64,000 nt of DNA, taken from NCBI RefSeq assembly GCF_030758295.1, contig NZ_CP132335.1:2952412-3016411 (forward strand), written 5' to 3'. The notes under the pieces were generated by a model. It did no database searches, was not told the origin of the DNA, and saw only the letters and a list, made by a program, of their open reading frames with translations. This document shows positions 1 to 64,000 of this stretch, piece by piece. The DNA comes from Pararhizobium sp. IMCC21322 (GTDB taxonomy: Bacteria > Pseudomonadota > Alphaproteobacteria > Rhizobiales > GCA-2746425). A program made the translations under genes and the position numbers. The first letter of the stretch is position 1. Each line of letters begins with the position of its first letter.

Positions 1-35
1 AGCAGAAGAACAGGTTTCAAACTGCGAGTCGCTTC

Positions 36-3000
36 ATGGCAGATCCGGGCTTTATCCACCTTCGTGTACATTCGGCCTATTCGCTGCTTGAGGGCGCATT
101 GCAAATTGGAAAGTTGCTGGAGCTTACCAAAGCTGATGCTATGCCGGCTGTTGCTATAACGGACACCGGCAATCTGTTCGGCGCGCTAGAGTTTTCCGAC
201 AAAGCCCAATCCAAGGGCATCCAGCCAATCATCGGCTGTCAGATGGCAATCGATTTTGCGGACATTGAAATTGATCCGCGATCAAGAGATGGTCGGAACC
301 GGCCGGATGTTGCCTATGGCAATGTCGTGTTGCTTGCAATGAACGAAACCGGTTTCCTCAACCTTTCAAAGCTTGTCAGCCGCAGCTTTCTGGAAACGGA
401 TGCGTCGACCCGTTCCCACACCTCACTTGAACTTCTGACTGAATTGAATGACGGACTGATTTGCCTGTCCGGTGGGCTGGAAGGGGCAATTGATCAATTG
501 ATCGCGGATCGGGACGACGTCCGCGCCGCATCAAGATTGAACACATTAGCCAAAATGTTCGGTGACCGATTCTATATTGAAATACAGCGTCATGAACATC
601 CTGCTGAAAGGTACACTGAGCGTTTTCTGGTGAACTACGCCTATGAGCATGACATTGCACTGGTTGCCACCAATGAGGTCTTCTTTCCTGATCAGAGCGA
701 CTTTGAAGCTCATGATGCGCTGATTTCCATCGCGCAGGGGCGCATGGTTGCAGAAGATGATCGACGGAAGCTGACAGCACACCATTACTTCAAGAGCCGC
801 GCGGAAATGCGGGATCTGTTTGCAGACATTCCCGAGGCTTTGGAAAACACGGTCGAGATTGCCCAAAGATGTCAATTTCGTCCGGACAAGCATGATCCGA
901 TCCTGCCGAATTTCACAGGTGAGGGGAGCGAACCAACAGCTGAGAGCGAAGACACGGCGCAACTGCTTGAGCGGGAAGCAGCGGAGTTGCGGCAGCAGGC
1001 TCTGGATGGACTGGAGCAACGGCTTGGCCAGTTGGGGCTGGCACCGGGCGTTGATCGGGAAACCTACGATAAGCGTCTGGCCTTCGAGTTGGATGTGATC
1101 GTTGGTATGAAGTATCCCGGCTATTTTCTCATCGTTGCCGACTTCATCAAATGGGCCAAGTTGAATGATGTGCCAGTTGGCCCAGGCCGTGGCTCTGGTG
1201 CCGGGTCTTTGGTGGCCTGGTCACTGACCATTACGGACATTGATCCGCTTCGCTTTTCCCTTCTGTTCGAACGGTTTCTGAACCCCGATCGCGTATCCAT
1301 GCCCGATTTCGATATCGATTTCTGTCAGGAGAAGCGCGACAAGGTTATCCGCTATGTCCAGCGCCGCTACGGTGCGGCGCAGGTGGCTCAAATCATCACA
1401 TTTGGAACTCTGCAGGCCAGAGCCGTTCTGCGGGACGTGGGCCGTGTTCTGCAAATGCCATATGGGCAGGTGGATCGTCTCTGCAAAATGGTGCCCTCGA
1501 CACCAGCCAATCCTATGACGCTGCAAGAGGCGATTGATACTGAGCCTCGCCTCAAGGAAGCCGGTGAAGAGGAGGAGGTGGTCGCACGTCTGTTTTCCAT
1601 GGCGACGCGCCTGGAAGGGCTCTACCGCCACGCTTCAACACATGCTGCTGGCATTGTCATTGGTGACCGTCCGCTGGAACAGCTGGTGCCCCTGTATCGC
1701 GATCCGCGATCTGACATGCCGGTTACTCAATACAATATGAAGTGGGTGGAGCAGGCGGGCCTGGTCAAATTCGATTTTCTGGGGCTCAAAACGCTGACGA
1801 TCCTGGAGCGCGCCATCGGTCTTATCGCTCGACGTGGAATTGATGTTGATCTGAGCACTGTTCCATTGGAAGACAAAAAAACATACGAGATGCTGGCACG
1901 CGGCGAAACGGCTGGCGTCTTTCAATTGGAAAGTCAGGGCATGCGCCGTGCTTTGGCGGGCATGAAGCCGGATAGATTTGAAGACATCATTGCGCTTGTG
2001 GCTCTCTACCGTCCGGGCCCCATGGACAACATTCCAACCTATAACCGGCGCAAACACGGGCTGGAAGAACCCGACTACATGCATCCATGCCTGGAGGAAA
2101 TCCTGAAAGAAACCCATGGGGTTATCATCTATCAGGAACAGGTAATGCAGATTGCTCAGGAATTGTCTGGCTATTCCCTGGGCGAAGCGGATTTGCTGCG
2201 CCGTGCCATGGGTAAGAAAATCAAATCCGAGATGGATGTCCAGCGCGAGCGTTTCGTGGATGGCGCCGTTGAGCGCAAGATTGCGAAAGCCCAGGCCAAT
2301 ACAATTTTCGACCTGGTAGCCCGCTTTGCAGATTATGGATTCAACAAATCCCACGCTGCAGCCTATGCACTGGTCGCCTATCACACGGCCTATTTGAAAG
2401 CGAATTATCCAGTTGAGTTTCTGGCCGCTACCATGACACTCGATATGGGCAATACGGACAAATTGTCTGACTTTCGGCAGGAAGCCGTTCGTATGGGAGT
2501 TAATGTGCTGCCGCCGAGCGTCGCCAAATCCTGCTACGAGTTTGAAGTTGAGGATGGTCAGATTGTCTATGCTTTGGGGGCACTGAAAGGTGTTGGTCAC
2601 AATGTCATCGACGAGATTGTAAAGACCCGCAGTGAAAATCCGTTTGACGATCTGTCGGATTTCGCAGAGCGGGTTGATGCCAAAGTGCTCAACAAAAGGA
2701 CGCTGGATGCGCTGGTCTGCTCAGGCGCTTTTGACGTCTTTGCTGATAATCGTGCTCAATTGGACGCCGGGCTGGACCGCGTCATGGCACACGCACAACG
2801 CATTAGTGAAAACGCGCGTAGTGGGCAGGATGAACTGTTTGGCGGTGCGGGAATCCAGAAAGAAAAGATCATTCTGCCGGACGCACAACCCTGGAAGACA
2901 TCCGTCCGTTTGTCCAAAGAGCACAAGGCCATTGGATTATATCTGACGGCCCATCCATTGGACGAATACAAGACGGTGCTGGAGAAATTGGAAATTCCGC

Positions 3001-3563
3001 GCTGGGAAGATTTTCAGGCACAGGTGCGAAAAGGCAAAAGCGCTGGCAAGCTGGCTGCAACAATCATCGGCAAGCAGGAACGAAAAACGCGCACCGGGAA
3101 CCGAATGGGCATTCTGGTGCTTTCTGATCCGTCAGGACAGTACGAAGCAACGCTTTATGCAGAAAGACTGACTGAATACCGCGAGCGCCTGGAAGTGGGG
3201 CATTCTTTCATATTCACCGTGGGCGCCGATACAGATGACGACACAGATGAGGTGCGCATTCGCATTCAGTCATTGGCCCCGCTTGAAGAAATAGCAGAAC
3301 ACGGCTTTTCCAAACTTCAGATTTTTGCCGAACAAAGCGAACCTTTTGGCGCGATTGCGCAGCAGATGACCAAATTGATGGTGCAGGATAGCGGCAATTC
3401 CCGCGGGCGTGGACGTAAAGGTGGCAAAATCTCTTTGATATTGCTGTTGGAAGACGGGCGCCGCGAAACGGAAATCGAATTGCCGGGCAGCTACAAGCTA
3501 TCTTCCGACATTGCCGGCTCCATAAAATCCATCAATGGCGTGGTTCACGTCGCTCTGAATTGA
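36..3563 (+). CDS. dnaE: DNA polymerase III alpha subunit (replicative)
   Basis: Catalytic subunit of the replicative DNA polymerase III holoenzyme, 1175 aa, the usual length for DnaE1. The N-terminal PHP domain begins with HLRVHS at residues 8-13. The polymerase acidic residues are visible as PDFDIDF (D426, D428) and, further on, KFDFLGL (D580), matching the catalytic triad of the C-family polymerases. A helix-hairpin-helix segment follows and an OB-fold lies around residues 1010-1090 (the stretch with GNRMGILVLSDPSG). It is PHP/DnaE1-type, not DnaE2 (ImuC). The ATG at 36 gives the expected N-terminus; only 35 bp of upstream sequence is in the window and no clear Shine-Dalgarno is visible there. 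It is followed by a 208-bp gap with its own promoter for rpsB. Confidence 0.97.
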   Translation: MADPGFIHLRVHSAYSLLEGALQIGKLLELTKADAMPAVAITDTGNLFGALEFSDKAQSKGIQPIIGCQMAIDFADIEIDPRSRDGRNRPDVAYGNVVLLAMNETGFLNLSKLVSRSFLETDASTRSHTSLELLTELNDGLICLSGGLEGAIDQLIADRDDVRAASRLNTLAKMFGDRFYIEIQRHEHPAERYTERFLVNYAYEHDIALVATNEVFFPDQSDFEAHDALISIAQGRMVAEDDRRKLTAHHYFKSRAEMRDLFADIPEALENTVEIAQRCQFRPDKHDPILPNFTGEGSEPTAESEDTAQLLEREAAELRQQALDGLEQRLGQLGLAPGVDRETYDKRLAFELDVIVGMKYPGYFLIVADFIKWAKLNDVPVGPGRGSGAGSLVAWSLTITDIDPLRFSLLFERFLNPDRVSMPDFDIDFCQEKRDKVIRYVQRRYGAAQVAQIITFGTLQARAVLRDVGRVLQMPYGQVDRLCKMVPSTPANPMTLQEAIDTEPRLKEAGEEEEVVARLFSMATRLEGLYRHASTHAAGIVIGDRPLEQLVPLYRDPRSDMPVTQYNMKWVEQAGLVKFDFLGLKTLTILERAIGLIARRGIDVDLSTVPLEDKKTYEMLARGETAGVFQLESQGMRRALAGMKPDRFEDIIALVALYRPGPMDNIPTYNRRKHGLEEPDYMHPCLEEILKETHGVIIYQEQVMQIAQELSGYSLGEADLLRRAMGKKIKSEMDVQRERFVDGAVERKIAKAQANTIFDLVARFADYGFNKSHAAAYALVAYHTAYLKANYPVEFLAATMTLDMGNTDKLSDFRQEAVRMGVNVLPPSVAKSCYEFEVEDGQIVYALGALKGVGHNVIDEIVKTRSENPFDDLSDFAERVDAKVLNKRTLDALVCSGAFDVFADNRAQLDAGLDRVMAHAQRISENARSGQDELFGGAGIQKEKIILPDAQPWKTSVRLSKEHKAIGLYLTAHPLDEYKTVLEKLEIPRWEDFQAQVRKGKSAGKLAATIIGKQERKTRTGNRMGILVLSDPSGQYEATLYAERLTEYRERLEVGHSFIFTVGADTDDDTDEVRIRIQSLAPLEEIAEHGFSKLQIFAEQSEPFGAIAQQMTKLMVQDSGNSRGRGRKGGKISLILLLEDGRRETEIELPGSYKLSSDIAGSIKSINGVVHVALN

Positions 3564-3604
3564 GGGAACCGGCACGTCATATACCCTTACCTTGTAAAAG
3601 CCGG

Positions 3605-3633
3605 TTGCATTGCAGCGTGCTTGGCGCTATGTA
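3605..3633 (+). promoter_or_regulatory. Putative sigma70-type promoter of rpsB
   Basis: TTGCAT (3605-3610), a 17-nt spacer and TATGTA (3628-3633) make a good housekeeping promoter in the dnaE-rpsB gap. It would leave a leader of about 130 nt before the rpsB ATG, long enough for the S2-type autoregulation known for rpsB-tsf operons. The start itself is preceded by AAAGGAG. Prediction from sequence pattern only. Confidence 0.5.
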
Positions 3634-3771
3634 CCGCGCCATCACACACGGAAAGCTGGGTTGGTGTACGCCAAACCGTCCGGTCGCGCTGAATTTGCCT
3701 TTATCACATGATTAGACAAACCATCGTGGACTGCTTTCCGGAGGACAAACCGGTAAAGGAGAAACAGAGTC

Positions 3772-4899
3772 ATGGCTCTGCCCGATTTTTCTATGCGTCA
3801 ATTGCTTGAAGCAGGCGTTCACTTTGGTCACCAAACACACCGCTGGAATCCCAAGATGGATAAACACATCTTCGGTGCCCGCAACAATGTTCACATCCTC
3901 GATCTGGCCCAGACTGTGCCGATGCTGTATCAGGCCCTTCAGGCTGTCAGCGACACGGTCGCAAAGGGCGGTCGCGTTCTGATCGTTGGAACAAAGCGTC
4001 AGGCTGCTGATTACGTAGCTGATTCCGCACGCCGTTCAGCGCAGTATTATGTGAATGCACGTTGGCTCGGCGGCATGCTCACAAACTGGCAGACAATGTC
4101 AAAGTCAATCAAACGCTTGCGTGCGGTTGATGAGACATTGAATGAAGGCGCACAAGGCCTGACCAAGAAAGAGCGCCTGTCCCTGACACGTGAGCGCGAC
4201 AAGCTTGAACGCGCACTTGGTGGCATCAAGGACATGGGCGGCATTCCAAACCTCCTGTTCGTGATTGATACCAACAAGGAATCAATTGCCCTTCAGGAAG
4301 CACGTCGTCTCAACATTCCAATCGCGGCAATTGTTGACAGTAACAGCGATCCAGACGGAATTGATTTCCCGGTGCCTGGCAATGATGATGCTGGCCGGGC
4401 TATTAGCCTGTACTGCGATTTGATTGCGCGCGCTGCCATTGATGGGCTGTCCCGCGGACAGACCGATATGGGCATTGATCTGGGCGCGTCTGAGGAAGTT
4501 CCAGTGGAACTGGCTCTTGCAGAGCCTGCTGAAGCACCCGTCGCTGAAGCACCAGTCGCTGAAGCAGCAGTTGCCGAAGCAGCACCAGCAGCTGAAGAAG
4601 CTGTTGCGGTTGAAGAAGCGCCTGCGGTCGAAGAAGCACCAGCTGCTGAAGCCGATGCGGATGCTGCTCCAGCAGCATTGTTTGATGCGCCGGAAGGTGA
4701 GCCGGATGATCTGAAACAGATCTCTGGCGTTGGCCCCGTGCTTGAAACCAAATTGCACACGCTTGGTATCAAGAAGTTTTCTCAAGTAGCAAACTTCACG
4801 GCTGACGACATTACACGTGTCGACGATGCGCTGTCTTTCAAAGGTCGCATCGATCGTGATAACTGGGTTGAGCAGGCAACAGCTCTGGCAGCCAAGTAA
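3772..4899 (+). CDS. rpsB: 30S ribosomal protein S2 with C-terminal helix-hairpin-helix extension
   Basis: Small-subunit ribosomal protein S2. Residues 1-235 are a standard S2 ([12 protein letters not shown] near 18-29, [10 protein letters not shown] near 96-105, IDTNKE near 165-170). S2 is usually about 230-260 aa, but this protein has 375. Residues 241-310 form an acidic/alanine-rich linker built of irregular VAEA/VEEAP-type repeats. Residues 311-375 form a compact helix-hairpin-helix-like domain (core [12 protein letters not shown]) of the kind also appended to L21 and NuoE in alphaproteobacteria. Related S2 extensions occur in Rhizobiales; their role is not known to me. The gene is preceded by AAAGGAG and followed by tsf in the conserved order. 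Confidence 0.97.
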
Positions 4900-4921
4900 A
4901 TCTCACGCCTGCAAAGATTGC

Positions 4922-4951
4922 ACGGGTGCTATGCATTGAAATAGCGCCCGT
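4922..4951 (+). terminator. Hairpin after rpsB (possible attenuator)
   Basis: A 9-bp stem with one G-U pair (ACGGGTGCT at 4922-4930 with AGCGCCCGT at 4943-4951) lies 23 bp after the rpsB stop. No T-run follows, so it is more likely an mRNA-stabilising or partial-attenuation hairpin than a full terminator. Confidence 0.4.
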
Positions 4952-4990
4952 TACACACAATTTGATGAACTGAAAAGACAAGTCGTGCAG

Positions 4991-5013
4991 CGCCGTCGGA
5001 CCCACCGGCGGCG
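4991..5013 (+). promoter_or_regulatory. GC-rich hairpin in tsf leader
   Basis: CGCCGTCGG (4991-4999) pairs with CCGGCGGCG (5005-5013) across a 5-nt loop, with one G-U pair. It ends 26 nt before the tsf start codon and could adjust tsf expression relative to rpsB. Function inferred from position only. Confidence 0.35.
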
Positions 5014-5039
5014 TTTCGACGAACAAAGGGGTATGTAAG

Positions 5040-5963
5040 ATGGCTGTAACAGCTGCAATGGTCAAGGAACTGCGCCAATCCACTGGCGCCGGCATGATGG
5101 ATTGTAAGAACGCGCTTCAGGAAAATGACGGCAATATAGATGCTGCTATTGACTGGCTGCGTAAAAAGGGTCTTTCGAAGGCCGCCAAGAAATCCTCACG
5201 CGTGGCTGCTGAAGGCCTGGTTGCCGTATCGGTCGCTGGAACAGATTCTGCAATCATCGAGATGAACTCTGAAACTGACTTCGTTGGTCGCAACGAACAG
5301 TTCCAGGATCTTGTCCGCGATGTGGCGTCAATTGCGCTGAAATCTGATGGCACAGTCGCCGACATACTGGCCGCTAACTCCAGCGTCAGCGGCAAATCCG
5401 TCGAAGCAACAATCACAGACGCGGTTGCCACGATCGGTGAGAACATGACATTGCGCCGTGCGGCAAAGCTGTCTGTCTCTCAGGGTGTCGTTGCCAGCTA
5501 TGTGCACAATTCAGTTGCACCAAATCTCGGCAAGATCGGTGTTCTGGTCGGCATGGAATCTTCTGGTGATGCTGAAAAATTGGCAGCACTTGGAAAACAG
5601 ATTGCAATGCATATCGCTGCATCAAGCCCATTGGCTCTAGGTCCTGATGACCTTGATCCATCGGTTGTTGAGCGTGAGCGCAATGTGCTGATCGAACAGG
5701 CGAAAGCCTCCGGAAAGCCAGACGGTGTTGTGGAAAAAATGGTCGAAGGCCGTATTCGCAAGTTCTACGAAGAAGTGACCTTGTTGAAGCAGACTTTTGT
5801 TATTGATCCTGACGTGACTGTTGAAGGTGCTTTGGAGCGTCTCGCCAAGGAAATTGGTGTTGATGTGAAACTCTCATCCTTCGTTTTGTTCAAAGTCGGT
5901 GAAGGCGTTGAGAAAGAAGAATCAGATTTCGCAGCCGAAGTTGCGGCTGCCGTTAAAGGCTGA
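5040..5963 (+). CDS. tsf: Translation elongation factor Ts
   Basis: Guanine-nucleotide exchange factor for EF-Tu, 307 aa, typical for the family. The N-terminal UBA-like domain (residues 1-50) carries the family signature around LRQSTGAGMMDCKNAL, followed by the conserved NSETDFVGRNEQF segment (about residues 76-88) that contacts EF-Tu. Two core subdomains follow and the C-terminal module is present. It lies downstream of rpsB in the conserved operon, separated by 140 bp holding two hairpins; the pyrH gene follows after another hairpin. The ATG at 5040 is the only sensible start. Confidence 0.98.
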   Translation: MAVTAAMVKELRQSTGAGMMDCKNALQENDGNIDAAIDWLRKKGLSKAAKKSSRVAAEGLVAVSVAGTDSAIIEMNSETDFVGRNEQFQDLVRDVASIALKSDGTVADILAANSSVSGKSVEATITDAVATIGENMTLRRAAKLSVSQGVVASYVHNSVAPNLGKIGVLVGMESSGDAEKLAALGKQIAMHIAASSPLALGPDDLDPSVVERERNVLIEQAKASGKPDGVVEKMVEGRIRKFYEEVTLLKQTFVIDPDVTVEGALERLAKEIGVDVKLSSFVLFKVGEGVEKEESDFAAEVAAAVKG

Positions 5964-5996
5964 TTGCTGAATTCAGCGTCTATACACGTCAAAAAT

Positions 5997-6027
5997 GAAG
6001 GGCGTCCGTGACAAGCGGGCGCCCTTC
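5997..6027 (+). terminator. Hairpin between tsf and pyrH
   Basis: A 12-bp stem with one G-U pair: GAAGGGCGTCCG (5997-6008) and CGGGCGCCCTTC (6016-6027) around a 7-nt loop. It resembles the stem of an intrinsic terminator but has no T-run, so partial termination or 3' end protection of the rpsB-tsf mRNA is the likelier role. Confidence 0.5.
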
Positions 6028-6077
6028 GTGTATCCGACCCTACAGCGTGATTCACTGTGTGTTTAAAGGTCTGTACC

Positions 6078-6788
6078 ATGTCGCTACCGTATCGCAGAAT
6101 TCTCCTGAAACTTTCTGGTGAAGCTCTGATGGGAGACTTGGCCTTTGGTATAGACAATGCGGTGGTCAAGCGCATCGCCGACGAAATTGCACAAGTTGTT
6201 GCTCTGGGAGTTGAAATTGGTGTGGTCGTGGGCGGCGGAAACATTTTCCGCGGCGTCTCTCTTGCGGCCAAGGGTGCCGACCGTGTTACTGGCGATCAGA
6301 TGGGCATGCTGGCTACAGTCATGAACGCTCTTGCCCTGGAAGGCGCTATCAACAACACGGGCTGCAACGCACGCGTTATGTCAGCAGTTGGCATGCCGAC
6401 AATCTGCGAAACCTTTACCCACAGAAAAGCCCTGAAGCATCTTGAAAATCATCGCGTTCTGATTTTTGCAGGCGGAACCGGAAATCCATTTTTTACCACC
6501 GATAGTGGTGCCGCGCTGCGCGCAGTGGAAATGCAGTGCGATGCGTTGTTGAAGGCAACACAAGTGGATGGTATCTATACGGCTGATCCGAACAAGGACC
6601 CGGATGCCGTACGCTTCGACAGAATCAGCCATCAGGAAGTCCTGTCACGCGGATTGCAGGTCATGGACACGGCAGCGGTATCCCTTGCAAAGGACAACAA
6701 CATACCGGTCGTCGTGTTTTCAATTCATGAGCCGGGCGGACTTGTAGAAGTTGCACAGGGCAGGGGCACAGCGACAATCGTGTCTTGA
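6078..6788 (+). CDS. pyrH: UMP kinase
   Basis: Bacterial hexameric uridylate kinase (amino-acid kinase fold) that phosphorylates UMP to UDP for pyrimidine nucleotide and cell-envelope precursor synthesis. With the ATG at 6078 the protein is 236 aa and begins MSLPYRRILLKLSGEALMG, the standard N-terminus with the KLSGE phosphate-binding motif; an ATG 21 bp further upstream would add a short non-conserved tail. GVVVGGGNIFRG and the GTGNPFFTTDSGAALRA segment (uridine/phosphate binding) are intact. It sits between tsf and frr as in most bacteria. Confidence 0.97.
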   Translation: MSLPYRRILLKLSGEALMGDLAFGIDNAVVKRIADEIAQVVALGVEIGVVVGGGNIFRGVSLAAKGADRVTGDQMGMLATVMNALALEGAINNTGCNARVMSAVGMPTICETFTHRKALKHLENHRVLIFAGGTGNPFFTTDSGAALRAVEMQCDALLKATQVDGIYTADPNKDPDAVRFDRISHQEVLSRGLQVMDTAAVSLAKDNNIPVVVFSIHEPGGLVEVAQGRGTATIVS

Positions 6789-6857
6789 AGCGACAGAAAA
6801 TGTTAGACGACAGAACAACAGCGATGTTGGCAGAATTACACACTGGGAGTAGCCAAA

Positions 6858-7424
6858 ATGGATGATGAAGCACCTATCGATTTCGATGATGTGACACGTC
6901 GAATGGATAGAGCGATTGCGGCACTGTCATCCGATTTGGGTGGCCTGCGGACCGGAAGGGCTTCAGCCAGCTTGTTGGATCCAATTCATGTTGAAGCATA
7001 TGGGTCGCGTATGCCGCTCAATCAGGTGGCAACAGTGTCCGTACCGGAAGCGCGGATGATCAGCGTGCAGGTCTGGGACGGAAGCATGTCGCGAGCCGTT
7101 GAAAAAGCCATTCGCGAATCTGAACTTGGCCTCAATCCTGTGGTTGAAGGAAATCTGTTCCGCATTCCAATCCCCGAATTGAACGAAGAGCGCCGCCAGG
7201 AAATGGTAAAAGTGGCTCATAAATATGCTGAGCGGACGAAAGTTTCTGTGCGCCATGTTCGCCGCGATGTCATGGACCAACTGAAAAAGATCGAAAAATC
7301 AGGTGACATCAGTCAGGATGACGCCAGGGTATTTTCAGATCAGGTTCAGAAAATGACCGATGAGGCCATTAAAAACATTGACGAGACGTTGAGTGGAAAA
7401 GAAGCGGAGATCATGCAGGTATAA
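6858..7424 (+). CDS. frr: Ribosome recycling factor
   Basis: Splits post-termination ribosomes together with EF-G. The 188-aa protein has the usual RRF length: a three-helix bundle with the conserved [13 protein letters not shown] near residues 29-41 and the [15 protein letters not shown] domain-II region near 55-69, ending in the long C-terminal helix with [18 protein letters not shown] lies 8 nt before the ATG. The gene is 69 bp after pyrH and 43 bp before uppS, in the standard order. Confidence 0.97.
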
Positions 7425-7467
7425 GGGACTTTAAGTCCGTTGACCCTGTTCTCTTGAAGGATCAGCT

Positions 7468-8235
7468 ATGCATGATGCGATGTCCTCTTCGCTGACACAA
7501 ACGGATGAAGAGCGGCGAATCCTGCCGCGTCATGTCGCATTCATTATGGACGGCAATGGCCGCTGGGCGCAGCAACGGGGTTTGCCCCGCATCGCTGGCC
7601 ATCGGGCCGGTGTGGAATCCTTGCGTAAGACAATTGGCCACGCCCTGAAACTCAAACTGGAATACCTGACACTGTTCAGCTTCAGCTCGGAGAACTGGTC
7701 GCGGCCAGCCAGCGAAGTTGACGCGATCATGGGGCTTCTGCGTCGGTTCGTCAGAAGCGATCTGGCGGAACTGAATGCAAAGAATGTGCGCATCAAAATC
7801 ATCGGTTCCAGAGACAATTTGCCCGCCGACATTTTGAATTATCTGATTGAGGCTGAAAATACCACAGAAGCAAATACAGGCATGACGCTCATTGTCGCCT
7901 TTAATTATGGCGCTCGGGATGAAATCTGCCGCGCGACTCAAACAATTGCGCATAAAGTGGCCAACGGTGAGTTGAGCCCGGACGAAATTGATGAGGCATT
8001 GCTGGGCAGTGAACTTGACACAGCGGGCTTGCCGGACCCGGATCTGCTGATACGCACATCAGGTGAAAGTCGGTTGAGCAACTTTCTGTTGTGGCAAAGT
8101 GCGTATACTGAATTTGTGTTTCTGGATGTTTTCTGGCCGGATTTTGCGGAAGGTGATTTTGATCAGGCGCTGGAACATTTTGCCAAGCGAGATCGTCGCT
8201 ATGGCAATGTCTGTTCCACCCAAAGTGTGGTTTAA
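7468..8235 (+). CDS. uppS: Undecaprenyl diphosphate synthase (cis-prenyltransferase)
   Basis: Makes undecaprenyl diphosphate from farnesyl and isopentenyl diphosphate; this is the lipid carrier for peptidoglycan and O-antigen. The 255-aa protein carries the signature HVAFIMDGNGRWAQQRG with catalytic D28, the FSFSSENWSRP segment and the C-terminal DLLIRTSGESRLSNFLLWQ block. AAGGA precedes the ATG at 7468 by 6 nt. The stop codon overlaps the cdsA start (TAATG), indicating translational coupling. Confidence 0.97.
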   Translation: MHDAMSSSLTQTDEERRILPRHVAFIMDGNGRWAQQRGLPRIAGHRAGVESLRKTIGHALKLKLEYLTLFSFSSENWSRPASEVDAIMGLLRRFVRSDLAELNAKNVRIKIIGSRDNLPADILNYLIEAENTTEANTGMTLIVAFNYGARDEICRATQTIAHKVANGELSPDEIDEALLGSELDTAGLPDPDLLIRTSGESRLSNFLLWQSAYTEFVFLDVFWPDFAEGDFDQALEHFAKRDRRYGNVCSTQSVV

Positions 8236-9092
8236 TGACAAGTCAGCAGTCGTCGCAGAAAAGCTTCTTCAACAGCAATCTCTTTACCCGAATTTGTTCC
8301 GCACTCGTGTTGGCTCCAATCGTTATCGCGGCTGAGTGGTGGGGCGGGTGGCCGTTTCTGGCTGTGGTTCTGATTATTTCACTGGCTGTCTGCTTTGAGT
8401 GGCTTCGAATTATCTCACCTCAGATGCGTTCAGTACCCATAGCGCTGGTTCTGGTCCTCATGCTCGCCAGTCTCTATTTTGTCGCAACCGAATCGATGGT
8501 GACGGCGTTCTGGCCAATATTCCTTTTATTTTGTGGCATGATGATCGCGGGTTACGCATTGGGCCAGAAATTCTGGCTGGGAGCAGGTTTCGCATATGCG
8601 TTTCTACTTGGCGCAGCGCTGCTGCTTATTCGCAATGACCCCGAACTTGGTATGGAGGCGATTGCCTTGATCGTTGCCGTGGTGTGGGCAACTGATATTT
8701 TCGCCTATGTGGTTGGCCGTACATTTGGTGGCCCCAAGCTTTGGCCCGCGATATCACCGGGAAAGACCTGGTCGGGCGCAATTGGCGGCTTGTGCGCGGG
8801 CATGCTGGCCAGTGTTGCTTTCATTGGTCTGCTCGACAATGTTTCTTTGATACGCCTCGTTGTAACGGGTCTGCTGCTCTCCATTGCCTCCCAATGCGGG
8901 GATTTGTTTGAAAGCTGGATCAAAAGACGTTTCAAGGTGAAGGACTCAAGTCATCTTATCCCGGGGCATGGCGGTGTGATGGATCGTGTGGACGGGCTTG
9001 TGTTTGCCGTCATTTTTGCCGTTTTTCTGGCTTGGGTGTTCGACGGCAGTCTGGACAGACCGGCCCAGGCTTTGTTCTTTGGCTCAGCATAA
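8235..9092 (+). CDS. cdsA: Phosphatidate cytidylyltransferase
   Basis: Inner-membrane enzyme that forms CDP-diacylglycerol from phosphatidate and CTP, the branch point of phospholipid synthesis. The protein is 285 aa with about 7-8 hydrophobic segments. The CDP-alcohol synthase signature lies near the C-terminus: SQCGDLFESWIKRRFKVKD followed by HLIPGHGGVMDRVDGL. The start overlaps the uppS stop by one base and its stop directly abuts the dxr start, so the three genes are expressed as a unit. Confidence 0.96.
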   Translation: MTSQQSSQKSFFNSNLFTRICSALVLAPIVIAAEWWGGWPFLAVVLIISLAVCFEWLRIISPQMRSVPIALVLVLMLASLYFVATESMVTAFWPIFLLFCGMMIAGYALGQKFWLGAGFAYAFLLGAALLLIRNDPELGMEAIALIVAVVWATDIFAYVVGRTFGGPKLWPAISPGKTWSGAIGGLCAGMLASVAFIGLLDNVSLIRLVVTGLLLSIASQCGDLFESWIKRRFKVKDSSHLIPGHGGVMDRVDGLVFAVIFAVFLAWVFDGSLDRPAQALFFGSA

Positions 9093-10280
9093 ATGACCGG
9101 CAGCGAAACACCGAAAACAATCACGCTGTTGGGTGCGACAGGATCTGTGGGCGATAGTGTACTAAGCGTCATCGCTTCCCAGCCCGCCCGATTCAAGCTG
9201 CATGCCGTTGTGGCCAGAAATTCTGCCACCAAACTGGCAAGAATTGCGATTTCGGCAGGCGCAAAATCTGCGGTACTGGCGGAAGAGGGCGAATTGTCAT
9301 CCCTGCGCGATGCTTTGGCCGGTACAGGCATTCAATGCGCCGCAGGACCAGAAGCGGTTGAAGCAGTGGCAACTGAGCCGGTAGATCTGGTGGTGGCAGC
9401 AATTGTGGGCGCCGCAGGCATTCGTCCCACATGGGCAGCCCTGAAAGCCGGGAACCAGATTGCGCTGGCAAATAAGGAATGCATGGTGTCTGCCGGAAAC
9501 CTGTTCATGAGCGAGGCGCGCCGACAGAACAAACCGATATTGCCTGTGGACTCTGAGCACAATGCCATTTGGCAGGTGTTTGACGAAGACAACAAAACCG
9601 CAATTGAAGCGGTCACCATAACTGCATCGGGTGGGCCGTTTCGAACCTGGTCACAAAAGCAGATTGCCTCTGCCACGCCACAGCAGGCTCTGAATCACCC
9701 CATTTGGGAAATGGGGTCCAAGATCACAATCGACTCAGCCTCCCTTATGAACAAGGGACTGGAACTGATTGAAGCCAAGCATTTATTTGGCCTGGAGGTG
9801 GAGCAATTGCGTGTGCTCGTTCATCCACAATCAATCATCCACGGACTGGTTCACTACAGTGATGGCTCCGTTTTGGCCCAATTGGGATGTGCTGATATGC
9901 GCGTGCCAGTCAGCTACTGCCTGAACTGGCCGAGCCGGGGAAAGTCTCCAGCGTCAAAACTGGACTTTTCTACAATTGCTACTTTGACATTTGAACCACC
10001 GGATCTGGAGCGATTTCCCTGCCTCCAACTGGCCTATGAGGCCATGTCGGCTGGTGGTGCAGCGACATGCGCGCTGAACGCAGCTAACGAAATTGCAGTT
10101 GCAGCCTTTCTCGATGAAAAAATTCCGTTTGGCGGGATTGCGCATATTGTTGACACGGTTTTGCAACAAACAGTCAAAGAGACCGGCTCGACGGAATTTG
10201 AGAATATAGATCAGGCAATTGAGAGTGATCGCATTGCGCGGGGCCGCGCGAGCAAATATCTTCAGCAGAAGCAGTGGTAG
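9093..10280 (+). CDS. dxr: 1-deoxy-D-xylulose 5-phosphate reductoisomerase
   Basis: Second committed step of the non-mevalonate isoprenoid pathway, converting DXP to MEP with NADPH. The 395-aa protein starts with the Rossmann motif GATGSVGDSVL (about residues 13-23), has the metal/substrate region VDSEHNAIWQ (about 150-159) and the SLMNKGLELIEA catalytic-domain motif (about 216-227). It supplies IPP for uppS two genes upstream. The ATG abuts the cdsA stop codon. Confidence 0.97.
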   Translation: MTGSETPKTITLLGATGSVGDSVLSVIASQPARFKLHAVVARNSATKLARIAISAGAKSAVLAEEGELSSLRDALAGTGIQCAAGPEAVEAVATEPVDLVVAAIVGAAGIRPTWAALKAGNQIALANKECMVSAGNLFMSEARRQNKPILPVDSEHNAIWQVFDEDNKTAIEAVTITASGGPFRTWSQKQIASATPQQALNHPIWEMGSKITIDSASLMNKGLELIEAKHLFGLEVEQLRVLVHPQSIIHGLVHYSDGSVLAQLGCADMRVPVSYCLNWPSRGKSPASKLDFSTIATLTFEPPDLERFPCLQLAYEAMSAGGAATCALNAANEIAVAAFLDEKIPFGGIAHIVDTVLQQTVKETGSTEFENIDQAIESDRIARGRASKYLQQKQW

Positions 10281-10354
10281 GATTCGCAATCCTGTGACGT
10301 CATTTTAGCCCGTGGTTAGTTTGGGGCTTCACGCATTTTTGGAAAATATAATAA

Positions 10355-11500
10355 ATGGATTTTTTGACTAGCCTTCCCAGCATGGGGTCCGGTTTCCTCG
10401 GATATGCCTTGCCCGCGTTGTTCGTTTTCACGGTTGTGGTGTTCTTTCACGAACTTGGCCATTATTGGGTCGGGCGTCTGTGTAATGTTGGCATTGAAGC
10501 ATTTTCTATCGGGTTTGGCGGAGAGATGCTGGGTTATACCGACAAGCGCGGTACACGCTGGAAGCTTTGTTGGATACCACTTGGCGGCTATGTGAAATTT
10601 AGCGGCGACGAAAATGCTGCAAGTGTTCCGGATAATGCCGCGCTTGATGCAATGGCAGAAGAAGAGCGACGCCAGACATTGGCTGGTAAGCCGGTTGGGC
10701 AACGTGCAGCCGTTGTCGCTGCCGGGCCATTGGCAAGTTTCCTGCTTTCGGTGGTTATTTTTGCCGGCATGTTCGTTTTCCTGGGCAAACCCATCATCCC
10801 ACCCATCGTCAGTGAAGTGATTGAAGGCAGTGCTGCTGAGGAAGCTGGACTGATGATCGATGATCGCATCCTGTCAGTTGACGGCGCGGAAGTTGAATCC
10901 TTTACCGACCTGCAGCGTATCGTGACGGCCAGTGCCGATCGCCAGATTGCTTTGCTGGTGGATCGCGATGGCAATGAGGTTGTGCTGGATGCAGTTCCAA
11001 AACGTCAGGAACTTACGGACCGCTTTGGAAACACCCAACGCGTGGGTGTTCTGGGCATACGGCAAAGCGCACAACGTGAAGACATTGTCATCAAAAGCTT
11101 CAACCCGGTAACCGGTGTCGTTGAGGGCGTGAAGGAAACAACCTTCATTGTAACTCGTACGCTCGATTATCTCTGGGGCGTCGTGACCGGCCGCGAATCT
11201 GCAGATCAGCTCGGTGGTCCGATCCGCGTTGTAAACATGTCCAGTCAGGTTGCTGCGATCAGTTTTGTGGCATTGCTCAATCTGACAGCAGTTCTGTCAG
11301 CGAGTATTGGCCTGATTAACCTGTTTCCCATCCCGATGCTGGATGGCGGGCATCTGGCCTTTTACGCTGTTGAGGCCGTCCGGGGGAAGCCATTGAGTGA
11401 CCGCGCCCAAGAATATGGCTTCAGAGCAGGGCTGGCTTTGATTCTTTTACTATTCCTGTTTGTGAACTGGAATGATATCAACTTCTTAATGGGGTCTTAA
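10355..11500 (+). CDS. rseP: Site-2 zinc metalloprotease RseP
   Basis: Inner-membrane intramembrane protease that cuts anti-sigma factors and leftover signal peptides. The 381-aa protein has HELGH in the first membrane segment (H32, E33, H36), a PDZ domain around residues 140-215, and the LDGGH motif of the third catalytic segment in NLFPIPMLDGGHL. Only one PDZ domain is evident, as is usual for alphaproteobacterial members, whereas E. coli RseP has two. It lies just before bamA in the conserved envelope cluster. The start is preceded only by a weak GGAAA. Confidence 0.94.
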   Translation: MDFLTSLPSMGSGFLGYALPALFVFTVVVFFHELGHYWVGRLCNVGIEAFSIGFGGEMLGYTDKRGTRWKLCWIPLGGYVKFSGDENAASVPDNAALDAMAEEERRQTLAGKPVGQRAAVVAAGPLASFLLSVVIFAGMFVFLGKPIIPPIVSEVIEGSAAEEAGLMIDDRILSVDGAEVESFTDLQRIVTASADRQIALLVDRDGNEVVLDAVPKRQELTDRFGNTQRVGVLGIRQSAQREDIVIKSFNPVTGVVEGVKETTFIVTRTLDYLWGVVTGRESADQLGGPIRVVNMSSQVAAISFVALLNLTAVLSASIGLINLFPIPMLDGGHLAFYAVEAVRGKPLSDRAQEYGFRAGLALILLLFLFVNWNDINFLMGS

Positions 11501-11704
11501 CTATGACGCCAAATGGTTTGAACAATGTTGCGAATGCGTGACCTGTTTGCAACGGAGTTTACAAAACAGCAAACCAATTCGCTCTATGGCTTGAACACAG
11601 ACTAAAACCCTGTAAAACAAGTCACCTATGTGAAATTGAGTCCGATGGACGTGCCTCTGTGTTTTCAGGGAACCGAAAATCGGCAAAGTCAGGCAAGTGG
11701 CCGT

Positions 11705-14020
11705 ATGTATTTTATGTTTTCGTCTCTCCGTAAAGTCGCAGTTCTTGCGGTCCTTTCGCTTTCTTTAGTCACCATTGGTGCAAGTCTTCCTGTTTTGGGA
11801 GGCGGCGGGTCTGCCTATGCGCAAACCGCGAGCCGAGTGTTGGTTGAGGGGAATCAGCGTGTCGATGACGATACAATCCTTGCTTATCTCTCGGTGCAGC
11901 CTGGTCAGCGCTACACCGAATTCGATATCAACGAGTCGTTAAAGGCTTTGTTTGCAACTGGCTTGTTTGCTGATGTTGAAATTGAACGCCGCCGTACCGT
12001 TCTTGTGGTGATTGTTGAAGAGAACCCGGTTTTGAACCGCGTCGTTTTTGAAGGCAATGATCGGTTGAAGGATGATGCGCTGGAAGCAGTTGTGCGGAGT
12101 AAGCCGCGTGGCGTCTTTACTCGCGCCAAGGTCCAGACTGATACGCAGCGTGTTTTGGAAATGTACCGCCGGTCCGGCCGCTTCGATGCGCGTGTGACAC
12201 CGAAGGTGATTGACCTTCCTCAAAACCGGGTTGATCTGGTTTTCGAAATTGACGAATCTGCCAAAACATCAATCTCCCGTGTAAGCTTTATTGGTAATTA
12301 CGCTTACAGCGACGGTAAGCTCCGGGAAGTTGTTGACACCAGCCAGAAGAACTTTCTGAGCTTTCTGAGCGGCAACGATATCTACGATCCAGACAAGCTG
12401 CGCGGCGATGAAGAGCGCCTGCGCAGTTTCTACTATCGTAAGGGCTATGCTGATTTCAGAATCATTTCCGCAGTGGCTGACCTTGATCGTGAGCGCAACA
12501 AATTCTTTGTGACTTTTACAATTGATGAGGGTGAGCGTTACGAATTTGGCGATATCGAAATCGACTCAGGCATTATCGGTCTGGACGGTGAATCACTGCG
12601 TCACGTGCTTCGGACCAAAAGCGGTAAAACCTATAACGCTGAATTGATTGAAAAAACTCTCGAAGACTTGACGCTTGAAACCGCGCGGATGGGCTTTCCA
12701 TTCACGCAGATTCGTCCTCGCGGTGATCGTGACTACGATCAGCAGATCATCCACCTGACTTATGTTATCGACGAAGGTCCTCGTGTTTATGTTGAGCGTA
12801 TCAACATCCGCGGCAACACCCGGACGCGTGACTACGTCATTCGTCGTGAGTTCGAGCTGGCCGAAGGTGATGCTTATAACAAGGTGCTGGTCGACCGTGC
12901 GGAGCGCAGATTGCGCAGGCTCGGTTACTTTAAGACCATTGATATTAGTCGCGTACCCGGCTCGTCTCCGGATCGCATGATCCTGAATGTAACAGTTGAA
13001 GATCAGCCAACCGGTGAACTGTCATTTGGTGCAGGTATCTCAACCGGCGATGGCCTGGTTGGTGACGTATCTCTGACAGAATCGAACTTCATGGGGCGCG
13101 GCTACAAGGTTAAAGCGTCCATAAGTGCCGGTGCTAGTAAACAGAATTATGATTTTGGATTTACCGACCCGTACTTCCTTGGACGCCGCATGTCGGCTGG
13201 CTTCGATGTGTATAGCCGCTTCAAGGAAAACGATGATTATGACGTCGAGAGAATTGGTGGTGGCCTGCGTTTCGGACTGCCGATCAAGGAAAATCTTGGC
13301 TTGGTCCTGCGTTACGGACTTGAGCAATCAGAATCGACGTTAACCGGTGCACTTGTAGATGTGCCGACTGGTGTGCAGGCAGATATTGCCGCTGGTGCAA
13401 CCATCACGTCATCCGTTGGCTATACTTTGACCTACAACACAGTCGACAGCCAGGTGTTGCCTCGAGATGGTAAGTTCATTCGCATTACCCAGGACTTTGC
13501 CGGTGTTGGTGGTGACGTTCATTACATCCGGACCTTGGCTGATGCGCGCATCTATCGCCAACTTCATACAGACTGGGATTGGGTCGGCATGGTTGGCGTT
13601 AAAGCCGGTAACATTACCGGCCTTGGTGAAGGCGTGCGATCTTCGGATGCTTTCTTTAAAGGCGGAGAATCCATTCGTGGCTTCGAGTCATACGGCCCTT
13701 ACGACAACACAACGACCGGATCGATTGGTGGTAACAATTTCTGGAACGCGACCGCCGAGGTAAACTTCCCGATCTGGGGACTACCGGAATCATTCGGAAT
13801 TCGTGGTGCGGTCTTTGCTGACGCTGGCTCCCTCTGGGGTGTTGATATGCGTAAGACAGCTAGCTTCGAAGACGACTCGTCTATCCGCTCTTCTGTTGGT
13901 GCCAGTATCTTGTGGCAGAGCCCGTTTGGTCCGCTGCGTGCTGACATTGCGCAGACAGTTACCAAAGAAGACTATGACGAAGAGCAGTTCTTCCGCTTCG
14001 GTGGTGGAGCCAAGTTCTAG
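11705..14020 (+). CDS. bamA: Outer-membrane protein assembly factor BamA
   Basis: Core of the BAM complex that inserts beta-barrel proteins into the outer membrane. With the ATG at 11705 (another at 11714) the protein is about 771 aa and begins with a signal peptide ending near GGSAYAQT; a GTG at 11630 would add 25 non-signal residues and is unlikely. Five POTRA repeats span roughly residues 30-410, followed by the 16-strand barrel with GLGEGVRSSDAFFKGGESIRGF (split here for clarity: the GG-E-S-IRGF motif is the conserved L6 VRGF/Y-type element) and a C-terminal Phe. No strong Shine-Dalgarno is visible. A strong terminator follows. Confidence 0.95.
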   Translation: MYFMFSSLRKVAVLAVLSLSLVTIGASLPVLGGGGSAYAQTASRVLVEGNQRVDDDTILAYLSVQPGQRYTEFDINESLKALFATGLFADVEIERRRTVLVVIVEENPVLNRVVFEGNDRLKDDALEAVVRSKPRGVFTRAKVQTDTQRVLEMYRRSGRFDARVTPKVIDLPQNRVDLVFEIDESAKTSISRVSFIGNYAYSDGKLREVVDTSQKNFLSFLSGNDIYDPDKLRGDEERLRSFYYRKGYADFRIISAVADLDRERNKFFVTFTIDEGERYEFGDIEIDSGIIGLDGESLRHVLRTKSGKTYNAELIEKTLEDLTLETARMGFPFTQIRPRGDRDYDQQIIHLTYVIDEGPRVYVERINIRGNTRTRDYVIRREFELAEGDAYNKVLVDRAERRLRRLGYFKTIDISRVPGSSPDRMILNVTVEDQPTGELSFGAGISTGDGLVGDVSLTESNFMGRGYKVKASISAGASKQNYDFGFTDPYFLGRRMSAGFDVYSRFKENDDYDVERIGGGLRFGLPIKENLGLVLRYGLEQSESTLTGALVDVPTGVQADIAAGATITSSVGYTLTYNTVDSQVLPRDGKFIRITQDFAGVGGDVHYIRTLADARIYRQLHTDWDWVGMVGVKAGNITGLGEGVRSSDAFFKGGESIRGFESYGPYDNTTTGSIGGNNFWNATAEVNFPIWGLPESFGIRGAVFADAGSLWGVDMRKTASFEDDSSIRSSVGASILWQSPFGPLRADIAQTVTKEDYDEEQFFRFGGGAKF

Positions 14021-14036
14021 TCAAAATTTGCTCATC

Positions 14037-14075
14037 AGGGCCGCCCTGTCGGAAGACAGTGGCGGCCCTTTTTAT
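14037..14075 (+). terminator. Rho-independent terminator after bamA
   Basis: AGGGCCGCC (14037-14045) pairs with GGCGGCCCT (14061-14069), with an inner CTGTC/GACAG stem capped by a GGAA loop, followed by TTTTATT. It is the clearest terminator in the window and separates rpsB-to-bamA from the lpx genes. Confidence 0.9.
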
Positions 14076-14189
14076 TAGAGCGCATCTATGCGTAATAAGC
14101 GTGCCTGTTGGAACCATGTCTGGTCAGGCGGCACATAGTTCAGCCAGATAATTCAAAAGTTTATGCGTTGCCGTGAAGGGATCAGTGAC

Positions 14190-15275
14190 TTGTCTGATAC
14201 AAGGTTTTTTGCAGTACCAGCCCCGATATCACTGAAGGAGATTGCAGACCTTTTGGGAGAATCTATTCCTGAAGGCGCGGATGAATCTGTGACTATCCAC
14301 AACACAAAAGCTTTGGACGATGCTGAACAGGGAGACGCCACATTTCTGGATAACGCCAAGTATGTCGACTTGCTGGCTGAGTGTGGGGCCTCATTGATCT
14401 TTTGCAAAAAACGATATGCGGACAAGGTTCCATCTACTGCCGTTGCCTGGGTAACTGCAGCTCCATATCACGCTTATGCCAAGCTCGTTTCTGCCCTCTA
14501 TCCAAATGCGGCTGGCTCAGCGCCTATGGTCGCAACCGGACCAAATGATACAAAAATCATACGCGGGCGCGTGCATCAGACGGCGAAGTTGGAGTCAGAT
14601 GTGGTGATTGAGCCAAATGCGACGGTCGGAGAAGAAGCAGAAATTGGAAGCGGTACCATTGTCGCCGCTGGCGCTGTCGTCGGGCGCGGTGTTAAAATTG
14701 GTCGGAATTGTTTCATTGGAGCAAATACGGTCGTGCAACATGCTTTGCTTGGCAATCGTGTTGTACTGCACTCTGGAACCTGTGTTGGCCAGGATGGTTT
14801 CGGCTATGCAATGGGGCCAACCGGCCACCTGAAGGTTCCACAGATCGGACGCGTGATCATTCAGGATGATGTGGAGATTGGTGCAAATACCTGTGTTGAT
14901 AGGGGAACCAATCGCGACACAACTATAGGTGAAGGAACCAAAATCGACAATCAGGTCCAGATTGGGCACAACGTGACAATTGGACGTCATTGTGTGCTGG
15001 TTGGCCAGGTTGGGATCGCGGGGAGCGCCTCGCTTGGTGATTTTGTTGTAATTGGCGGACAAACCGGTGTCATAGGACATGTAAGAATTGGCGACGGCGC
15101 CCAGATTGCCGGTGTCAGTGCTGTTCACGGTGATGTTCCGGCGGGCGCGCGTTGGGGTGGCGTTCCGGCCAAACCGCTGCGCGAATGGTTTAAAGAAATC
15201 ACGTTATTGAACCAATTGGCGAATAAAGAGATTGTCGTCGTCGAAAAGACGGGTTCAAACTCCGGAAAAGAGTGA
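14190..15275 (+). CDS. lpxD: UDP-3-O-(3-hydroxyacyl)glucosamine N-acyltransferase
   Basis: Third step of lipid A synthesis: adds the second 3-hydroxyacyl chain to UDP-acyl-GlcN. The protein has an N-terminal uridine-binding domain (about residues 1-100) and a long left-handed beta-helix of hexapeptide repeats with the conserved GQDGFGYA and [10 protein letters not shown] segments. I chose the TTG at 14190 because GAAGGG lies 9 nt upstream and the resulting MSDTRFF start resembles the family; an ATG at 14163 lacks a Shine-Dalgarno and would add 9 residues. The predicted length is 361 aa. fabZ and lpxA follow. Confidence 0.94.
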
Positions 15276-15341
15276 TCGTGGATATCTGCGATAGTAGGAA
15301 CTGTGATGCCGGAAACTGTAATAAAGGGGGCAAAATAGCTA

Positions 15342-15806
15342 ATGAGTGAAACCGCTACGACCGAATTGGGGTCGGCAGATATTCTCGATCTGCTGAAAGC
15401 CCTTCCGCATCGATATCCTTTCCTTCTTGTTGACAAACTCAAGGACATTGATGGAGACAATGCGTGTATTGGCGTTAAAAATGTTTCGGCAAATGAACCC
15501 CAATTCATGGGACATTTCCCCGGACAACCAGTTATGCCTGGAGTTCTTATGCTTGAGGGTATGGCCCAGACAGCCGGCGCGCTGTGCATTCTTGCCCAAT
15601 CCGTAGATTCGCCACCAAGCCTGGTCTATTTGATGAGCATCGACAGGGCGAAATTTCGCAAGCCTGTGGTGCCCGGTGATCAGATCGAATATCACGTCAA
15701 GAAGATACAAAGCCGAGGCAGCGTATGGAAATTCGGCTGCATAGCAATGGTTGATGGCAAGAAGGCCTGTGAGGCCGAAATTTCTGCCATGCTGATCGAT
15801 AAATAG
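15342..15806 (+). CDS. fabZ: 3-hydroxyacyl-ACP dehydratase FabZ
   Basis: Hot-dog-fold dehydratase of fatty acid elongation, converting 3-hydroxyacyl-ACP to enoyl-ACP; it competes with LpxA/LpxD for the 3-hydroxyacyl-ACP pool. The 154-aa protein carries the catalytic His in [11 protein letters not shown] (H23) and the acidic residue in [20 protein letters not shown]. It has a strong purine-rich ribosome-binding site (AAAGGGGG) and sits 8 bp before lpxA, the classical lpxD-fabZ-lpxA order. Confidence 0.97.
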
Positions 15807-15814
15807 GAAAAAAA

Positions 15815-16609
15815 GTGACCATTCATCCAACCGCAATCATCCATCCTGATGCCAAACTGGGAAAGGGTGTATCAATCGGCGCTTATAGCGTTATCGAACA
15901 GCACGTTGCATTGGGCGATGGTGTTATCATCCGTCCCCATGTTGTTGTTGAGGGGCGGACGACAATTGGAGACAAGACCGAAATATTTCAGTTCTCCAGT
16001 ATTGGTGCTCAACCACAGGATCTGAAGTATGGTGGTGAACCCAGTCGCCTTGAAATCGGGGCGAACTGCACCATTCGGGAAAGCGTCACCATCAATACAG
16101 GCACTGAAGGTGGCGGTATGCTCACCAAAGTCGGGGATCAATGTTTGATCATGGCCGGTGCTCATATTGCGCATGATTGTATGGTTGGAAACCATGTCAT
16201 ATTCGTCAACAACGCGACTGTGGCAGGGCATGCGAATATCGGAGATCACGCGATCCTTGGAGGCCTCTCCGCTGTTCATCAGTTTGCTCGTATCGGCGAA
16301 CATGCTTTTGTCGGGGGTATGACAGGCGTCGAGCACGATGTAATTCCTTACGGGTCGGTTATTGGAAATCGAGCGCGACTTGGGGGATTGAACCTGGTTG
16401 GGCTGCGGCGCCGCAACATTGATAAGGCCGAAATTCATGTCCTGCGCAATGCCTATGCGCAACTGTTTATTGAAGAAGGGTCTTTTCAGGAACGCGTGGA
16501 TCAGGTTTCAGAAGCCTATCCGGACAGTTTACTGGTCAAGAATATGATTGATTTCATCCGCGCCGGTAACGGGCGTCGCATTTGCATGCCGCGCGAACAA
16601 TCGGGCTAA
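15815..16609 (+). CDS. lpxA: Acyl-ACP--UDP-N-acetylglucosamine O-acyltransferase
   Basis: First step of lipid A biosynthesis, transferring a 3-hydroxyacyl chain from ACP to UDP-GlcNAc. The 264-aa protein begins at a GTG (15815), giving MTIHPTAIIHPDA, the standard start of the family. It has a left-handed beta-helix of hexapeptide repeats, the AHIAHDCMVGN catalytic-His region (about residues 113-123) and the C-terminal helical domain (GLRRRNIDKAEIHVLRNAY). The gene is 8 bp after fabZ. Confidence 0.97.
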   Translation: MTIHPTAIIHPDAKLGKGVSIGAYSVIEQHVALGDGVIIRPHVVVEGRTTIGDKTEIFQFSSIGAQPQDLKYGGEPSRLEIGANCTIRESVTINTGTEGGGMLTKVGDQCLIMAGAHIAHDCMVGNHVIFVNNATVAGHANIGDHAILGGLSAVHQFARIGEHAFVGGMTGVEHDVIPYGSVIGNRARLGGLNLVGLRRRNIDKAEIHVLRNAYAQLFIEEGSFQERVDQVSEAYPDSLLVKNMIDFIRAGNGRRICMPREQSG

Positions 16610-16634
16610 ACGGGCCGGTTCCAAAGGTTTGCCA

Positions 16635-17495
16635 ATGAAGATCGTGCTTATTTGTGGTGGTGGTGTTCTGCCAAAGGACGTTGCACAGGCGTTGTTGAAG
16701 AAGCAGGCGGATTTTGCGGTTATTCGGCTGGCAGGTGAAGCTGACACTGATCTCCAATTACCCGCCTCCATTCCGCAGCTAACGGTTGCCTGGGGGCAGA
16801 TCGGTCGCTTCTTCCATTATCTGGAAGAACAGAATTGCACCCATGTTATTGCTGTTGGCGGGGTTACAAAACGCCCTGATTTTTCATCACTGAAACTGGA
16901 CTTTGGCGGGATAAAAGCGCTTCCAGAGGCCATTGCGACAGTCATTGGCGGTGATGACAAGGTGTTGAGCAATGTGGCAGGCATCTTTGAAAAACGTGGC
17001 TACGAGGTCATCGGGGTATTGGAAGCAACTCCTGAAATGTCTTGCCCTCACGGCCAGGTCTCCCGAAATGGGCCAAGCGAACAAGCTTTGCCTGACATTG
17101 AGCTGGCAACAAGGGCGGCTCATGCCGCAGGTTCTCTGGATATGGGGCAGGGCGCGGTTGCCGCAGACAACAGAGTGATCGCCATGGAAGGTCCAGAAGG
17201 GACCCGCGAGATGCTGCTGCGGGTCGCGACAATTCGCAAACAAAAACGCGCGCGTTGGAAGGCCGGACAGGGTGTACTGGTAAAACGCGCAAAGCCTGCG
17301 CAGGACATTCGTTTTGATGTTCCGGTCATTGGTCCGGACACTGTGCATCAGATCAAAGCAGCTGGCCTTGCGGGAATTGCAGTTGAAGCAGGCCGTGTCC
17401 TTTTGTTGGATCGCGAAGAGCTTTTGCGCGTTGCGCAGCAGGAAAATATATTCATTCACGGAATTTCACTGGACCAACCAGAGAAGTTCAAATGA
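16635..17495 (+). CDS. lpxI: UDP-2,3-diacylglucosamine pyrophosphatase LpxI (DUF1009)
   Basis: Cleaves UDP-2,3-diacylglucosamine to 2,3-diacylglucosamine 1-phosphate, the LpxH step, using the unrelated LpxI family typical of alphaproteobacteria. With the ATG at 16635 the protein is 286 aa and starts MKIVLICGGGVLPKDVA; upstream in-frame starts would overlap lpxA and add a non-conserved tail. The N-terminal part has GGVTKRPDF (about residues 73-81), and the C-terminal DUF1009 domain ends with GPDTV, GLAGIAVEAG and the DREEL segment. It overlaps lpxB by 4 bp (ATGA). Confidence 0.93.
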   Translation: MKIVLICGGGVLPKDVAQALLKKQADFAVIRLAGEADTDLQLPASIPQLTVAWGQIGRFFHYLEEQNCTHVIAVGGVTKRPDFSSLKLDFGGIKALPEAIATVIGGDDKVLSNVAGIFEKRGYEVIGVLEATPEMSCPHGQVSRNGPSEQALPDIELATRAAHAAGSLDMGQGAVAADNRVIAMEGPEGTREMLLRVATIRKQKRARWKAGQGVLVKRAKPAQDIRFDVPVIGPDTVHQIKAAGLAGIAVEAGRVLLLDREELLRVAQQENIFIHGISLDQPEKFK

Positions 17496-18661
17496 GGCCG
17501 CTACGCATAGCCATCGTCGCAGGGGAAGAATCAGGCGACCAATTGGGCGCAGAGCTTCTGGCCGCTCTGCGCGCCCAATATGATGGCGAGTTGGAGATTG
17601 CCGGTGTGGGCGGCGCGCTGATGCGCAATGAAGGTTTAAACAGCCTGTTTCCACTGTCGGACATCGCAGTGATGGGTTTTAGCGCCGTTCTGGCTCAATT
17701 GCCGAAAATTATCCGACTGGCGTATCGGTTGATTGATCATATTGTGGCGTTCAAGCCTGACATTCTGGTCATCATCGACAGTCCGGATTTCACCCATCCC
17801 GTGGCCAGGCGTGTGCGCCGCAAACTCCCGAAATTGCCGGTGATTGACTATGTTTCACCTAGTGTATGGGCGTGGCGTTCCGGTCGAGCACGCAAGATGA
17901 CACGCTATATCGATCATGTTCTTGGCATTCTCCCTTTTGAACCGGACGCCTATAAAAGATTAGCCGGACCGGCATGTACTTATGTGGGGCATCCGCTGGT
18001 CGACAAGATTGCCGCGATCAAAGCCCAGATAATACAGGCAGCACCGCAGAAAACGGCCTGCGCCAAGCGTCTGCTTGTCATGCCGGGTAGTCGCACTAGT
18101 GAAGTCACGCGTTTGCTGGGCCCGTTTGGGGAGGCTGTTTCTGCTTTGAAAGACACACTGCCCGACTTGCAGGTGGAAATCCCGGCTGTCGCCCATTTGA
18201 AGCAACATATTCAGCAGGAAACCTCCAATTGGGTCATTCAGCCGCAAATCGTGTCTGGAGAGGAAGCGAAGTTTGAAGCATTTGCCAAAGCGGATGCCGC
18301 ACTCGTCGCGTCAGGAACTGCCACGCTGGAACTGGCCCTGTGGGGCATTCCCATGGCTGTTGGCTATAAACTGGACCCGATTGCCAAACGTCTCAAATGG
18401 CTGGGTAACGTGTCTTCAATCGTGTTGCCAAATCTCATTCTGGAAGAAAACATAGTGCCGGAATTTATTGACGAAGACTGCAGTGGGCTTGCAATGAGCG
18501 ACGCCATTTTGCCATTGCTTCAGCAAAACCAGGACTACACTGCCCAGATTGAGGCATTCAAAAAATTGCAGAATCTATGCTCAGTTGCGCCGCACAGTCC
18601 TGCAGACCGCGCCGCCCAACTCGTTCTGGAATATGCTCCACCCCAATCTAATGGTGTGTAA
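17492..18661 (+). CDS. lpxB: Lipid-A-disaccharide synthase
   Basis: Peripheral inner-membrane GT-B-type glycosyltransferase joining 2,3-diacyl-GlcN-1-P and UDP-2,3-diacyl-GlcN into the lipid A disaccharide. The 389-aa protein starts with the family motif VAGEESGDQLGAEL, contains DYVSPSVWAWRSGRA and HPLVD, and has the GTATLELALWGIPMAVGYK segment of the UDP-sugar site. It overlaps lpxI by 4 bp and ends the + strand envelope block; the next gene converges on it from the - strand. Confidence 0.97.
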   Translation: MRPLRIAIVAGEESGDQLGAELLAALRAQYDGELEIAGVGGALMRNEGLNSLFPLSDIAVMGFSAVLAQLPKIIRLAYRLIDHIVAFKPDILVIIDSPDFTHPVARRVRRKLPKLPVIDYVSPSVWAWRSGRARKMTRYIDHVLGILPFEPDAYKRLAGPACTYVGHPLVDKIAAIKAQIIQAAPQKTACAKRLLVMPGSRTSEVTRLLGPFGEAVSALKDTLPDLQVEIPAVAHLKQHIQQETSNWVIQPQIVSGEEAKFEAFAKADAALVASGTATLELALWGIPMAVGYKLDPIAKRLKWLGNVSSIVLPNLILEENIVPEFIDEDCSGLAMSDAILPLLQQNQDYTAQIEAFKKLQNLCSVAPHSPADRAAQLVLEYAPPQSNGV

Positions 18662-18677
18662 TGGTTCCTGATGGTGG

Positions 18678-19292
18678 CTAATGGTGAGCCAGAATTGCTT
18701 TCACCGCCGGCCGTGCCTCAACACGTGCCATATGATCCTGAATCTTTGGGAAACTGGCGACATCAACCCGATCAGACTTTAGCCAGCGCGCAATCGTATA
18801 AAGATACGGATCGCAAATGGAATAGCTCTCACCCATGACCCAGGGACCTTCAAACATGGTGTCCTCAATCATTTGCATAAGCGCGCTCATGTTTTCCGGG
18901 ACTTTCTTGTTCATGTCTTCAAGCGATGACGGCTCGTCTGCCCAACGGTGGCCGCGCAGTTTGTGGGCATGAGCCACATGAACGGTTGAAGACAAATAGT
19001 TGTTGAACGCCTGAATTCTGGCGAATTCAAAAGGAATATCCAATGTTGCAAGCCCTGCATCTGGGTAGGTTTGCGCAATAAACGCCAAAATAGCCGGGGT
19101 CTCGGTTAAAGCGCCGGCATCCGATACCAGAACCGGCACCCGAGCTTTACCATTGATTGCCAGAAACTCCGGTGATTGCTGCTGCTTTTTGGAAAAATCC
19201 AGAGCAATGCCTTCATAATCAGCCCCAGCTTCTTCAAGTGCAATATGGGCAGCCATCGCACAGGTTCCAGGCGCATAATAGAGCTTTAGCAT
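18678..19292 (-). CDS. Glutathione S-transferase family protein (beta-like)
   Basis: Two-domain GST: thioredoxin-fold N-terminus with LKLYYAPGTCAMAAHIALEEAG, where the Cys near residue 11 matches the catalytic/mixed-disulfide Cys of bacterial beta-class GSTs; a GKARVPVL cis-Pro segment near residues 50-57; and an all-helical C-terminal domain from about residue 85. The ATG at 19292 gives 204 aa; a TTG two codons upstream is closer to the GAGG sequence and could be used instead. It lies directly downstream of gltA, behind a terminator whose T-run abuts the gst ribosome-binding site. The substrate cannot be told from sequence. Confidence 0.85.
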   Translation of the reverse strand: MLKLYYAPGTCAMAAHIALEEAGADYEGIALDFSKKQQQSPEFLAINGKARVPVLVSDAGALTETPAILAFIAQTYPDAGLATLDIPFEFARIQAFNNYLSSTVHVAHAHKLRGHRWADEPSSLEDMNKKVPENMSALMQMIEDTMFEGPWVMGESYSICDPYLYTIARWLKSDRVDVASFPKIQDHMARVEARPAVKAILAHH

Positions 19293-19307
19293 GGACAATA
19301 ATCCTCA

Positions 19308-19337
19308 TAAAAAAGCCGCCCAACATTCAGGGCGGCT
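19308..19337 (-). terminator. Rho-independent terminator of gltA
   Basis: Reading the - strand, AGCCGCCC (19337-19330) and GGGCGGCT (19321-19314) form an 8-bp stem with an 8-nt loop, followed by a run of T residues. It lies 23 bp after the gltA stop and just before the gst Shine-Dalgarno. Confidence 0.8.
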
Positions 19338-19359
19338 CTTTGTTTGATTAAACTACAAA

Positions 19360-20649
19360 TTAGCGTTGCGAGATCGGAACGAAATCCCGATGCGTGGCAC
19401 CGGTATAGAGCTGACGAGGTCGGCCGATACGTTGACCTGGATCTTCAATCATCTCATTCCACTGACCAATCCAGCCAACCGTACGCGCCAGTGCAAACAG
19501 CACTGTGAACATGGAAGGCGGGAAGCCGAGCGCACGCAGGGTAATGCCCGAGTAGAAGTCAATATTCGGATAGAGCTTCTTCTCAATGAAATAATCGTCG
19601 GTCAGAGCTATTTGCTCCAGTTCCAGCGCAACTTCCAGCATTGGATCATCAGAGATACCCAATTCATTGAGAACCTCATGGCATGTCTTCTGCATGATTT
19701 TGGCTCTCGGATCGTAGTTCTTGTAGACCCGGTGTCCAAAGCCCATCAGACGGAATGGATCGTTCTTGTCTTTGGCCCGGGCAACATATTCTGGAATTTT
19801 GTCGACACTTCCAATCTCCGCCAGCATGTTAAGCGCTGCTTCATTGGCACCGCCATGAGCAGGGCCCCACAGGCAGGCAATGCCCGCTGCGATGCAGGCA
19901 AATGGATTTGCTCCCGAGGAACCAGCCAAACGTACTGTAGACGTGGATGCATTCTGTTCATGATCTGCATGAAGAATGAAAATCCGGTCCATCGCGCGCG
20001 CCAGAACAGGATTGGCTGTATACTCTTCACAAGGCACCGCAAAACACATCTGCAGGAAATTGGATGCATAATCCAGATCATTGCTCGGATACACCAATGG
20101 CTGGCCAATATGGTATTTATAGGCCATCGCCGCGATGGTTGGCATTTTGGCAATCATGCGCAGCGAAGCGACCATGCGCTGATGGGGATCAGAAATATCC
20201 GTTGAATCATGATAGAAGGCTGACAATGCACCAACAACGCCGCACATGATGGCCATTGGATGTGCGTCACGGCGGAAGCCGGTGAAGAAACGCGACATTT
20301 GCTCGTGCAGCATAGTGTGATAGGTGACGCGGCTGTCGAAGTCCTTCTTCTGTGCAGCCGTTGGCAGCTCACCATAAAGCAGCAGATAGCAGGTCTCCAG
20401 GAAGTCACCTTGTTCGGCCAATTGGTCGATTGGATATCCCCTGTGAAGCAGAATGCCTTCATCGCCATCAATATAGGTGATTTTGGATTCACAAGACGCT
20501 GTGGAGGTGAAACCAGGATCAAATGTGAAACGATCTGTCTGTTTATAAAGCGATGATATGTCGATAACTTCCGGACCAACAGTTCCCGGGTGAATCGGGA
20601 ATTCGTAGGTCTGGTCTCCAATGGTCAGCTTTGCTGTCTTCTCGCTCAT
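19360..20649 (-). CDS. gltA: Citrate synthase
   Basis: Condenses acetyl-CoA and oxaloacetate in the TCA cycle. The ATG at 20649, with AGGGA upstream, gives [11 protein letters not shown] and 429 aa, the size of hexameric type II (NADH-sensitive) bacterial citrate synthases. Catalytic motifs are intact: [32 protein letters not shown] and [14 protein letters not shown]. Upstream in-frame starts up to 20688 add a non-conserved tail. gltX lies upstream on the same strand, as in other Rhizobiales, but with a 450-bp gap holding an inverted repeat. Confidence 0.97.
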
Positions 20650-21099
20650 AAAAGTCCCTTTCATATTTGCCCACATCGGAGGGCACATCCGTTAGGGGGC
20701 GGCAATAAATCGCCGTCCCTGAAGAAGTTAATCTGCCAATGGGTTGAAAAACCTCAGCCTGATTGCTTCTGAGTTTTTGCCGGGGTCTGAACTCAATTAG
20801 GAAGTTGTATTGGCGCTACAGAGAAAGGCCGGATTGCTAAGAATCCAGCGGCAAACCTGCCGGTTGCCGTTCCATCTTTTGTCCAGATAGATGAGCGCTA
20901 TTTCCGCTTTTCCAGAATGGCAAAAACGATGAGAACCGTTGGTTTTCTGCGCTTTCGGACCAAATTCTGAGCGTGAACACGTTCATCAATACAACCTCCC
21001 AATTGAGTTCAGCCCCAAAGTTCAGTTACCAAGTACCCGATTTGCTGCAGCGCCGCAAGAAATTGATAATTGTCTTTTGTCGTAGTCAGGCCGAGGCCG
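20650..21099. other. 450-bp intergenic region between gltX and gltA
   Basis: No credible coding sequence. It must contain the gltX 3' end and the gltA promoter. Its main visible content is the 26-nt inverted repeat listed separately, plus a small CGGCAA/TTGCCG hairpin around 20850-20870. No terminator with a T-run was found after gltX. Confidence 0.6.
20787..21012. repeat. 26-nt inverted repeat pair enclosing about 174 bp
   Basis: Positions 20787-20812 (starting CTGAACTCAATT) match the reverse complement of 20987-21012 at 24 of 26 positions; the two differences are A/G. The match extends outwards through GGGG if one base is bulged. The 174 bp inside codes for nothing visible. This could be a small non-autonomous element (MITE-like), a pair of regulator sites or a structured RNA. 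Confidence 0.6.
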
Positions 21100-22518
21100 T
21101 CAGGAGATAGCCGCTGACATACGTTTCAAAGACTCCTCACGTCCCAGCACAAGCAGGACGTCATATATGCCGGGAGACATATGGCTTCCAGTCAGTGCTG
21201 CCCTGAGTGGCTGAGCAACCTTGCCAAGCTTGAGTTCACTTTCTTCAGCAAACGTCTTGACGCTGTTTTCCAGACCGTCCGCATCCCATTCTGCCTTCTC
21301 AATCCGCGGAATCAGATCGGCAATGATTTTCCGACCATCTTCGTTAAGCAGTCCAAGCGCCTTCTCGGTATAATTCAGTGGCACACTGGCTGCGATGAAC
21401 TCTGCGCTTTCAATAAGCTGCACAACCGTCTTGGCGCGCTCTTTGAGGCCCGGCATTGCCAAAAGCAGCTTCTTGCGATGGTCATCTGACAATTTCTCTC
21501 CGAAAAGACTTGGTTTGGCCAGTTCGGGCAAGACCACTTCAACAGCCTCAATCAGCTTTTGATCTTCGGCAGCCCGCATGTAGATGCCATTCAGGTTCTC
21601 AAGCTTTGCAAAATCAAAACGTGAAGGAGATTTGCCAATGGCGTCCAGCGAGAACCATTCTATCATCTGTTCGATGGAAATCACTTCCTCATCGCCATGG
21701 GCCCAGCCCAGACGAACCAGATAATTGCACAAAGCTTCCGGCAGATATCCCATGGCACGATAGGCTTCTGCACCAAGAGCGCCGTGTCTCTTGGAAAGTT
21801 TGGCACCATCAGGGCCATGAATCAGGGGCACATGAGCCATGTCAGGCACCGGCCAGTCCAGGGCTTTGTATATCTGTATTTGCCGTGCTGCATTTGTCAG
21901 ATGATCATCACCACGCACAATATGCGTAATACCCATATCGTGATCATCCACTACGACTGCCAGCATATAGGTGGGTGTGCCATCGCTGCGCATCAGGATG
22001 AAATCATCCAGATCGGTATTTGGAAATTCCACCACACCCTGAACATGGTCGGTCACAATTGTCGTGCCTGACTGCTCGGCTTTAATGCGAATAACCGGAT
22101 CAACACCTTTCGGCGCTTCGCTTGGATCTTTGCTGCGCCAGGTCCCGTCATATTTGGGAGCCTTGTTTTCTGCGCGCGCCTTTTCTCGCATTGCATTCAG
22201 CTCTTCTGGAGAGGTGTAGCAGTAATAGGCCTTGCCTTCGCTGACCAATTGTTCAGCTATTTCAGCATGACGCTTTTGCCGGGAGAACTGCGAAATCGGT
22301 TCGCCCTGCCAGTCAATTCCCAGCCATTGCAGGCCATCCATCAGCGCTGTTACAGCCTCTGGTGATGAACGCGATCTGTCTGTGTCCTCAATTCTCAGCA
22401 ACATTTTGCCGCCATTTGCTTTGGCAAACAACCAATTGAACAAAGCAGTGCGGGCTCCGCCAATATGAAGGAAACCGGTTGGTGAGGGGGCAAAACGAGT
22501 GACTATGGGAGGGGACAT
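21100..22518 (-). CDS. gltX: Glutamyl-tRNA synthetase
   Basis: Class I aminoacyl-tRNA synthetase charging tRNA-Glu (and, in many alphaproteobacteria, tRNA-Gln for amidotransfer). The ATG at 22518 gives 472 aa and the standard start [21 protein letters not shown] with the HIGH motif as HIGG; the KMSKS loop is KLSKRHG. In-frame codons further upstream would add about 96 non-conserved residues overlapping the comEC start. The C-terminal anticodon-binding helical domain is complete. It is divergent from comEC. Confidence 0.96.
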
Positions 22519-22595
22519 CAGCAGCCTGTCAAAATTTGGAATTTGTGGCGCATCGTGTAGCATGGAGACTGACAAGATCAAAACCCTGATGTGAC

Positions 22596-24917
22596 ATGAC
22601 CCAAAGAGGTTCAAAACAAGATCCCAAGCCGGAACTTGGCCAACAAACGGCAGATCTGGAAGCTGAGAGTAAACTGCTATCTCAGGTGGGTTTTTTGGCG
22701 TCTGGCGGCAGCAGGGTCCCAAAAACAGCCAAAGCTCTTCGCCTGCTCGGCACAAAGTCTCGCAATGGCAGGGATGCGTTTGCTCAAATGGTCCAGAATG
22801 AGGCACGCAGCCCTGATGTCTTTTGTTGGGTACCTGTCTTCATGTCTCTGGGTATCCTTGGTTATTTCTCAATGGCACGAGAGCCGAGCGGTCTTGCTCT
22901 GGTGCTTCTTCTGACTGTTTTGATGGTCACAACCTGGTGTCTGCGCCGCACCGACTATGCACTCAGGATTGCGCTGGCCGCCACTTTACTGATTGCCGGG
23001 GTTACCCTTGCTAAATGGCAAACAGAGCGGACGGCCACGCCGCTCCTGAGTGCTGCTGGAACGTTTCAACTGAGTGGGCGGGTCGCTGACATCGTGCCGG
23101 GGGAGCAAAGAAGTCGCCTGGTCCTGCGGGACGCGACAGACTTGTCATCAGACCCGATCGCGCTTGCCGGTGTTCAACTCAGTGCATTCAATCAACACAT
23201 TACCGACCTGCAAATTGGAGACCAGGTGTGGGCCCGTGCCCGACTTGAACCACTCAGCGGGCCCTTAATTCCAAACGGCTATGACTTTCGTCGGATCGGT
23301 TACTTTAACGGGCTTTCAGCACGCGGCTTCCTGCTGGGTGAAGCAATTCCCGAACTCAATTTCAACGCAGATCACAGGAAATCTGCGGCTGACTGGCTGA
23401 CCGGGTTTCGTAAATCCATTTCCGAGCGCCTGAAAGACGCCTTACCCGGAGAGGCCGGCGCGCTTGCCTCGGCGCTTCTGGTCGGAATGCGCAGCGGCAT
23501 AAGTGACACAACCGAGCAGGCGCTGCGTCATTCGGGTCTGGCGCATATTCTGGCCATCTCGGGATTGCACATGGCGCTTGTAACAGCGCTTTTATTCGGA
23601 ACCATCAGACTGGCGGCTTCTTTCGCGCGCACGGTCTCGGCAAGATATCAGGTCAAAAAATGGGCCGCCGCTGCAGCTTTATTAGGGGCTCTTGGCTATC
23701 TGGCGTTGTCAGGTGCAGGTATTTCAGCGCAAAGAGCATTTCTGATGGCTGCTGTTTTCCTGGTGGCCATCATGTTCAACCGTGCCGCATTGACCATGCG
23801 GAACGTCGCTTTGGAGGCAATTTTCATCCTTGTTTTCCAGCCCTCAGCAGTTCTGACACCGGGCTTTCAAATGTCATTCATGGCGGTCATTGCATTGGTT
23901 GCGGTCTACCGCCGTGATGGCGTGTTTTCACGGATACAGGACAGGGCAGGAGGCATGGGCATGGTGAAATCCATGGCGACGGGAACCGCAGGTTTAGCTT
24001 TGACCTCAATTGTTGCCGGCTTTGCAACAGCACCTTTTGCAGTTCATCATTTCTACCAGTTCGCGGTCTATGGGCTCGCTGGCAATCTGGCAGCCATGCC
24101 ACTGGTCGGGTTCCTGGTCATGCCGTCCGGTATTCTGGCGTTGCTGCTGTTGCCATTCGGACTGGAATGGATGCCTCTTGGCCTGATGGAACTGGGTCTT
24201 GATGGGGTTAGAACTGTCGCGCAGCATGTTTCGAGCTGGGAAGGCGCCGTCAGTATTCCGGGCCAACAACCAGCACTAAGGGCGATTCTGCTGGGCCTGG
24301 CATTGATTTGCCTGTGCCTGTTGCGCACCAAGTTGCGTTTCGTGGCTGCAGTAATGCTGGCGTTCTCAGCATTTGCGGTCAATGCAGGGACGCATCAGAG
24401 CCCGGTCCTGCTTGTTTCGCAAGATGGAAAGATGATGGCAGAAGTCACACCAGATGGACTCGAATTCCGCGGAACATCCCGCAATTCCTTTGTCGCAGGC
24501 ATCTGGATGCGGGCGTTAGGAGATGGGCGGGACGTTGAAATGGTCTTGAAACAGGACCATAACGGTCAGGCATGCGACCGGACAGGATGCCTTTTCGAAA
24601 TTGAAACCCATGCAGAAGAGCGGCTGCAGGTTGCTACCATCAACCGGGTTGAAGCCATGTTTGAGGCTTGCATGGGAAATGCCAGTCTGATCATCAGTTC
24701 GCTGTACACGACACCGCCATGTCCGCTTCAGCCAACGACCCAAAAAGTTATTATCGACAAATCTTTCCTGGCAGCGCGCGGTTCGGTGGTTTTGTCAGCT
24801 GTTAACCGGGCATCTGCCACCAATTACCCCATCCAGGATAGCGTTTCAAAGGGCCTGTATGAACTGGGTTTGAAAATCGAAACGAGCCTGCCAGTCAGGA
24901 AAAGGCACTGGAATTAG
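22596..24917 (+). CDS. comEC: ComEC/Rec2-family DNA-uptake channel protein
   Basis: Multi-pass inner-membrane protein of the competence family that carries single-stranded DNA into the cytoplasm. The 773-aa protein has an N-terminal hydrophobic part with an OB-like DUF4131 region (about residues 90-260) and the competence domain with [16 protein letters not shown] (about 310-325). It has a C-terminal domain (from about 600) in which no HxHxDH metallo-beta-lactamase motif can be seen, so nuclease activity of that part is unlikely. The gene is next to gltX, as in Rhizobiales. No clear Shine-Dalgarno precedes the ATG. Confidence 0.9.
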
Positions 24918-24966
24918 ACAGCTTTCTGCCCTTGGAACACAACACCTCGCGAAGTCGTGACTGTTT

Positions 24967-24983
24967 GCAATGAGAATCATTGC
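24967..24983 (+). promoter_or_regulatory. Fur-family-like palindrome upstream of ccdA
   Basis: GCAATGA-GAA-TCATTGC is a perfect 7-bp palindrome with a 3-bp spacer whose core AATGAGAATCATT differs by one base from the core of the classical E. coli Fur box. It lies 33 bp before the ccdA ATG, next to a possible -10 TATATG (24985-24990), so binding would block transcription. The regulator (Fur/Mur or another family member) cannot be named from sequence. Confidence 0.55.
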
Positions 24984-25016
24984 TATATGTAGCTTACTCG
25001 TATTTCGGAGACTTGC

Positions 25017-25754
25017 ATGGTTGCTGAACTGACACTTTTGACTGTCCTGCTGGCTGGATTTGTATCCTTCATCTCGCCCTGCGTTTTGCCATTGGTTCCG
25101 CCCTATCTGTGCTATCTGGCCGGTGTTTCGCTGGACCAATTGACGTCTGAGGAACTAAGTCGCGCACGCAGTCGTCAGGTGGTTTTGTCAGCTTTCAGTT
25201 TTGTTATGGGCTTCACCACGGTGTTTGTCTTGCTGGGCGCGGCCGCATCGGTTGCCGGACAATTCATAGCCCGAAATTCAGGCACTCTCAGCATTGTAGC
25301 TGGAGTTGTCATTATCATTATGGGGCTCCACTTCCTGGGTGTGTTTCGAATTGGCTTTTTGTACCGGGAGGCGCGCATCCAAATAGAGCGCAAGCAGCCT
25401 GGCTATCTGGGCGGCTATGTTATGGGGCTGGCGTTCGCCTTTGGCTGGACGCCCTGTATTGGCCCTGTGCTGGCGGCAATTCTTGCAGTTGCTGGCACCG
25501 AAGATACAGTGGCCAAGGGCGCCGGATTGCTGGCAGTCTACTCAATGGGCCTCGGTATTCCTTTCGTCCTGGCAGCTCTGTTTGCCCGACCATTTATGGG
25601 ATGGATGTCAAGATTCAAGCGCCATTTGCAGACGGTTGAACGTGTTATGGGCGGATTGTTGGTGGTAACGGGCGTGTTGTTTCTGACCAACCAGATGTCT
25701 GTGTTTTCGTTTTGGATGCTGGAAATGTTCCCGGCCCTGGGCACAATTGGCTAG
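25017..25754 (+). CDS. ccdA: CcdA-type thiol-disulfide transporter (cytochrome c biogenesis)
   Basis: Inner-membrane protein that passes electrons from cytoplasmic thioredoxin to the periplasm, reducing apocytochrome c haem-binding cysteines or other periplasmic thiols. The 245-aa protein has six predicted membrane segments and the paired motifs FISPCVLPLVPPYLC (C22) and FGWTPCIGP (C147), the two redox cysteines of the DsbD/CcdA core. No ccm genes are nearby. In many Rhizobiales lexA follows comEC; here this gene does. Its stop overlaps that of the convergent DMT gene (CTAG). Confidence 0.92.
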   Translation: MVAELTLLTVLLAGFVSFISPCVLPLVPPYLCYLAGVSLDQLTSEELSRARSRQVVLSAFSFVMGFTTVFVLLGAAASVAGQFIARNSGTLSIVAGVVIIIMGLHFLGVFRIGFLYREARIQIERKQPGYLGGYVMGLAFAFGWTPCIGPVLAAILAVAGTEDTVAKGAGLLAVYSMGLGIPFVLAALFARPFMGWMSRFKRHLQTVERVMGGLLVVTGVLFLTNQMSVFSFWMLEMFPALGTIG

Positions 25755-26695
25755 GGGCTGAACCTGTCCAGAAGACGCTTGGGCAGGGTTGCCAGAATGA
25801 CCCCACCCAAAATCAGCGCAAGACCGGCAAAATGAAACGGTCTGAGTGTTTCTCCAAGCAACAGAACCGACAAGCCAACACCATATGGCGGCAGAAGGTA
25901 AAGGAACACGCCTGTGATGGATGGACCCACTATTTTCACGCCATACTGGTAGGCGGTGAAGGAAAACAATGAAGAAATAAACACCAGACTGGCAATCCCG
26001 ATCCAGTTTGCCCCGGTCGTTGGAAAGTGGCCTGTCCAGAACACTTCAAACACTGCAAATGGCAGCAACGTAATGGCACCCGCCATACTAACAACACCAA
26101 TCAGTGGCAGTGTTGGCAGGCTCGGAAATGGCTTGTTGCGCAGCAAAACTGAATAAATTGCCCAGCAAAACGATGTCAGAACAAACAGGGCATCGCCCGG
26201 ATTGAACTGCAGCGACAAAAGACCCGCAAGATTTCCCTTGAAGACAATCACTACAACGCCGGCGATGGCAAGTGGCACGCCAAGAATTTCACGCCAGCCT
26301 ATTTTGCGCCCTCGGAACATCCATTCCAGCAAAATGATCAGAACCGAGGAGGAGGTATAGATGAGCGTGCCATTGGAGGCGGTCGTGTGTTTCAGCGCCA
26401 GGTAAACCAGCGCGCCGCAAATCCACATGCCAAGAAAACCAATGACAAAAATCCGGCGCCAATTCTGGCGAAAAACCGGCCAATGCGCTTTCACGGCTGG
26501 AAAACTCACAGCCAGCAGAATCAGGGATGTGATAAACCACCGCAAAAACGCCAGAATAAAAGGTTCAGTGCCATCAATAATGGCGCGCCCGATTATGATG
26601 TTGGAACCGAAGAACAAAGGCATGAAGACAAGAACCAGATAGGCTTTTTTCCTGTCGTTGCTGTCAGTCTCGATTATCGGGGAATTAGCGGTCAT
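25751..26695 (-). CDS. DMT superfamily (EamA) transporter
   Basis: Inner-membrane drug/metabolite exporter-family protein, 314 aa, with ten predicted hydrophobic segments arranged as two EamA repeats (about residues 15-145 and 165-300). Characteristic features include FGSNIIIGRAI in the first segment and the end of the second repeat with PPYGVGLSVLLLGETLRPFHFAGLALILGG. The substrate is unknown. It converges on ccdA with overlapping stop codons, and lies 97 bp downstream of the coiled-coil protein gene on the same strand. Confidence 0.88.
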   Translation of the reverse strand: MTANSPIIETDSNDRKKAYLVLVFMPLFFGSNIIIGRAIIDGTEPFILAFLRWFITSLILLAVSFPAVKAHWPVFRQNWRRIFVIGFLGMWICGALVYLALKHTTASNGTLIYTSSSVLIILLEWMFRGRKIGWREILGVPLAIAGVVVIVFKGNLAGLLSLQFNPGDALFVLTSFCWAIYSVLLRNKPFPSLPTLPLIGVVSMAGAITLLPFAVFEVFWTGHFPTTGANWIGIASLVFISSLFSFTAYQYGVKIVGPSITGVFLYLLPPYGVGLSVLLLGETLRPFHFAGLALILGGVILATLPKRLLDRFSP

Positions 26696-26792
26696 CTAGG
26701 CTTGCTAACGGAGATATGCCGCACTGGCAATTGCAAAAAATCTGATTTTACGTTCCAGACCCTAACGACATCGCGTTCACAAACGCTCAGGA

Positions 26793-27320
26793 TTACTGCC
26801 CCTTCAGAGCCTCGGAAATTTCAGCATCCGTAGGTGCGCGGCCCGTACCTTGCATCTTCAGCGGATATGGATCAGTCCTTGTGAGGACTCGACTTTCCGA
26901 TTGAATTTCTTTCTTTTGTATCAATGTGTTACTCAAAGGCGCTGGCATTCGTTGTGAGCTTTGCACGCCAACCATTCGTCTTTGTTGGCCGGGACTGCTT
27001 GGTATCGCTGCAGTAAATTCGCCGGATTCATCTTCAACGGATTCAAGCCGAGACATCAAAATCCGGTTTTGCCTGTCGAGGCGTGTCACAGCCTCTCTCA
27101 GCACTAACAGCTCTTCCTGAAGCAGAGCGGCCTCTATCGGGTTTTCCAAGGCAGATTGTTGAGCGCGCACTGCATTTGCATCGGCCCTGTACGCCTGAAC
27201 CCAATCTGCGCGCGCCAGCCAAAACGAGCCGGACAACGCAGCCACAGCGGATACGCCCCATATTGCGAGGAGGGAAATTTGAAACCAGTTGGCTTTCGAC
27301 ACGCGTTCGTCCTTGGGCAC
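26793..27320 (-). CDS. Membrane-anchored coiled-coil protein of unknown function
   Basis: I do not recognise this 175-aa protein. Residues 1-13 are basic/polar, 14-34 form one membrane segment (ISLLAIWGVSAVAALSGSFW), and 60-95 are predicted coiled coil with EAALLQEELLVLREAVTRLD heptads. The remainder is Pro/Ser/Gln-rich and probably disordered, ending EISEALKGQ. The topology suggests an inner-membrane anchor with a periplasmic or cytoplasmic rod. The start is a GTG at 27320. It is divergent from glmU, with an AT-rich 138-bp gap between them. Confidence 0.65.
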   Translation of the reverse strand: MPKDERVSKANWFQISLLAIWGVSAVAALSGSFWLARADWVQAYRADANAVRAQQSALENPIEAALLQEELLVLREAVTRLDRQNRILMSRLESVEDESGEFTAAIPSSPGQQRRMVGVQSSQRMPAPLSNTLIQKKEIQSESRVLTRTDPYPLKMQGTGRAPTDAEISEALKGQ

Positions 27321-27458
27321 TAATCTTCTTCAGACCGATACTGTACTGAAACAATTCTTTAGATTTTGTTAAGTATACGGACTGGCTGATTTCTCGCTTT
27401 CTGATGAATTCAATGCTAACCACCGCTGGAAAATCAGGCTGGGGAATCGGAGAAAAGC

Positions 27459-28817
27459 GTGTCGAACGTAGATATTATTGTACTCGCTGCTGGCGAAGGC
27501 ACGCGGATGAAATCGGCAACACCAAAAGTGCTGCATTCAGTTGGTGGCTTGCCAATGCTGGAACACGTTTTGAGATCTGCAAAGGCATTTGGTGCTGTAC
27601 GCACAGCCGTCGTCATCGGTCCGAATGTTCCAGCAGTAGAAGGCTTTCTGAAAGAACATCCAGCACCCATAGATATCTTTGTGCAGACAGAGCGTCTCGG
27701 CACAGGACATGCCACCATGTCAGCCGCCAAATTTTTCGAGGACGACAAAAATGCGAACATTGTGCTGTTTGGAGATACGCCACTCATCCGACCGCAGACA
27801 CTCGACCAGATCAAATCGCTTCTGGACGGCGACGCGGATTTGGTGGTTCAGGGGTTTGAGCCAGACAGCCCAACTGGTTACGGGCGGTTGCTGGTTAAAG
27901 GTGGCCAATTAACGGCCATTCGCGAGGAAAAAGACGCCACAGATACAGAGCGCAAGATTGGCTTGTGTAATGCCGGGGCCATGGGATTTGCTCCCGGTAT
28001 CCTGAACAAGCTGCTGAAATTACTGACAAACGAGAACGCGCAAAGTGAGTATTATCTTACCGATTGTGTTGAACTGGCGCACGCTCAAGGTCTCTCCGTT
28101 CAGGTGGTCAAGGGTGATGCAGCGGATGCCGCAGGCATCAACAGCCGCGGGCAACTGGCGGCAGTGGAAGCCATATTTCAACAACGCATGCGCCAGCAGG
28201 CCATGGCGAACGGCGTCACCCTGTTAGCGCCGGAAACCGTACATTTTTGCTATGATACGGAGCTGGAAGCCGATGTGACAATCGAGCCAAATGTTGTGTT
28301 CGGACCAAAGGTCATTGTCAGAAGCGGAGCGATTATCAAGGCATTCTCGCATCTGGAAGGAGCGGTGATTGGCGAGGGTGCCCTCATTGGGCCTTTTGCC
28401 CGGTTGCGCCCCGGTACCGAATTGGGCGAAAAAACCAAAGTTGGCAATTTTGTTGAAATCAAAGGTGCGACCATCGAAAAGGGCAGTAAAATCAATCACC
28501 TGAGCTATATTGGTGATGCCCATATTGCACCAGGGGTGAATGTCGGGGCAGGCACAGTGACCTGCAACTACGATGGATTTGGCAAGCACCGAACCACAAT
28601 TGGCGCGGACAGCTTTATCGGATCTGGCAGCCTGTTGGTGGCGCCGCTGGAGATCGGCTCAAATGCTTATGTGGCAACAGGGTCTGTGATCACTGAGAAT
28701 GTTCCCTCCGACGCTTTGGCCTTTGGAAGGGCGCGGCAGACCAACAAGGATGGCAGAGGTGCCAAATTGAAAGCCGAACTGCGTGCGGCCAAGGAAAAGG
28801 CTTCAAAAGCCAAATAG
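27459..28817 (+). CDS. glmU: Bifunctional GlcN-1-P acetyltransferase / GlcNAc-1-P uridyltransferase
   Basis: Makes UDP-GlcNAc, precursor of peptidoglycan and lipid A. The 452-aa protein has an N-terminal nucleotidyltransferase domain with the signature VLAAGEGTRMKS (about residues 7-18) and GTGHA, and a C-terminal left-handed beta-helix with hexapeptide repeats carrying the acetyltransferase site (NFVEIKGATIEKGSKINHLSYIGDA). A GTG start at 27459 gives the expected N-terminus. glmS, often next in Rhizobiales, is absent; sarcosine oxidase genes converge instead. Confidence 0.96.
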   Translation: MSNVDIIVLAAGEGTRMKSATPKVLHSVGGLPMLEHVLRSAKAFGAVRTAVVIGPNVPAVEGFLKEHPAPIDIFVQTERLGTGHATMSAAKFFEDDKNANIVLFGDTPLIRPQTLDQIKSLLDGDADLVVQGFEPDSPTGYGRLLVKGGQLTAIREEKDATDTERKIGLCNAGAMGFAPGILNKLLKLLTNENAQSEYYLTDCVELAHAQGLSVQVVKGDAADAAGINSRGQLAAVEAIFQQRMRQQAMANGVTLLAPETVHFCYDTELEADVTIEPNVVFGPKVIVRSGAIIKAFSHLEGAVIGEGALIGPFARLRPGTELGEKTKVGNFVEIKGATIEKGSKINHLSYIGDAHIAPGVNVGAGTVTCNYDGFGKHRTTIGADSFIGSGSLLVAPLEIGSNAYVATGSVITENVPSDALAFGRARQTNKDGRGAKLKAELRAAKEKASKAK

Positions 28818-28824
28818 GCCGAGC

Positions 28825-29430
28825 CTAAATGCGCTGAAAGCCGTGATTCCGGCAAGCGTTTTCCAGCCAGTGCAGGGTACTTTCCGCATAAGTGCTGAAG
28901 GCAAAAAGCCGAAATTGGTTGGTTTCCAACCTGACCAGCATCACAGGCATATGGTGAACATTCGTCTGCGCGACTTTCCCCACCAGAAAGTTTTGCGTAT
29001 GCAAGTCTACCGCAATCCCTTTTGCCAGCACGGTCGTCACATCAGAGCCACTGACAGTTAGAGCCGTCAGCGCGCTGGATAAATCCGTCACCGAGCCTGT
29101 TTCGGCAGGAATTGCGCTTGCCAGACTGCTGTGTAAATCCGTTGCTGCGCTTTCCAGCCAATAGCGGCCCGCGCCAAGTGAATAGATCGACAGTTTGGTC
29201 GCCAGGTCAGCATGTCCGGATTCGGGAAACGCTTGAATGCCTTGCTTCTTCAAAGCGGTCAGCGCCTTCTTTTCCTGCCCCGGAAACAGCGAAAGCTGAA
29301 CCAAAGATGTTGGTGTGGTTCGTTCAAGCGTGATCCCGGATTTCTCTGTCGTAAGCGCAGCACCATAATGTCCCGGCACCCAGACACGGTCCAGAGGGCA
29401 GGCCTGCAGGTCTTTCAAGATATCATCCAT
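28825..29430 (-). CDS. soxG: Sarcosine oxidase gamma subunit
   Basis: Small subunit of heterotetrameric sarcosine oxidase, which oxidatively demethylates sarcosine to glycine, transferring the methyl group to tetrahydrofolate. The start ATG at 29430 gives MDDILKDLQACPLDRVW and 201 aa; an earlier in-frame start would lie deep in soxA. The fold resembles a GcvT-like half domain with LSIYSLGAGRYWLES and a VGKVAQTNVHHMPVML segment near the C-terminus. It overlaps the soxA end by 8 bp (ATGGATGA), as the last gene of soxBDAG. Confidence 0.92.
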   Translation of the reverse strand: MDDILKDLQACPLDRVWVPGHYGAALTTEKSGITLERTTPTSLVQLSLFPGQEKKALTALKKQGIQAFPESGHADLATKLSIYSLGAGRYWLESAATDLHSSLASAIPAETGSVTDLSSALTALTVSGSDVTTVLAKGIAVDLHTQNFLVGKVAQTNVHHMPVMLVRLETNQFRLFAFSTYAESTLHWLENACRNHGFQRI

Positions 29431-32395
29431 GCATACGCTCCCCATCCTTGTCGAAGAAGCAGGGGGCGACAATTTCCACAGCAACATGCAGTCCTTTTAA
29501 CGGGAAAGTCGCATAAAGCTCTTTGCCGATCAGCTCACGGCCATTTTCCAGCAGCGCCAAAGCCACATATTTTTCAAGAGCAGGGCTGTAAGTGGCGGAG
29601 GTCACATTCCCCAGACTTAAACATGGTGTTTTCAATTCAGGATTTCGCACCAGATGGCTGCCTGTAAGGACGCTTTCATCTGATTTGGAAACAAGGCCGA
29701 CAAGCTGGTGTCGACGTTTATCCATGAAGGCGGGCCGATCAATCATGGCGGACCCGACATAAGGTTTTTTCTTCGATGTCATGCCACCCAGACCCACCAT
29801 TTCGGCTGTCGTGAGACCATTTAATTCGGAACTGACAACGTGACCCTTTTCAATGCGCAACGTACCCAGTGCTTCCATGCCGTAGCTCACAAGATCCATC
29901 GCTTTGCCAGCCGACTGCAACTCTTCCCAAACGGCAAGTCCAAAGCGGGCTGGCGTGAAAACCTCATAGGCCAGTTCCCCGGAAAACGACAGACGACACA
30001 TCATGACGGGAATGCCGCGTGAGGTTTTTCCATGGCGAATGGCCATGAATGGAAAAGCCTCATTGTCGAAATCTGTTTCAGGCATAATAATTTGCAATAG
30101 CTCACGAACCTTTGGACCGGCAACGGCTGCAGCTGCCCATTGGTCCGTAACCGATGTCACATGGACTTTCAGATCAGGCCAGTGAACAGACAAATACAGC
30201 TCCAGATGTTCCAGCACGGCCGCGGCCTGAGCTGTGGTGGTAGTCATCAGAAAGTCCGTGTCACCCAAACGCCAGGTCGTACCGTCATCATAGACAATGC
30301 CGTCTTCACGCAGCATCAAGCCATATCGGGCTTTACCGGTGGGAAGCTTTGCGAAACCATTGCTGTAAACACGGTCAAGAAATTCGGCCGCATCAGGGCC
30401 CTGAACGGCGATCTTTCCGAGCGTTGAGACATCGACAATGCCGATGGATTGCCGGGTCATACGGGCTTCACGGATATAGGCCTGTTCCAGATCTTCGGTG
30501 CCACGACGATAGACCCTAGGGCGTTTCCAAAGATCGGCATCAATCATCTCCGCGCCGGCATCCAGATGCCAGTAATGCATTGCCGTGCGCCGCGTTGGTT
30601 GCAAATGACTTCCACGCGCATCTGCGGCCAATGCGCCGAAGGAGACAGGTGTGTAGGGCGGGCGAAAACGCGTGGTGCCAACAGCCGGTATACCCAAACC
30701 CCGCGCCTCAGCCATCAACGCCAGGCCATTGATATTGGATAGTTTTCCCTGATCAGTTCCCATGCCCAAAGTCGTGTAGCGTTTCAGATGCTCGACACTG
30801 AGAAACCCTTCCTGATGGGCCAGTGTAATATCGTCTGCTGTCACATCATGCTGAAAATCCACAAAGGCTTTCCCGCTGCTGCCTTTGATGCTCCACACAG
30901 GCTCCACATTCAGAACATCCAGTCGTTCGGGCAGGGTCACGGCCTTTCGCGCACGACTGAGTGACAGTTTCCGCAGCACCTGTTCGGCAGTCGTTTCCGC
31001 ACTGGCTATCGTATCATCCCGGTCGAAATAGCCCGCGACTGAACCGCATACGCTCCAGGTCCCGTTGGATGTGCCGGGAAGTACGGTGTGCAGAGTGTCA
31101 TCCCATTGCGGTGCGCCGCCCATCTGGCTGGTCAAATGGATGCTCGGCGTCCAGCCACCGGACATGCCGAGGCAATCACACTCAATGGAGCGCTCTTTGC
31201 CATTCATCTGGCTGGTGTAAGGGTCAAACGGGGCGATGCTGACGCGTTTGATACCGTGGTAACCGTGAACCCGTGTCACCGTATGGCCGGTAATCAGCTG
31301 CATGCCAGTCGCGGCTACTTGCGCCATCGCAATGTCAGATATGGTTGTTCTGGTATCCACGATGGCACTAATCGGCACGCCCATATCCTGCAGGGCACTC
31401 AGTTGCCTGTAGGCACCATCATGACTGGTGAAGAGCACGATGTTTTTGCCAGCCGAAACGCCAAATCTCAACGCATAGGCCCGAATTGCATCGGCGAGCA
31501 TAACACCCGGACTATCGTTTCCGGGAAACACAAGTGGCCGTTCAATCGCACCGGTTGCCAAAATGGCATGGCGTACCCGCAACACGTGATAACGCTCGCA
31601 AGGCGCAAACTTTGAATCGGCGGGACTATGGCTCGTTACCCTCTCAACCAGGCCAAAGGTGCCGCCATCATACTGCCCGAAACACGTTGTGCGTGGTAAG
31701 ATTGTAGCATTATCAAAGGCCTGAATGCGTTCCAGAAGTGAGGTGATAGTCTCCTGTTCTCTGGGGTCACCTCGATGATAGCCGCCGAACCCGGCATGTT
31801 CATCGACCAGGATAACCCGCGCACCTTTTTCTGCAGCCTTCAGCGCAGCCGTCAGCCCCGCAAGCCCACCACCAACAACCAGCAAATCCGCATAACTGTT
31901 GGTCTTTTCATATCTGTCCGGATCAGGTTTCAGTGCCGCTTTTCCAAGTCCAGCTGCGCGCCGGATGAACCGTTCATAAAAACGCCATGCCTTACGCGTC
32001 GGTCCCATGAAGGTTTTGTAGTAAAAGCCGGCTTGCAACATCGGCCCGGCTATCTGATTGGCCGACAACAAATCAACAGCAAGACTGGGCCAGCGGTTCT
32101 GACTGCTGGCATTCAATCCTTCAAAAACCTCCACCATTGTGGCTCGTGCATTGGGTTCATGAGTGTCCGCTCCCGTCAGTGTGACAAGTGCGTTTGGCTC
32201 TTCGCTGCCAACGCTCATCACACCTCTGGGCCGGTGATATTTGAAACTCCGTCCAAACAGGCTCCGACCATTTGCAAGTAGGGCAGAGGCGAGCGTATCT
32301 CCGGCAAAACCAGTAAGTTTCCGTCCATCAAACGTAAAGGTTTGCGTCCGGTTACGATCAATTTGCCCGCCAGAATCGAGACGAAAGCCGCTCAT
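29423..32395 (-). CDS. soxA: Sarcosine oxidase alpha subunit
   Basis: Large subunit (990 aa) of heterotetrameric sarcosine oxidase. The order is an N-terminal ferredoxin-like/Sox_A_N region (SFKYHRPRGVMSVGSEEPNALV near residue 55), a pyridine-nucleotide disulfide reductase-type NAD+-binding domain (LLVVGGGLAGLTAALKAAEKGARVILVDE near 170-200), and a C-terminal GcvT-like folate-binding domain (from about 610, with GKIAVQGPDAAEFLDRVYSN). It shares the TGA/ATG-type 4-bp overlap with soxD upstream and overlaps soxG downstream. The reaction yields glycine, peroxide and 5,10-methylene-THF. Confidence 0.96.
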   Translation of the reverse strand: MSGFRLDSGGQIDRNRTQTFTFDGRKLTGFAGDTLASALLANGRSLFGRSFKYHRPRGVMSVGSEEPNALVTLTGADTHEPNARATMVEVFEGLNASSQNRWPSLAVDLLSANQIAGPMLQAGFYYKTFMGPTRKAWRFYERFIRRAAGLGKAALKPDPDRYEKTNSYADLLVVGGGLAGLTAALKAAEKGARVILVDEHAGFGGYHRGDPREQETITSLLERIQAFDNATILPRTTCFGQYDGGTFGLVERVTSHSPADSKFAPCERYHVLRVRHAILATGAIERPLVFPGNDSPGVMLADAIRAYALRFGVSAGKNIVLFTSHDGAYRQLSALQDMGVPISAIVDTRTTISDIAMAQVAATGMQLITGHTVTRVHGYHGIKRVSIAPFDPYTSQMNGKERSIECDCLGMSGGWTPSIHLTSQMGGAPQWDDTLHTVLPGTSNGTWSVCGSVAGYFDRDDTIASAETTAEQVLRKLSLSRARKAVTLPERLDVLNVEPVWSIKGSSGKAFVDFQHDVTADDITLAHQEGFLSVEHLKRYTTLGMGTDQGKLSNINGLALMAEARGLGIPAVGTTRFRPPYTPVSFGALAADARGSHLQPTRRTAMHYWHLDAGAEMIDADLWKRPRVYRRGTEDLEQAYIREARMTRQSIGIVDVSTLGKIAVQGPDAAEFLDRVYSNGFAKLPTGKARYGLMLREDGIVYDDGTTWRLGDTDFLMTTTTAQAAAVLEHLELYLSVHWPDLKVHVTSVTDQWAAAAVAGPKVRELLQIIMPETDFDNEAFPFMAIRHGKTSRGIPVMMCRLSFSGELAYEVFTPARFGLAVWEELQSAGKAMDLVSYGMEALGTLRIEKGHVVSSELNGLTTAEMVGLGGMTSKKKPYVGSAMIDRPAFMDKRRHQLVGLVSKSDESVLTGSHLVRNPELKTPCLSLGNVTSATYSPALEKYVALALLENGRELIGKELYATFPLKGLHVAVEIVAPCFFDKDGERMHG

Positions 32396-32667
32396 TTGCC
32401 AAGCCCGGTCTTATGTGGCCCGGTGGCCTTCATATCAAGGATTTCATGGGACAGAGTATCTCTAGTAATCTCCACAATCAGCCGACAGCCCCCATTGTGC
32501 TGCCACAACTCTTTATGGGGACCACGCGGATTTTGCCGGCTGTAGACAAATTTCTCCCAATTGTGAGGTTTGGCTTTCTCGGGATTGGGGCGCTTTACCG
32601 TCGCATCGCCCAGATAGGAATATTCCGACACATCACGATCACCACAATGAGGGCAGGGTATCAGCAT
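32392..32667 (-). CDS. soxD: Sarcosine oxidase delta subunit
   Basis: Zinc-binding small subunit, 91 aa. The zinc ligands are visible as CPHC near residues 5-8 and as HNGGC near residues 57-61, with the family segment DVSEYSYLGDATVKRP between them. It overlaps soxA by 4 bp and follows soxB by 11 bp, the conserved soxB-soxD-soxA-soxG order. Confidence 0.95.
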   Translation of the reverse strand: MLIPCPHCGDRDVSEYSYLGDATVKRPNPEKAKPHNWEKFVYSRQNPRGPHKELWQHNGGCRLIVEITRDTLSHEILDMKATGPHKTGLGK

Positions 32668-32678
32668 AATTATCCGCC

Positions 32679-33938
32679 CTAATGCAGCTTGGCGAAGGGG
32701 CCAGCGCCACCTTCGTTAATTGTGTAACCGGAATTGAAGCGTTCCAGTGTGAAGGGCGCGTTGAGCGCGTGGGGCGCGTCATTTGCAATTGTGTGGGCGA
32801 AACACCAGCCGGAAGCTGGCGTTGCCTTGAACCCGCCATAGCACCACCCAGCGTTAAGATAGAGCCCCGGAAGCGGCCCTTTGGTAATGATTGGGCTGCC
32901 ATCCAGCGACATATCCATGATGCCACCCCAATGACGCAGCATCCGCAGTTTTGCAAATTGCGGATACAGTGCCAGCATCAACGTGTGGACATCTTCAATA
33001 ACTGGCAGATTGCCGCGTTGAGCATAGGAATTGTATTTGTCGATATTGCCACCGTAAACTAGGCCGCCCTTGTCGGATTGTGACATGTAGAAATGCCCGC
33101 CGCCGCCGGTGACCACGGTGTTGACCGCAGGTTTCAGGGATTCTGATACAAATGCCTGCAGCACATGGCTTTCTATAGGCAGGTTCTCGACGCCAGCCTT
33201 GCGCATCACGTCTGATGTGCTTCCAGCCACCGCCACACCAATCTTTGCAGATTTTATGTCACCGCGTGTGGTCTGCACGCCAATGACTGCATCCCCGTCT
33301 TTCAGAAACCCGGTAACTTCGCAATTCTCCAGAATATCTATGCCCAAATGATCTGCCGCACGTGCATAGCCCCATGCAATAGCATCATGACGCGCTGTGC
33401 CTGCGCGTGGCTGCAACAGTCCGCCAACAATAGGGAACCGTGTTTCCGCACTCATATCAAGCTGCGGAACAAACCGCGCCACTTCATTTCGGTCCAGAAG
33501 TTCAGCATCAATGCCATGAAGACGCAGGGCATTGCCTCTTGTTGCAAAAGCATCCAATTCTCCGGGAGAATGAGCCAGATTGAGAACGCCGCGCTGTGAG
33601 AACATCACATTGTAGTTCAGGACCTGCGACAGACCTTCCCACAGTTTCAGGCTGTGTTCGTAAAACAAAGCATTGGGGCGACGCTCATAATTGGAGCGCA
33701 CGATGGTTGTGTTGCGGCCTACATTTCCGCTGCCAATCCAGCCTTTTTCAACAACAGCCACATTGTGGATGCCGTGTTCCTTCGCCAGATAGAAAGCTGT
33801 CGCCAGGCCGTGGCCTCCGCCGCCAACAATGATGACATCATAAGCGGGCTTCGGCTCCGGTTTACGCCACTGACTGTCCCAGTGCTGGTTCCCTTTCAGT
33901 GCGTTCTTTGCCAGTGCCCACGCAGAAAATCGAGCCAC
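32679..33938 (-). CDS. soxB: Sarcosine oxidase beta subunit
   Basis: Flavoprotein subunit that binds sarcosine with non-covalent FAD and covalent FMN. A GTG at 33938 with GGGGAG six bases upstream gives MARFSAWALAKNALKG, the family-typical N-terminus, and 419 aa; upstream in-frame codons to 33971 look non-coding. The Rossmann motif is DVIIVGGGGHGLATAFYLA (about 34-52). RAGTARHDAIAW around residue 184 matches the covalent-FMN His region. First gene of soxBDAG, divergent from the dimethylglycine dehydrogenase-like gene. Confidence 0.95.
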   Translation of the reverse strand: MARFSAWALAKNALKGNQHWDSQWRKPEPKPAYDVIIVGGGGHGLATAFYLAKEHGIHNVAVVEKGWIGSGNVGRNTTIVRSNYERRPNALFYEHSLKLWEGLSQVLNYNVMFSQRGVLNLAHSPGELDAFATRGNALRLHGIDAELLDRNEVARFVPQLDMSAETRFPIVGGLLQPRAGTARHDAIAWGYARAADHLGIDILENCEVTGFLKDGDAVIGVQTTRGDIKSAKIGVAVAGSTSDVMRKAGVENLPIESHVLQAFVSESLKPAVNTVVTGGGGHFYMSQSDKGGLVYGGNIDKYNSYAQRGNLPVIEDVHTLMLALYPQFAKLRMLRHWGGIMDMSLDGSPIITKGPLPGLYLNAGWCYGGFKATPASGWCFAHTIANDAPHALNAPFTLERFNSGYTINEGGAGPFAKLH

Positions 33939-34155
33939 AGAATTCTCCCCAATAAGGGCGCGAACGAACAAAAAGCGCGCACCCAGAATTTATAGTGCAG
34001 TTCTATGCGCGGCCTGCGCAAGTGACAAAACGCCCGGTTCTGGGATATTTAGTCAATCGCGCTCGGCAAGACATATGTCGCAGGGTAAAGGTTGGCTGTC
34101 GCATTGAAGCTGGAAGCGTTTGACACCTGCAAATAGGTTGGTGGGAGTGCGTTTT

Positions 34156-36684
34156 ATGTATGCAAAGGATCAGAGCATGGAATCTCGGGCAAAGGTGGTG
34201 GTTATTGGCGGCGGTGCGGTTGGTGTCTCGACCCTCTATCATCTGGCAAAAAAGGGCTGGTCCGACGTGGTTCTGCTGGAACGCAAGGAGCTGACATCCG
34301 GCTCCACATGGCATGCGGCCGGTCTGCTGCCATTGTTTAATCTCAGCTATTCTGTTGGCCAGATTCACAAATACTCAGTCAAGCTCTACGGCGAACTGGA
34401 AGCTGAGACCGGATTGAATGCCGGCCTCTCGCGCGTTTCCAATATCAGGCTGGCACGTAGCAAGGACCGTTGGGACGAGTATTTGTATTATGCCGGTGTT
34501 GCCAAAACCATCGGCATTGATGTCAAGCTGCTGACCCCCGAAGAGTTGAAGGAAATCTGGCCGCTCTGTGAAACCGACGGCATTCTGGGTGCCATTCAGC
34601 ATCCGGAAGATGGCTACATCCAGCCCGCCGATCTGACACAGGCTTTGGCAAAGGGCGCCCGGGACAATGGCGCAAAAATCTATCGAAACACCAATGTCAC
34701 CGGCGCGACCCGCAGTGAACAGGACACATGGATCGTCGAAACCGACAAAGGCAATATTGAATGCGAGCACATTGTCTGCTGTTCCGGCAATTTTGCGCGC
34801 AAGACCGGCGAGATGTTTGGCCTCGATATCCCGGTCATCCCGGTTGAGCATCAATACATCGTCACAGAAGCCCATCCTGCCATTCTGGAGCGCCGAGCCC
34901 AGGGGCTCCCCGAAATGGGTGTCCTTCGGGAAAGCGATTCCTCCTGGTATATGCGTGAAGAGGCAGGCGGCTTGCTGCTTGGGCCTTACGAAAAAGGTGC
35001 GCCTTGCTGTTATGTCGACGGCCCGGATGCGGAGAGCGAATACGAGTTGTTCCAGGAAGATCTGGACCGGTTGATGCCTCACATAGAAAGTGCCATTGAG
35101 CGCGTTCCAGCCTTTGGTGAAGTCGGCATCAAGAAGGTCTATAATGGGGCCATTGCCTACACACCTGATGGCTCGCCAATTATCGGCCCCGCCTGGGATG
35201 TTCCAAATGTCTGGCTGAATGAAGGGCATTCCTTCGGTATTACGGCAGCGGGCGGTGCCGGATGGCAGCTTGCTGAATGGATCGTCGACGGAGAACCCAC
35301 CATTGACATGATGGGCGTCGATCCGCGCCGCTTTGGCCCTTATGCGACCAAGGGTTATTTGAAAGAAAAGAATGAAGAAGCCTACTCAAATGTCTTCACC
35401 ATGCATTATCCCGATGAGGAGCGTGTCGCAGCGCGCCCTCTGAAGAAAACCCCGATCTATGATCGCCTGAAAGCCCGTGGCGCAGTGTTTGGGTCGGTTT
35501 ATGGATGGGAGCGCGCCAACTGGTTTGCACCGCTGGATTATTCTGTGCCTGCCGAGGAACTGGAATATCCCGATCTGTTGCTGAACCACAATCACGCGCC
35601 GGCAACGGAAGATGGCCGTATTGTCGAAAAATGGTCATTCCGTCGCTCCAACTATTTTGAGTTTGTTGGGCAGGAAGTTAAAAATGTCACCGAAAATGTT
35701 GGCGTTCTCGACATGTCTGCCTTTGCCAAATTGGAAGTCACAGGGCCGGGCGCTCGTGACTGGCTGAACAGCCTGTTCGCAAACAGCATTCCAAAGAAGC
35801 AGGGCCGCATCGCGCTCTGCCATCTGCTGACGCGCTCTGGCGGTGTCTTGTCGGAATTCACTGTTTATGAATGGCATCCCGGTCGGTTTTATCTTGTGTC
35901 GGCTGGTGCTTATGAGCGTCATGATCATGACGTATTGAAAAAAGCACTGCCCAAGGATGGCTCCGTGCATCTGTCACCAATCACTGCGCAGCACGGCGTG
36001 CTGGTGCTGGCAGGACCGAAATCACGCGATGTATTGGCAAAGCTCACGGATACAGACTTGTCCAATGCAGGGTTTCCATGGCTCTCTGGCAAACCGATCA
36101 GCGTTGGCAAAGCCACCGCCCATGCATTACGGGTAAACTTTGTTGGTGAGTTGGGATGGGAATTTCATCATCCAATTGAAATGCAGTTGGAAATTTTTGA
36201 TGCGCTGATGGAAGCCGGTGCCGAATTTGGCATTCAACCATTTGGCATTCGCGCCATGGATGCCATGCGGCTGGAAAAATCCTATCGATTGATCCCGCGT
36301 GAATTGTCCATTGAATACTCGGCCTATGAATCCGGCCTTGATCGCTTCATCAAGCCAGCCAAGGAATTTGTGGGGAAAGAAGCTCTCCTGAAACGCCATG
36401 AAGCGGGTGATAACTGGGCTTTTGTGACGCTGGAAGTCCATGGGATCAAAGATGCTGACGTCAGAGGATCAGAAGCCATTTTTGACGGAGAGAAGCTGAT
36501 CGGACGCGCAACATCCGGCGGGTATGGTTGGCGTATCCAGAAGTCCTTGGCATTGGCCATGGTTCCACCAGCTTACGCTGAGTTGGGTTCAAAAATGCAA
36601 GTTCACATTCTGGGAGAGCCTTATGACGCAACCGTTATTGAGGAAAGCCCGTTTGATACGGAAAACCTGGTTCTACGCGCTTGA
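34156..36684 (+). CDS. Dimethylglycine/sarcosine dehydrogenase-like FAD-GcvT fusion protein
   Basis: Cytosolic flavoprotein of the DMGDH/SARDH family that would oxidatively demethylate N-methylated glycines using tetrahydrofolate as methyl acceptor. The N-terminal DAO domain has VVVIGGGAVGVSTLYHLA and SGSTWHAAGL, whose His matches the covalent-FAD His of mammalian DMGDH. The FAO_M middle linker and a C-terminal GcvT/GcvT_C pair from about residue 440 end in GGYGWRIQKSLALAMV. Starts at 34156 (GGGAG upstream; 842 aa) and 34177 (AAGGA upstream; 835 aa) are both possible. The exact substrate (dimethylglycine, sarcosine or another N-methyl compound) cannot be assigned. Divergent from soxBDAG. Confidence 0.85.
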   Translation: MYAKDQSMESRAKVVVIGGGAVGVSTLYHLAKKGWSDVVLLERKELTSGSTWHAAGLLPLFNLSYSVGQIHKYSVKLYGELEAETGLNAGLSRVSNIRLARSKDRWDEYLYYAGVAKTIGIDVKLLTPEELKEIWPLCETDGILGAIQHPEDGYIQPADLTQALAKGARDNGAKIYRNTNVTGATRSEQDTWIVETDKGNIECEHIVCCSGNFARKTGEMFGLDIPVIPVEHQYIVTEAHPAILERRAQGLPEMGVLRESDSSWYMREEAGGLLLGPYEKGAPCCYVDGPDAESEYELFQEDLDRLMPHIESAIERVPAFGEVGIKKVYNGAIAYTPDGSPIIGPAWDVPNVWLNEGHSFGITAAGGAGWQLAEWIVDGEPTIDMMGVDPRRFGPYATKGYLKEKNEEAYSNVFTMHYPDEERVAARPLKKTPIYDRLKARGAVFGSVYGWERANWFAPLDYSVPAEELEYPDLLLNHNHAPATEDGRIVEKWSFRRSNYFEFVGQEVKNVTENVGVLDMSAFAKLEVTGPGARDWLNSLFANSIPKKQGRIALCHLLTRSGGVLSEFTVYEWHPGRFYLVSAGAYERHDHDVLKKALPKDGSVHLSPITAQHGVLVLAGPKSRDVLAKLTDTDLSNAGFPWLSGKPISVGKATAHALRVNFVGELGWEFHHPIEMQLEIFDALMEAGAEFGIQPFGIRAMDAMRLEKSYRLIPRELSIEYSAYESGLDRFIKPAKEFVGKEALLKRHEAGDNWAFVTLEVHGIKDADVRGSEAIFDGEKLIGRATSGGYGWRIQKSLALAMVPPAYAELGSKMQVHILGEPYDATVIEESPFDTENLVLRA

Positions 36685-36768
36685 TAGGGTGAAGCATATG
36701 GGATTCATTGACCGCCATTGAGGCTCATTGCTATTACAGCTTCAAAAGCGACCCTAAAAATGCCCAAC

Positions 36769-36794
36769 TGTTCGTGGCTTGGTTGCCACGAACA
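36769..36794 (+). promoter_or_regulatory. Hairpin upstream of cyclophilin gene
   Basis: TGTTCGTGGC (36769-36778) pairs perfectly with GCCACGAACA (36785-36794) around a 6-nt loop. It ends 26 bp before the ppi start codon and has no T-run on the + strand. It may be the end of the upstream transcript or a leader structure. Confidence 0.4.
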
Positions 36795-36820
36795 ACAGGG
36801 AATCAAACCGGAGTTTTCGA

Positions 36821-37363
36821 ATGAACCTGATTAAATCCATCACCGCTGCAATTGCGATATTCGCCCTTACAGCCATGAGTCACGCCGCAAATGACGCAGA
36901 TACACTGATCCTGGAGACCAAAACGGGCCAGGTAAAAATTGAGTTGATGCCAGACGCGGCTCCAAACCATGTCGAACGCATGAAATCCCTCGCCAATAGC
37001 GGCTTTTATGATGGTTTGAAATTCCATCGCGTGATTGACGGGTTCATGGCACAGACCGGCGATCCATTGGGAAATGGAACCGGTGGATCTGATCTGCCTG
37101 ATTTGAAAGCTGAATTTTCAGACGTTCCATTTGAACGTGGCACACTTGGCATGGCCCGCTCCCGGAGCCCAAACAGCGCTAATTCCCAGTTTTTCATCAT
37201 GTTCGATGCAGCAACTCATCTGAATGGCCAGTACACCGTATTCGGTAAGGTCACAGAGGGCATGGATCATGTTGACCAGATCAAAAAGGGCTCAAGTTCC
37301 CAAAATGGTTCTGTCAGCGATCCGGATACCATCATCAAAATGCGGACAGCAGATCAGTTCTAG
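36821..37363 (+). CDS. ppiA: Periplasmic cyclophilin-type peptidyl-prolyl isomerase
   Basis: Cyclophilin that speeds cis-trans isomerisation of proline peptide bonds in the periplasm. From the ATG at 36821 (GGAG 7 nt upstream) the protein is 180 aa with a signal peptide cut after SHA (residue 22). The active-site motifs FHRVIDGFMAQTGDP and NSQFFIMF are intact. The symbol is a guess from the signal peptide; PpiA/PpiB-type sequences are hard to tell apart. Upstream in-frame codons to 36779 lack signal character. Confidence 0.88.
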   Translation: MNLIKSITAAIAIFALTAMSHAANDADTLILETKTGQVKIELMPDAAPNHVERMKSLANSGFYDGLKFHRVIDGFMAQTGDPLGNGTGGSDLPDLKAEFSDVPFERGTLGMARSRSPNSANSQFFIMFDAATHLNGQYTVFGKVTEGMDHVDQIKKGSSSQNGSVSDPDTIIKMRTADQF

Positions 37364-37476
37364 ACCAGGTAATTTGATACCGAAGCGTTTTTAACGCTGT
37401 TAAAATGGGTTGCACGTAAGCATGGTCAGATTGACAAGACCAGCCTGGCGCTGATCGCTAGGCGCCCGGCAAATTT

Positions 37477-38373
37477 TCAGCGAAGATGAACCGCAGCTGT
37501 CATCGGCTTAGAAGCGGACAGGCAGGCGTATCCCAGCCCCTCATGCGCCGGAGGGTTTGGACCTGAGAAACGTTCATCCATTGCATCAGCAGCAGGCTGA
37601 AAACGTGTGTCGCACGAGATCCGCACTTTGCCCGTCGATGTGTTGTTGTCGAATGATGCATGCGCTGTAAACATCCCGAAGACAAGACAATCGCCCGGCG
37701 CAAATGCCGTCGTGAGCAGGCGCGTTCCGTGTTCTGCCGCCATGTCGGCCGGATGATCCGACATATGGCCGGGTCTGGACGAATCACGATCCACGTCGAG
37801 ACCTTCGAACCGGTCTCTCAATTCAGGCCATTTGTGCGATCCTTCAATGATGTACAATGGTCCTTCGTCCTGCGCGACGGCACCAATCGGTGTCCAGCTG
37901 GTTACCAGACGGTCGCTGCCTCGGTTCATGTATGGGTGGTCGATGTGCAGCGGACTTGCCCGACCGGCAGGCATCGCGCGTAGCCAGGCAAAAGAAAAAT
38001 GCGCAGATGGCTCGCCAAACAGCCGCTCCATGACCGACGAAATTCGTGATCCGTTGATCACTTTGCGCAGTGCCTGTCCTTCGCTTACTGAACGCCAGAA
38101 AGCACCTAAATCATCATGCTGTTCAGCACGGGTCGACCGACCGCTGGCGATTCCGGCACGGGCTGGCTGTGCGATCTCATCAACCTCGGCGAGGCGGTTC
38201 AGCACCTCATTTCTGGCGGCTGATACGGCATCAGGGTCGTGCACTGCGCGCAGCAATAGATAGCCATCCTGCTCAAGTTGCGCGGAAAGATCACCGTTCA
38301 TGTCGGCATCCTTAAGTGAACCGATCAGGTTTGCTGGTATTATTTTGCCATGTATTGTCATTTTATCGGTCAT
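37477..38373 (-). CDS. Phytanoyl-CoA dioxygenase family Fe(II)/2-oxoglutarate oxygenase
   Basis: Non-haem iron, 2-oxoglutarate-dependent dioxygenase fold. From the ATG at 38373 the protein is 298 aa. Iron ligands are H143 and D145 in PLHIDHPYMN and the distal H238 in GMFTAHASFDN; R251 (VRISCDTRFQP) would bind 2-oxoglutarate. The substrate is unknown; family members hydroxylate very varied small molecules. The start region overlaps the end of an apparently frameshifted gene on the same strand. The gene converges on the cyclophilin gene. Confidence 0.85.
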   Translation of the reverse strand: MTDKMTIHGKIIPANLIGSLKDADMNGDLSAQLEQDGYLLLRAVHDPDAVSAARNEVLNRLAEVDEIAQPARAGIASGRSTRAEQHDDLGAFWRSVSEGQALRKVINGSRISSVMERLFGEPSAHFSFAWLRAMPAGRASPLHIDHPYMNRGSDRLVTSWTPIGAVAQDEGPLYIIEGSHKWPELRDRFEGLDVDRDSSRPGHMSDHPADMAAEHGTRLLTTAFAPGDCLVFGMFTAHASFDNNTSTGKVRISCDTRFQPAADAMDERFSGPNPPAHEGLGYACLSASKPMTAAVHLR

Positions 38374-38661
38374 GAGTGTCCTCAAGTTTCAGGATCTTTT
38401 CACCGGTGCTGTAAAGCTGTTGCACCTGCGCTGGATCAAGTGGTGGAATGCAGTCATACGCAACGCCATTGTCGTTGATGCCGATCAATATTGTGGGACA
38501 AAAATTGGCCGGATCTGAAATCGATCCCTGGGCACTCAGCTTCATACGGTCTGCCAGCAATCGCTCATCACCGATCAGGATGACAAAGTCCGTACAATCT
38601 GCGCCAAAGGCACATCAAAGCGGAGTGAATTCTCAAATTGGTTATCCGGATCCTCATACAA
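38363..38661 (-). pseudogene. Small acidic protein gene with apparent frameshift, upstream of phyH
   Basis: Two adjacent - strand frames read like one protein. The first (38661-38575) gives YEDPDNQFENSLRFDVPLAQ and then IVRTLSS before a stop. The second (frame -1 relative, ending 38363) continues FVILIGDERLLADRMKLSAQ and runs to LKLEDTHDR, overlapping the phyH start. Joining them needs one base restored near 38578-38584. There is no ATG at the 5' end and a stop lies just upstream, so it may also be 5' truncated, or it may be a short intact gene starting at TTG 38560. I do not recognise the family. The second half has a CPTILIG...GVAYDCIPPLDPAQV pattern faintly like thioredoxin-like [2Fe-2S] proteins, but that is weak. 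Confidence 0.35.
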
Positions 38662-38748
38662 ATGTCACTGGATAATTTGCAGCACGTGTCTCCAGGCCTT
38701 CATTAGAACAAGGCCTGAATGCCGCACCCAAATTGCGGATTCAAATTA

Positions 38749-38779
38749 TTAGCAACAGGGTCTAAAACCCTGTTGCTAA
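38749..38779 (-). terminator. Perfect hairpin after dodecin gene
   Basis: A perfect 13-bp stem (38749-38761 with 38767-38779) with a 5-nt loop starts 6 bp after the dodecin stop. T-rich sequence follows on the + strand side (ATGTTTTT) and is weaker on the - strand side. It probably ends the dodecin transcript. Confidence 0.65.
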
Positions 38780-38785
38780 ATGTTT

Positions 38786-38989
38786 TTAGTCGTTCAGAAC
38801 GAATGTCACCTTCATGACGACCCGGTATTCGGTGATCTTGCCATTGGAGACAACGACCTTTTGATCTTTAACCCAGGCGCCTTCGACATTCTTGAGTGTC
38901 TCTGAGGCACGTTGGATTCCCTTTTCCAAGGCATCTTCAAAGCTTTTGGACGAGGAGGAGATGATTTCCGTAACGCGTGCTACTGACAT
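38786..38989 (-). CDS. Dodecin (flavin-storage dodecamer subunit)
   Basis: Small flavin-binding protein that assembles into a hollow dodecamer and buffers FMN/FAD-type flavins. The ATG at 38989 (GGAG upstream) gives 67 aa, the family size: MSVARVTEIISSSSKSFEDA at the start, the flavin-stacking Trp at W39 (VEGAWVKDQ), and the beta-strand ending VTFVLND. In-frame codons upstream to 39064 are outside the family. It may serve the abundant flavoenzymes nearby, but no operon link is visible. Confidence 0.93.
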   Translation of the reverse strand: MSVARVTEIISSSSKSFEDALEKGIQRASETLKNVEGAWVKDQKVVVSNGKITEYRVVMKVTFVLND

Positions 38990-39124
38990 GTGAACTCCAT
39001 TAATTCTGTGAATGCCACAATTCATGTGGCGGGACCAAAAGCCTAACCCGCAGGTTAAGCTCAAAGCAAATGAGGGTTTGTCGCATTACAATGGCGATGA
39101 TGTGTCGTCGCCGGGCGAAGTGGT

Positions 39125-39868
39125 TCAGGAAATCCAGCCGCCTGCTAAAGCGCTCGCCCAATCCTGCATGCCCTTGGACTGGGCCAATCTGGCCATCGTC
39201 ATATGGTCATAGGACACGTGACGAAACGTAAAATCCCAACCTTGATTGCGTCTTACAACAATCGCATAGGCTGCACTGGGACTGCCGGTATGCATAACAT
39301 AAGGGGTCGCTCTGGTGTCTTTGAAGCCCGGACATCCGACACTTCCTGGATTGAGCACACAACGTCCGTCAGACAGGCGCACGAGGCGCGAAACGTGTGA
39401 ATGTCCACAAAGCATGACTGGAAAGTCAAAACCGAGAGCGTCGCGTTCAATATCCGCTAACGGTCGCAAATTCATCCCAATTTTTTCGTTAGGCGTATCG
39501 AGCCAATGCGAATTGTCTGACGTCGGAATGCCATGGCACAGAAACACGTCATCTTCAAAAACTGCTGTGCCGGGAAGGGTCGCGACCCACTGCAAATGGG
39601 TTTTGCTGAGTTGGGCAAATGCCGGGCCATCCCACGCACCCAACTCTGCGCGAGGAAGCTCCAGAAGAAACCGGTCGTGATTGCCTTTGATAGACAACAT
39701 AGTCTTCTGCTTAGTCAGAATATCAGCGGTTTTTCCGGCTTCCAGCGGCCCACCAAAATGGTCTCCAAGATTAAGTATCTGATCGATGCCTTGCCTTGAA
39801 ATGTCATCCAGAACGGCTTCAAGGGCCAGACAATTACCGTGGATGTCTGAGATGACCGCAAAACGCAT
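39125..39868 (-). CDS. Metallophosphoesterase (YfcE/MJ0936-like)
   Basis: Calcineurin-like phosphoesterase, 247 aa. Metal-binding motifs appear in order: D8-x-H10 in ISDIHGN, GDHFGG, KGNHDR, and GHSHVSR. The C-terminal segment (LNPGSVGCPGF) is typical of small phosphodiesterases acting on diverse nucleotide or phospho-compounds. The substrate is not predictable. The ATG at 39868 gives the family N-terminus MRFAVISD. It stands alone on the - strand. Confidence 0.87.
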   Translation of the reverse strand: MRFAVISDIHGNCLALEAVLDDISRQGIDQILNLGDHFGGPLEAGKTADILTKQKTMLSIKGNHDRFLLELPRAELGAWDGPAFAQLSKTHLQWVATLPGTAVFEDDVFLCHGIPTSDNSHWLDTPNEKIGMNLRPLADIERDALGFDFPVMLCGHSHVSRLVRLSDGRCVLNPGSVGCPGFKDTRATPYVMHTGSPSAAYAIVVRRNQGWDFTFRHVSYDHMTMARLAQSKGMQDWASALAGGWIS

Positions 39869-40101
39869 AAATACCTCTTTAGATGATCAGGGCCTCGACC
39901 TTGGTTGTCTCTCCATGGTTCAGGCCCGAAAAACCGATTCAGTTTGTGCTTCACAATAGATTCGGCGATCAATATGAACTGTAAGACAATGACCTGATAA
40001 ATAGGGCAAAAATCTGGGATGCTGCCAGCCCGGTCTTGCGGAAAAGCCAATGGATTCGATCTATCATTGATACCAGTGTTCATCAAATGGCCTGAACAAG
40101 G

Positions 40102-40977
40102 CTATCGTCGGCGATGGCCCCACATCCATTGTTCCGGTGTCTCGCGTATCCAGTCTTCAAATTGTTTGTGAAGCCGGGTCGTGGCGTCAGCAATGCGTTC
40201 ATCGACAGAGGCACCCGTTCCACTGCTGATTTCGACGACCTCAATCGTGAAATGACATCCTGTTGTGCGGCGACAACAGGCAGCAATCAAAGGCACATCC
40301 AGTTTTTCGGCAATCATGGCCGGGAAGGGCGTTGACGGGGCCATATGCCCGAAAAAGGGAACCTCAATACCACGTCTTTGTCTCAGATCTCCCATCATAC
40401 AAACGGTTTCGCCACCACGAACCCATTTGATAAGCGCGTTTACAGATGTATTGCGTTTGGAATGCAGCCCGCCGGGGTACAATGGTTGGCGCACCAGCCT
40501 GATATAGCGGTCGACCAAAGGGTTCGAAGCGCGCTGATAGATGCCTGCCATCGACAGGCCATTCTCCAGTGCCGGAACGGCCAATAATTCCCAATTGCCC
40601 ATATGCAGCGATACAAAAACAGCACCCTTTGTGCTTTGTGCCAATTGGTCGATGAGGTCCTGTGATTCAAGGGTAATTCTATGTCTCTGCTTCAGCAGCT
40701 TGCCGATGCAAAGACCTTCGGCCATCGTCCGTCCCAGATTGTTCCAATGACGGGATGTGGTCTGTTGTATCCATGCCTCATTCTTTTCAGGAAACGCTTC
40801 CTGAAGATGTTTCTGGACCGTGGCATGGCGATGGTTAAACCGGGCCAACCTCTTCCAGACAAAACCCATAATCGCGGAAGCCGCGCCAAGCGGCAGCGCA
40901 TTCATGATGCCTGCAACAGCACGAAATCCGACATATTCCAAACGATGTTGAAGCGTTGGGGTGATGGGTTTGGGCAA
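40102..40977 (-). CDS. Lipid A biosynthesis lauroyl/myristoyl acyltransferase family protein
   Basis: Inner-membrane LpxL/HtrB-type acyltransferase, 291 aa, transferring a secondary acyl chain from acyl-ACP to the lipid A precursor. The catalytic HX4(D/E) motif is HMGNWE (H125, E130), and a hydrophobic N-terminal helix (about residues 18-40) anchors the protein. Later blocks (MMGDLRQRRGIEVPFFGH) match the family. A homologue assigned to other acyl transfer (ornithine-lipid or haemolysin) is possible, as specificity cannot be read from sequence. Divergent from the AEC carrier. Confidence 0.85.
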   Translation of the reverse strand: MPKPITPTLQHRLEYVGFRAVAGIMNALPLGAASAIMGFVWKRLARFNHRHATVQKHLQEAFPEKNEAWIQQTTSRHWNNLGRTMAEGLCIGKLLKQRHRITLESQDLIDQLAQSTKGAVFVSLHMGNWELLAVPALENGLSMAGIYQRASNPLVDRYIRLVRQPLYPGGLHSKRNTSVNALIKWVRGGETVCMMGDLRQRRGIEVPFFGHMAPSTPFPAMIAEKLDVPLIAACCRRTTGCHFTIEVVEISSGTGASVDERIADATTRLHKQFEDWIRETPEQWMWGHRRR

Positions 40978-41095
40978 GGAAGCGTCACTCGATCTGTTTT
41001 GCTGCTACGCAATAACTGCATTTTGCTTTACAACGCAATCGGCCTTTGACCAAATCTTGAGCCAACAACCCACGCCTCTGGAACGTACCTAACCC

Positions 41096-42067
41096 ATGCT
41101 GCAGGTCGCTACACTCGCTTTCCCGTTTTTCGGGCTTATCTTTCTGGGGTTTTTCGCCGGGAGAATTTTCAAGGTTCCGGCGGAAGGGCTGGCGTGGCTC
41201 AATATTTTCATCATCTATTTTGCACTGCCGGCTCTGTTCTTTCAGCTCATTTCCAAAACGCCAATTGAGGAGCTTGCGAACTGGACTTATGTTTTTTCCA
41301 CAAGCTTTTCCACATATTGTGCATTCGCGCTCGCGTTCTGTATCGGGATTTACATTACCAGGGGCAATGTCGCCGTGGCGACGATTCAAGGCATGGTGGG
41401 CGGCTATGCAAATGTCGGCTATATGGGCCCGGGCCTGACACTCGCAGTTCTGGGGCCGGAGGCTGCTGTGCCGGCAGCTCTGATCTTCTGCTTTGACGTG
41501 GCTCTGGTCTTTACGTTGGCCCCATTGCTGATGGCCTTTGCCGGCACTGAAAAGCTACCACCATTTAAGCTGGCATTGCAGATATCGAGGAAGGTCTTTT
41601 TGCACCCCTTCATTATTGCAACCATTGCTGGCGTTCTGGGTGCTGCATTTCACTTTGAGCCGCCTCAGGCAGTGGATACAATTCTTACATTTCTGAGCTC
41701 TGCAGCTGCGCCTTCAGCGTTGTTTGCAATGGGGGTGACAGTGGCACTGCGCCCGTTGAAGCGGTTCCCTGTCGAACTTCCGGGTCTGCTGGCTGTAAAG
41801 CTGATTGCCCACCCACTGATCGCTTACCTCATGCTTGGCGTTGTCGGGGATTTCGATCCGGTCTGGGTGGCAACAGGCGTGCTGATGGCCTCACTGCCGC
41901 CAGCCGCCACCATCTATGTCATCGCACAGCAATACAATGTGTATATTGAACGCGCATCCACAGCGGTTTTGGTCGGCACAGGCATGTCTGTCGCGACGGT
42001 CACATTGGTGTTGTATCTGATCGCCAGCGGAGCTCTGGGATCGGACCTGGTACGTCCAATCCCCTGA
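41096..42067 (+). CDS. AEC family transporter (auxin efflux carrier-like)
   Basis: Inner-membrane carrier, 323 aa, with about ten hydrophobic segments split by a charged central loop. The N-terminal repeat starts ATLAFPFFGLIFLGFFAG and includes YFALPALFFQLISKTP; the second repeat ends with LMASLPPAATIYVIAQQYN, a hallmark of bacterial AEC proteins. Members move dicarboxylates such as malate, or other anions; the substrate is not defined here. The stop is 31 bp from the end of the convergent DUF4864 gene. Confidence 0.88.
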   Translation: MLQVATLAFPFFGLIFLGFFAGRIFKVPAEGLAWLNIFIIYFALPALFFQLISKTPIEELANWTYVFSTSFSTYCAFALAFCIGIYITRGNVAVATIQGMVGGYANVGYMGPGLTLAVLGPEAAVPAALIFCFDVALVFTLAPLLMAFAGTEKLPPFKLALQISRKVFLHPFIIATIAGVLGAAFHFEPPQAVDTILTFLSSAAAPSALFAMGVTVALRPLKRFPVELPGLLAVKLIAHPLIAYLMLGVVGDFDPVWVATGVLMASLPPAATIYVIAQQYNVYIERASTAVLVGTGMSVATVTLVLYLIASGALGSDLVRPIP

Positions 42068-42098
42068 CAAGCCTCAAATATTTTCGAAAAAAGTCCGT

Positions 42099-42545
42099 TT
42101 AAACCTTTGCGCCATTGTCGGGCACAATATAGCAGCCGCTGATCTTCCAGCTCCCATCCGCCTGTTGCTCAAGCGTGTAAACCGCAAGCCAGTCCTTGCC
42201 TGCCGGACCGGTAATATAAGCTTCCTGCACGGGGCCGGTGGGGCTGCTTTTCAGCCTGCCGAATTCGAAGGATTGTGGCCGGAAAACCTGTGGGTATTGC
42301 TGGCGCACCATGCTCATAAACCGTTCGTCACTGCCAAACATGTTTTTGATTGAAGGCGCAGCGAATGAGAATGCGGTTGATGAATTGTCAGCCATGAATG
42401 CATCGACCTGCATGCGAATAATGGACTGGATTTCACTCTGATCCGCCGGCGCAACCGATTGCGCCGAGGTGACCCCGATAGTTGCACCTGTAAGTGCCAT
42501 AGCACCGGCCAAAAGTCCGATCATATGTCTGGTGAGTATTGTCAT
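42099..42545 (-). CDS. DUF4864 secreted protein
   Basis: 148-aa protein of the DUF4864 family, which resembles the NTF2-like fold. A signal peptide covers residues 1-29 (cut near SAQ|SVAP). The family pattern follows: IIRMQVDAFMADN, FSFAAPSIKNMFG, RQYPQVFRPQSFEFG, then GKDWLAVYTLEQQADGSWKI. Function is unknown; it is probably periplasmic. It has its own start (ATG 42545) and lies between the AEC carrier and an esterase. Confidence 0.82.
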   Translation of the reverse strand: MTILTRHMIGLLAGAMALTGATIGVTSAQSVAPADQSEIQSIIRMQVDAFMADNSSTAFSFAAPSIKNMFGSDERFMSMVRQQYPQVFRPQSFEFGRLKSSPTGPVQEAYITGPAGKDWLAVYTLEQQADGSWKISGCYIVPDNGAKV

Positions 42546-42627
42546 GCTTGCCTCCTTCAGTTTTGATGCCCTTAGTCGATTTACGCAAAGCGGCCTTATT
42601 TGGATCGCGGGTGCCTAAATTTGAAGT

Positions 42628-43446
42628 CTAACTGGCCAATGCCGCGATCCGTTTTACAAGAAGACTGTCGGCATCAGTCAGTGGCTCGATCGCGGTGAAA
42701 TGATTGGCTCCCGCCATCTCGATATAAGTCGTGAGTGCCGAGTTTTCGCGCCACTTCATGGCAAAACCCTCACTTTGCCTGCGAAACTCTCCCGACTCAT
42801 CTGACCCAACCCAGGCATCAAAATAAATGCCCGGCTCAGGCGTTGCAAAATGCGGGCTGGATTCCAGCGCCGACTTCAAATCGAGTTTCAAATCGTCATT
42901 CATCGACAGATGAAGCATCGGTGTCAGGTCATACACGCCTGAAATGCCAAGTCCGGCGACAACCGGCACGCGAATCTGCTCCACCTTGTCTTTCTGACAC
43001 ATCAACGCCGCCAGATGGCCGCCAGCAGAATGACCGGTGATCATTAAAGGGCGTTTTTCAACCTGGCCAAGATACCGGCAACAGGCTTCCATTTCCGCAC
43101 CAATCCCGGCAATCGTGATGTTTGGGCACAGGGTATAGCCGGGTATGGCGACATCAAAGCCCTGTGCCAAAAGTCCCTGGGCCATTTGGCTGAACATGTC
43201 TTTATCGAGCGCACGCCAATAGCCGCCATGGATAAACAGAATCAGTGGCTTTTCACTCGGTTGCAATTCGTTGCAGCGAAACACATCGACGACATTGCGC
43301 TCTGCAAATCCGTATCGCATGGTTTCAAATCTGGAGGCCGCCCGAAAGTCGGCTGCCTCTCGTGCCCAGCGCGGCAGAATTTCAACATGCTCCGGCACCA
43401 ATGCCCGATTGTCATACTCTGCTTCCAGTTCTAACTCGCTTTCCAT
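42628..43446 (-). CDS. Alpha/beta hydrolase (kynurenine formamidase/esterase-like)
   Basis: 272-aa alpha/beta-hydrolase with an oxyanion-hole HGGYW (residues 73-77) and nucleophile elbow GHSAGGHL (S140), a HSL/arylformamidase-type arrangement. The N-terminal YDNRALVPEHVEILPRWA segment is typical of this bacterial subgroup. It could act on short-chain esters or N-formylkynurenine; no tryptophan-pathway genes are nearby. The ATG at 43446 fits. Last - strand gene before the tRNA-Lys region. Confidence 0.85.
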   Translation of the reverse strand: MESELELEAEYDNRALVPEHVEILPRWAREAADFRAASRFETMRYGFAERNVVDVFRCNELQPSEKPLILFIHGGYWRALDKDMFSQMAQGLLAQGFDVAIPGYTLCPNITIAGIGAEMEACCRYLGQVEKRPLMITGHSAGGHLAALMCQKDKVEQIRVPVVAGLGISGVYDLTPMLHLSMNDDLKLDLKSALESSPHFATPEPGIYFDAWVGSDESGEFRRQSEGFAMKWRENSALTTYIEMAGANHFTAIEPLTDADSLLVKRIAALAS

Positions 43447-43504
43447 ATTGCGGCTTTTCCCCTAGGGTCTGAGCACCTTGGATATAAGTGCTTTGAGAGG
43501 GATC

Positions 43505-43741
43505 ATGCAGGCCGTTTTCGTACAAATCAAATGCCATTTGGGAAAAGCCTATGAAGTGGCAAATCAGATTGCTGATGCGGAGATTGCGTCTGAAATCTAC
43601 TCAACCGCGGGCGACTTTGACCTTCTGGTCAAATTTTACGTGGGAGAGGGCGAAGACATAGGGCATTTTGTCACGCAGAAGATCCAGCACTTCACCGGAA
43701 TCAAGGACACGCGCACCATCCCAACCTTCAAGGCTTTTTAA
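43505..43741 (+). CDS. Stand-alone Lrp/AsnC ligand-binding (RAM) domain protein
   Basis: Small effector-binding domain of Lrp/AsnC regulators without the DNA-binding helix-turn-helix, 78 aa from the ATG at 43505 (MQAVFVQIKC). The beta-alpha-beta-type pattern with YSTAGDFDLLVKFYVGEGEDIGHFV matches the RAM fold. Such proteins may oligomerise with full-length Lrp-type regulators or bind amino acids. The upstream in-frame GTG/ATG to 43478 lacks support. Confidence 0.85.
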   Translation: MQAVFVQIKCHLGKAYEVANQIADAEIASEIYSTAGDFDLLVKFYVGEGEDIGHFVTQKIQHFTGIKDTRTIPTFKAF

Positions 43742-43821
43742 CGTTTTTGCGTTATAAATGGGCCTTCGAAACATCGGTATTAACCGGTATTGGACAAAAC
43801 GCATTTTAAATAAATGCGCTA

Positions 43822-43850
43822 TTGACCCGACCGATTGCCTTGCCTATGTT
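43822..43850 (+). promoter_or_regulatory. Promoter of tRNA-Lys(UUU)
   Basis: TTGACC (43822-43827), a 17-nt spacer and TATGTT (43845-43850), with the tRNA starting 15 nt later. It matches a strong sigma70-type tRNA promoter. Confidence 0.7.
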
Positions 43851-43864
43851 CCGCCGGAATTTGG

Positions 43865-43940
43865 GAGCCCTTAGCTCAGTCGGTAGAGCAACTGACTTTT
43901 AATCAGTAGGTCCACGGTTCGAACCCGTGAGGGCTCACCA
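43865..43940 (+). tRNA. tRNA-Lys (anticodon UUU)
   Basis: 76 nt including encoded CCA. Acceptor GAGCCCT pairs with AGGGCTC; D-arm TAGCTCAGTCGG; anticodon stem ACTGA/TCAGT with loop CTTTTAA, giving TTT; T-loop GGTTCGAACCC. All arms fold. Confidence 0.95.
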
Positions 43941-44711
43941 AATTTCCTTTTTGTTGTACGTAGTTACAAATATTCCCCCAAAAAGCGTTTGCACTCAATT
44001 CGGTTCGTTTGCGGCAATCGTTTGCAATGAATTCATGGATTGTTCTCGTTTCTGATGCGCTTTTGGGCCCGCGTAGACACTTCTAATTTGTGAATGCCAT
44101 ACGGTGCCGTTTCGGCAGTCAGCGCGCGTTAGGCATCAATGATTGTTCTATGCTTTTTTCGGTATGACCCGTGATTGAATAGATTTTTCTCCTAGTTGCG
44201 CTTGCCTGACCGAGTTTAGCGACCACAGTCCTGTGAAGGACGCGGCTCTGGAGGCGAGCAAAGACACCGATTGAATTGGCAATCCTGTGCCACCTGGAAG
44301 AAAAACATCGACCTTTGAGCAGCGCCCTGTTGTTGTCATAAACAATGGTAGTGGTTGGCGATAGCCAACTGTCTGAACGCTATGAAGACGCGACATGCCG
44401 GAAGCGAAACAGGACGTCATCAATCGATGTTGTTTGTAGATATCGTAGGGCCGTAAGACAGCAGCGTGGGCTGCAGGGCCATGATTTGCGCAGTCAAAGC
44501 CGCACCCTAGTGTATACGCGTCCTTGCAAACCGAAGACTTTCTTGAAAAAGAACGCCCCGAAATAATCTCGATTGGTCGTGTTTCGCACAACGTGTATGC
44601 CCCTAAAACACAACAAAGCCAGTTTAAAGTGAATACATCACGAAAACACTTGGAGATTGTATCTGGCTATAATTATCATCGTGCAAATGAAATTGCACGG
44701 AGAAGTCGGTA
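43941..44711. other. 770-bp gene-poor stretch after tRNA-Lys
   Basis: No confident gene. A 147-codon - strand frame (44148-44591) has an unusual Ser-rich composition and no recognised domain. Codon-like signal appears on both strands in 44190-44360, so an unknown gene remnant or conserved element is possible. No IS or inverted repeats found. This is the left part of the stretch bounded by the two tRNA-Lys genes. Confidence 0.4.
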
Positions 44712-45404
44712 ATGATGCCAATCAAACACATATTCTCGATGATGTTGATCTGCTTCACGCAATTTGCATCAGCCTCAGAGGGGGTTGAGATTGCAGAGGG
44801 TATATTTGTCAGCGTCAAGACGTACGATGTACCTGAAAATGAAGCACCATTCTTCAATTTTGCAGAAAAAACACCAGAAAGTTCTGCGGCTGATAAATTG
44901 TTCTTAAAAAACTTTACGACAAGTGACGAGATTCAATCTGGCTTCGACGGCGCTATAAAAAGAGGGTGGAACTATTTCTTCGAGGGAGACTATTCCACGT
45001 CAGCCAGACGATTTAACCAAGCTCACCTATTAAAGCCCGGCCATGCAGCCGTTCTGCATGGCTTTGGTGTGCTCGCGATTGTTCGGTTTAAGGACCCGGA
45101 CTACGGGGAAGAACTGCTGTCGCTTGCAATTCAACAGCCGGATACGCCGGATATGGCCTATTTCGACATGGGCCTACTGCTGATGAATAATTCCCGTCCG
45201 GCCGATGCGATGCCTTTCTTTAGAACCGCAACTGAAAAAATCCCGGACTACCCTGCGGCCTGGTTTAATCTATCAGTTTCTTTGATGGAAAGCTCCGGTG
45301 ACCGAGATGCCGCTTGTGAAGTCCTTAGACAAGCTCAGGTTTGGATCAAGGATAATACTTCCAAGCGATCCGCAGCTGACCTAAATCGTGCGATAGGCTG
45401 TTAA
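44712..45404 (+). CDS. Exported TPR-repeat protein
   Basis: 230-aa protein with a signal peptide (ICFTQFASA, cut near residue 21) and helical tetratricopeptide-type repeats: about residues 85-118 (GWNYFFEGDYSTSARRFNQA), about 119-152, and about 154-187 (AYFDMGLLLMNNSRPADAMP), then 188-220. Probably periplasmic; TPR domains bind partners, but the partner is unknown. GGAG precedes the ATG ATG start. It sits alone between the tRNA-Lys genes, in sequence somewhat AT-richer than its surroundings. Confidence 0.8.
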   Translation: MMPIKHIFSMMLICFTQFASASEGVEIAEGIFVSVKTYDVPENEAPFFNFAEKTPESSAADKLFLKNFTTSDEIQSGFDGAIKRGWNYFFEGDYSTSARRFNQAHLLKPGHAAVLHGFGVLAIVRFKDPDYGEELLSLAIQQPDTPDMAYFDMGLLLMNNSRPADAMPFFRTATEKIPDYPAAWFNLSVSLMESSGDRDAACEVLRQAQVWIKDNTSKRSAADLNRAIGC

Positions 45405-45624
45405 ACATCACTGTGAACATGTGCCCTTGCAACTGCAAGAATTACGCCTCTCAGGTCACGTTGCAAAACCCTCCTTTATCAAAACAATCACATTGGGCGA
45501 AAACGCTTTTACCAATCTATTGGCGCAAGCTTGAGAATTGGATCACTGCTGATTGAATCGGAGACGCACCAGATCGTTTTTCCTATGTGTCAGCTGGTGT
45601 TAAATAATGTCATACGTTCAATTT

Positions 45625-45666
45625 TTGGTTGCTGGCAGAATACAAAAATATGTTCTTTGTTTGTTC
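45625..45666 (+). promoter_or_regulatory. Promoter with LexA-type box GTTC-N7-GTTC
   Basis: TTGGTT (45625-45630), 18-nt spacer, TATGTT (45649-45654) make a plausible promoter. GTTC (45652-45655), 7 nt (TTTGTTT) and GTTC (45663-45666) overlap the -10 and likely start, matching the alphaproteobacterial LexA site GTTCN7GTTC. The zinc-ribbon gene ATG follows at 45669, so the mRNA would be leaderless or nearly so. Confidence 0.5.
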
Positions 45667-45668
45667 TC

Positions 45669-45908
45669 ATGGCATCAAAGAGAACATTTGCACACATCAA
45701 AACCATTCAGGACGTAATTGATTTGCGGCTGTGGTTGCGCGCCAGTTGCATCAATTGCGGTCGATCAACTGAAGTTCCGCATGGCATTTTGCCTGATTTG
45801 GTATCAGGTCATCTGTCCCTGTCGGCGGCCGCATCCAAATTCAAATGCGGTGGGTGCGGTGAAACGCAGGCAAAGCTGTCCGCTACTGACCCGATGGACA
45901 ATTGGTAA
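45669..45908 (+). CDS. Small zinc-ribbon protein, putative SOS gene
   Basis: 79-aa protein with two CxxC pairs, ASCINCGRS (about residues 31-39) and FKCGGCGET (about 59-67), the spacing of a small zinc ribbon; between them lies a helical segment (GILPDLVSGHLSLSAAAS). I do not know its function. The ATG at 45669 is two bases after the second half of a LexA-type box and has no Shine-Dalgarno; an upstream in-frame start at 45531 would make the protein 125 aa but would include the promoter. It may bind nucleic acid or protein. Confidence 0.6.
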   Translation: MASKRTFAHIKTIQDVIDLRLWLRASCINCGRSTEVPHGILPDLVSGHLSLSAAASKFKCGGCGETQAKLSATDPMDNW

Positions 45909-45995
45909 TCCTCGAAGTCATATAACCGAGCCAAATTTTGGCCCAGTTACACAGATTAACAAGTCCGTCTCTGGAAAATGATAAAAGGAATGCTA

Positions 45996-46024
45996 TTTAC
46001 AGCGACTGATCGCGTCTATATAGC
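45996..46024 (+). promoter_or_regulatory. Promoter of tRNA-Lys(CUU)
   Basis: TTTACA (45996-46001), a 17-nt spacer and TATAGC (46019-46024), with the tRNA starting 14 nt after the -10. Confidence 0.6.
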
Positions 46025-46037
46025 ACGCAATCTTGGA

Positions 46038-46113
<76 letters not shown>

Positions 46114-46177
46114 AATTTTCTTACATTTCGCACAGAAAATTCTGGCCAACCGTCTAAACTTTGTCTGTTGCTCCAGT

Positions 46178-46207
46178 CACACCTCGGATCAAATTCACCG
46201 AGGTGTG
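46178..46207 (-). terminator. Perfect 10-bp hairpin between tRNA-Lys and FAH gene
   Basis: CACACCTCGG (46178-46187) and CCGAGGTGTG (46198-46207) with a 10-nt loop, 15 bp beyond the stop of the - strand FAH-family gene. No T-run on either side, so termination strength is uncertain. Confidence 0.5.
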
Positions 46208-46222
46208 TGGATGAACTGTTGA

Positions 46223-46906
46223 TCAGGTAACTTTGACGGTGAGCGAATTCAGACCGGCAATGTTAACAACCATCACGTCGCCTTTCTGGATCGGGCCGAC
46301 ACCGGACGGTGTTCCGGACATGATGACGTCGCCCGGTTCCAGTTCAAAAAAGTCGGAGAGGTATGAAATCATCTCCGGTACTTTCCAGATCATCTGATTG
46401 AGATCGCCTTCCTGCTGGACTTCGTTGTTTACCAGGAGTTCGACACGACCATTATCGGGATGGCCGACCTCGGAGACCGGTTGCAATGGTCCAATTGGTC
46501 CAGAGCGCTCAAAAGCCTTGCCAATCTCCCAGGGACGCCCCTTTTTCTTTGCCTCGCTCTGAAGATCGCGACGTGTCATGTCCAGACAAGCCGCATACCC
46601 ATACACATGATCGAGCGCGTCAGCCGTTGCAATATTGGTTCCACCCGTTTTAAGGGCCACGGCCATTTCGACTTCATAATGCACATCGGATGTTTGGCCC
46701 GGATAAGGAAAATCGCCGGAAGCATCTAGATTATTTGGGTTTTTTTGAAAAAAGAATGGCGGATCACGGTCCGGATCATCGCCCATTTCAATGGAATGTG
46801 CCGCATAATTGCGTCCAATGCAGTAAACACGCCTCACTGGAAATTCGCCACCTCCCTCGACAGGAATCGTTGGAATTTTTGGAGCCGGTATTACATAATC
46901 TGACAT
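46223..46906 (-). CDS. Fumarylacetoacetate hydrolase family protein (fumarylpyruvate hydrolase-like)
   Basis: 227-aa metal-dependent C-C bond hydrolase of the FAH family. Residues VRRVYCIGRNYAAHSIEMG near 24-42 and PPFFFQKNPNN near 50-60 match fumarylpyruvate hydrolases of the gentisate pathway. Metal ligands sit in HYEVEMAVAL and further on in AACLDMTRRDLQ. The C-terminal GDVIMSGTPSGVGP motif is conserved. Divergent from the GntR regulator, with the operator region between. Catabolism of gentisate or a related aromatic is possible, but no ring-cleavage genes are present here. Confidence 0.85.
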   Translation of the reverse strand: MSDYVIPAPKIPTIPVEGGGEFPVRRVYCIGRNYAAHSIEMGDDPDRDPPFFFQKNPNNLDASGDFPYPGQTSDVHYEVEMAVALKTGGTNIATADALDHVYGYAACLDMTRRDLQSEAKKKGRPWEIGKAFERSGPIGPLQPVSEVGHPDNGRVELLVNNEVQQEGDLNQMIWKVPEMISYLSDFFELEPGDVIMSGTPSGVGPIQKGDVMVVNIAGLNSLTVKVT

Positions 46907-47047
46907 TGGAATATCCCATAAATTTCATGTTGTTCTTTTGACATATGGCAAGAACTTCAGAAAATCAATCGTGACCAATACAATATTTTAGTTGCATTTT
47001 GTGAACCAATTCATATTCTGGGATACGATTGGTTGTAAAATTTGTAT

Positions 47048-47061
47048 ATTGGTCAACCAAT
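47048..47061. promoter_or_regulatory. GntR/FadR-type operator
   Basis: ATTGGT-CA-ACCAAT, a 6-bp perfect palindrome with a 2-bp centre, matches the TTGGTNNACCAA-type site of FadR-subfamily regulators. It lies just before the regulator's GGAGG and ATG. Related half-sites ACCAAT at 46974-46979 and 47005-47010 and ATTGGT at 47028-47033 lie in the same divergent gap. Together they suggest control of both the FAH gene and the regulator/ABC genes. Confidence 0.65.
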
Positions 47062-47073
47062 TTGGAGGAATGA

Positions 47074-47769
47074 ATGCTCGCATCTGATAATATTGTAGTG
47101 ACGGGTGATGCCCTGAGTGGATTGCGTCAATACATCCTGTCCAGTGGGTTGAAGCCCGGACAGCGGCTGCCCTCCGAGCGCAAATTAACCACAGAGCTTG
47201 GATATAGCCGCAATACGTTGCGCAAAGCACTGGATGCTTTGGAACGCGAGGGCACGATCTGGCGGCATGTCGGCAAGGGTACATTCGTCGCTGCGACTGT
47301 TGAAGATCTTGACAGCATGACTGCATCGCCAATTGAACTTGGCAAACAACTTACGCCGTTTCGAATGATGCGCGCCCGTCTTGCTGTGGAACCTGCAATT
47401 GCGCGCGAGGCTGCAATCAACGCCTCAGGGGAAGCACTGAGCCGGATGCGTGTTGCCATGGAGCGTGCACGCGCTGCTGAGAATTGGAAAATGTATGAAG
47501 TGCAGGATGACCACTTCCATCGCGCCATTGCCGAGGCAAGTGACAATCTTTTGCTGCTGTCAATTTTCGATCAGTTGAATCTTGTACACCGCGCCGTAGC
47601 GTGGGGCAGCGTCACACGCCAATCCATAAAGCCGCCGTCACACCACACCAGCTTCAAGGAACATGCAGATATCGCTTCTGCGATCTCCAATCGAGAACCG
47701 GCTGCCGCCTATGATGCCATGCGGGTGCATTTGAAATCGGTCTCAGGCCGATTGTTTGGAGATATTTGA
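47074..47769 (+). CDS. GntR family (FadR subfamily) transcriptional regulator
   Basis: 231-aa regulator with an N-terminal winged helix-turn-helix (about residues 11-74, GQRLPSERKLTTELGYSRN then TLRKALDALEREGTI) and a C-terminal all-helical FCD ligand domain (about 85-215), with the DDHFHRAIAEAS metal/ligand region. GGAGG precedes the ATG by 4-5 nt. The palindrome just upstream suggests autoregulation. Ligand probably the substrate or product of the neighbouring FAH-type enzyme or ABC importer. Confidence 0.9.
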   Translation: MLASDNIVVTGDALSGLRQYILSSGLKPGQRLPSERKLTTELGYSRNTLRKALDALEREGTIWRHVGKGTFVAATVEDLDSMTASPIELGKQLTPFRMMRARLAVEPAIAREAAINASGEALSRMRVAMERARAAENWKMYEVQDDHFHRAIAEASDNLLLLSIFDQLNLVHRAVAWGSVTRQSIKPPSHHTSFKEHADIASAISNREPAAAYDAMRVHLKSVSGRLFGDI

Positions 47770-47872
47770 CACTGAGATTTTAGCTGTTGGAGGGCGGCCA
47801 AAGAAATGGGCAATAGAGGTTCAAAAATCTCAATTGTCATAAACAGGAAACAGTATTCTCTGGGAGGAAACA

Positions 47873-48850
47873 ATGAGAAAACTACTGAAGAAAATCGCTA
47901 CTTTTGCGGTTGCTGTGCCGCTTGCCGCAGGCTTGATGTTGTCCACGTCCTACGCGGAAAAGCTGAAAATTGCTCTGGCTGAGACGCCGTCTGATGAATT
48001 GGCTGCGTTCTTTGTTGCGCTTGATCGCGCCAAAGCAGCTGGACTTGACTACGAATGGACAGCTTTTTCTGATGAAGAGCTGGCAATTCAGGCCGTTCTG
48101 AGCGGCCAGATGAATATTGGATTTGGCACGCCTTACTCTGCCATGCAGCGTTCAAAAGCGCCGATCCGCATTATATTCCAACTGTCAAAACTCAAGTTTT
48201 TCCCAGTCACAAGCAAGAAATATGATGATCTGAAAGATCTTGATGGCGAGCCAATTCTGCTTCACTCCCGTGGGGGTGGTACAGACTCTATCGCCAACGT
48301 GATTGAAGATAAGATCGGCATCAAGTTCGGCAAACGGTCCTACGTCCCGGGCTCCTCAAACCGCGTGGTGGCTTTGGTCGGTGGGCAGACCGATGCAACA
48401 ATCATCGATCTTTCCAATAAGAACAAGGTCGTGAAGCAGTTCCCGGATAAGTTCAACGTTTTGCCGATGTTTGAAGTTGATTCAAGCGATGAAGCACTCT
48501 TTGCCAATCTTGACTGGATCAAGGAAAACGAAGAGCAGGTCGACATCTTTGTAAAAGCACTCGCAAGTGTTTGGCAGGATATGCACAAAGATCCAACGAT
48601 TATCAGCAGAGAGACAGATCCGAACGGCCCTATTGGCCAATTGCCAAAGGAACTTCTCGCCGAGTTGGATGGATTTTATACCGATGCGGTTGCAGGCGGT
48701 CTTTACGACCCCAATGGCGGCGGACGCAACGCAGCCCAGGCCGACATGGAATGGTATTCATCTGCTGGTCAGCTGGATGGTGATCCATCAACTCTGAATA
48801 TCGAGGACTTTTGGTACCTCGCACCGCTTGACGCGGCAATGGCGAAATAA
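47873..48850 (+). CDS. ABC transporter substrate-binding protein (SsuA/TauA/NMT1-like)
   Basis: Periplasmic binding protein, 325 aa, with signal peptide cut near STSYA|EKLK (residue 28). The NMT1/THI5-like fold is suggested by EELAIQAVLSGQMNIGFGTPYSAMQ and the following PIRIIFQLSKLKFFPV segment. The substrate (nitrate/sulfonate/bicarbonate-type or an aromatic or other organic) is unknown. GGGAGG precedes the ATG. The next gene begins after a hairpin likely to keep this gene more highly expressed than the membrane components. Confidence 0.87.
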   Translation: MRKLLKKIATFAVAVPLAAGLMLSTSYAEKLKIALAETPSDELAAFFVALDRAKAAGLDYEWTAFSDEELAIQAVLSGQMNIGFGTPYSAMQRSKAPIRIIFQLSKLKFFPVTSKKYDDLKDLDGEPILLHSRGGGTDSIANVIEDKIGIKFGKRSYVPGSSNRVVALVGGQTDATIIDLSNKNKVVKQFPDKFNVLPMFEVDSSDEALFANLDWIKENEEQVDIFVKALASVWQDMHKDPTIISRETDPNGPIGQLPKELLAELDGFYTDAVAGGLYDPNGGGRNAAQADMEWYSSAGQLDGDPSTLNIEDFWYLAPLDAAMAK

Positions 48851-48860
48851 CTTCGTCACC

Positions 48861-48890
48861 TGCCACCCGTTATCAATCTGACGGGTGGCG
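48861..48890 (+). terminator. Attenuator-type hairpin after substrate-binding gene
   Basis: GCCACCCGT (48862-48870) pairs with ACGGGTGGC (48881-48889) across a 10-nt loop, extended by one T-G pair, and is followed by CTTTTCC. A partial terminator giving excess binding protein is common in ABC operons. Confidence 0.65.
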
Positions 48891-48917
48891 CTTTTCCAAT
48901 GCCTCAGGAGAGCTAAG

Positions 48918-49679
48918 TTGATCCATCGTCCTCTTGCACTAAAGTTGCTCTCTGCATTTATTGTGTTCGGGGCATGGGAAATCGCCGGCCGCGTACCGGT
49001 CAGTTTTGCATTTCCCACATTCATTGAATCGATGCAGGCGCTTTTCAGACTAACCATCGAAGGCACAATTTTCACAGCCTATGCTGAAACCCTGAAGCCA
49101 CTGGTGGTGGGTGTTTCAATTTCTGCGTTTTTTGGAATTGGCATCGGATTGTGGGTTGGATTGAGCCAACGGTTTGAATGGCTGTTTTCTCCCATATTCA
49201 TTGTCATGCAGGCCGCGCCGCTTGCCGCGCTGATACCAATTCTGGTCATGGCCTATGGTATTGGCCTCACGTCAAAAGTATTTGTGGTCTGCATTATGGC
49301 GATGCCGGTTATCGTGCTCAATACGGCCAGCGCCGTGCGCAATACGCCAGCCTCCATCAAGGATATGGGGAAATCGTTCCTGGCAACGGATCGGGATATT
49401 GTCCTGAAAATTGTCATTCCGGCGGCTTCACCGGTCATCTTCTCCGGGTTGCGGCTTGGTATCTCTGCCGGGTTCATCGGTGCTATCCTGTCAGAGTTGA
49501 AAATTACTCCCACAGGTGTCGGGGATATTATCACCTACAGTCGTTCGATTGCTGACTACCCCTCAATGTATGCAGCCATTTTTTCCATAATCGTTTTGGC
49601 AGTGCTCTTCCTGAACCTGCTGGAGCGAATTGAAAACTTCCTATTTGAAGGGAACAATCGTGGTTATGTCTCAGACTAG
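48918..49679 (+). CDS. ABC transporter permease (SsuC/TauC-like)
   Basis: Inner-membrane permease, 253 aa, with about six hydrophobic segments. I place the start at TTG 48918 because AGGAG lies 8 nt upstream; the upstream in-frame GTG at 48885 falls inside the hairpin. The EAA-type coupling loop for the ATPase is visible as MGKSFLATDRDIVLKIVIPAASP. It overlaps the ATP-binding gene by 14-20 bp. The two permeases likely form a heterodimer. Confidence 0.88.
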   Translation: MIHRPLALKLLSAFIVFGAWEIAGRVPVSFAFPTFIESMQALFRLTIEGTIFTAYAETLKPLVVGVSISAFFGIGIGLWVGLSQRFEWLFSPIFIVMQAAPLAALIPILVMAYGIGLTSKVFVVCIMAMPVIVLNTASAVRNTPASIKDMGKSFLATDRDIVLKIVIPAASPVIFSGLRLGISAGFIGAILSELKITPTGVGDIITYSRSIADYPSMYAAIFSIIVLAVLFLNLLERIENFLFEGNNRGYVSD

Positions 49680-50466
49680 CGACGCTTTAGAAAAGCCAGC
49701 AACTGTCGAAATGGAATCCGCAGTCTCAGTTCGCAATGTCTCGAAGAACTATGGAGCTGTCGAGGCTCTGCGAGATTTGTCGCTGGAGTTCCCGCGTGGC
49801 CAACTGACCTCGCTGCTGGGGCCTTCTGGCTGCGGAAAAACTACATTGCTCAAGATCATCGCGGGATTGTTGGAACCAACATCTGGCGAAATTGAAATTG
49901 AAGGCAAGAAGATCACCAGCCCCGGTCCCGATCGCGCGTTTGTTTTCCAGGATTTCGCGCTGTTGCCTTGGGCCAGCGTTATCCGCAACGTCGCATTCGG
50001 GCTGGAGCTACGCGGTGTAGCGAAGTCCGAACGCGAGGCCATTGCTGAAAAATACATCAATGATGTCGGTCTTTCAGGTTTTGAAAAGGCCTATCCACAT
50101 GAGCTGTCAGGCGGCATGCGGCAGCGTGTTGGCCTGGCGCGGGCGCTTTCGGTGGATGCGCAGGTACTTTTGCTCGATGAGCCATTTTCGGCGGTGGATG
50201 AGCAAAACAGGCGTAAGTTTCAGGAAGATATGCTGGAACTGGTTCGCAATGAAAACAAGACGTTCATTTTTGTAACGCATTCGATCGAAGAAGCGGTCTA
50301 CGTCTCGGATCAAATTGCAATTCTGTTGCCGCGGCCAAGCCGTGTGTCAGAGATTATTCGTCCAACAAGCTTCCGCGGCGCCGATGTTGAAAACATCCGT
50401 CGTTCTCCAGAGTATCTCGATATCGTTGATCAAATTTGGGCGTCCTTGCGCAATTATGTGGAGTAG
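49660..50466 (+). CDS. ABC transporter ATP-binding protein (SsuB/TauB-like)
   Basis: Cytoplasmic ATPase, 268 aa, with Walker A GPSGCGKTTLLK, signature LSGGMRQRVGLARAL, Walker B LLLDEPFSAVDE and the switch His in FVTHSIEEAV. A GTG at 49660 has AAGGGA six bases upstream; an ATG two codons later is the alternative. The gene overlaps the preceding permease and is followed by the second permease 6 bp on. Nitrate/sulfonate/taurine-type by sequence. Confidence 0.92.
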   Translation: MVMSQTSDALEKPATVEMESAVSVRNVSKNYGAVEALRDLSLEFPRGQLTSLLGPSGCGKTTLLKIIAGLLEPTSGEIEIEGKKITSPGPDRAFVFQDFALLPWASVIRNVAFGLELRGVAKSEREAIAEKYINDVGLSGFEKAYPHELSGGMRQRVGLARALSVDAQVLLLDEPFSAVDEQNRRKFQEDMLELVRNENKTFIFVTHSIEEAVYVSDQIAILLPRPSRVSEIIRPTSFRGADVENIRRSPEYLDIVDQIWASLRNYVE

Positions 50467-50472
50467 GGTGAC

Positions 50473-51225
50473 ATGATAGTATTCGGACGCAGATTACCGG
50501 CCATGTCTTCGCTGCTGTTGTGGGCTCTTGTCTGGGAAATTGTCGGGCAAACAGGCTGGACGTTTTTTATCCCGCCTCTGTCTGAGGTCCTGGTGACATT
50601 GTACAATGTGATCGGCACACCGGCATTTTTGAAAGCCATGTATGAAACAGCTTACGCCTTTGTCAGTGGCGTTTTCTTTGCTGTTGTCATCGGCATACCG
50701 GTCGGGATTTTGATCGGCAAAAGCAGGCTGCTTGATGAGCTGATTTTGCCGTGGGTCAATATTTTCCTTAGTGCTCCACTGACAGCGCTTGTTCCTGTTC
50801 TGATGGTCCTGTTTGGTTTCGGCATGAAATCGATCATCATCACCACAACGCTTTTCGCAATCTGGATTATCATTCTGAACTCGCGGGCTGGCGTCAAGCA
50901 GATCAACAGATCACTTGTAGAAATGGCGCGCAGTTTTGGCGCATCGCCCCTTGATGCATTTTTTAAAATCTATTTCTGGGCTGCACTGCCAGAGATTTTG
51001 GGGGGAGTGCGCATTGGTGTTATCCGGGCGGTAAAGGGTGTAATTATCGGTCAGTTGTTGATCTCGATTGTCGGGTTTGGAGCGCTTTTTGAGCTGTACT
51101 CCAACAACTTCATGATGTCCCATTTCTGGGCTGTACTCATTGTTCTGTTTGCTCTTGCGTTCTCACTGTCGGAATTTTTGGCCTATCTTGAGCGCAGGGT
51201 GGCGTACTACGCCTCTTCCAGATAA
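50473..51225 (+). CDS. ABC transporter permease, second copy (SsuC/TauC-like)
   Basis: 250-aa inner-membrane permease with about six hydrophobic segments and the EAA-type loop (MARSFGASPLDAFFKIYFWAALPE). It is related to but clearly different from the permease two genes upstream, so the importer probably has a heterodimeric channel rather than the usual homodimer of this family. The stop lies within a hairpin that ends the operon. Confidence 0.9.
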   Translation: MIVFGRRLPAMSSLLLWALVWEIVGQTGWTFFIPPLSEVLVTLYNVIGTPAFLKAMYETAYAFVSGVFFAVVIGIPVGILIGKSRLLDELILPWVNIFLSAPLTALVPVLMVLFGFGMKSIIITTTLFAIWIIILNSRAGVKQINRSLVEMARSFGASPLDAFFKIYFWAALPEILGGVRIGVIRAVKGVIIGQLLISIVGFGALFELYSNNFMMSHFWAVLIVLFALAFSLSEFLAYLERRVAYYASSR

Positions 51226-51266
51226 GCGGATAAACCTGTCACCAGTGGATCCGCACGCTTATCTGG
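51218..51266 (+). terminator. Hairpin at end of ABC operon
   Basis: CCAGATAAGCG (51218-51228), including the permease stop codon, pairs perfectly with CGCTTATCTGG (51256-51266). No T-run follows. Likely transcript end or 3' protection. Confidence 0.5.
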
Positions 51267-51369
51267 CGCAGCGGAATCTGCTGTTTAGGCGGCCATGAGA
51301 GACCACCTGATTTCCGTACATGGACATTTGGATTTCCTGCGCGACGCCGGAGAAAAGTGGGGCGTCAGG

Positions 51370-52623
51370 TCAGCCGAGCCGTGCAGATAATTGCTGCTGC
51401 AGCAGTTCCGCTTCGGCATTGTAGCGCTTTGCCAGAATAAGGTCTGTATCCAAACTATCCGTGTTGAGCGCCAGCAGTTCTGCTGCCGTCAGTTTGGCCA
51501 TAGCCAGGTCGCGAAGTGACTTCAGCTCCCGCGCCTCCATACCAATATCTGCAAACTGTTTTGCAGCGGCTTCAAAATATCCAAATGATTTACGCAGCGT
51601 AACAATCTTGCCATCTATGTCTGCCTGTTTGGCCAGGCACGACCCCAATGCGTATCTAGCCTGCCCACGGGTCTCGGTTGTAACCATCGTGTCAGGCAAA
51701 TCCACAATATCGCGAAGCCGGTTGGAGATTGATGACAATTCAGACGTGTCGCCCATCAAGCTGGCCAACCCGACCTCAGCGTCCAGTTGCTCCAGGACCA
51801 TGTCGTAGCTGTTTTGAATTTTTCCGCTCTTCCGCAATATTTGAGCCGCCCGTGTCAACAAGTCCGAGGCCCCGCGCAGCAATTCGGTGCGTTCGTGCCT
51901 TTGTCCAAACAGGCGCATCATGTTTGCGTTGGTCCAGATAGCATCAGGTTGATCGTTCACGTCATCCAGGCCTGCCAGGTCACAATGCAGCGTCTCCGCT
52001 GCCTGCAAGGCAGTGTTCAGTTTCTCGTCATCACCAAACTCAAGAGCAAGGTCGAAATAGAATGCCATTCTGGCGCGCAAAACCTGCTGCCGGCGCTCAT
52101 CACTGCCGGAAAGGTCTGCAAGGCCCAACGCGGCCTCAAATATGTCCTCGGCAATGTGATTATCCAAATCATCACCGCGGGCATCCATCAGCTTGTCCAA
52201 CAGTCCGCTTGCTTCGCCGGGCTGGCCAGACATTCCCAAAAGCACGGCCCGGTCCAGCGCCAGAGTTGTCAATTGACGTTCCCGGCTTTGCACGATGGCA
52301 GGAATATTGGGGCCGGTAACCTGGCGACGCTTGAAAAGACGGCTCAGAAAGCGGGCAGGTGGCTCTGCAGGGATTTGCTCATCATCCTGTTCTGTCCCCT
52401 CGGCCGCGCCTTCTGCAGCGCTGTGCGCATTGCCAATTTCCAGCAGTAATTGATGATTGATATCAAAAGCCTGCTCAAACTGGCCAGACGAAGCCAATTG
52501 ATACAATTGGTCGCGCAGCACGTTTTGTTCCTGCGACAGACTCGCATTCTCGCTGAGGCGACGCAAAAGCAGCCCAAACGCTCTTTTCTGGCGCTCTGTC
52601 GCGTTTGGTCTCATGTCAGACAT
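51370..52623 (-). CDS. Helical-repeat protein of unknown function
   Basis: 417-aa soluble, almost entirely helical protein; I do not recognise a family. From the ATG at 52623 (GAGG upstream) it begins MSDMRPNATERQKRAFGLLL. Residues about 40-60 and 130-400 look like irregular TPR-like repeats (RQVLRARMAFYFDLALEF, GKIQNSYDMVLEQLDAEVGL), with an acidic Pro-rich linker at about 70-95. No signal peptide or membrane segment. It converges on the ABC operon. Possibly a scaffold or regulator; no function assigned. Confidence 0.7.
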   Translation of the reverse strand: MSDMRPNATERQKRAFGLLLRRLSENASLSQEQNVLRDQLYQLASSGQFEQAFDINHQLLLEIGNAHSAAEGAAEGTEQDDEQIPAEPPARFLSRLFKRRQVTGPNIPAIVQSRERQLTTLALDRAVLLGMSGQPGEASGLLDKLMDARGDDLDNHIAEDIFEAALGLADLSGSDERRQQVLRARMAFYFDLALEFGDDEKLNTALQAAETLHCDLAGLDDVNDQPDAIWTNANMMRLFGQRHERTELLRGASDLLTRAAQILRKSGKIQNSYDMVLEQLDAEVGLASLMGDTSELSSISNRLRDIVDLPDTMVTTETRGQARYALGSCLAKQADIDGKIVTLRKSFGYFEAAAKQFADIGMEARELKSLRDLAMAKLTAAELLALNTDSLDTDLILAKRYNAEAELLQQQLSARLG

Positions 52624-52736
52624 ATTTTTGCCTCGTCGGCTCGTTCCCCAACGTGCTGAAATCAATGATTCGCAGCACGTCGAAAGGTTAGTAGAGCAGA
52701 GCCGTTGCGGCAATACGTGTCAGATCAGTCCAAAAC

Positions 52737-53606
52737 CTAGTTTTTCAGCCGCGCCAGCAAAGCAGATGTGTCCCAACGATTGCCACCCATCGCCTGCACT
52801 TGCGCGTAAAACTGGTCAACAAGCGCTGTGACGGGAAGGTTGGAACCATTCTCTCGCGCTTCGGCCAGAACAATGTCCAGATCCTTGCGCATCCAATCGA
52901 CAGCAAATCCGTGTTCATACTCGCCCGCAATCATGGTTTTGTGACGGTTTTCCATCTGCCACGAACCGGCTGCGCCTTTGGAAATAACACCGATGACGGC
53001 CTCCATATCAAGTCCGGCATTCTGCCCAAACTGGATGCCTTCTGACAGGCCTTGCACCAAGCCTGCGATGCAAATCTGATTGACCATTTTTGTCAATTGT
53101 CCGGCCCCGGTTGGCCCCATAAGGCCAACCATCCGCGCGTAGGATTTAATCACCGGCTCGGCGCGCTCAAAAATAGCCTCGTCACCACCAACCATAACTG
53201 TCAGAACACCATTTTCCGCGCCTGCCTGGCCACCAGAGACCGGTGCATCGAGAAACCCGAAACCCTTGGCGTCAGCAGCGTCCCGTAATTCCCGGGCAAC
53301 TTCAGCGGAAGCTGTGGTGTTGTCGACGAAAATAGCCCCCGATTTCATATCGGAAAAGGCCCCGTCTGTGCCGGTAGTGACTGAGCGCAAATCATCATCA
53401 TTACCCACGCAGCAAAATACAAAATCACAATCTGCGGCGGCTTCACGAGGTGTTGCGGCAGACGCTCCACCGAACTCTGCTGCCCATTTCTCAGCTTTGG
53501 CAGATGTGCGGTTATAAACAGTGACGTCATGCCCGCCTTTCGTCTTCAGATGTCCGGCCATAGGGTATCCCATGACGCCAAGGCCGATAAACGCAACTTT
53601 TGCCAT
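52737..53606 (-). CDS. 3-hydroxyisobutyrate dehydrogenase-family oxidoreductase
   Basis: 289-aa NAD(P)-dependent beta-hydroxyacid dehydrogenase. Rossmann motif GLGVMGYPMAGHL (residues 8-20), substrate loop DAPVSGGQAGAENG (about 120-133), catalytic Lys K173 in GQLTKMVNQI. The family includes 3-hydroxyisobutyrate dehydrogenase, tartronate semialdehyde reductase and gamma-hydroxybutyrate-type enzymes; which one is unresolved. ATG at 53606. Confidence 0.9.
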   Translation of the reverse strand: MAKVAFIGLGVMGYPMAGHLKTKGGHDVTVYNRTSAKAEKWAAEFGGASAATPREAAADCDFVFCCVGNDDDLRSVTTGTDGAFSDMKSGAIFVDNTTASAEVARELRDAADAKGFGFLDAPVSGGQAGAENGVLTVMVGGDEAIFERAEPVIKSYARMVGLMGPTGAGQLTKMVNQICIAGLVQGLSEGIQFGQNAGLDMEAVIGVISKGAAGSWQMENRHKTMIAGEYEHGFAVDWMRKDLDIVLAEARENGSNLPVTALVDQFYAQVQAMGGNRWDTSALLARLKN

Positions 53607-53717
53607 TGTTCAAGTCTCCAGTCTCATGAATTGAAATATCAGTGCTAAATCTAGCCCTTTCGAACCCTTGTCAAGTTCGGGTAAGGAGCTGGTTAGTTCC
53701 ACAGCCAGAAATTGCAC

Positions 53718-55010
53718 TTAGCGTGGCGTGAGCCCAAATTCTGAAAACGGAATGAAGTTGACCATTTCCCCCGGCTGCAAGCTGGTCGCGGTCTCAGCTA
53801 TTTCAATGAGGCCATCTGCTTCTCGCAAGCCTGTGATAAGGCCGGAACCATCACGATCAAATTTCTTCACACCGAGCGCACCAGTTTCGGTTTGCCCCAG
53901 AATTCCGCGCAAAAACTCCCGCCGATCCGGCTTCTTCTTATCGATCCCGAAATTCGCAGAGACAGCAAAACGCACGGGCAACCGCCACGCGCTGCCCTGA
54001 AGCCGCAGAATTATCTGGCGAACATAGAGCAGAAAGCAGACAAACGCCGCAACAGGGTTTCCGGGCAGGCCAACAAAGATACAATCGCCAATTTGCCCCA
54101 TGGTCATGGGACGCCCCGGCTTGATGGCAAGTTGCCAGAGATGTCGCTGCCCCAATTCATCAAGCGCCGCAATCACATGATCTTCATCGCCGCGGCTCGC
54201 ACCACCTGATGTCAGGATGATATCAAAGTCAGCTGCTGCTTTTGATAGAGTGTCACGTATCAGCTCAGCGTCGTCCGCAAGCACACCGAAATCGGTTACA
54301 TCCACGGGCACAGTTGCTAATAATCCTTTCAACATGAAGGAATTGGAATCAAACACCTGGCCCGGTTGAGGCAACGTACCCAGCGCGGGCCGAAGCAATT
54401 CGTCACCTGTGGAAATGAGAGCCACTTTGAGTTTTTCAAAAACCACAACCTGAGCAATACCCAAAGATGCAATGGCTGCCATATCCTGAGGGCGCAGTCT
54501 TTCTCCAGGCACCAAAACTGTTGTACCTTCCAGAACATCCTCTCCGGATTTGCGACAATTGGCCCCCGGCTTCAAACCTGGCGGAATAGCCACATAGGGG
54601 CGGTCATGTTGAATATGGGGTTCACAATCCTCCTGCATGGCAATTGTATCAACGCCTGAAGGCATGGCAGCGCCCGTGAATATGCGGGCAGCGGTTTGAT
54701 TTGGCATGGGAGTGGTGCGCGCATGGCCTGCTGCAATTCTGTCAGCAACTTCAAACCAGCCGCCAACATCATCAAAATCGGCGTGTCGGAACGCATAACC
54801 ATCAACAGCGGCGTTGTCTGACAAGGGCACGTTGCGCGGCGCGACAACCGGCTCTGCCAGAATACGGCCATTGGCTGCCGCCAGGGGAACCGTTTCAGAG
54901 GCGACAATCGTACCGATGCGCTTTTGAATGAGAGTGAGAACATCATCATGACGCAACCGGTCCTTGTCGTGCAAAAAGCAATCATTCAGGAGCTTGCGGG
55001 ATTGGCTCAT
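53718..55010 (-). CDS. moeA: Molybdopterin molybdotransferase
   Basis: Inserts molybdate into adenylylated molybdopterin to form molybdenum cofactor. The 430-aa protein has the N-terminal linker and domain with PLSDNAAVDGYAFRHAD, the MPT-binding central domain with ISTGDELLRP and TSGGASRGDEDHV, and LPGNPVAAFVCFLL. It overlaps mobB by 4 bp and is the last gene of fdhD-mobA-mobB-moeA. In Rhizobiales moeA often lies beside lexA and comEC; here it does not. Confidence 0.95.
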   Translation of the reverse strand: MSQSRKLLNDCFLHDKDRLRHDDVLTLIQKRIGTIVASETVPLAAANGRILAEPVVAPRNVPLSDNAAVDGYAFRHADFDDVGGWFEVADRIAAGHARTTPMPNQTAARIFTGAAMPSGVDTIAMQEDCEPHIQHDRPYVAIPPGLKPGANCRKSGEDVLEGTTVLVPGERLRPQDMAAIASLGIAQVVVFEKLKVALISTGDELLRPALGTLPQPGQVFDSNSFMLKGLLATVPVDVTDFGVLADDAELIRDTLSKAAADFDIILTSGGASRGDEDHVIAALDELGQRHLWQLAIKPGRPMTMGQIGDCIFVGLPGNPVAAFVCFLLYVRQIILRLQGSAWRLPVRFAVSANFGIDKKKPDRREFLRGILGQTETGALGVKKFDRDGSGLITGLREADGLIEIAETATSLQPGEMVNFIPFSEFGLTPR

Positions 55011-55549
55011 GAAACCGCGCGGTCGCTTGATTTCCGCATCGGTAAGCCGCTCTGCTTCAACGCGAAATCCGCGATACTGGTGATGTTATCGATGTCAAAA
55101 ACGGGCAGGGCCTCGCCAACCAGGCTTGTATCGCAGGCAATGGCGACAATACTTGGATCATCTGGCGCGAGCGGCCGGTCTGATTTGGAACCCACACGCC
55201 GCGCTTCGATCTTGGGATGCGTCTCTCGCTTATAGCCCTCGACTATAACAAGATCGCAAGGCGAGAGCTTTGCAAGGACCTCGTCAAGCGAAGGTTCCTC
55301 ATCTCCGCGCAATTCATGCATCAAGGCCCATCGACGGCCAGAGACAAGCGCCACTTCCTGTGCACCGGCCTCCCGATGGGCGTAAGAGTCACGGCCCTTT
55401 TGATCAATATCGAAATTATGGTGTGCGTGTTTCACAGTTGATACAAAGAAACCACGAGTTGTAATTTCAGCGACAAGCCTGCTGACCAATGTTGTCTTCC
55501 CGGAGTTCTTCCAACCGGTTACCCCAAAGACCGGATTCTGTTCAGGCAT
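55007..55549 (-). CDS. mobB: Molybdopterin-guanine dinucleotide biosynthesis protein B
   Basis: GTP-binding protein that assists MobA in making bis-MGD cofactor. From ATG 55549 it is 180 aa, with Walker A GWKNSGKTTLVSRLV (about residues 13-27) and the VEGYKRETHPKIE segment (about 102-115). Start overlaps the mobA stop by 8 bp (ATGCCTGA), stop overlaps moeA by 4 bp. Confidence 0.94.
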   Translation of the reverse strand: MPEQNPVFGVTGWKNSGKTTLVSRLVAEITTRGFFVSTVKHAHHNFDIDQKGRDSYAHREAGAQEVALVSGRRWALMHELRGDEEPSLDEVLAKLSPCDLVIVEGYKRETHPKIEARRVGSKSDRPLAPDDPSIVAIACDTSLVGEALPVFDIDNITSIADFALKQSGLPMRKSSDRAVS

Positions 55550-56171
55550 GTTCGGTCTCACCATTACTCAAATATTGCTCAGCCAGTTTCATATCGTCCG
55601 GCGTATTTACGTTGAAGAAGGGGTCTGCCCCATCACTTTCGTTTATGTCAAATTCCACAAGGCTCCATTGGTGCTTTTGAACAAAACGCATGATTTTACG
55701 CTCTTCGCCCTGTGTCAGAAACTCACGTAACTGAGCCAACAGCCCGACGGACCAAAGACCGAATGTCGGCTGGCGAAACCCGCCAGATCCCGCCAGCACA
55801 ATATCCTGTTTCCCGACATCCGTCAGCTTTGTCACAAAGTCGGTTGGAAAGAACGGCGTATCTGCCGCCACACTGCAGACATGCTGAAAACCATTTTGTT
55901 CAGCATATTCCATGGCAGTCAGAATGCCAGCCAATGGTCCTGCATAACCCGTAACCGTATCGCTAAGCACTGGAACGCCAAGGTGGCTGAACTGGCTCAT
56001 TTCCGCATTGGTGTTGACAATGGTGGCATTGACCTGTGGGCGCAATCTGTCGAGAACACGTTTCACCATGGGCACACCACAAAGCGGCATCAGTGTTTTG
56101 TCGATCGATCCCATGCGCCGGGACTGCCCGCCAGCAAGCACGACGCCAAGTATCAGCGCTTCATTTGTCAT
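55542..56171 (-). CDS. mobA: Molybdenum cofactor guanylyltransferase
   Basis: Transfers GMP to Mo-molybdopterin to give MGD cofactor. From ATG 56171 it is 209 aa, with GVVLAGGQSRRMGSIDKTLM (residues about 9-28), the nucleotide-binding signature, and SVAADTPFFPTDF. Upstream in-frame codons would overlap fdhD further. It overlaps fdhD by 11 bp and mobB by 8 bp. Confidence 0.95.
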   Translation of the reverse strand: MTNEALILGVVLAGGQSRRMGSIDKTLMPLCGVPMVKRVLDRLRPQVNATIVNTNAEMSQFSHLGVPVLSDTVTGYAGPLAGILTAMEYAEQNGFQHVCSVAADTPFFPTDFVTKLTDVGKQDIVLAGSGGFRQPTFGLWSVGLLAQLREFLTQGEERKIMRFVQKHQWSLVEFDINESDGADPFFNVNTPDDMKLAEQYLSNGETEHA

Positions 56172-57003
56172 CTGTTGGTTCTTCTGACTGATCATTGTCA
56201 AAGATAACCCGGTCCTGGCCCGCCAAAACCATGAACCGCGCGCCGCGCGCCCGTCCAACCAGGGTCAGTCCTGCGCTCTTGGCCAGATCCACGCCCCAGG
56301 CAGTGAAGCCGGAGCGTGACACCAGAATGGGTATTCCCATCATCACGCATTTAATAACCATTTCTGAAGTCAGACGTCCGGTTGTGTAGAAAATCTTGTC
56401 TGTCGGATCACAGTTGTTCAGCCGCATCCAGCCGGCAATTTTATCCACAGCATTGTGGCGCCCGACATCTTCCATATAAACCAAAGGCTGATCACCCTTG
56501 GCCAGAACGCAGCCATGGATCGCGCCTGCGGTCAGATAGAGCGACGGCATTGTGTTTATTCGTTTCAGGAGCTTTTGGAGGGAAGCCGTTGAAAGCATGG
56601 CAGTATCAGAAAGCGCAGTTCCATCAAAACTATCCATGACATCACCAAACACAGTTCCCTGAGCACAACCTGATGTGCGAATTTTTTTCTTCAGCTTTTC
56701 CTCATAGTTCGTTTCCCGTTCGGTGCGCACCACGACGACGCCCAGATCATCATCATAATCGACTGTTGTAATCGGGTTGTCATCTTCCAGCATGTTCTGG
56801 TTTTCCAGATAGCCCACCGCCAATAGGTCCGGATGGTCACCAATAGTCATCATGGTGACGATTTCCTGACGGTTCAGATACAGTGTCAGCGCCCGCTCGG
56901 TGACCACACGTGTTTCGACCAAAGCGCCGGTCTGGTCATAACCGGTTACGGCGGCCGATAGTCTGGGGTCATCCGGCTGTGGAGATAGAATAAGATCGTT
57001 CAT
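56161..57003 (-). CDS. fdhD: Formate dehydrogenase sulfurtransferase FdhD
   Basis: Sulfur carrier that delivers sulfur from a cysteine desulfurase to the Mo-bis-MGD of formate dehydrogenase. From ATG 57003 it is 280 aa; an upstream in-frame start at 57024 is also possible. The reactive Cys is C113 in RTSGCAQGTVFGD; the second Cys of the E. coli CxxC loop is not present, as in many alphaproteobacterial members. Later MEDVGRHNAVDKIAG is the conserved metal/cofactor loop. First gene of the operon; no formate dehydrogenase in the window. Confidence 0.93.
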   Translation of the reverse strand: MNDLILSPQPDDPRLSAAVTGYDQTGALVETRVVTERALTLYLNRQEIVTMMTIGDHPDLLAVGYLENQNMLEDDNPITTVDYDDDLGVVVVRTERETNYEEKLKKKIRTSGCAQGTVFGDVMDSFDGTALSDTAMLSTASLQKLLKRINTMPSLYLTAGAIHGCVLAKGDQPLVYMEDVGRHNAVDKIAGWMRLNNCDPTDKIFYTTGRLTSEMVIKCVMMGIPILVSRSGFTAWGVDLAKSAGLTLVGRARGARFMVLAGQDRVIFDNDQSEEPTDDK

Positions 57004-57084
57004 GGTTCTGATAATTGTCCGCATAGCCGGTTTTCAGGTCCCTAACATATAGGGGACAGGACCGGATGCGGGAAGAGATGGAAA

Positions 57085-57118
57085 AGGCTGAGGCACGCAA
57101 TCTGCGTGTCCTCAGCCT
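57085..57118 (-). terminator. Strong bidirectional-looking terminator
   Basis: AGGCTGAGG (57085-57093) pairs with CCTCAGCCT (57110-57118), with inner stem CACGCA/TGCGTG and 3-nt loop. Flanked by AAAA on the left and ATTTTT on the right, so the - strand transcript of the metallo-hydrolase gene ends in TTTT. Separates that gene from fdhD. Confidence 0.8.
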
Positions 57119-57151
57119 GATTTTTGCGTCCTGACGGCGTGTATGAAGGGT

Positions 57152-58213
57152 CTATTTCGTCAATGTGACAGAGGCCAGGTCAGTTCCAACAACCACATTT
57201 CCCTCATAACCACTATCCGTGACAGACTGGGTGTATGATGCCTCGGTCAAAGGCCCGCCGGGAATTGGGTAAGGGCCTTGTCTTAGAGCCCCCATAGGCG
57301 GGATAAGATGTGTCAGCATTAAATGCGACGCGCCTGTACGCTTTGCCATGGCGCCAAGATCTGTTGCCGTGCTCTGGCGAAAGTAAATGGGCGGCGGGAA
57401 GCCGCTGTCCTTGTCTGGACCCATTGCAGGATGAATGGTGGAATGGACCACGATATCGGCGCCCATAGCCAGTTTTTCCACCTGCGCAGACGTGGAGGTG
57501 TCGCGCGGTGGCTTTGGCGTGTCATTGCCAGCATCGCCGCCAATCACCACGCTGCCGGCAGGCGTATCCACACGGTAGGATGCATGGCCTGGAACGTGGC
57601 GGGAGTTGATGGCTGATACTTTGACATCGCCGGACGACCAAACCTCAACCGGTTCGCCTTTTGCAGAAAAATTGACCACATTGATCAGATCAGCCGGTCC
57701 GCCTGGCAGCCGTTTCTTGTTCTCCGCCAATCGCTGTGCCATTTCTCCGGACTGGATAAAGGCGTCACCGATATGAGTCGCAAGTTTTCCGCAACTCAGG
57801 ATGTGACCTAGTGGTGATTTTGCATCTTCGCTGCAAACCAGATCCACTTTTGGCCCGCCAGAATTGAAATGCCAGCGCAACTGCATCATGTCCGCAAGGC
57901 CTTCCGTATGGTCGGAATGGATGTGGGTCAGAAAGATCGCATTCAGCTTGCCGACAGGCAGGGATAATTTGGAGAGCTGCTGAGTGGTGCCACGACCGGT
58001 ATCAAACTGCAGATTCACCGCCGAACACTTGTTCTCCTCATCGCCGAACTGAACCAGAGTGCCAGCGCCTGCCTGTCCGTTGAAAACGGGAGGGCCACCC
58101 TGCGTTCCAGTCAGCGTTACCTTCATGCAGGCTGCGGCCTGCGCCTCTGTTCCGGACATGCCGAACAGTGCACAGCCTGCAAAAAGCGTTGTTACAAATG
58201 CAATATGCTTCAT
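57152..58213 (-). CDS. Secreted metallo-beta-lactamase-fold hydrolase (RNase Z/arylsulfatase-like)
   Basis: 353-aa protein with a signal peptide (cut near AQA|AACM, about residue 27) and a metal site HIHSDH (H97, H99, D101, H102), followed by SRHVPGHAS, GGDAGND and a final THLIPP. Binuclear zinc hydrolase of the RNase Z/AtsA-like subgroup, acting in the periplasm. The substrate is not predictable (esters, sulfates or phosphodiesters in relatives). GGGAGG precedes the ATG. Confidence 0.85.
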   Translation of the reverse strand: MKHIAFVTTLFAGCALFGMSGTEAQAAACMKVTLTGTQGGPPVFNGQAGAGTLVQFGDEENKCSAVNLQFDTGRGTTQQLSKLSLPVGKLNAIFLTHIHSDHTEGLADMMQLRWHFNSGGPKVDLVCSEDAKSPLGHILSCGKLATHIGDAFIQSGEMAQRLAENKKRLPGGPADLINVVNFSAKGEPVEVWSSGDVKVSAINSRHVPGHASYRVDTPAGSVVIGGDAGNDTPKPPRDTSTSAQVEKLAMGADIVVHSTIHPAMGPDKDSGFPPPIYFRQSTATDLGAMAKRTGASHLMLTHLIPPMGALRQGPYPIPGGPLTEASYTQSVTDSGYEGNVVVGTDLASVTLTK

Positions 58214-58514
58214 CTGATCCTCCCTAAAACCGATTTATTTCGGCTTTTCGTAATAAAATCGAGATTAACGGAACCAGACAAAACGGCAAGTGATACTATC
58301 GAGATTGCTGTTATGGATTATTCAAATTGTACAATTCGCTCTCAACGCCCAGATAACGGTCCCGGGCAAACGACAATGCCGTGGGGTCCCACCAGCGCAG
58401 TTTCTGTCATCTCCCATGAACCACCAAGGCCACTGATGCCTGTTTCAATGTTTGCATCAGAAGCCGCGTGGCGAGAAATTGAAATCAGCTGCTAAATGGA
58501 ACAGTGCATGGCCT
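58214..58514. other. 301-bp gap with small open-frame remnant
   Basis: No confident gene. A - strand frame of about 50 codons (58342-58495) reads protein-like (GISGLGGSWEMTETAL, then GPHGIVVCPGPLSG) but has no start codon and no recognised family; it may be a gene fragment. The right part contains the metallo-hydrolase upstream region. Confidence 0.35.
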
Positions 58515-60905
58515 TTAAAACAAAACACCCAGCGCCGCTGCACCCTGAACATTTGTCATATCATTGCCATGGGTGGTGGCGGTGGACAGATCGAGATTGA
58601 GCCTGTCGCCGATGGCGAAGCTGGCATCCAGTCCGGCAAAGATTGCGAAACTGTCTTCATAAAAGTCAGATATGTCCTGCGTTACACCCAGCATGGTAAT
58701 GGTGGCATCTTCTCCCAATGAAGCACGTCCAAGTGCGCCACCCCTGGCGGTAATGAGGGCACGAGCAGTCTTGCCAAACGTCACATGTCGAGAGGCGGCA
58801 AGCTCAAGCCGGGCTTCTCCAATCGCAATCATTCGATCATCAACAGTGGCATTTGCATCGGCAGACGGGCCGGTTTCAGTGTAACCGCCAAACCATTCAG
58901 CCGCGTAACGCAGTTTTGCTGATGGCGAGAAGGTCCAGTTGGACATTGTTTTGATTTGAGTGCCGATTGCAAATTCGGGGCTGATCCAGAAACTGGTTCC
59001 AGGATCATCCGTGGAATAGCTTTCACCCAGAGCCGCCAGATTGTCATTCACAAAGCGCTTGGTTTCATTGTCCGTGCCAATACCGGCGCTCAGGCCCAGA
59101 TCGACAAATATCTGGCCAAAGCTTTTGCGCCGGTAACCGGCAGCAAAGAAGCCTGAACTATCACTTTCAAATGATTTGGACCAACGGCTCGCCGCCTCTG
59201 AACTGCCATCAATATAGCCTGCCATCACGCCAAAGCGTGTGGCTTTGCCCATATTGGCATCATAGCCGACGGCCAATCCGCCAAGGGCAATATCCCGGTC
59301 CAGTGTAGCAGCGCCGCCGCCATTTTTGCTCTGGCTGGCCATGACTTGCACCCAAGCCCCGGATTTGTCGAAGTTGCCAGCCTCCGTTTCAGAGCCAGAG
59401 CCATCAGGCTTACCGCTTTGAACACCATTGATCACCAACTCCGCTGCCTCCAGCCGGCGCTGTATGGTCGCTGATACCAACGCAGTTCGGTCAGTCAGCG
59501 CTTCTACTGACGCAGTCAGAATGGAGGGATCAAATGTCGCGATCTGTTTGGTGGTGCTGTTGTAAAACCATGGCACCGTCCCATCAATAGTCGGGTCATC
59601 ACCAAGCAAGTCTCCGGTACTGAAATCCCACAGGATCGAATGTGATGCGCCGGTGGAAATGTTTACAGCAGTATCAGTACCAAAACCGGTACCCAGTTCA
59701 ATTTCTCCACCAATGAAGGAGGGCGCAAACAGGTTCAGTGTGTTTGCGCCAAGACCAGCACCAGAAACACGAAAATCGAAAGAGAAAGATTTGGCGGAAA
59801 TGACCCGCCCGGAATTGTTGATGATATTGTTGCTGCGAATGGCTATGGCCTCGGTTCCTGTTCCGAATGCCAGAACAGAACCGCTATTCGTGATGATGTT
59901 GTCATCAACAGAATCAATGGCTTCCCCGCCATCACCTGTTAATTGAATCAAACCGGTATTGATGATTGTGTTTTCATCGCTCGTATCGATTGCTCTGCCG
60001 GATCCATTGACGATGAGTGACCCATGATTTTCCACCAGATGGCGTGCAATTGCGACGATTCCTCTTCCCTCGCTGAAGAGGTATCCGTTGTTGATGACAG
60101 ACCCGTCATTGGAACTGTAGATGGCGCTTCCGGAACTATAGCTCCTGATGGACCCGTTATTTATGAAGGTATTGAAATCAGATCCGGATATTCCCTCGCT
60201 GTTGTCCCCATCTGTCGTAATCGTACCTTCATTCACGACCGTGCTGTTGTTTTGGACATCAATGCCAAAGCTCCGTATTCCTGCGGTCGATATTGTACCG
60301 ATGTTGATGATTGTGTTGTTGTCATTGGCTTCAATGCCGGAACTCTGATCATTCGTGGTGGAAATTGAGCCGGTATTGAGAATGTTGTTATTATCACGGA
60401 CTTCTATGCCACCGCCGTTTTGACCACTGGTGAAAATGGCACCGTGATTGTTAATCGAATTGCCGTCTCGCCCATAGATGCCGTAGCCATATTCACCTGT
60501 GGTCGTGATCGTTCCGCTGCGGCTGTTCGTTACAGTGTTGAAATCATTCTGCGCATTGATGCCAATAAAGGTATCGCCGTCGACCTCAATGTTTCCGAAA
60601 TTGGTAATTCTGTTTTCATCACCGCTGGCGTTCACGCCATCAACACCGTTGACGATGATTTCACCGCTGCTGGTGATGGTCAGACTATCGTTTCCATCCA
60701 GAATATGGGCCGCAGAACCGTTCTGCACGATTGTCGGGGTATCGACGACAAAGTCCGCTGCGTGGGTGCGAGAATAGCCTGCGGACAATCCTATTGTTGC
60801 TACGCTCAAAATCAGGTGCCGCATTCTGTTTTTTTGGCCTGTAGTCGACCCAGAGGCCTTCACTGACGTGACTGTAATTTCGGGAGATCCTGATTCTATC
60901 GTCAT
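58515..60905 (-). CDS. Autotransporter (type Va) outer-membrane protein
   Basis: 796-aa protein. A long N-region (residues 1-27, with the classical signal peptide starting at about M28 and ending THA near residue 49) is followed by a passenger of repeated short N-rich units (NTIINxG, NNTxxNxG), typical of a right-handed beta-helix, to about residue 440. A linker follows, then a C-terminal beta-barrel from about residue 505 ending AALGVLF with terminal Phe. GGAG precedes the ATG. The passenger may mediate adhesion or other surface contact; no protease or lipase motif seen. Divergent from a MarR regulator, with an operator between. Confidence 0.88.
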   Translation of the reverse strand: MTIESGSPEITVTSVKASGSTTGQKNRMRHLILSVATIGLSAGYSRTHAADFVVDTPTIVQNGSAAHILDGNDSLTITSSGEIIVNGVDGVNASGDENRITNFGNIEVDGDTFIGINAQNDFNTVTNSRSGTITTTGEYGYGIYGRDGNSINNHGAIFTSGQNGGGIEVRDNNNILNTGSISTTNDQSSGIEANDNNTIINIGTISTAGIRSFGIDVQNNSTVVNEGTITTDGDNSEGISGSDFNTFINNGSIRSYSSGSAIYSSNDGSVINNGYLFSEGRGIVAIARHLVENHGSLIVNGSGRAIDTSDENTIINTGLIQLTGDGGEAIDSVDDNIITNSGSVLAFGTGTEAIAIRSNNIINNSGRVISAKSFSFDFRVSGAGLGANTLNLFAPSFIGGEIELGTGFGTDTAVNISTGASHSILWDFSTGDLLGDDPTIDGTVPWFYNSTTKQIATFDPSILTASVEALTDRTALVSATIQRRLEAAELVINGVQSGKPDGSGSETEAGNFDKSGAWVQVMASQSKNGGGAATLDRDIALGGLAVGYDANMGKATRFGVMAGYIDGSSEAASRWSKSFESDSSGFFAAGYRRKSFGQIFVDLGLSAGIGTDNETKRFVNDNLAALGESYSTDDPGTSFWISPEFAIGTQIKTMSNWTFSPSAKLRYAAEWFGGYTETGPSADANATVDDRMIAIGEARLELAASRHVTFGKTARALITARGGALGRASLGEDATITMLGVTQDISDFYEDSFAIFAGLDASFAIGDRLNLDLSTATTHGNDMTNVQGAAALGVLF

Positions 60906-61034
60906 AGTTGATCACTCCAATCAGCTCTCTGACCGCCAGGTTGCCCACAGATTGTTTATTGAATTCGGGGGCTTAATCACTATTGTGAACATGCAGGTTC
61001 TGTGAAATTGGACTCGCAGATTATATTTAGATTG

Positions 61035-61056
61035 TCTAGTTAGTTGTAAAACTAGA
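61035..61056. promoter_or_regulatory. Palindromic operator between autotransporter and marR
   Basis: TCTAGTT (61035-61041) and AACTAGA (61050-61056) form a perfect 7-bp inverted repeat with 8-bp spacer, a MarR-type spacing. A degenerate extension TT on both sides is present. It probably binds the adjacent MarR protein and would control both genes. Confidence 0.65.
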
Positions 61057-61074
61057 TAACTTGGAGACATCACA

Positions 61075-61521
61075 GTGTCAATTGGTTCACAGCTGAGTCC
61101 GCAAGATTTGGTCAACTCAATTCGGGGTCTTTATGCAGAAGTCGGTCGCTTTGATGAGTATGTTGCTGACAGCATAGGGATTGATCGAACCGCATTGCGT
61201 GCCATCGACGCGCTAAAAGAGACGGAACTTCATCCAAAAGACTTTGCAGTGAAGCTGGGTATAACCACGGCTTCAGTCACTGCAATGCTGGACCGACTGG
61301 AAAAGGGTGGGCACATAAACCGGACACACTCTCCGACAGACAGACGGAGCTGGGTCATCAGTCTGACAGATGAAACCCGGAAAGAGGCTGGAAAGCGTTA
61401 CAGCAATCTTGGCCTGGCTCTCAGGGATTTGTTCGCCGAGCGGACGAATGAGGAACTGTCAAACACACTTAAGGCCATTGAAGAATTGACAATGGCCTTT
61501 GAGGCGGCACGCAACAAATAG
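61075..61521 (+). CDS. MarR family transcriptional regulator
   Basis: 148-aa winged-helix regulator. DNA-binding core about residues 45-105 (PKDFAVKLGITTASVTAMLD then RLEKGGHINRTHSPTDRR), with dimerisation helices at both ends. GTG start at 61075 with GGAG upstream. Divergent from the autotransporter, so probably its repressor, sensing an unknown ligand. It is convergent with rnd, 3 bp apart. Confidence 0.9.
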   Translation: MSIGSQLSPQDLVNSIRGLYAEVGRFDEYVADSIGIDRTALRAIDALKETELHPKDFAVKLGITTASVTAMLDRLEKGGHINRTHSPTDRRSWVISLTDETRKEAGKRYSNLGLALRDLFAERTNEELSNTLKAIEELTMAFEAARNK

Positions 61522-61524
61522 TGC

Positions 61525-62694
61525 TTATTCAGGCTCGATAGGCACAAGGATGACTTTCTTGCGCTGGGACAGTGCAAAGCCAAGTTTTCCTTCTTTCACC
61601 TGCAACGCCGCTTCACCGAACAACTCCCGCCGCCAACCTTTCAGCGCAGCAACGTCGGCTGTGTCACTGTTCGCGATTTTTTCCAGATCATCCACATTGG
61701 CGATGATTTTTGATGCGACACCATGTTGCTCACAGACAAGCTTCAGCAACACTTTCAGCAATTCAACCACGGCACTTGCGCCTTCAGGTCGACGAGGCGG
61801 GCGCGGCACATTTGGCAATTCGTCTTTCGGAATGGATTTTGCCAGCTTAACCGCGGCAATCACAGCATCGGCAAACTTTGACCGGTCAAAACCTTTTGGC
61901 AAAGCGCGCATACGCGCCAGCGCCTGAACATTTTCCGGTTGTTGGGAAGCCAATTCGTAGATTGCGTCATCCTTGATGATGCGGCCACGCGGTTGGTTGC
62001 GAGATTTTGCTTCTGCTTCGCGCCAGGCTGCCAGTTCCTTGGTGACAGCCAGCTCGATAGGTTTGCGAGCCCGCATTTTCAACCGCTTCCAGGCGTCTTG
62101 TGGTTCCACGATATAGGTTCCGCGACTCTCCAGTATGGCCATTTCCTCAGACAGCCATTCCGTGCGGTTTTGCTGCTCAAGGTTGGCTTCCAGAGATTTG
62201 TAGATATCGCGCAGATGGGTCACATCAGCCAGCGCGTAAGTCTGCTGCTTGGCGGTGAGTGGCCGCTGACTCCAGTCAGTAAATCGTGACGATTTGTCGA
62301 TCTGGACATTGCAGATTTTTTGCACCAGATGATCGTAACTGATGCTGTCACCAAAACCGCAAACCATGGCTGCAATCTGGGTGTCGAACAGGGGCGCGGG
62401 TATCAAATCCCCAAGCTTGAGAATAATCTCAAGATCCTGACGCGCAGAGTGAAATACTTTCACCACACTGCGATCAGCCATGAGCTCAAAGAACGGCGCA
62501 AGATCCAGGCCGTCGGCCATCGGGTCAATCAGAGCCGCTTCATCATCGCTGGCAACCTGAATCAGGCACAGGATCGGCCAGTATGTGCTCTCACGTAGAA
62601 ATTCTGTATCAACGGTCACGAAGGAATGTTGAGCCAGACGCGCGCACATATCAGCGAGCGTCTTCGTATCAGTTACAGTAATAATATCAGACAA
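61525..62694 (-). CDS. rnd: Ribonuclease D
   Basis: 389-aa 3'-5' exoribonuclease of the DEDD class, acting on tRNA and other small RNA ends. Exonuclease motif I FVTVDTEFLREST (D29, E31), motif II and III with AARQ... HSARQDLE and YALADVTHLRDIY, then HRDC domains from about residue 215. The TTG at 62694 is the start (AAGG upstream), 3 bp after the phaC stop, implying coupling to phaC. Confidence 0.92.
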   Translation of the reverse strand: MSDIITVTDTKTLADMCARLAQHSFVTVDTEFLRESTYWPILCLIQVASDDEAALIDPMADGLDLAPFFELMADRSVVKVFHSARQDLEIILKLGDLIPAPLFDTQIAAMVCGFGDSISYDHLVQKICNVQIDKSSRFTDWSQRPLTAKQQTYALADVTHLRDIYKSLEANLEQQNRTEWLSEEMAILESRGTYIVEPQDAWKRLKMRARKPIELAVTKELAAWREAEAKSRNQPRGRIIKDDAIYELASQQPENVQALARMRALPKGFDRSKFADAVIAAVKLAKSIPKDELPNVPRPPRRPEGASAVVELLKVLLKLVCEQHGVASKIIANVDDLEKIANSDTADVAALKGWRRELFGEAALQVKEGKLGFALSQRKKVILVPIEPE

Positions 62695-62697
62695 GTT

Positions 62698-64000
62698 TCA
62701 AGCCTTGGTTTTTACGTAGGAGCCCGGTGCGTCCTCGAGGATTTTAATGCCATTCTCGCCGGGCTGTCGCGCAGAGACCTGGGTTTTGTTCAGTCCTTCA
62801 ATCCAGGCGTGCCAATGCGGCCACCACGATCCGGGATGTTCTTCAGCTTTTGAGACCCATTCGTCAAAATCACCTTTTGGCTCAGGGCCGGTCCAATGTT
62901 GATATTTGTTTCTGTGAGGCGGATTGACCACACCAGCAATGTGACCTGATCCCGACATTACAAATTGCACCGGACCACCAAAACACGACGATCCCGTGAA
63001 TACGGACAGGGCAGGCGCGATGTGGTCATCCTTGGTTGCCAGATTGTAAATTGGAACCTTGACCTTCGACAAATCAAGGGTCTCATCGCCTATGACCATT
63101 TTTCCACGGGACAGATTATTTTCAAGATAACAGTTCCGCATATAGAATGAATGGTTGGCGGCGGGCATGCGCGTGCTGTCGGAATTCCAGTACAAAAGAT
63201 CAAACGGGAAGGGGTCCTTGCCGCGCATGTAATTGTTCACGAAATACGGCCAGACCAGATCATTGGAGCGCAGCATGTTGAATGCCTTCGACATTTTTGA
63301 GCCTTCCAGATAGCCGCGCTTTTCCATGTGTTTTTCAAGCGCGCTGATCTGCGCTTCGTCGACGAATATTTTCAGCTCGCCCGCATGGGTGAAATCCACC
63401 TGAGTGGTAAACAGGGTTGCAGAAGCAATGCGGGTATCTTTCTTTGCAGCCATATAGGCCATTGTGACAGAGAGCAACGTGCCGCCAACACAATAGCCAA
63501 TGGCATTCACCTTCTTTTCGCCGGTCGCATTCTCCACCTGGCTCAAGGCTTCCAGAATGCCTTCCTTCATATAATGTTCAAAACTCTTTCCCGACTGGCG
63601 TTCGTCGGGATTGATCCATGAAATCACAAACACCGTGTGACCGCGCTCGACAGCCCAGCGAATAAAGGATTTCTCGGGATTGAGATCCAGCACATAGAAT
63701 TTGTTGATCCATGGCGGAACAATCAACAATGGCCGCTTCAGAACCTTGTTTGTTATTGGCGTATATTGCAGCAACTGACAGATATCATTTTGAAAAATGA
63801 CTTTGCCCGGCGTCACGGCCATGTTCTCGCCAACCTTGAATTTCTTGGTGTCAGACTGGCGCATTTTCAACTCGCCATCACCGGCAATCATGTCCTCTGC
63901 CAGCATACGCATGCCGCGCACCAGGTTTTCTCCGTCGCTTTGTACCGTCTCCTTCAGCAATTCCGGATTGGTCAGCAAGAAGTTGGAGGGAGACACCGCA
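62698..64000 (-). CDS. phaC: Poly(3-hydroxyalkanoate) polymerase, class I (partial, 5' end beyond window)
   Basis: PHA/PHB synthase that polymerises (R)-3-hydroxyacyl-CoA into storage granules. The frame stays open to the window edge, so the N-terminal ~150 residues are missing. The lipase-like box is [11 protein letters not shown] with Cys as nucleophile (about residue 169 of the visible part), followed by the catalytic Asp region DDHIAPALS and His region [29 protein letters not shown] at the edge is the conserved substrate-loop region. It is followed by rnd. phaR/phasin genes are not seen. Confidence 0.95.

Follow-up and report, generated by a model that had tools for sequence, protein, structure and literature searches.

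Beyond E. coli, many small genes of SOS regulons are still without a name. SidA of Caulobacter is a small, SOS-induced, LexA-controlled and lineage-restricted protein that acts as a membrane division inhibitor. For the alphaproteobacterial LexA regulon of the Caulobacter type, excerpts of three papers give the operator GTTCN7GTTC (PMC12700426, PMC9578287, PMC3323433). The window analysed here (64,000 nucleotides of Pararhizobium sp. IMCC21322, G000:C1:2952412-3016411, G000 being the genome of the window) carries an exact copy of this operator close to the start of a 79-residue protein gene (Table 1). Comparison with relatives makes it very probable that the gene belongs to the SOS regulon as an accessory member under LexA control.

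Table 1 Features at and around the 79-residue protein gene (positions in the window).
Feature	Position	Strand	Basis
TPR-like ORF upstream of the 79-aa gene	44712-45404	+	TPR identity by eye
Possible weak promoter TTGGTT-N17-TATGTT, overlapping the box	45626-45654	+	By eye, hypothetical
Predicted LexA (SOS) box GTTCTTTGTTTGTTC	45652-45666	+	Exact GTTC-N7-GTTC; inner bases; recurrence before relatives
Gene of the 79-aa double-CxxC protein (zinc-ribbon type)	45669-45908	+	ORF, translation, dN/dS, Cys alignment
tRNA-Lys (anticodon CTT) downstream of the 79-aa gene	46038-46113		

The box and the gene behind it

The gene encodes 79 amino acids plus a stop (MASKRTF...CINC...KCGGC...DNW), with two CxxC pairs 29 residues apart (CxxC-x29-CxxC). 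The frame looks coding and under purifying selection because dN/dS is about 0.28 between the window gene and a 90% orthologue, 0.32 between this orthologue and a 61% paralogue, and 0.52 between the window gene and the paralogue. A sequence-only reading had described GTTC-N7-GTTC just before the ATG of a double-CxxC protein of this length and a start without Shine-Dalgarno sequence. Both descriptions agree with what we see: only TC separates the end of the box from the ATG, and no Shine-Dalgarno-like purine run is visible upstream of it.

By number alone, the bare motif is not above chance. Three copies were found in the window versus 2.08 expected (36 of 100 shuffles reach three), and 164 in the whole genome versus 152 for a reversed control. 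These counts, as well as the lack of a consensus promoter, are what one would expect if the motif were accidental and the 79-aa gene free of LexA control. The inner bases are more specific. Genome-wide, the count is 48 versus 26 when the seventh inner base is T, and the inner bases of GTTCTTTGTTTGTTC resemble those of boxes beside the lexA, recA, uvrA and uvrD-like genes of the same genome. We trained a scoring matrix on six boxes that adjoin SOS genes in the same genome. Among the 100 boxes listed of the 164, it placed that of the 79-aa gene 7th; four of the six ranked ahead were training boxes. The other two boxes of the window (1269, 56707) have negative matrix scores (-10.8 and -2.6, respectively).

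The genome is predicted to encode LexA (TIGR00498) and RecA (TIGR02012) under this same operator. Both, like UvrA (TIGR00630), match above cut-off and lie beside the same kind of box. rSAM_PA0069 and rSAM_link_UDG, above the NCBIfam cut-off, also adjoin such boxes, and so does a UvrD/PcrA-like helicase whose gene was read in part and whose match is below cut-off. The lexA and recA boxes are located about 90-155 nt before the likely start codons. The gap of 2 nt between box and ATG recurs at rSAM_link_UDG and at an unnamed 135-aa gene on the minus strand (MMIQDSTPRFVSLKSGG...), which starts 2 nt after GTTCTATTTTTGTTC (L068, G000:C1:4472717-4472731). At E 0.1, neither NCBIfam nor Pfam gave a match for the 135-aa protein.

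Several other boxes were recorded in G000. At the left window edge (window 3-200) opens an ORF that looks DnaE-like by eye, and some 280 nt upstream of the probable ATG, just beyond the window edge, lies a LexA-type box (L058, G000:C1:2952153-2952167). Caulobacter dnaE is named as SOS-regulated in an excerpt of PMC3323433. A LexA-type box also lies 31 nt upstream of the ATG of a second small double-CxxC protein (110 aa, CNLC...CSKC; L027, G000:C1:1115236-1115611). In its 95% orthologue in G004, both GTTC halves are kept and the inner bases are changed. Among the hits that the first family's profile gave in G000, this protein is absent. Finally, a stretch at G000:C1:3964600-3984000 (L067) contains five copies of a related ORF, each with GTTCATTGTTTGTTC in the same position beside the coding sequence. 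These five copies (G000:3966611-3982273) look like parts of the repeated gene, and we rejected them as SOS operators; they are probably not LexA sites.

Close relatives of the window gene allowed us to see whether box and gene stay together. Before the 90% orthologue (L034), the box is identical to GTTCTTTGTTTGTTC, which gives little information because its flanks are conserved too, the upstream region being conserved throughout. Before the 61% paralogue (L033), the box reads GTTCCTATTATGTTC and ends 2 nt before the ATG, with inner bases changed and the intergenic DNA around it diverged. A 28% relative from another family, found with a three-sequence profile that matched 3 of 150 genomes of the order, has GTTCGCGATGTGTTC 3 nt before its ATG. 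Overall, the box is found at 9/9 of the best subfamily matches (E <= 1.4e-10; the window gene and both close copies included). Absence of the box before orthologues had been named in the sequence-only reading as the observation that would speak against SOS regulation; the box precedes the orthologue, the paralogue and the 28% relative alike. Its fixed distance in the 61% and 28% relatives argues against an accidental motif, and so does the sharp peak at N7 described below for the superfamily and for fresh loci. On conservation and spacing controls, we rejected a chance motif, which we hold to be very improbable. LexA control of the 79-aa gene thus stays the preferred reading.

A superfamily of small four-cysteine proteins

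Profile searches in 385 genomes of the class gave matches in 39 genomes, and in 76 with a broader profile. We analysed 90 of the 91 broader-profile matches, leaving out G272 (28 residues, two stops). The box was sought on either strand, from 300 nt upstream of the match start to 30 nt past it. GTTC-N7-GTTC was found upstream of 39/90 loci, in 36 genomes and 24 family codes. In the controls, nine other spacings (3-6 and 8-12) gave 0-4/90 loci and the reversed motif at N7 gave 1/90, while on somewhat fewer bases three boxes were found 300-600 nt upstream, none in the gene body and two downstream. The inner bases are T-rich, with T at position 11 in 37/42 boxes. Some of the 39 boxes may be due to chance, for instance at L177, where two boxes with atypical inner bases are located 154 and 202 nt before the match.

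The exact box is missing at 51/90 loci, one of which (L181) has just 27 nt of upstream sequence. One-mismatch boxes among these 51 are barely above control (9 versus 5), and there are branches consistently without a box. SOS control is therefore not universal in the superfamily.

Since the broader profile was partly built from known box-bearing members, fresh loci were tested (three sets). The box was found at 4/25 loci of a phylum sample (mostly weak matches; 25 of 30 loci, five having been counted before, and 15 further matches had no locus). It was present at 21/23 loci of an order rich in the commonest branch (23 of 25 matches, two counted before); these are close relatives of each other and therefore do not represent 21 independent events. 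In the order of the window genome, 8/24 loci carried the box (24 of 30 loci, only matches with a locus; the window gene, its orthologue, G108, G869, G744 and G044 were counted elsewhere). Controls on the fresh sets were mostly 0 or 1, the exceptions being spacing 9 (6/23) and the reversed motif at spacing 8 (3/25). Fresh loci of the multi-copy family codes f24 and f36 had the box in 2/16 cases. The match in G1023 (L265) is without box because it is a fragment that lacks the 5' part.

The distribution of the box is branch-wise. In a quick tree with 117 rows, of which 50 have the box (few resolved forks; rows below 48 residues and the L078 copy left out), the box needs 21 changes versus about 38 in shuffles, and 0/500 shuffles were as low. 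As judged from this tree, the box follows branches, several of which are without it. The commonest branch, sampled in 36 genomes that belong to one order and one family code, keeps both the box and its position in 19/19 new full-length copies. Comparison of the profile of this branch with that of the window subfamily (three sequences) gave 94.5% probability and an E of 7e-8. At five of 30 loci (L112, L119, L120, L122, L125), the commonest branch follows a similar ORF of about 110 aa (...GEWRDYAIDH...), which may be DUF2794.

In a phylum sample of 398 genomes, whose number of non-class genomes is not given, 29 had a match and 28 of these belong to the class. The sole match from outside is weak (E 3e-4) and comes from a genome that is 57% complete. 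Overall, these tiny proteins of zinc-binding type apparently form a large, undescribed superfamily. Membership of the 79-aa protein in it, with predicted LexA control recurring across the class, is the new point of this work; the SOS reading is well supported by comparison.

The distance between box and start codon varies within the superfamily, which bears on how translation begins. Because the box of the window gene ends 2 nt before the ATG, a transcript starting just inside or after the box would have almost no leader. Alternatively, the box may be a true LexA site and translation not leaderless, with transcription starting further upstream or with the real start codon elsewhere. The sequence-only reading had seen the box overlapping a plausible promoter. 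Such a promoter would be weak: the candidate hexamers match 7/12 consensus bases by eye, and the promoter scan before the 79-aa gene reported none. In addition, the reading frame is open upstream as far as a TTG at 45531, and in many box-bearing relatives the box is positioned 20-90 nt before the nearest in-frame ATG. Against a start elsewhere, the ATG at 45669 is common to the orthologue and the paralogue, whereas the sequence before the box differs in the paralogue. An in-frame ATG is found within 6 nt of the box at 12/39 box-bearing loci, that is, at 11 of the 38 besides the window gene, bearing in mind that the nearest ATG may not be the true start. A leadered or displaced start is thus possible but rather doubtful, and we retain a leaderless or near-leaderless start at 45669 as the working model.

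Plasmid copies and mobile elements

Relatives of the gene are also carried by plasmids. Five Roseibium plasmid records contain 29-33% relatives, and the best place of each has GAAC-N7-GAAC upstream, which is how the operator reads on the opposite strand. With another member as query, a Bosea plasmid record was found that also has the box at its best place. This amounts to 6/6 records when best places are counted; a second place in the H3 record and two further Bosea places are outside the count. Some of these relatives are near IS elements or an integrase, and in one Roseibium copy (L078) a stop comes early. On the plasmids of L075, L077, L078 and L079 (near 2050-2505), four of the five from Roseibium, the box separates the zinc-ribbon gene from a divergent thermonuclease-family gene at a distance of about 80 nt. 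The box sits in the gap and could therefore serve either gene. The two genes are possibly a shared SOS-controlled pair.

Four serine-recombinase-like loci of G000 (L025, L035, L065, L069) have a LexA-type box before a small gene or the recombinase. L035 and L065 are almost identical. The L069 recombinase, the only one of the four scanned, gave matches below cut-off. The arrangement suggests that these loci are mobile elements that would be released by DNA damage. As for the paralogue, the gene is followed at L033:990-1040 by a sequence that, by eye, resembles a tRNA-Phe 3' half, perhaps an integration scar; ARAGORN found no tRNA at this place. A tandem array of TPR-like repeats precedes the paralogue.

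SOS control could be real with the protein working not in host DNA repair but for a mobile element or in an addiction-like role, such as that of a small inhibitor released on damage. The gene is patchy: it occurs in 2/5 genomes of the genus sample, one of which also holds the 61% paralogue (a third, G001, has a weak superfamily match), and in 3/150 genomes of the order with the narrow profile. The six plasmids with their IS elements or integrase, the integration-site-like sequence beside the paralogue and the boxes of the serine-recombinase-like genes agree with such a role. Conversely, no relative was found in a phage collection (two queries) or in IMG/VR (three superfamily queries, the L027 family being put to a separate IMG/VR scan), and a phage origin of the 79-aa gene was rejected on these searches. 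The commonest branch keeps box and position in all new full-length copies of the one order sampled, and at five of 30 loci it has the same kind of neighbour, as would be expected of a chromosomal gene. We consider service to a mobile element unlikely, and a role of the protein in the host's own damage response is the reading followed below.

Protein, proposed mechanism and known systems

In an alignment of 19 relatives, no column other than those of the four cysteines is invariant. Two CxxC pairs are hence kept across the relatives, as in a putative zinc ribbon. No known family could be assigned. The window protein and eight relatives had no Pfam or NCBIfam match above cut-off, and the best E of the window protein in PHROGs was 0.15, without a clear match; a known zinc-ribbon family from these collections was rejected as its home. 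The two nearest descriptions, PF23477 (zf_Tbcl_2) and TIGR04272, have in common with it two CxxC knuckles in a protein below 100 aa. However, the scores are 17 bits versus a cut-off of 27 for PF23477 and 16.8 bits versus a cut-off of 36 for TIGR04272, and the CxxC spacing is 29 residues in the window protein versus 17 in the TIGR04272 description.

The AlphaFold model, made from two sequences (the window protein and its orthologue), is weak, with a mean pLDDT of 66.3. A Foldseek search of the PDB with this model gave no significant match (best E 0.15). The non-significant neighbours include ribosomal proteins, HypA, an archaeal translation factor (Trf) and the MCM N-terminal domain, all of which we take to contain zinc, together with unrelated proteins. 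Because the model is weak and the fold match not significant, the molecular function is a guess: tentatively, the protein would be a zinc ribbon with nucleic acid, or an enzyme acting on nucleic acid, as its binding partner.

The course of events that we propose, in which LexA binding, induction, the leaderless start, zinc and the target are all inferred, is as follows. In undamaged cells, LexA bound to its box would cover the presumed promoter or transcription start and keep the gene silent. RecA filaments would trigger self-cleavage of LexA and thereby release the gene. The mRNA would start at the ATG or a few bases before it and be read in a leaderless or near-leaderless manner. The outcome would be a quick pulse of the 79-aa four-cysteine zinc ribbon, which may bind nucleic acid or dock on a polymerase, helicase, topoisomerase or ribosome and adjust its target during repair.

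The earlier proposal of an SOS-regulated gene gains support from the box before relatives, the N7 peak and the SOS-gene boxes of the same genome. Beyond this locus, many members sit behind the SOS switch, and cells therefore probably make them when DNA is harmed. Recurrence of the superfamily behind the LexA operator in 36 genomes and 24 family codes of the class sample makes a shared, testable role in the DNA-damage response likely. We lean, with some reserve, towards the view that these small four-cysteine proteins form an undescribed superfamily spanning the class, and that many of its branches are SOS effectors expressed from a LexA-blocked promoter often running straight into the start codon. 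Such a damage-response factor would be without known counterpart in the SOS systems of E. coli or Bacillus. The commonest branch, with box and position kept in every full-length copy seen in one order, could be deleted and assayed in laboratory strains, and the box-on-ATG layout would make leaderless, damage-induced translation simple to study.

Compared with the Caulobacter-type LexA regulon, the genome has the same operator beside lexA, recA, uvrA and a gene for a UvrD-like helicase. The difference lies in the predicted zinc-ribbon member, since no zinc-ribbon SOS family was found in the literature surveyed, which comprises excerpts of papers including PMC1839093, PMC6473078, PMC13384398, PMC12700426, PMC9578287 and PMC3323433; Erill 2004 and da Rocha 2008, whose gene lists may include an unnamed member, lie outside this survey. 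Like SidA, the window protein is small, lineage-restricted and, by prediction, LexA-controlled. SidA is a membrane division inhibitor, whereas the window protein, in which no membrane stretch is seen by eye, is a four-cysteine protein.
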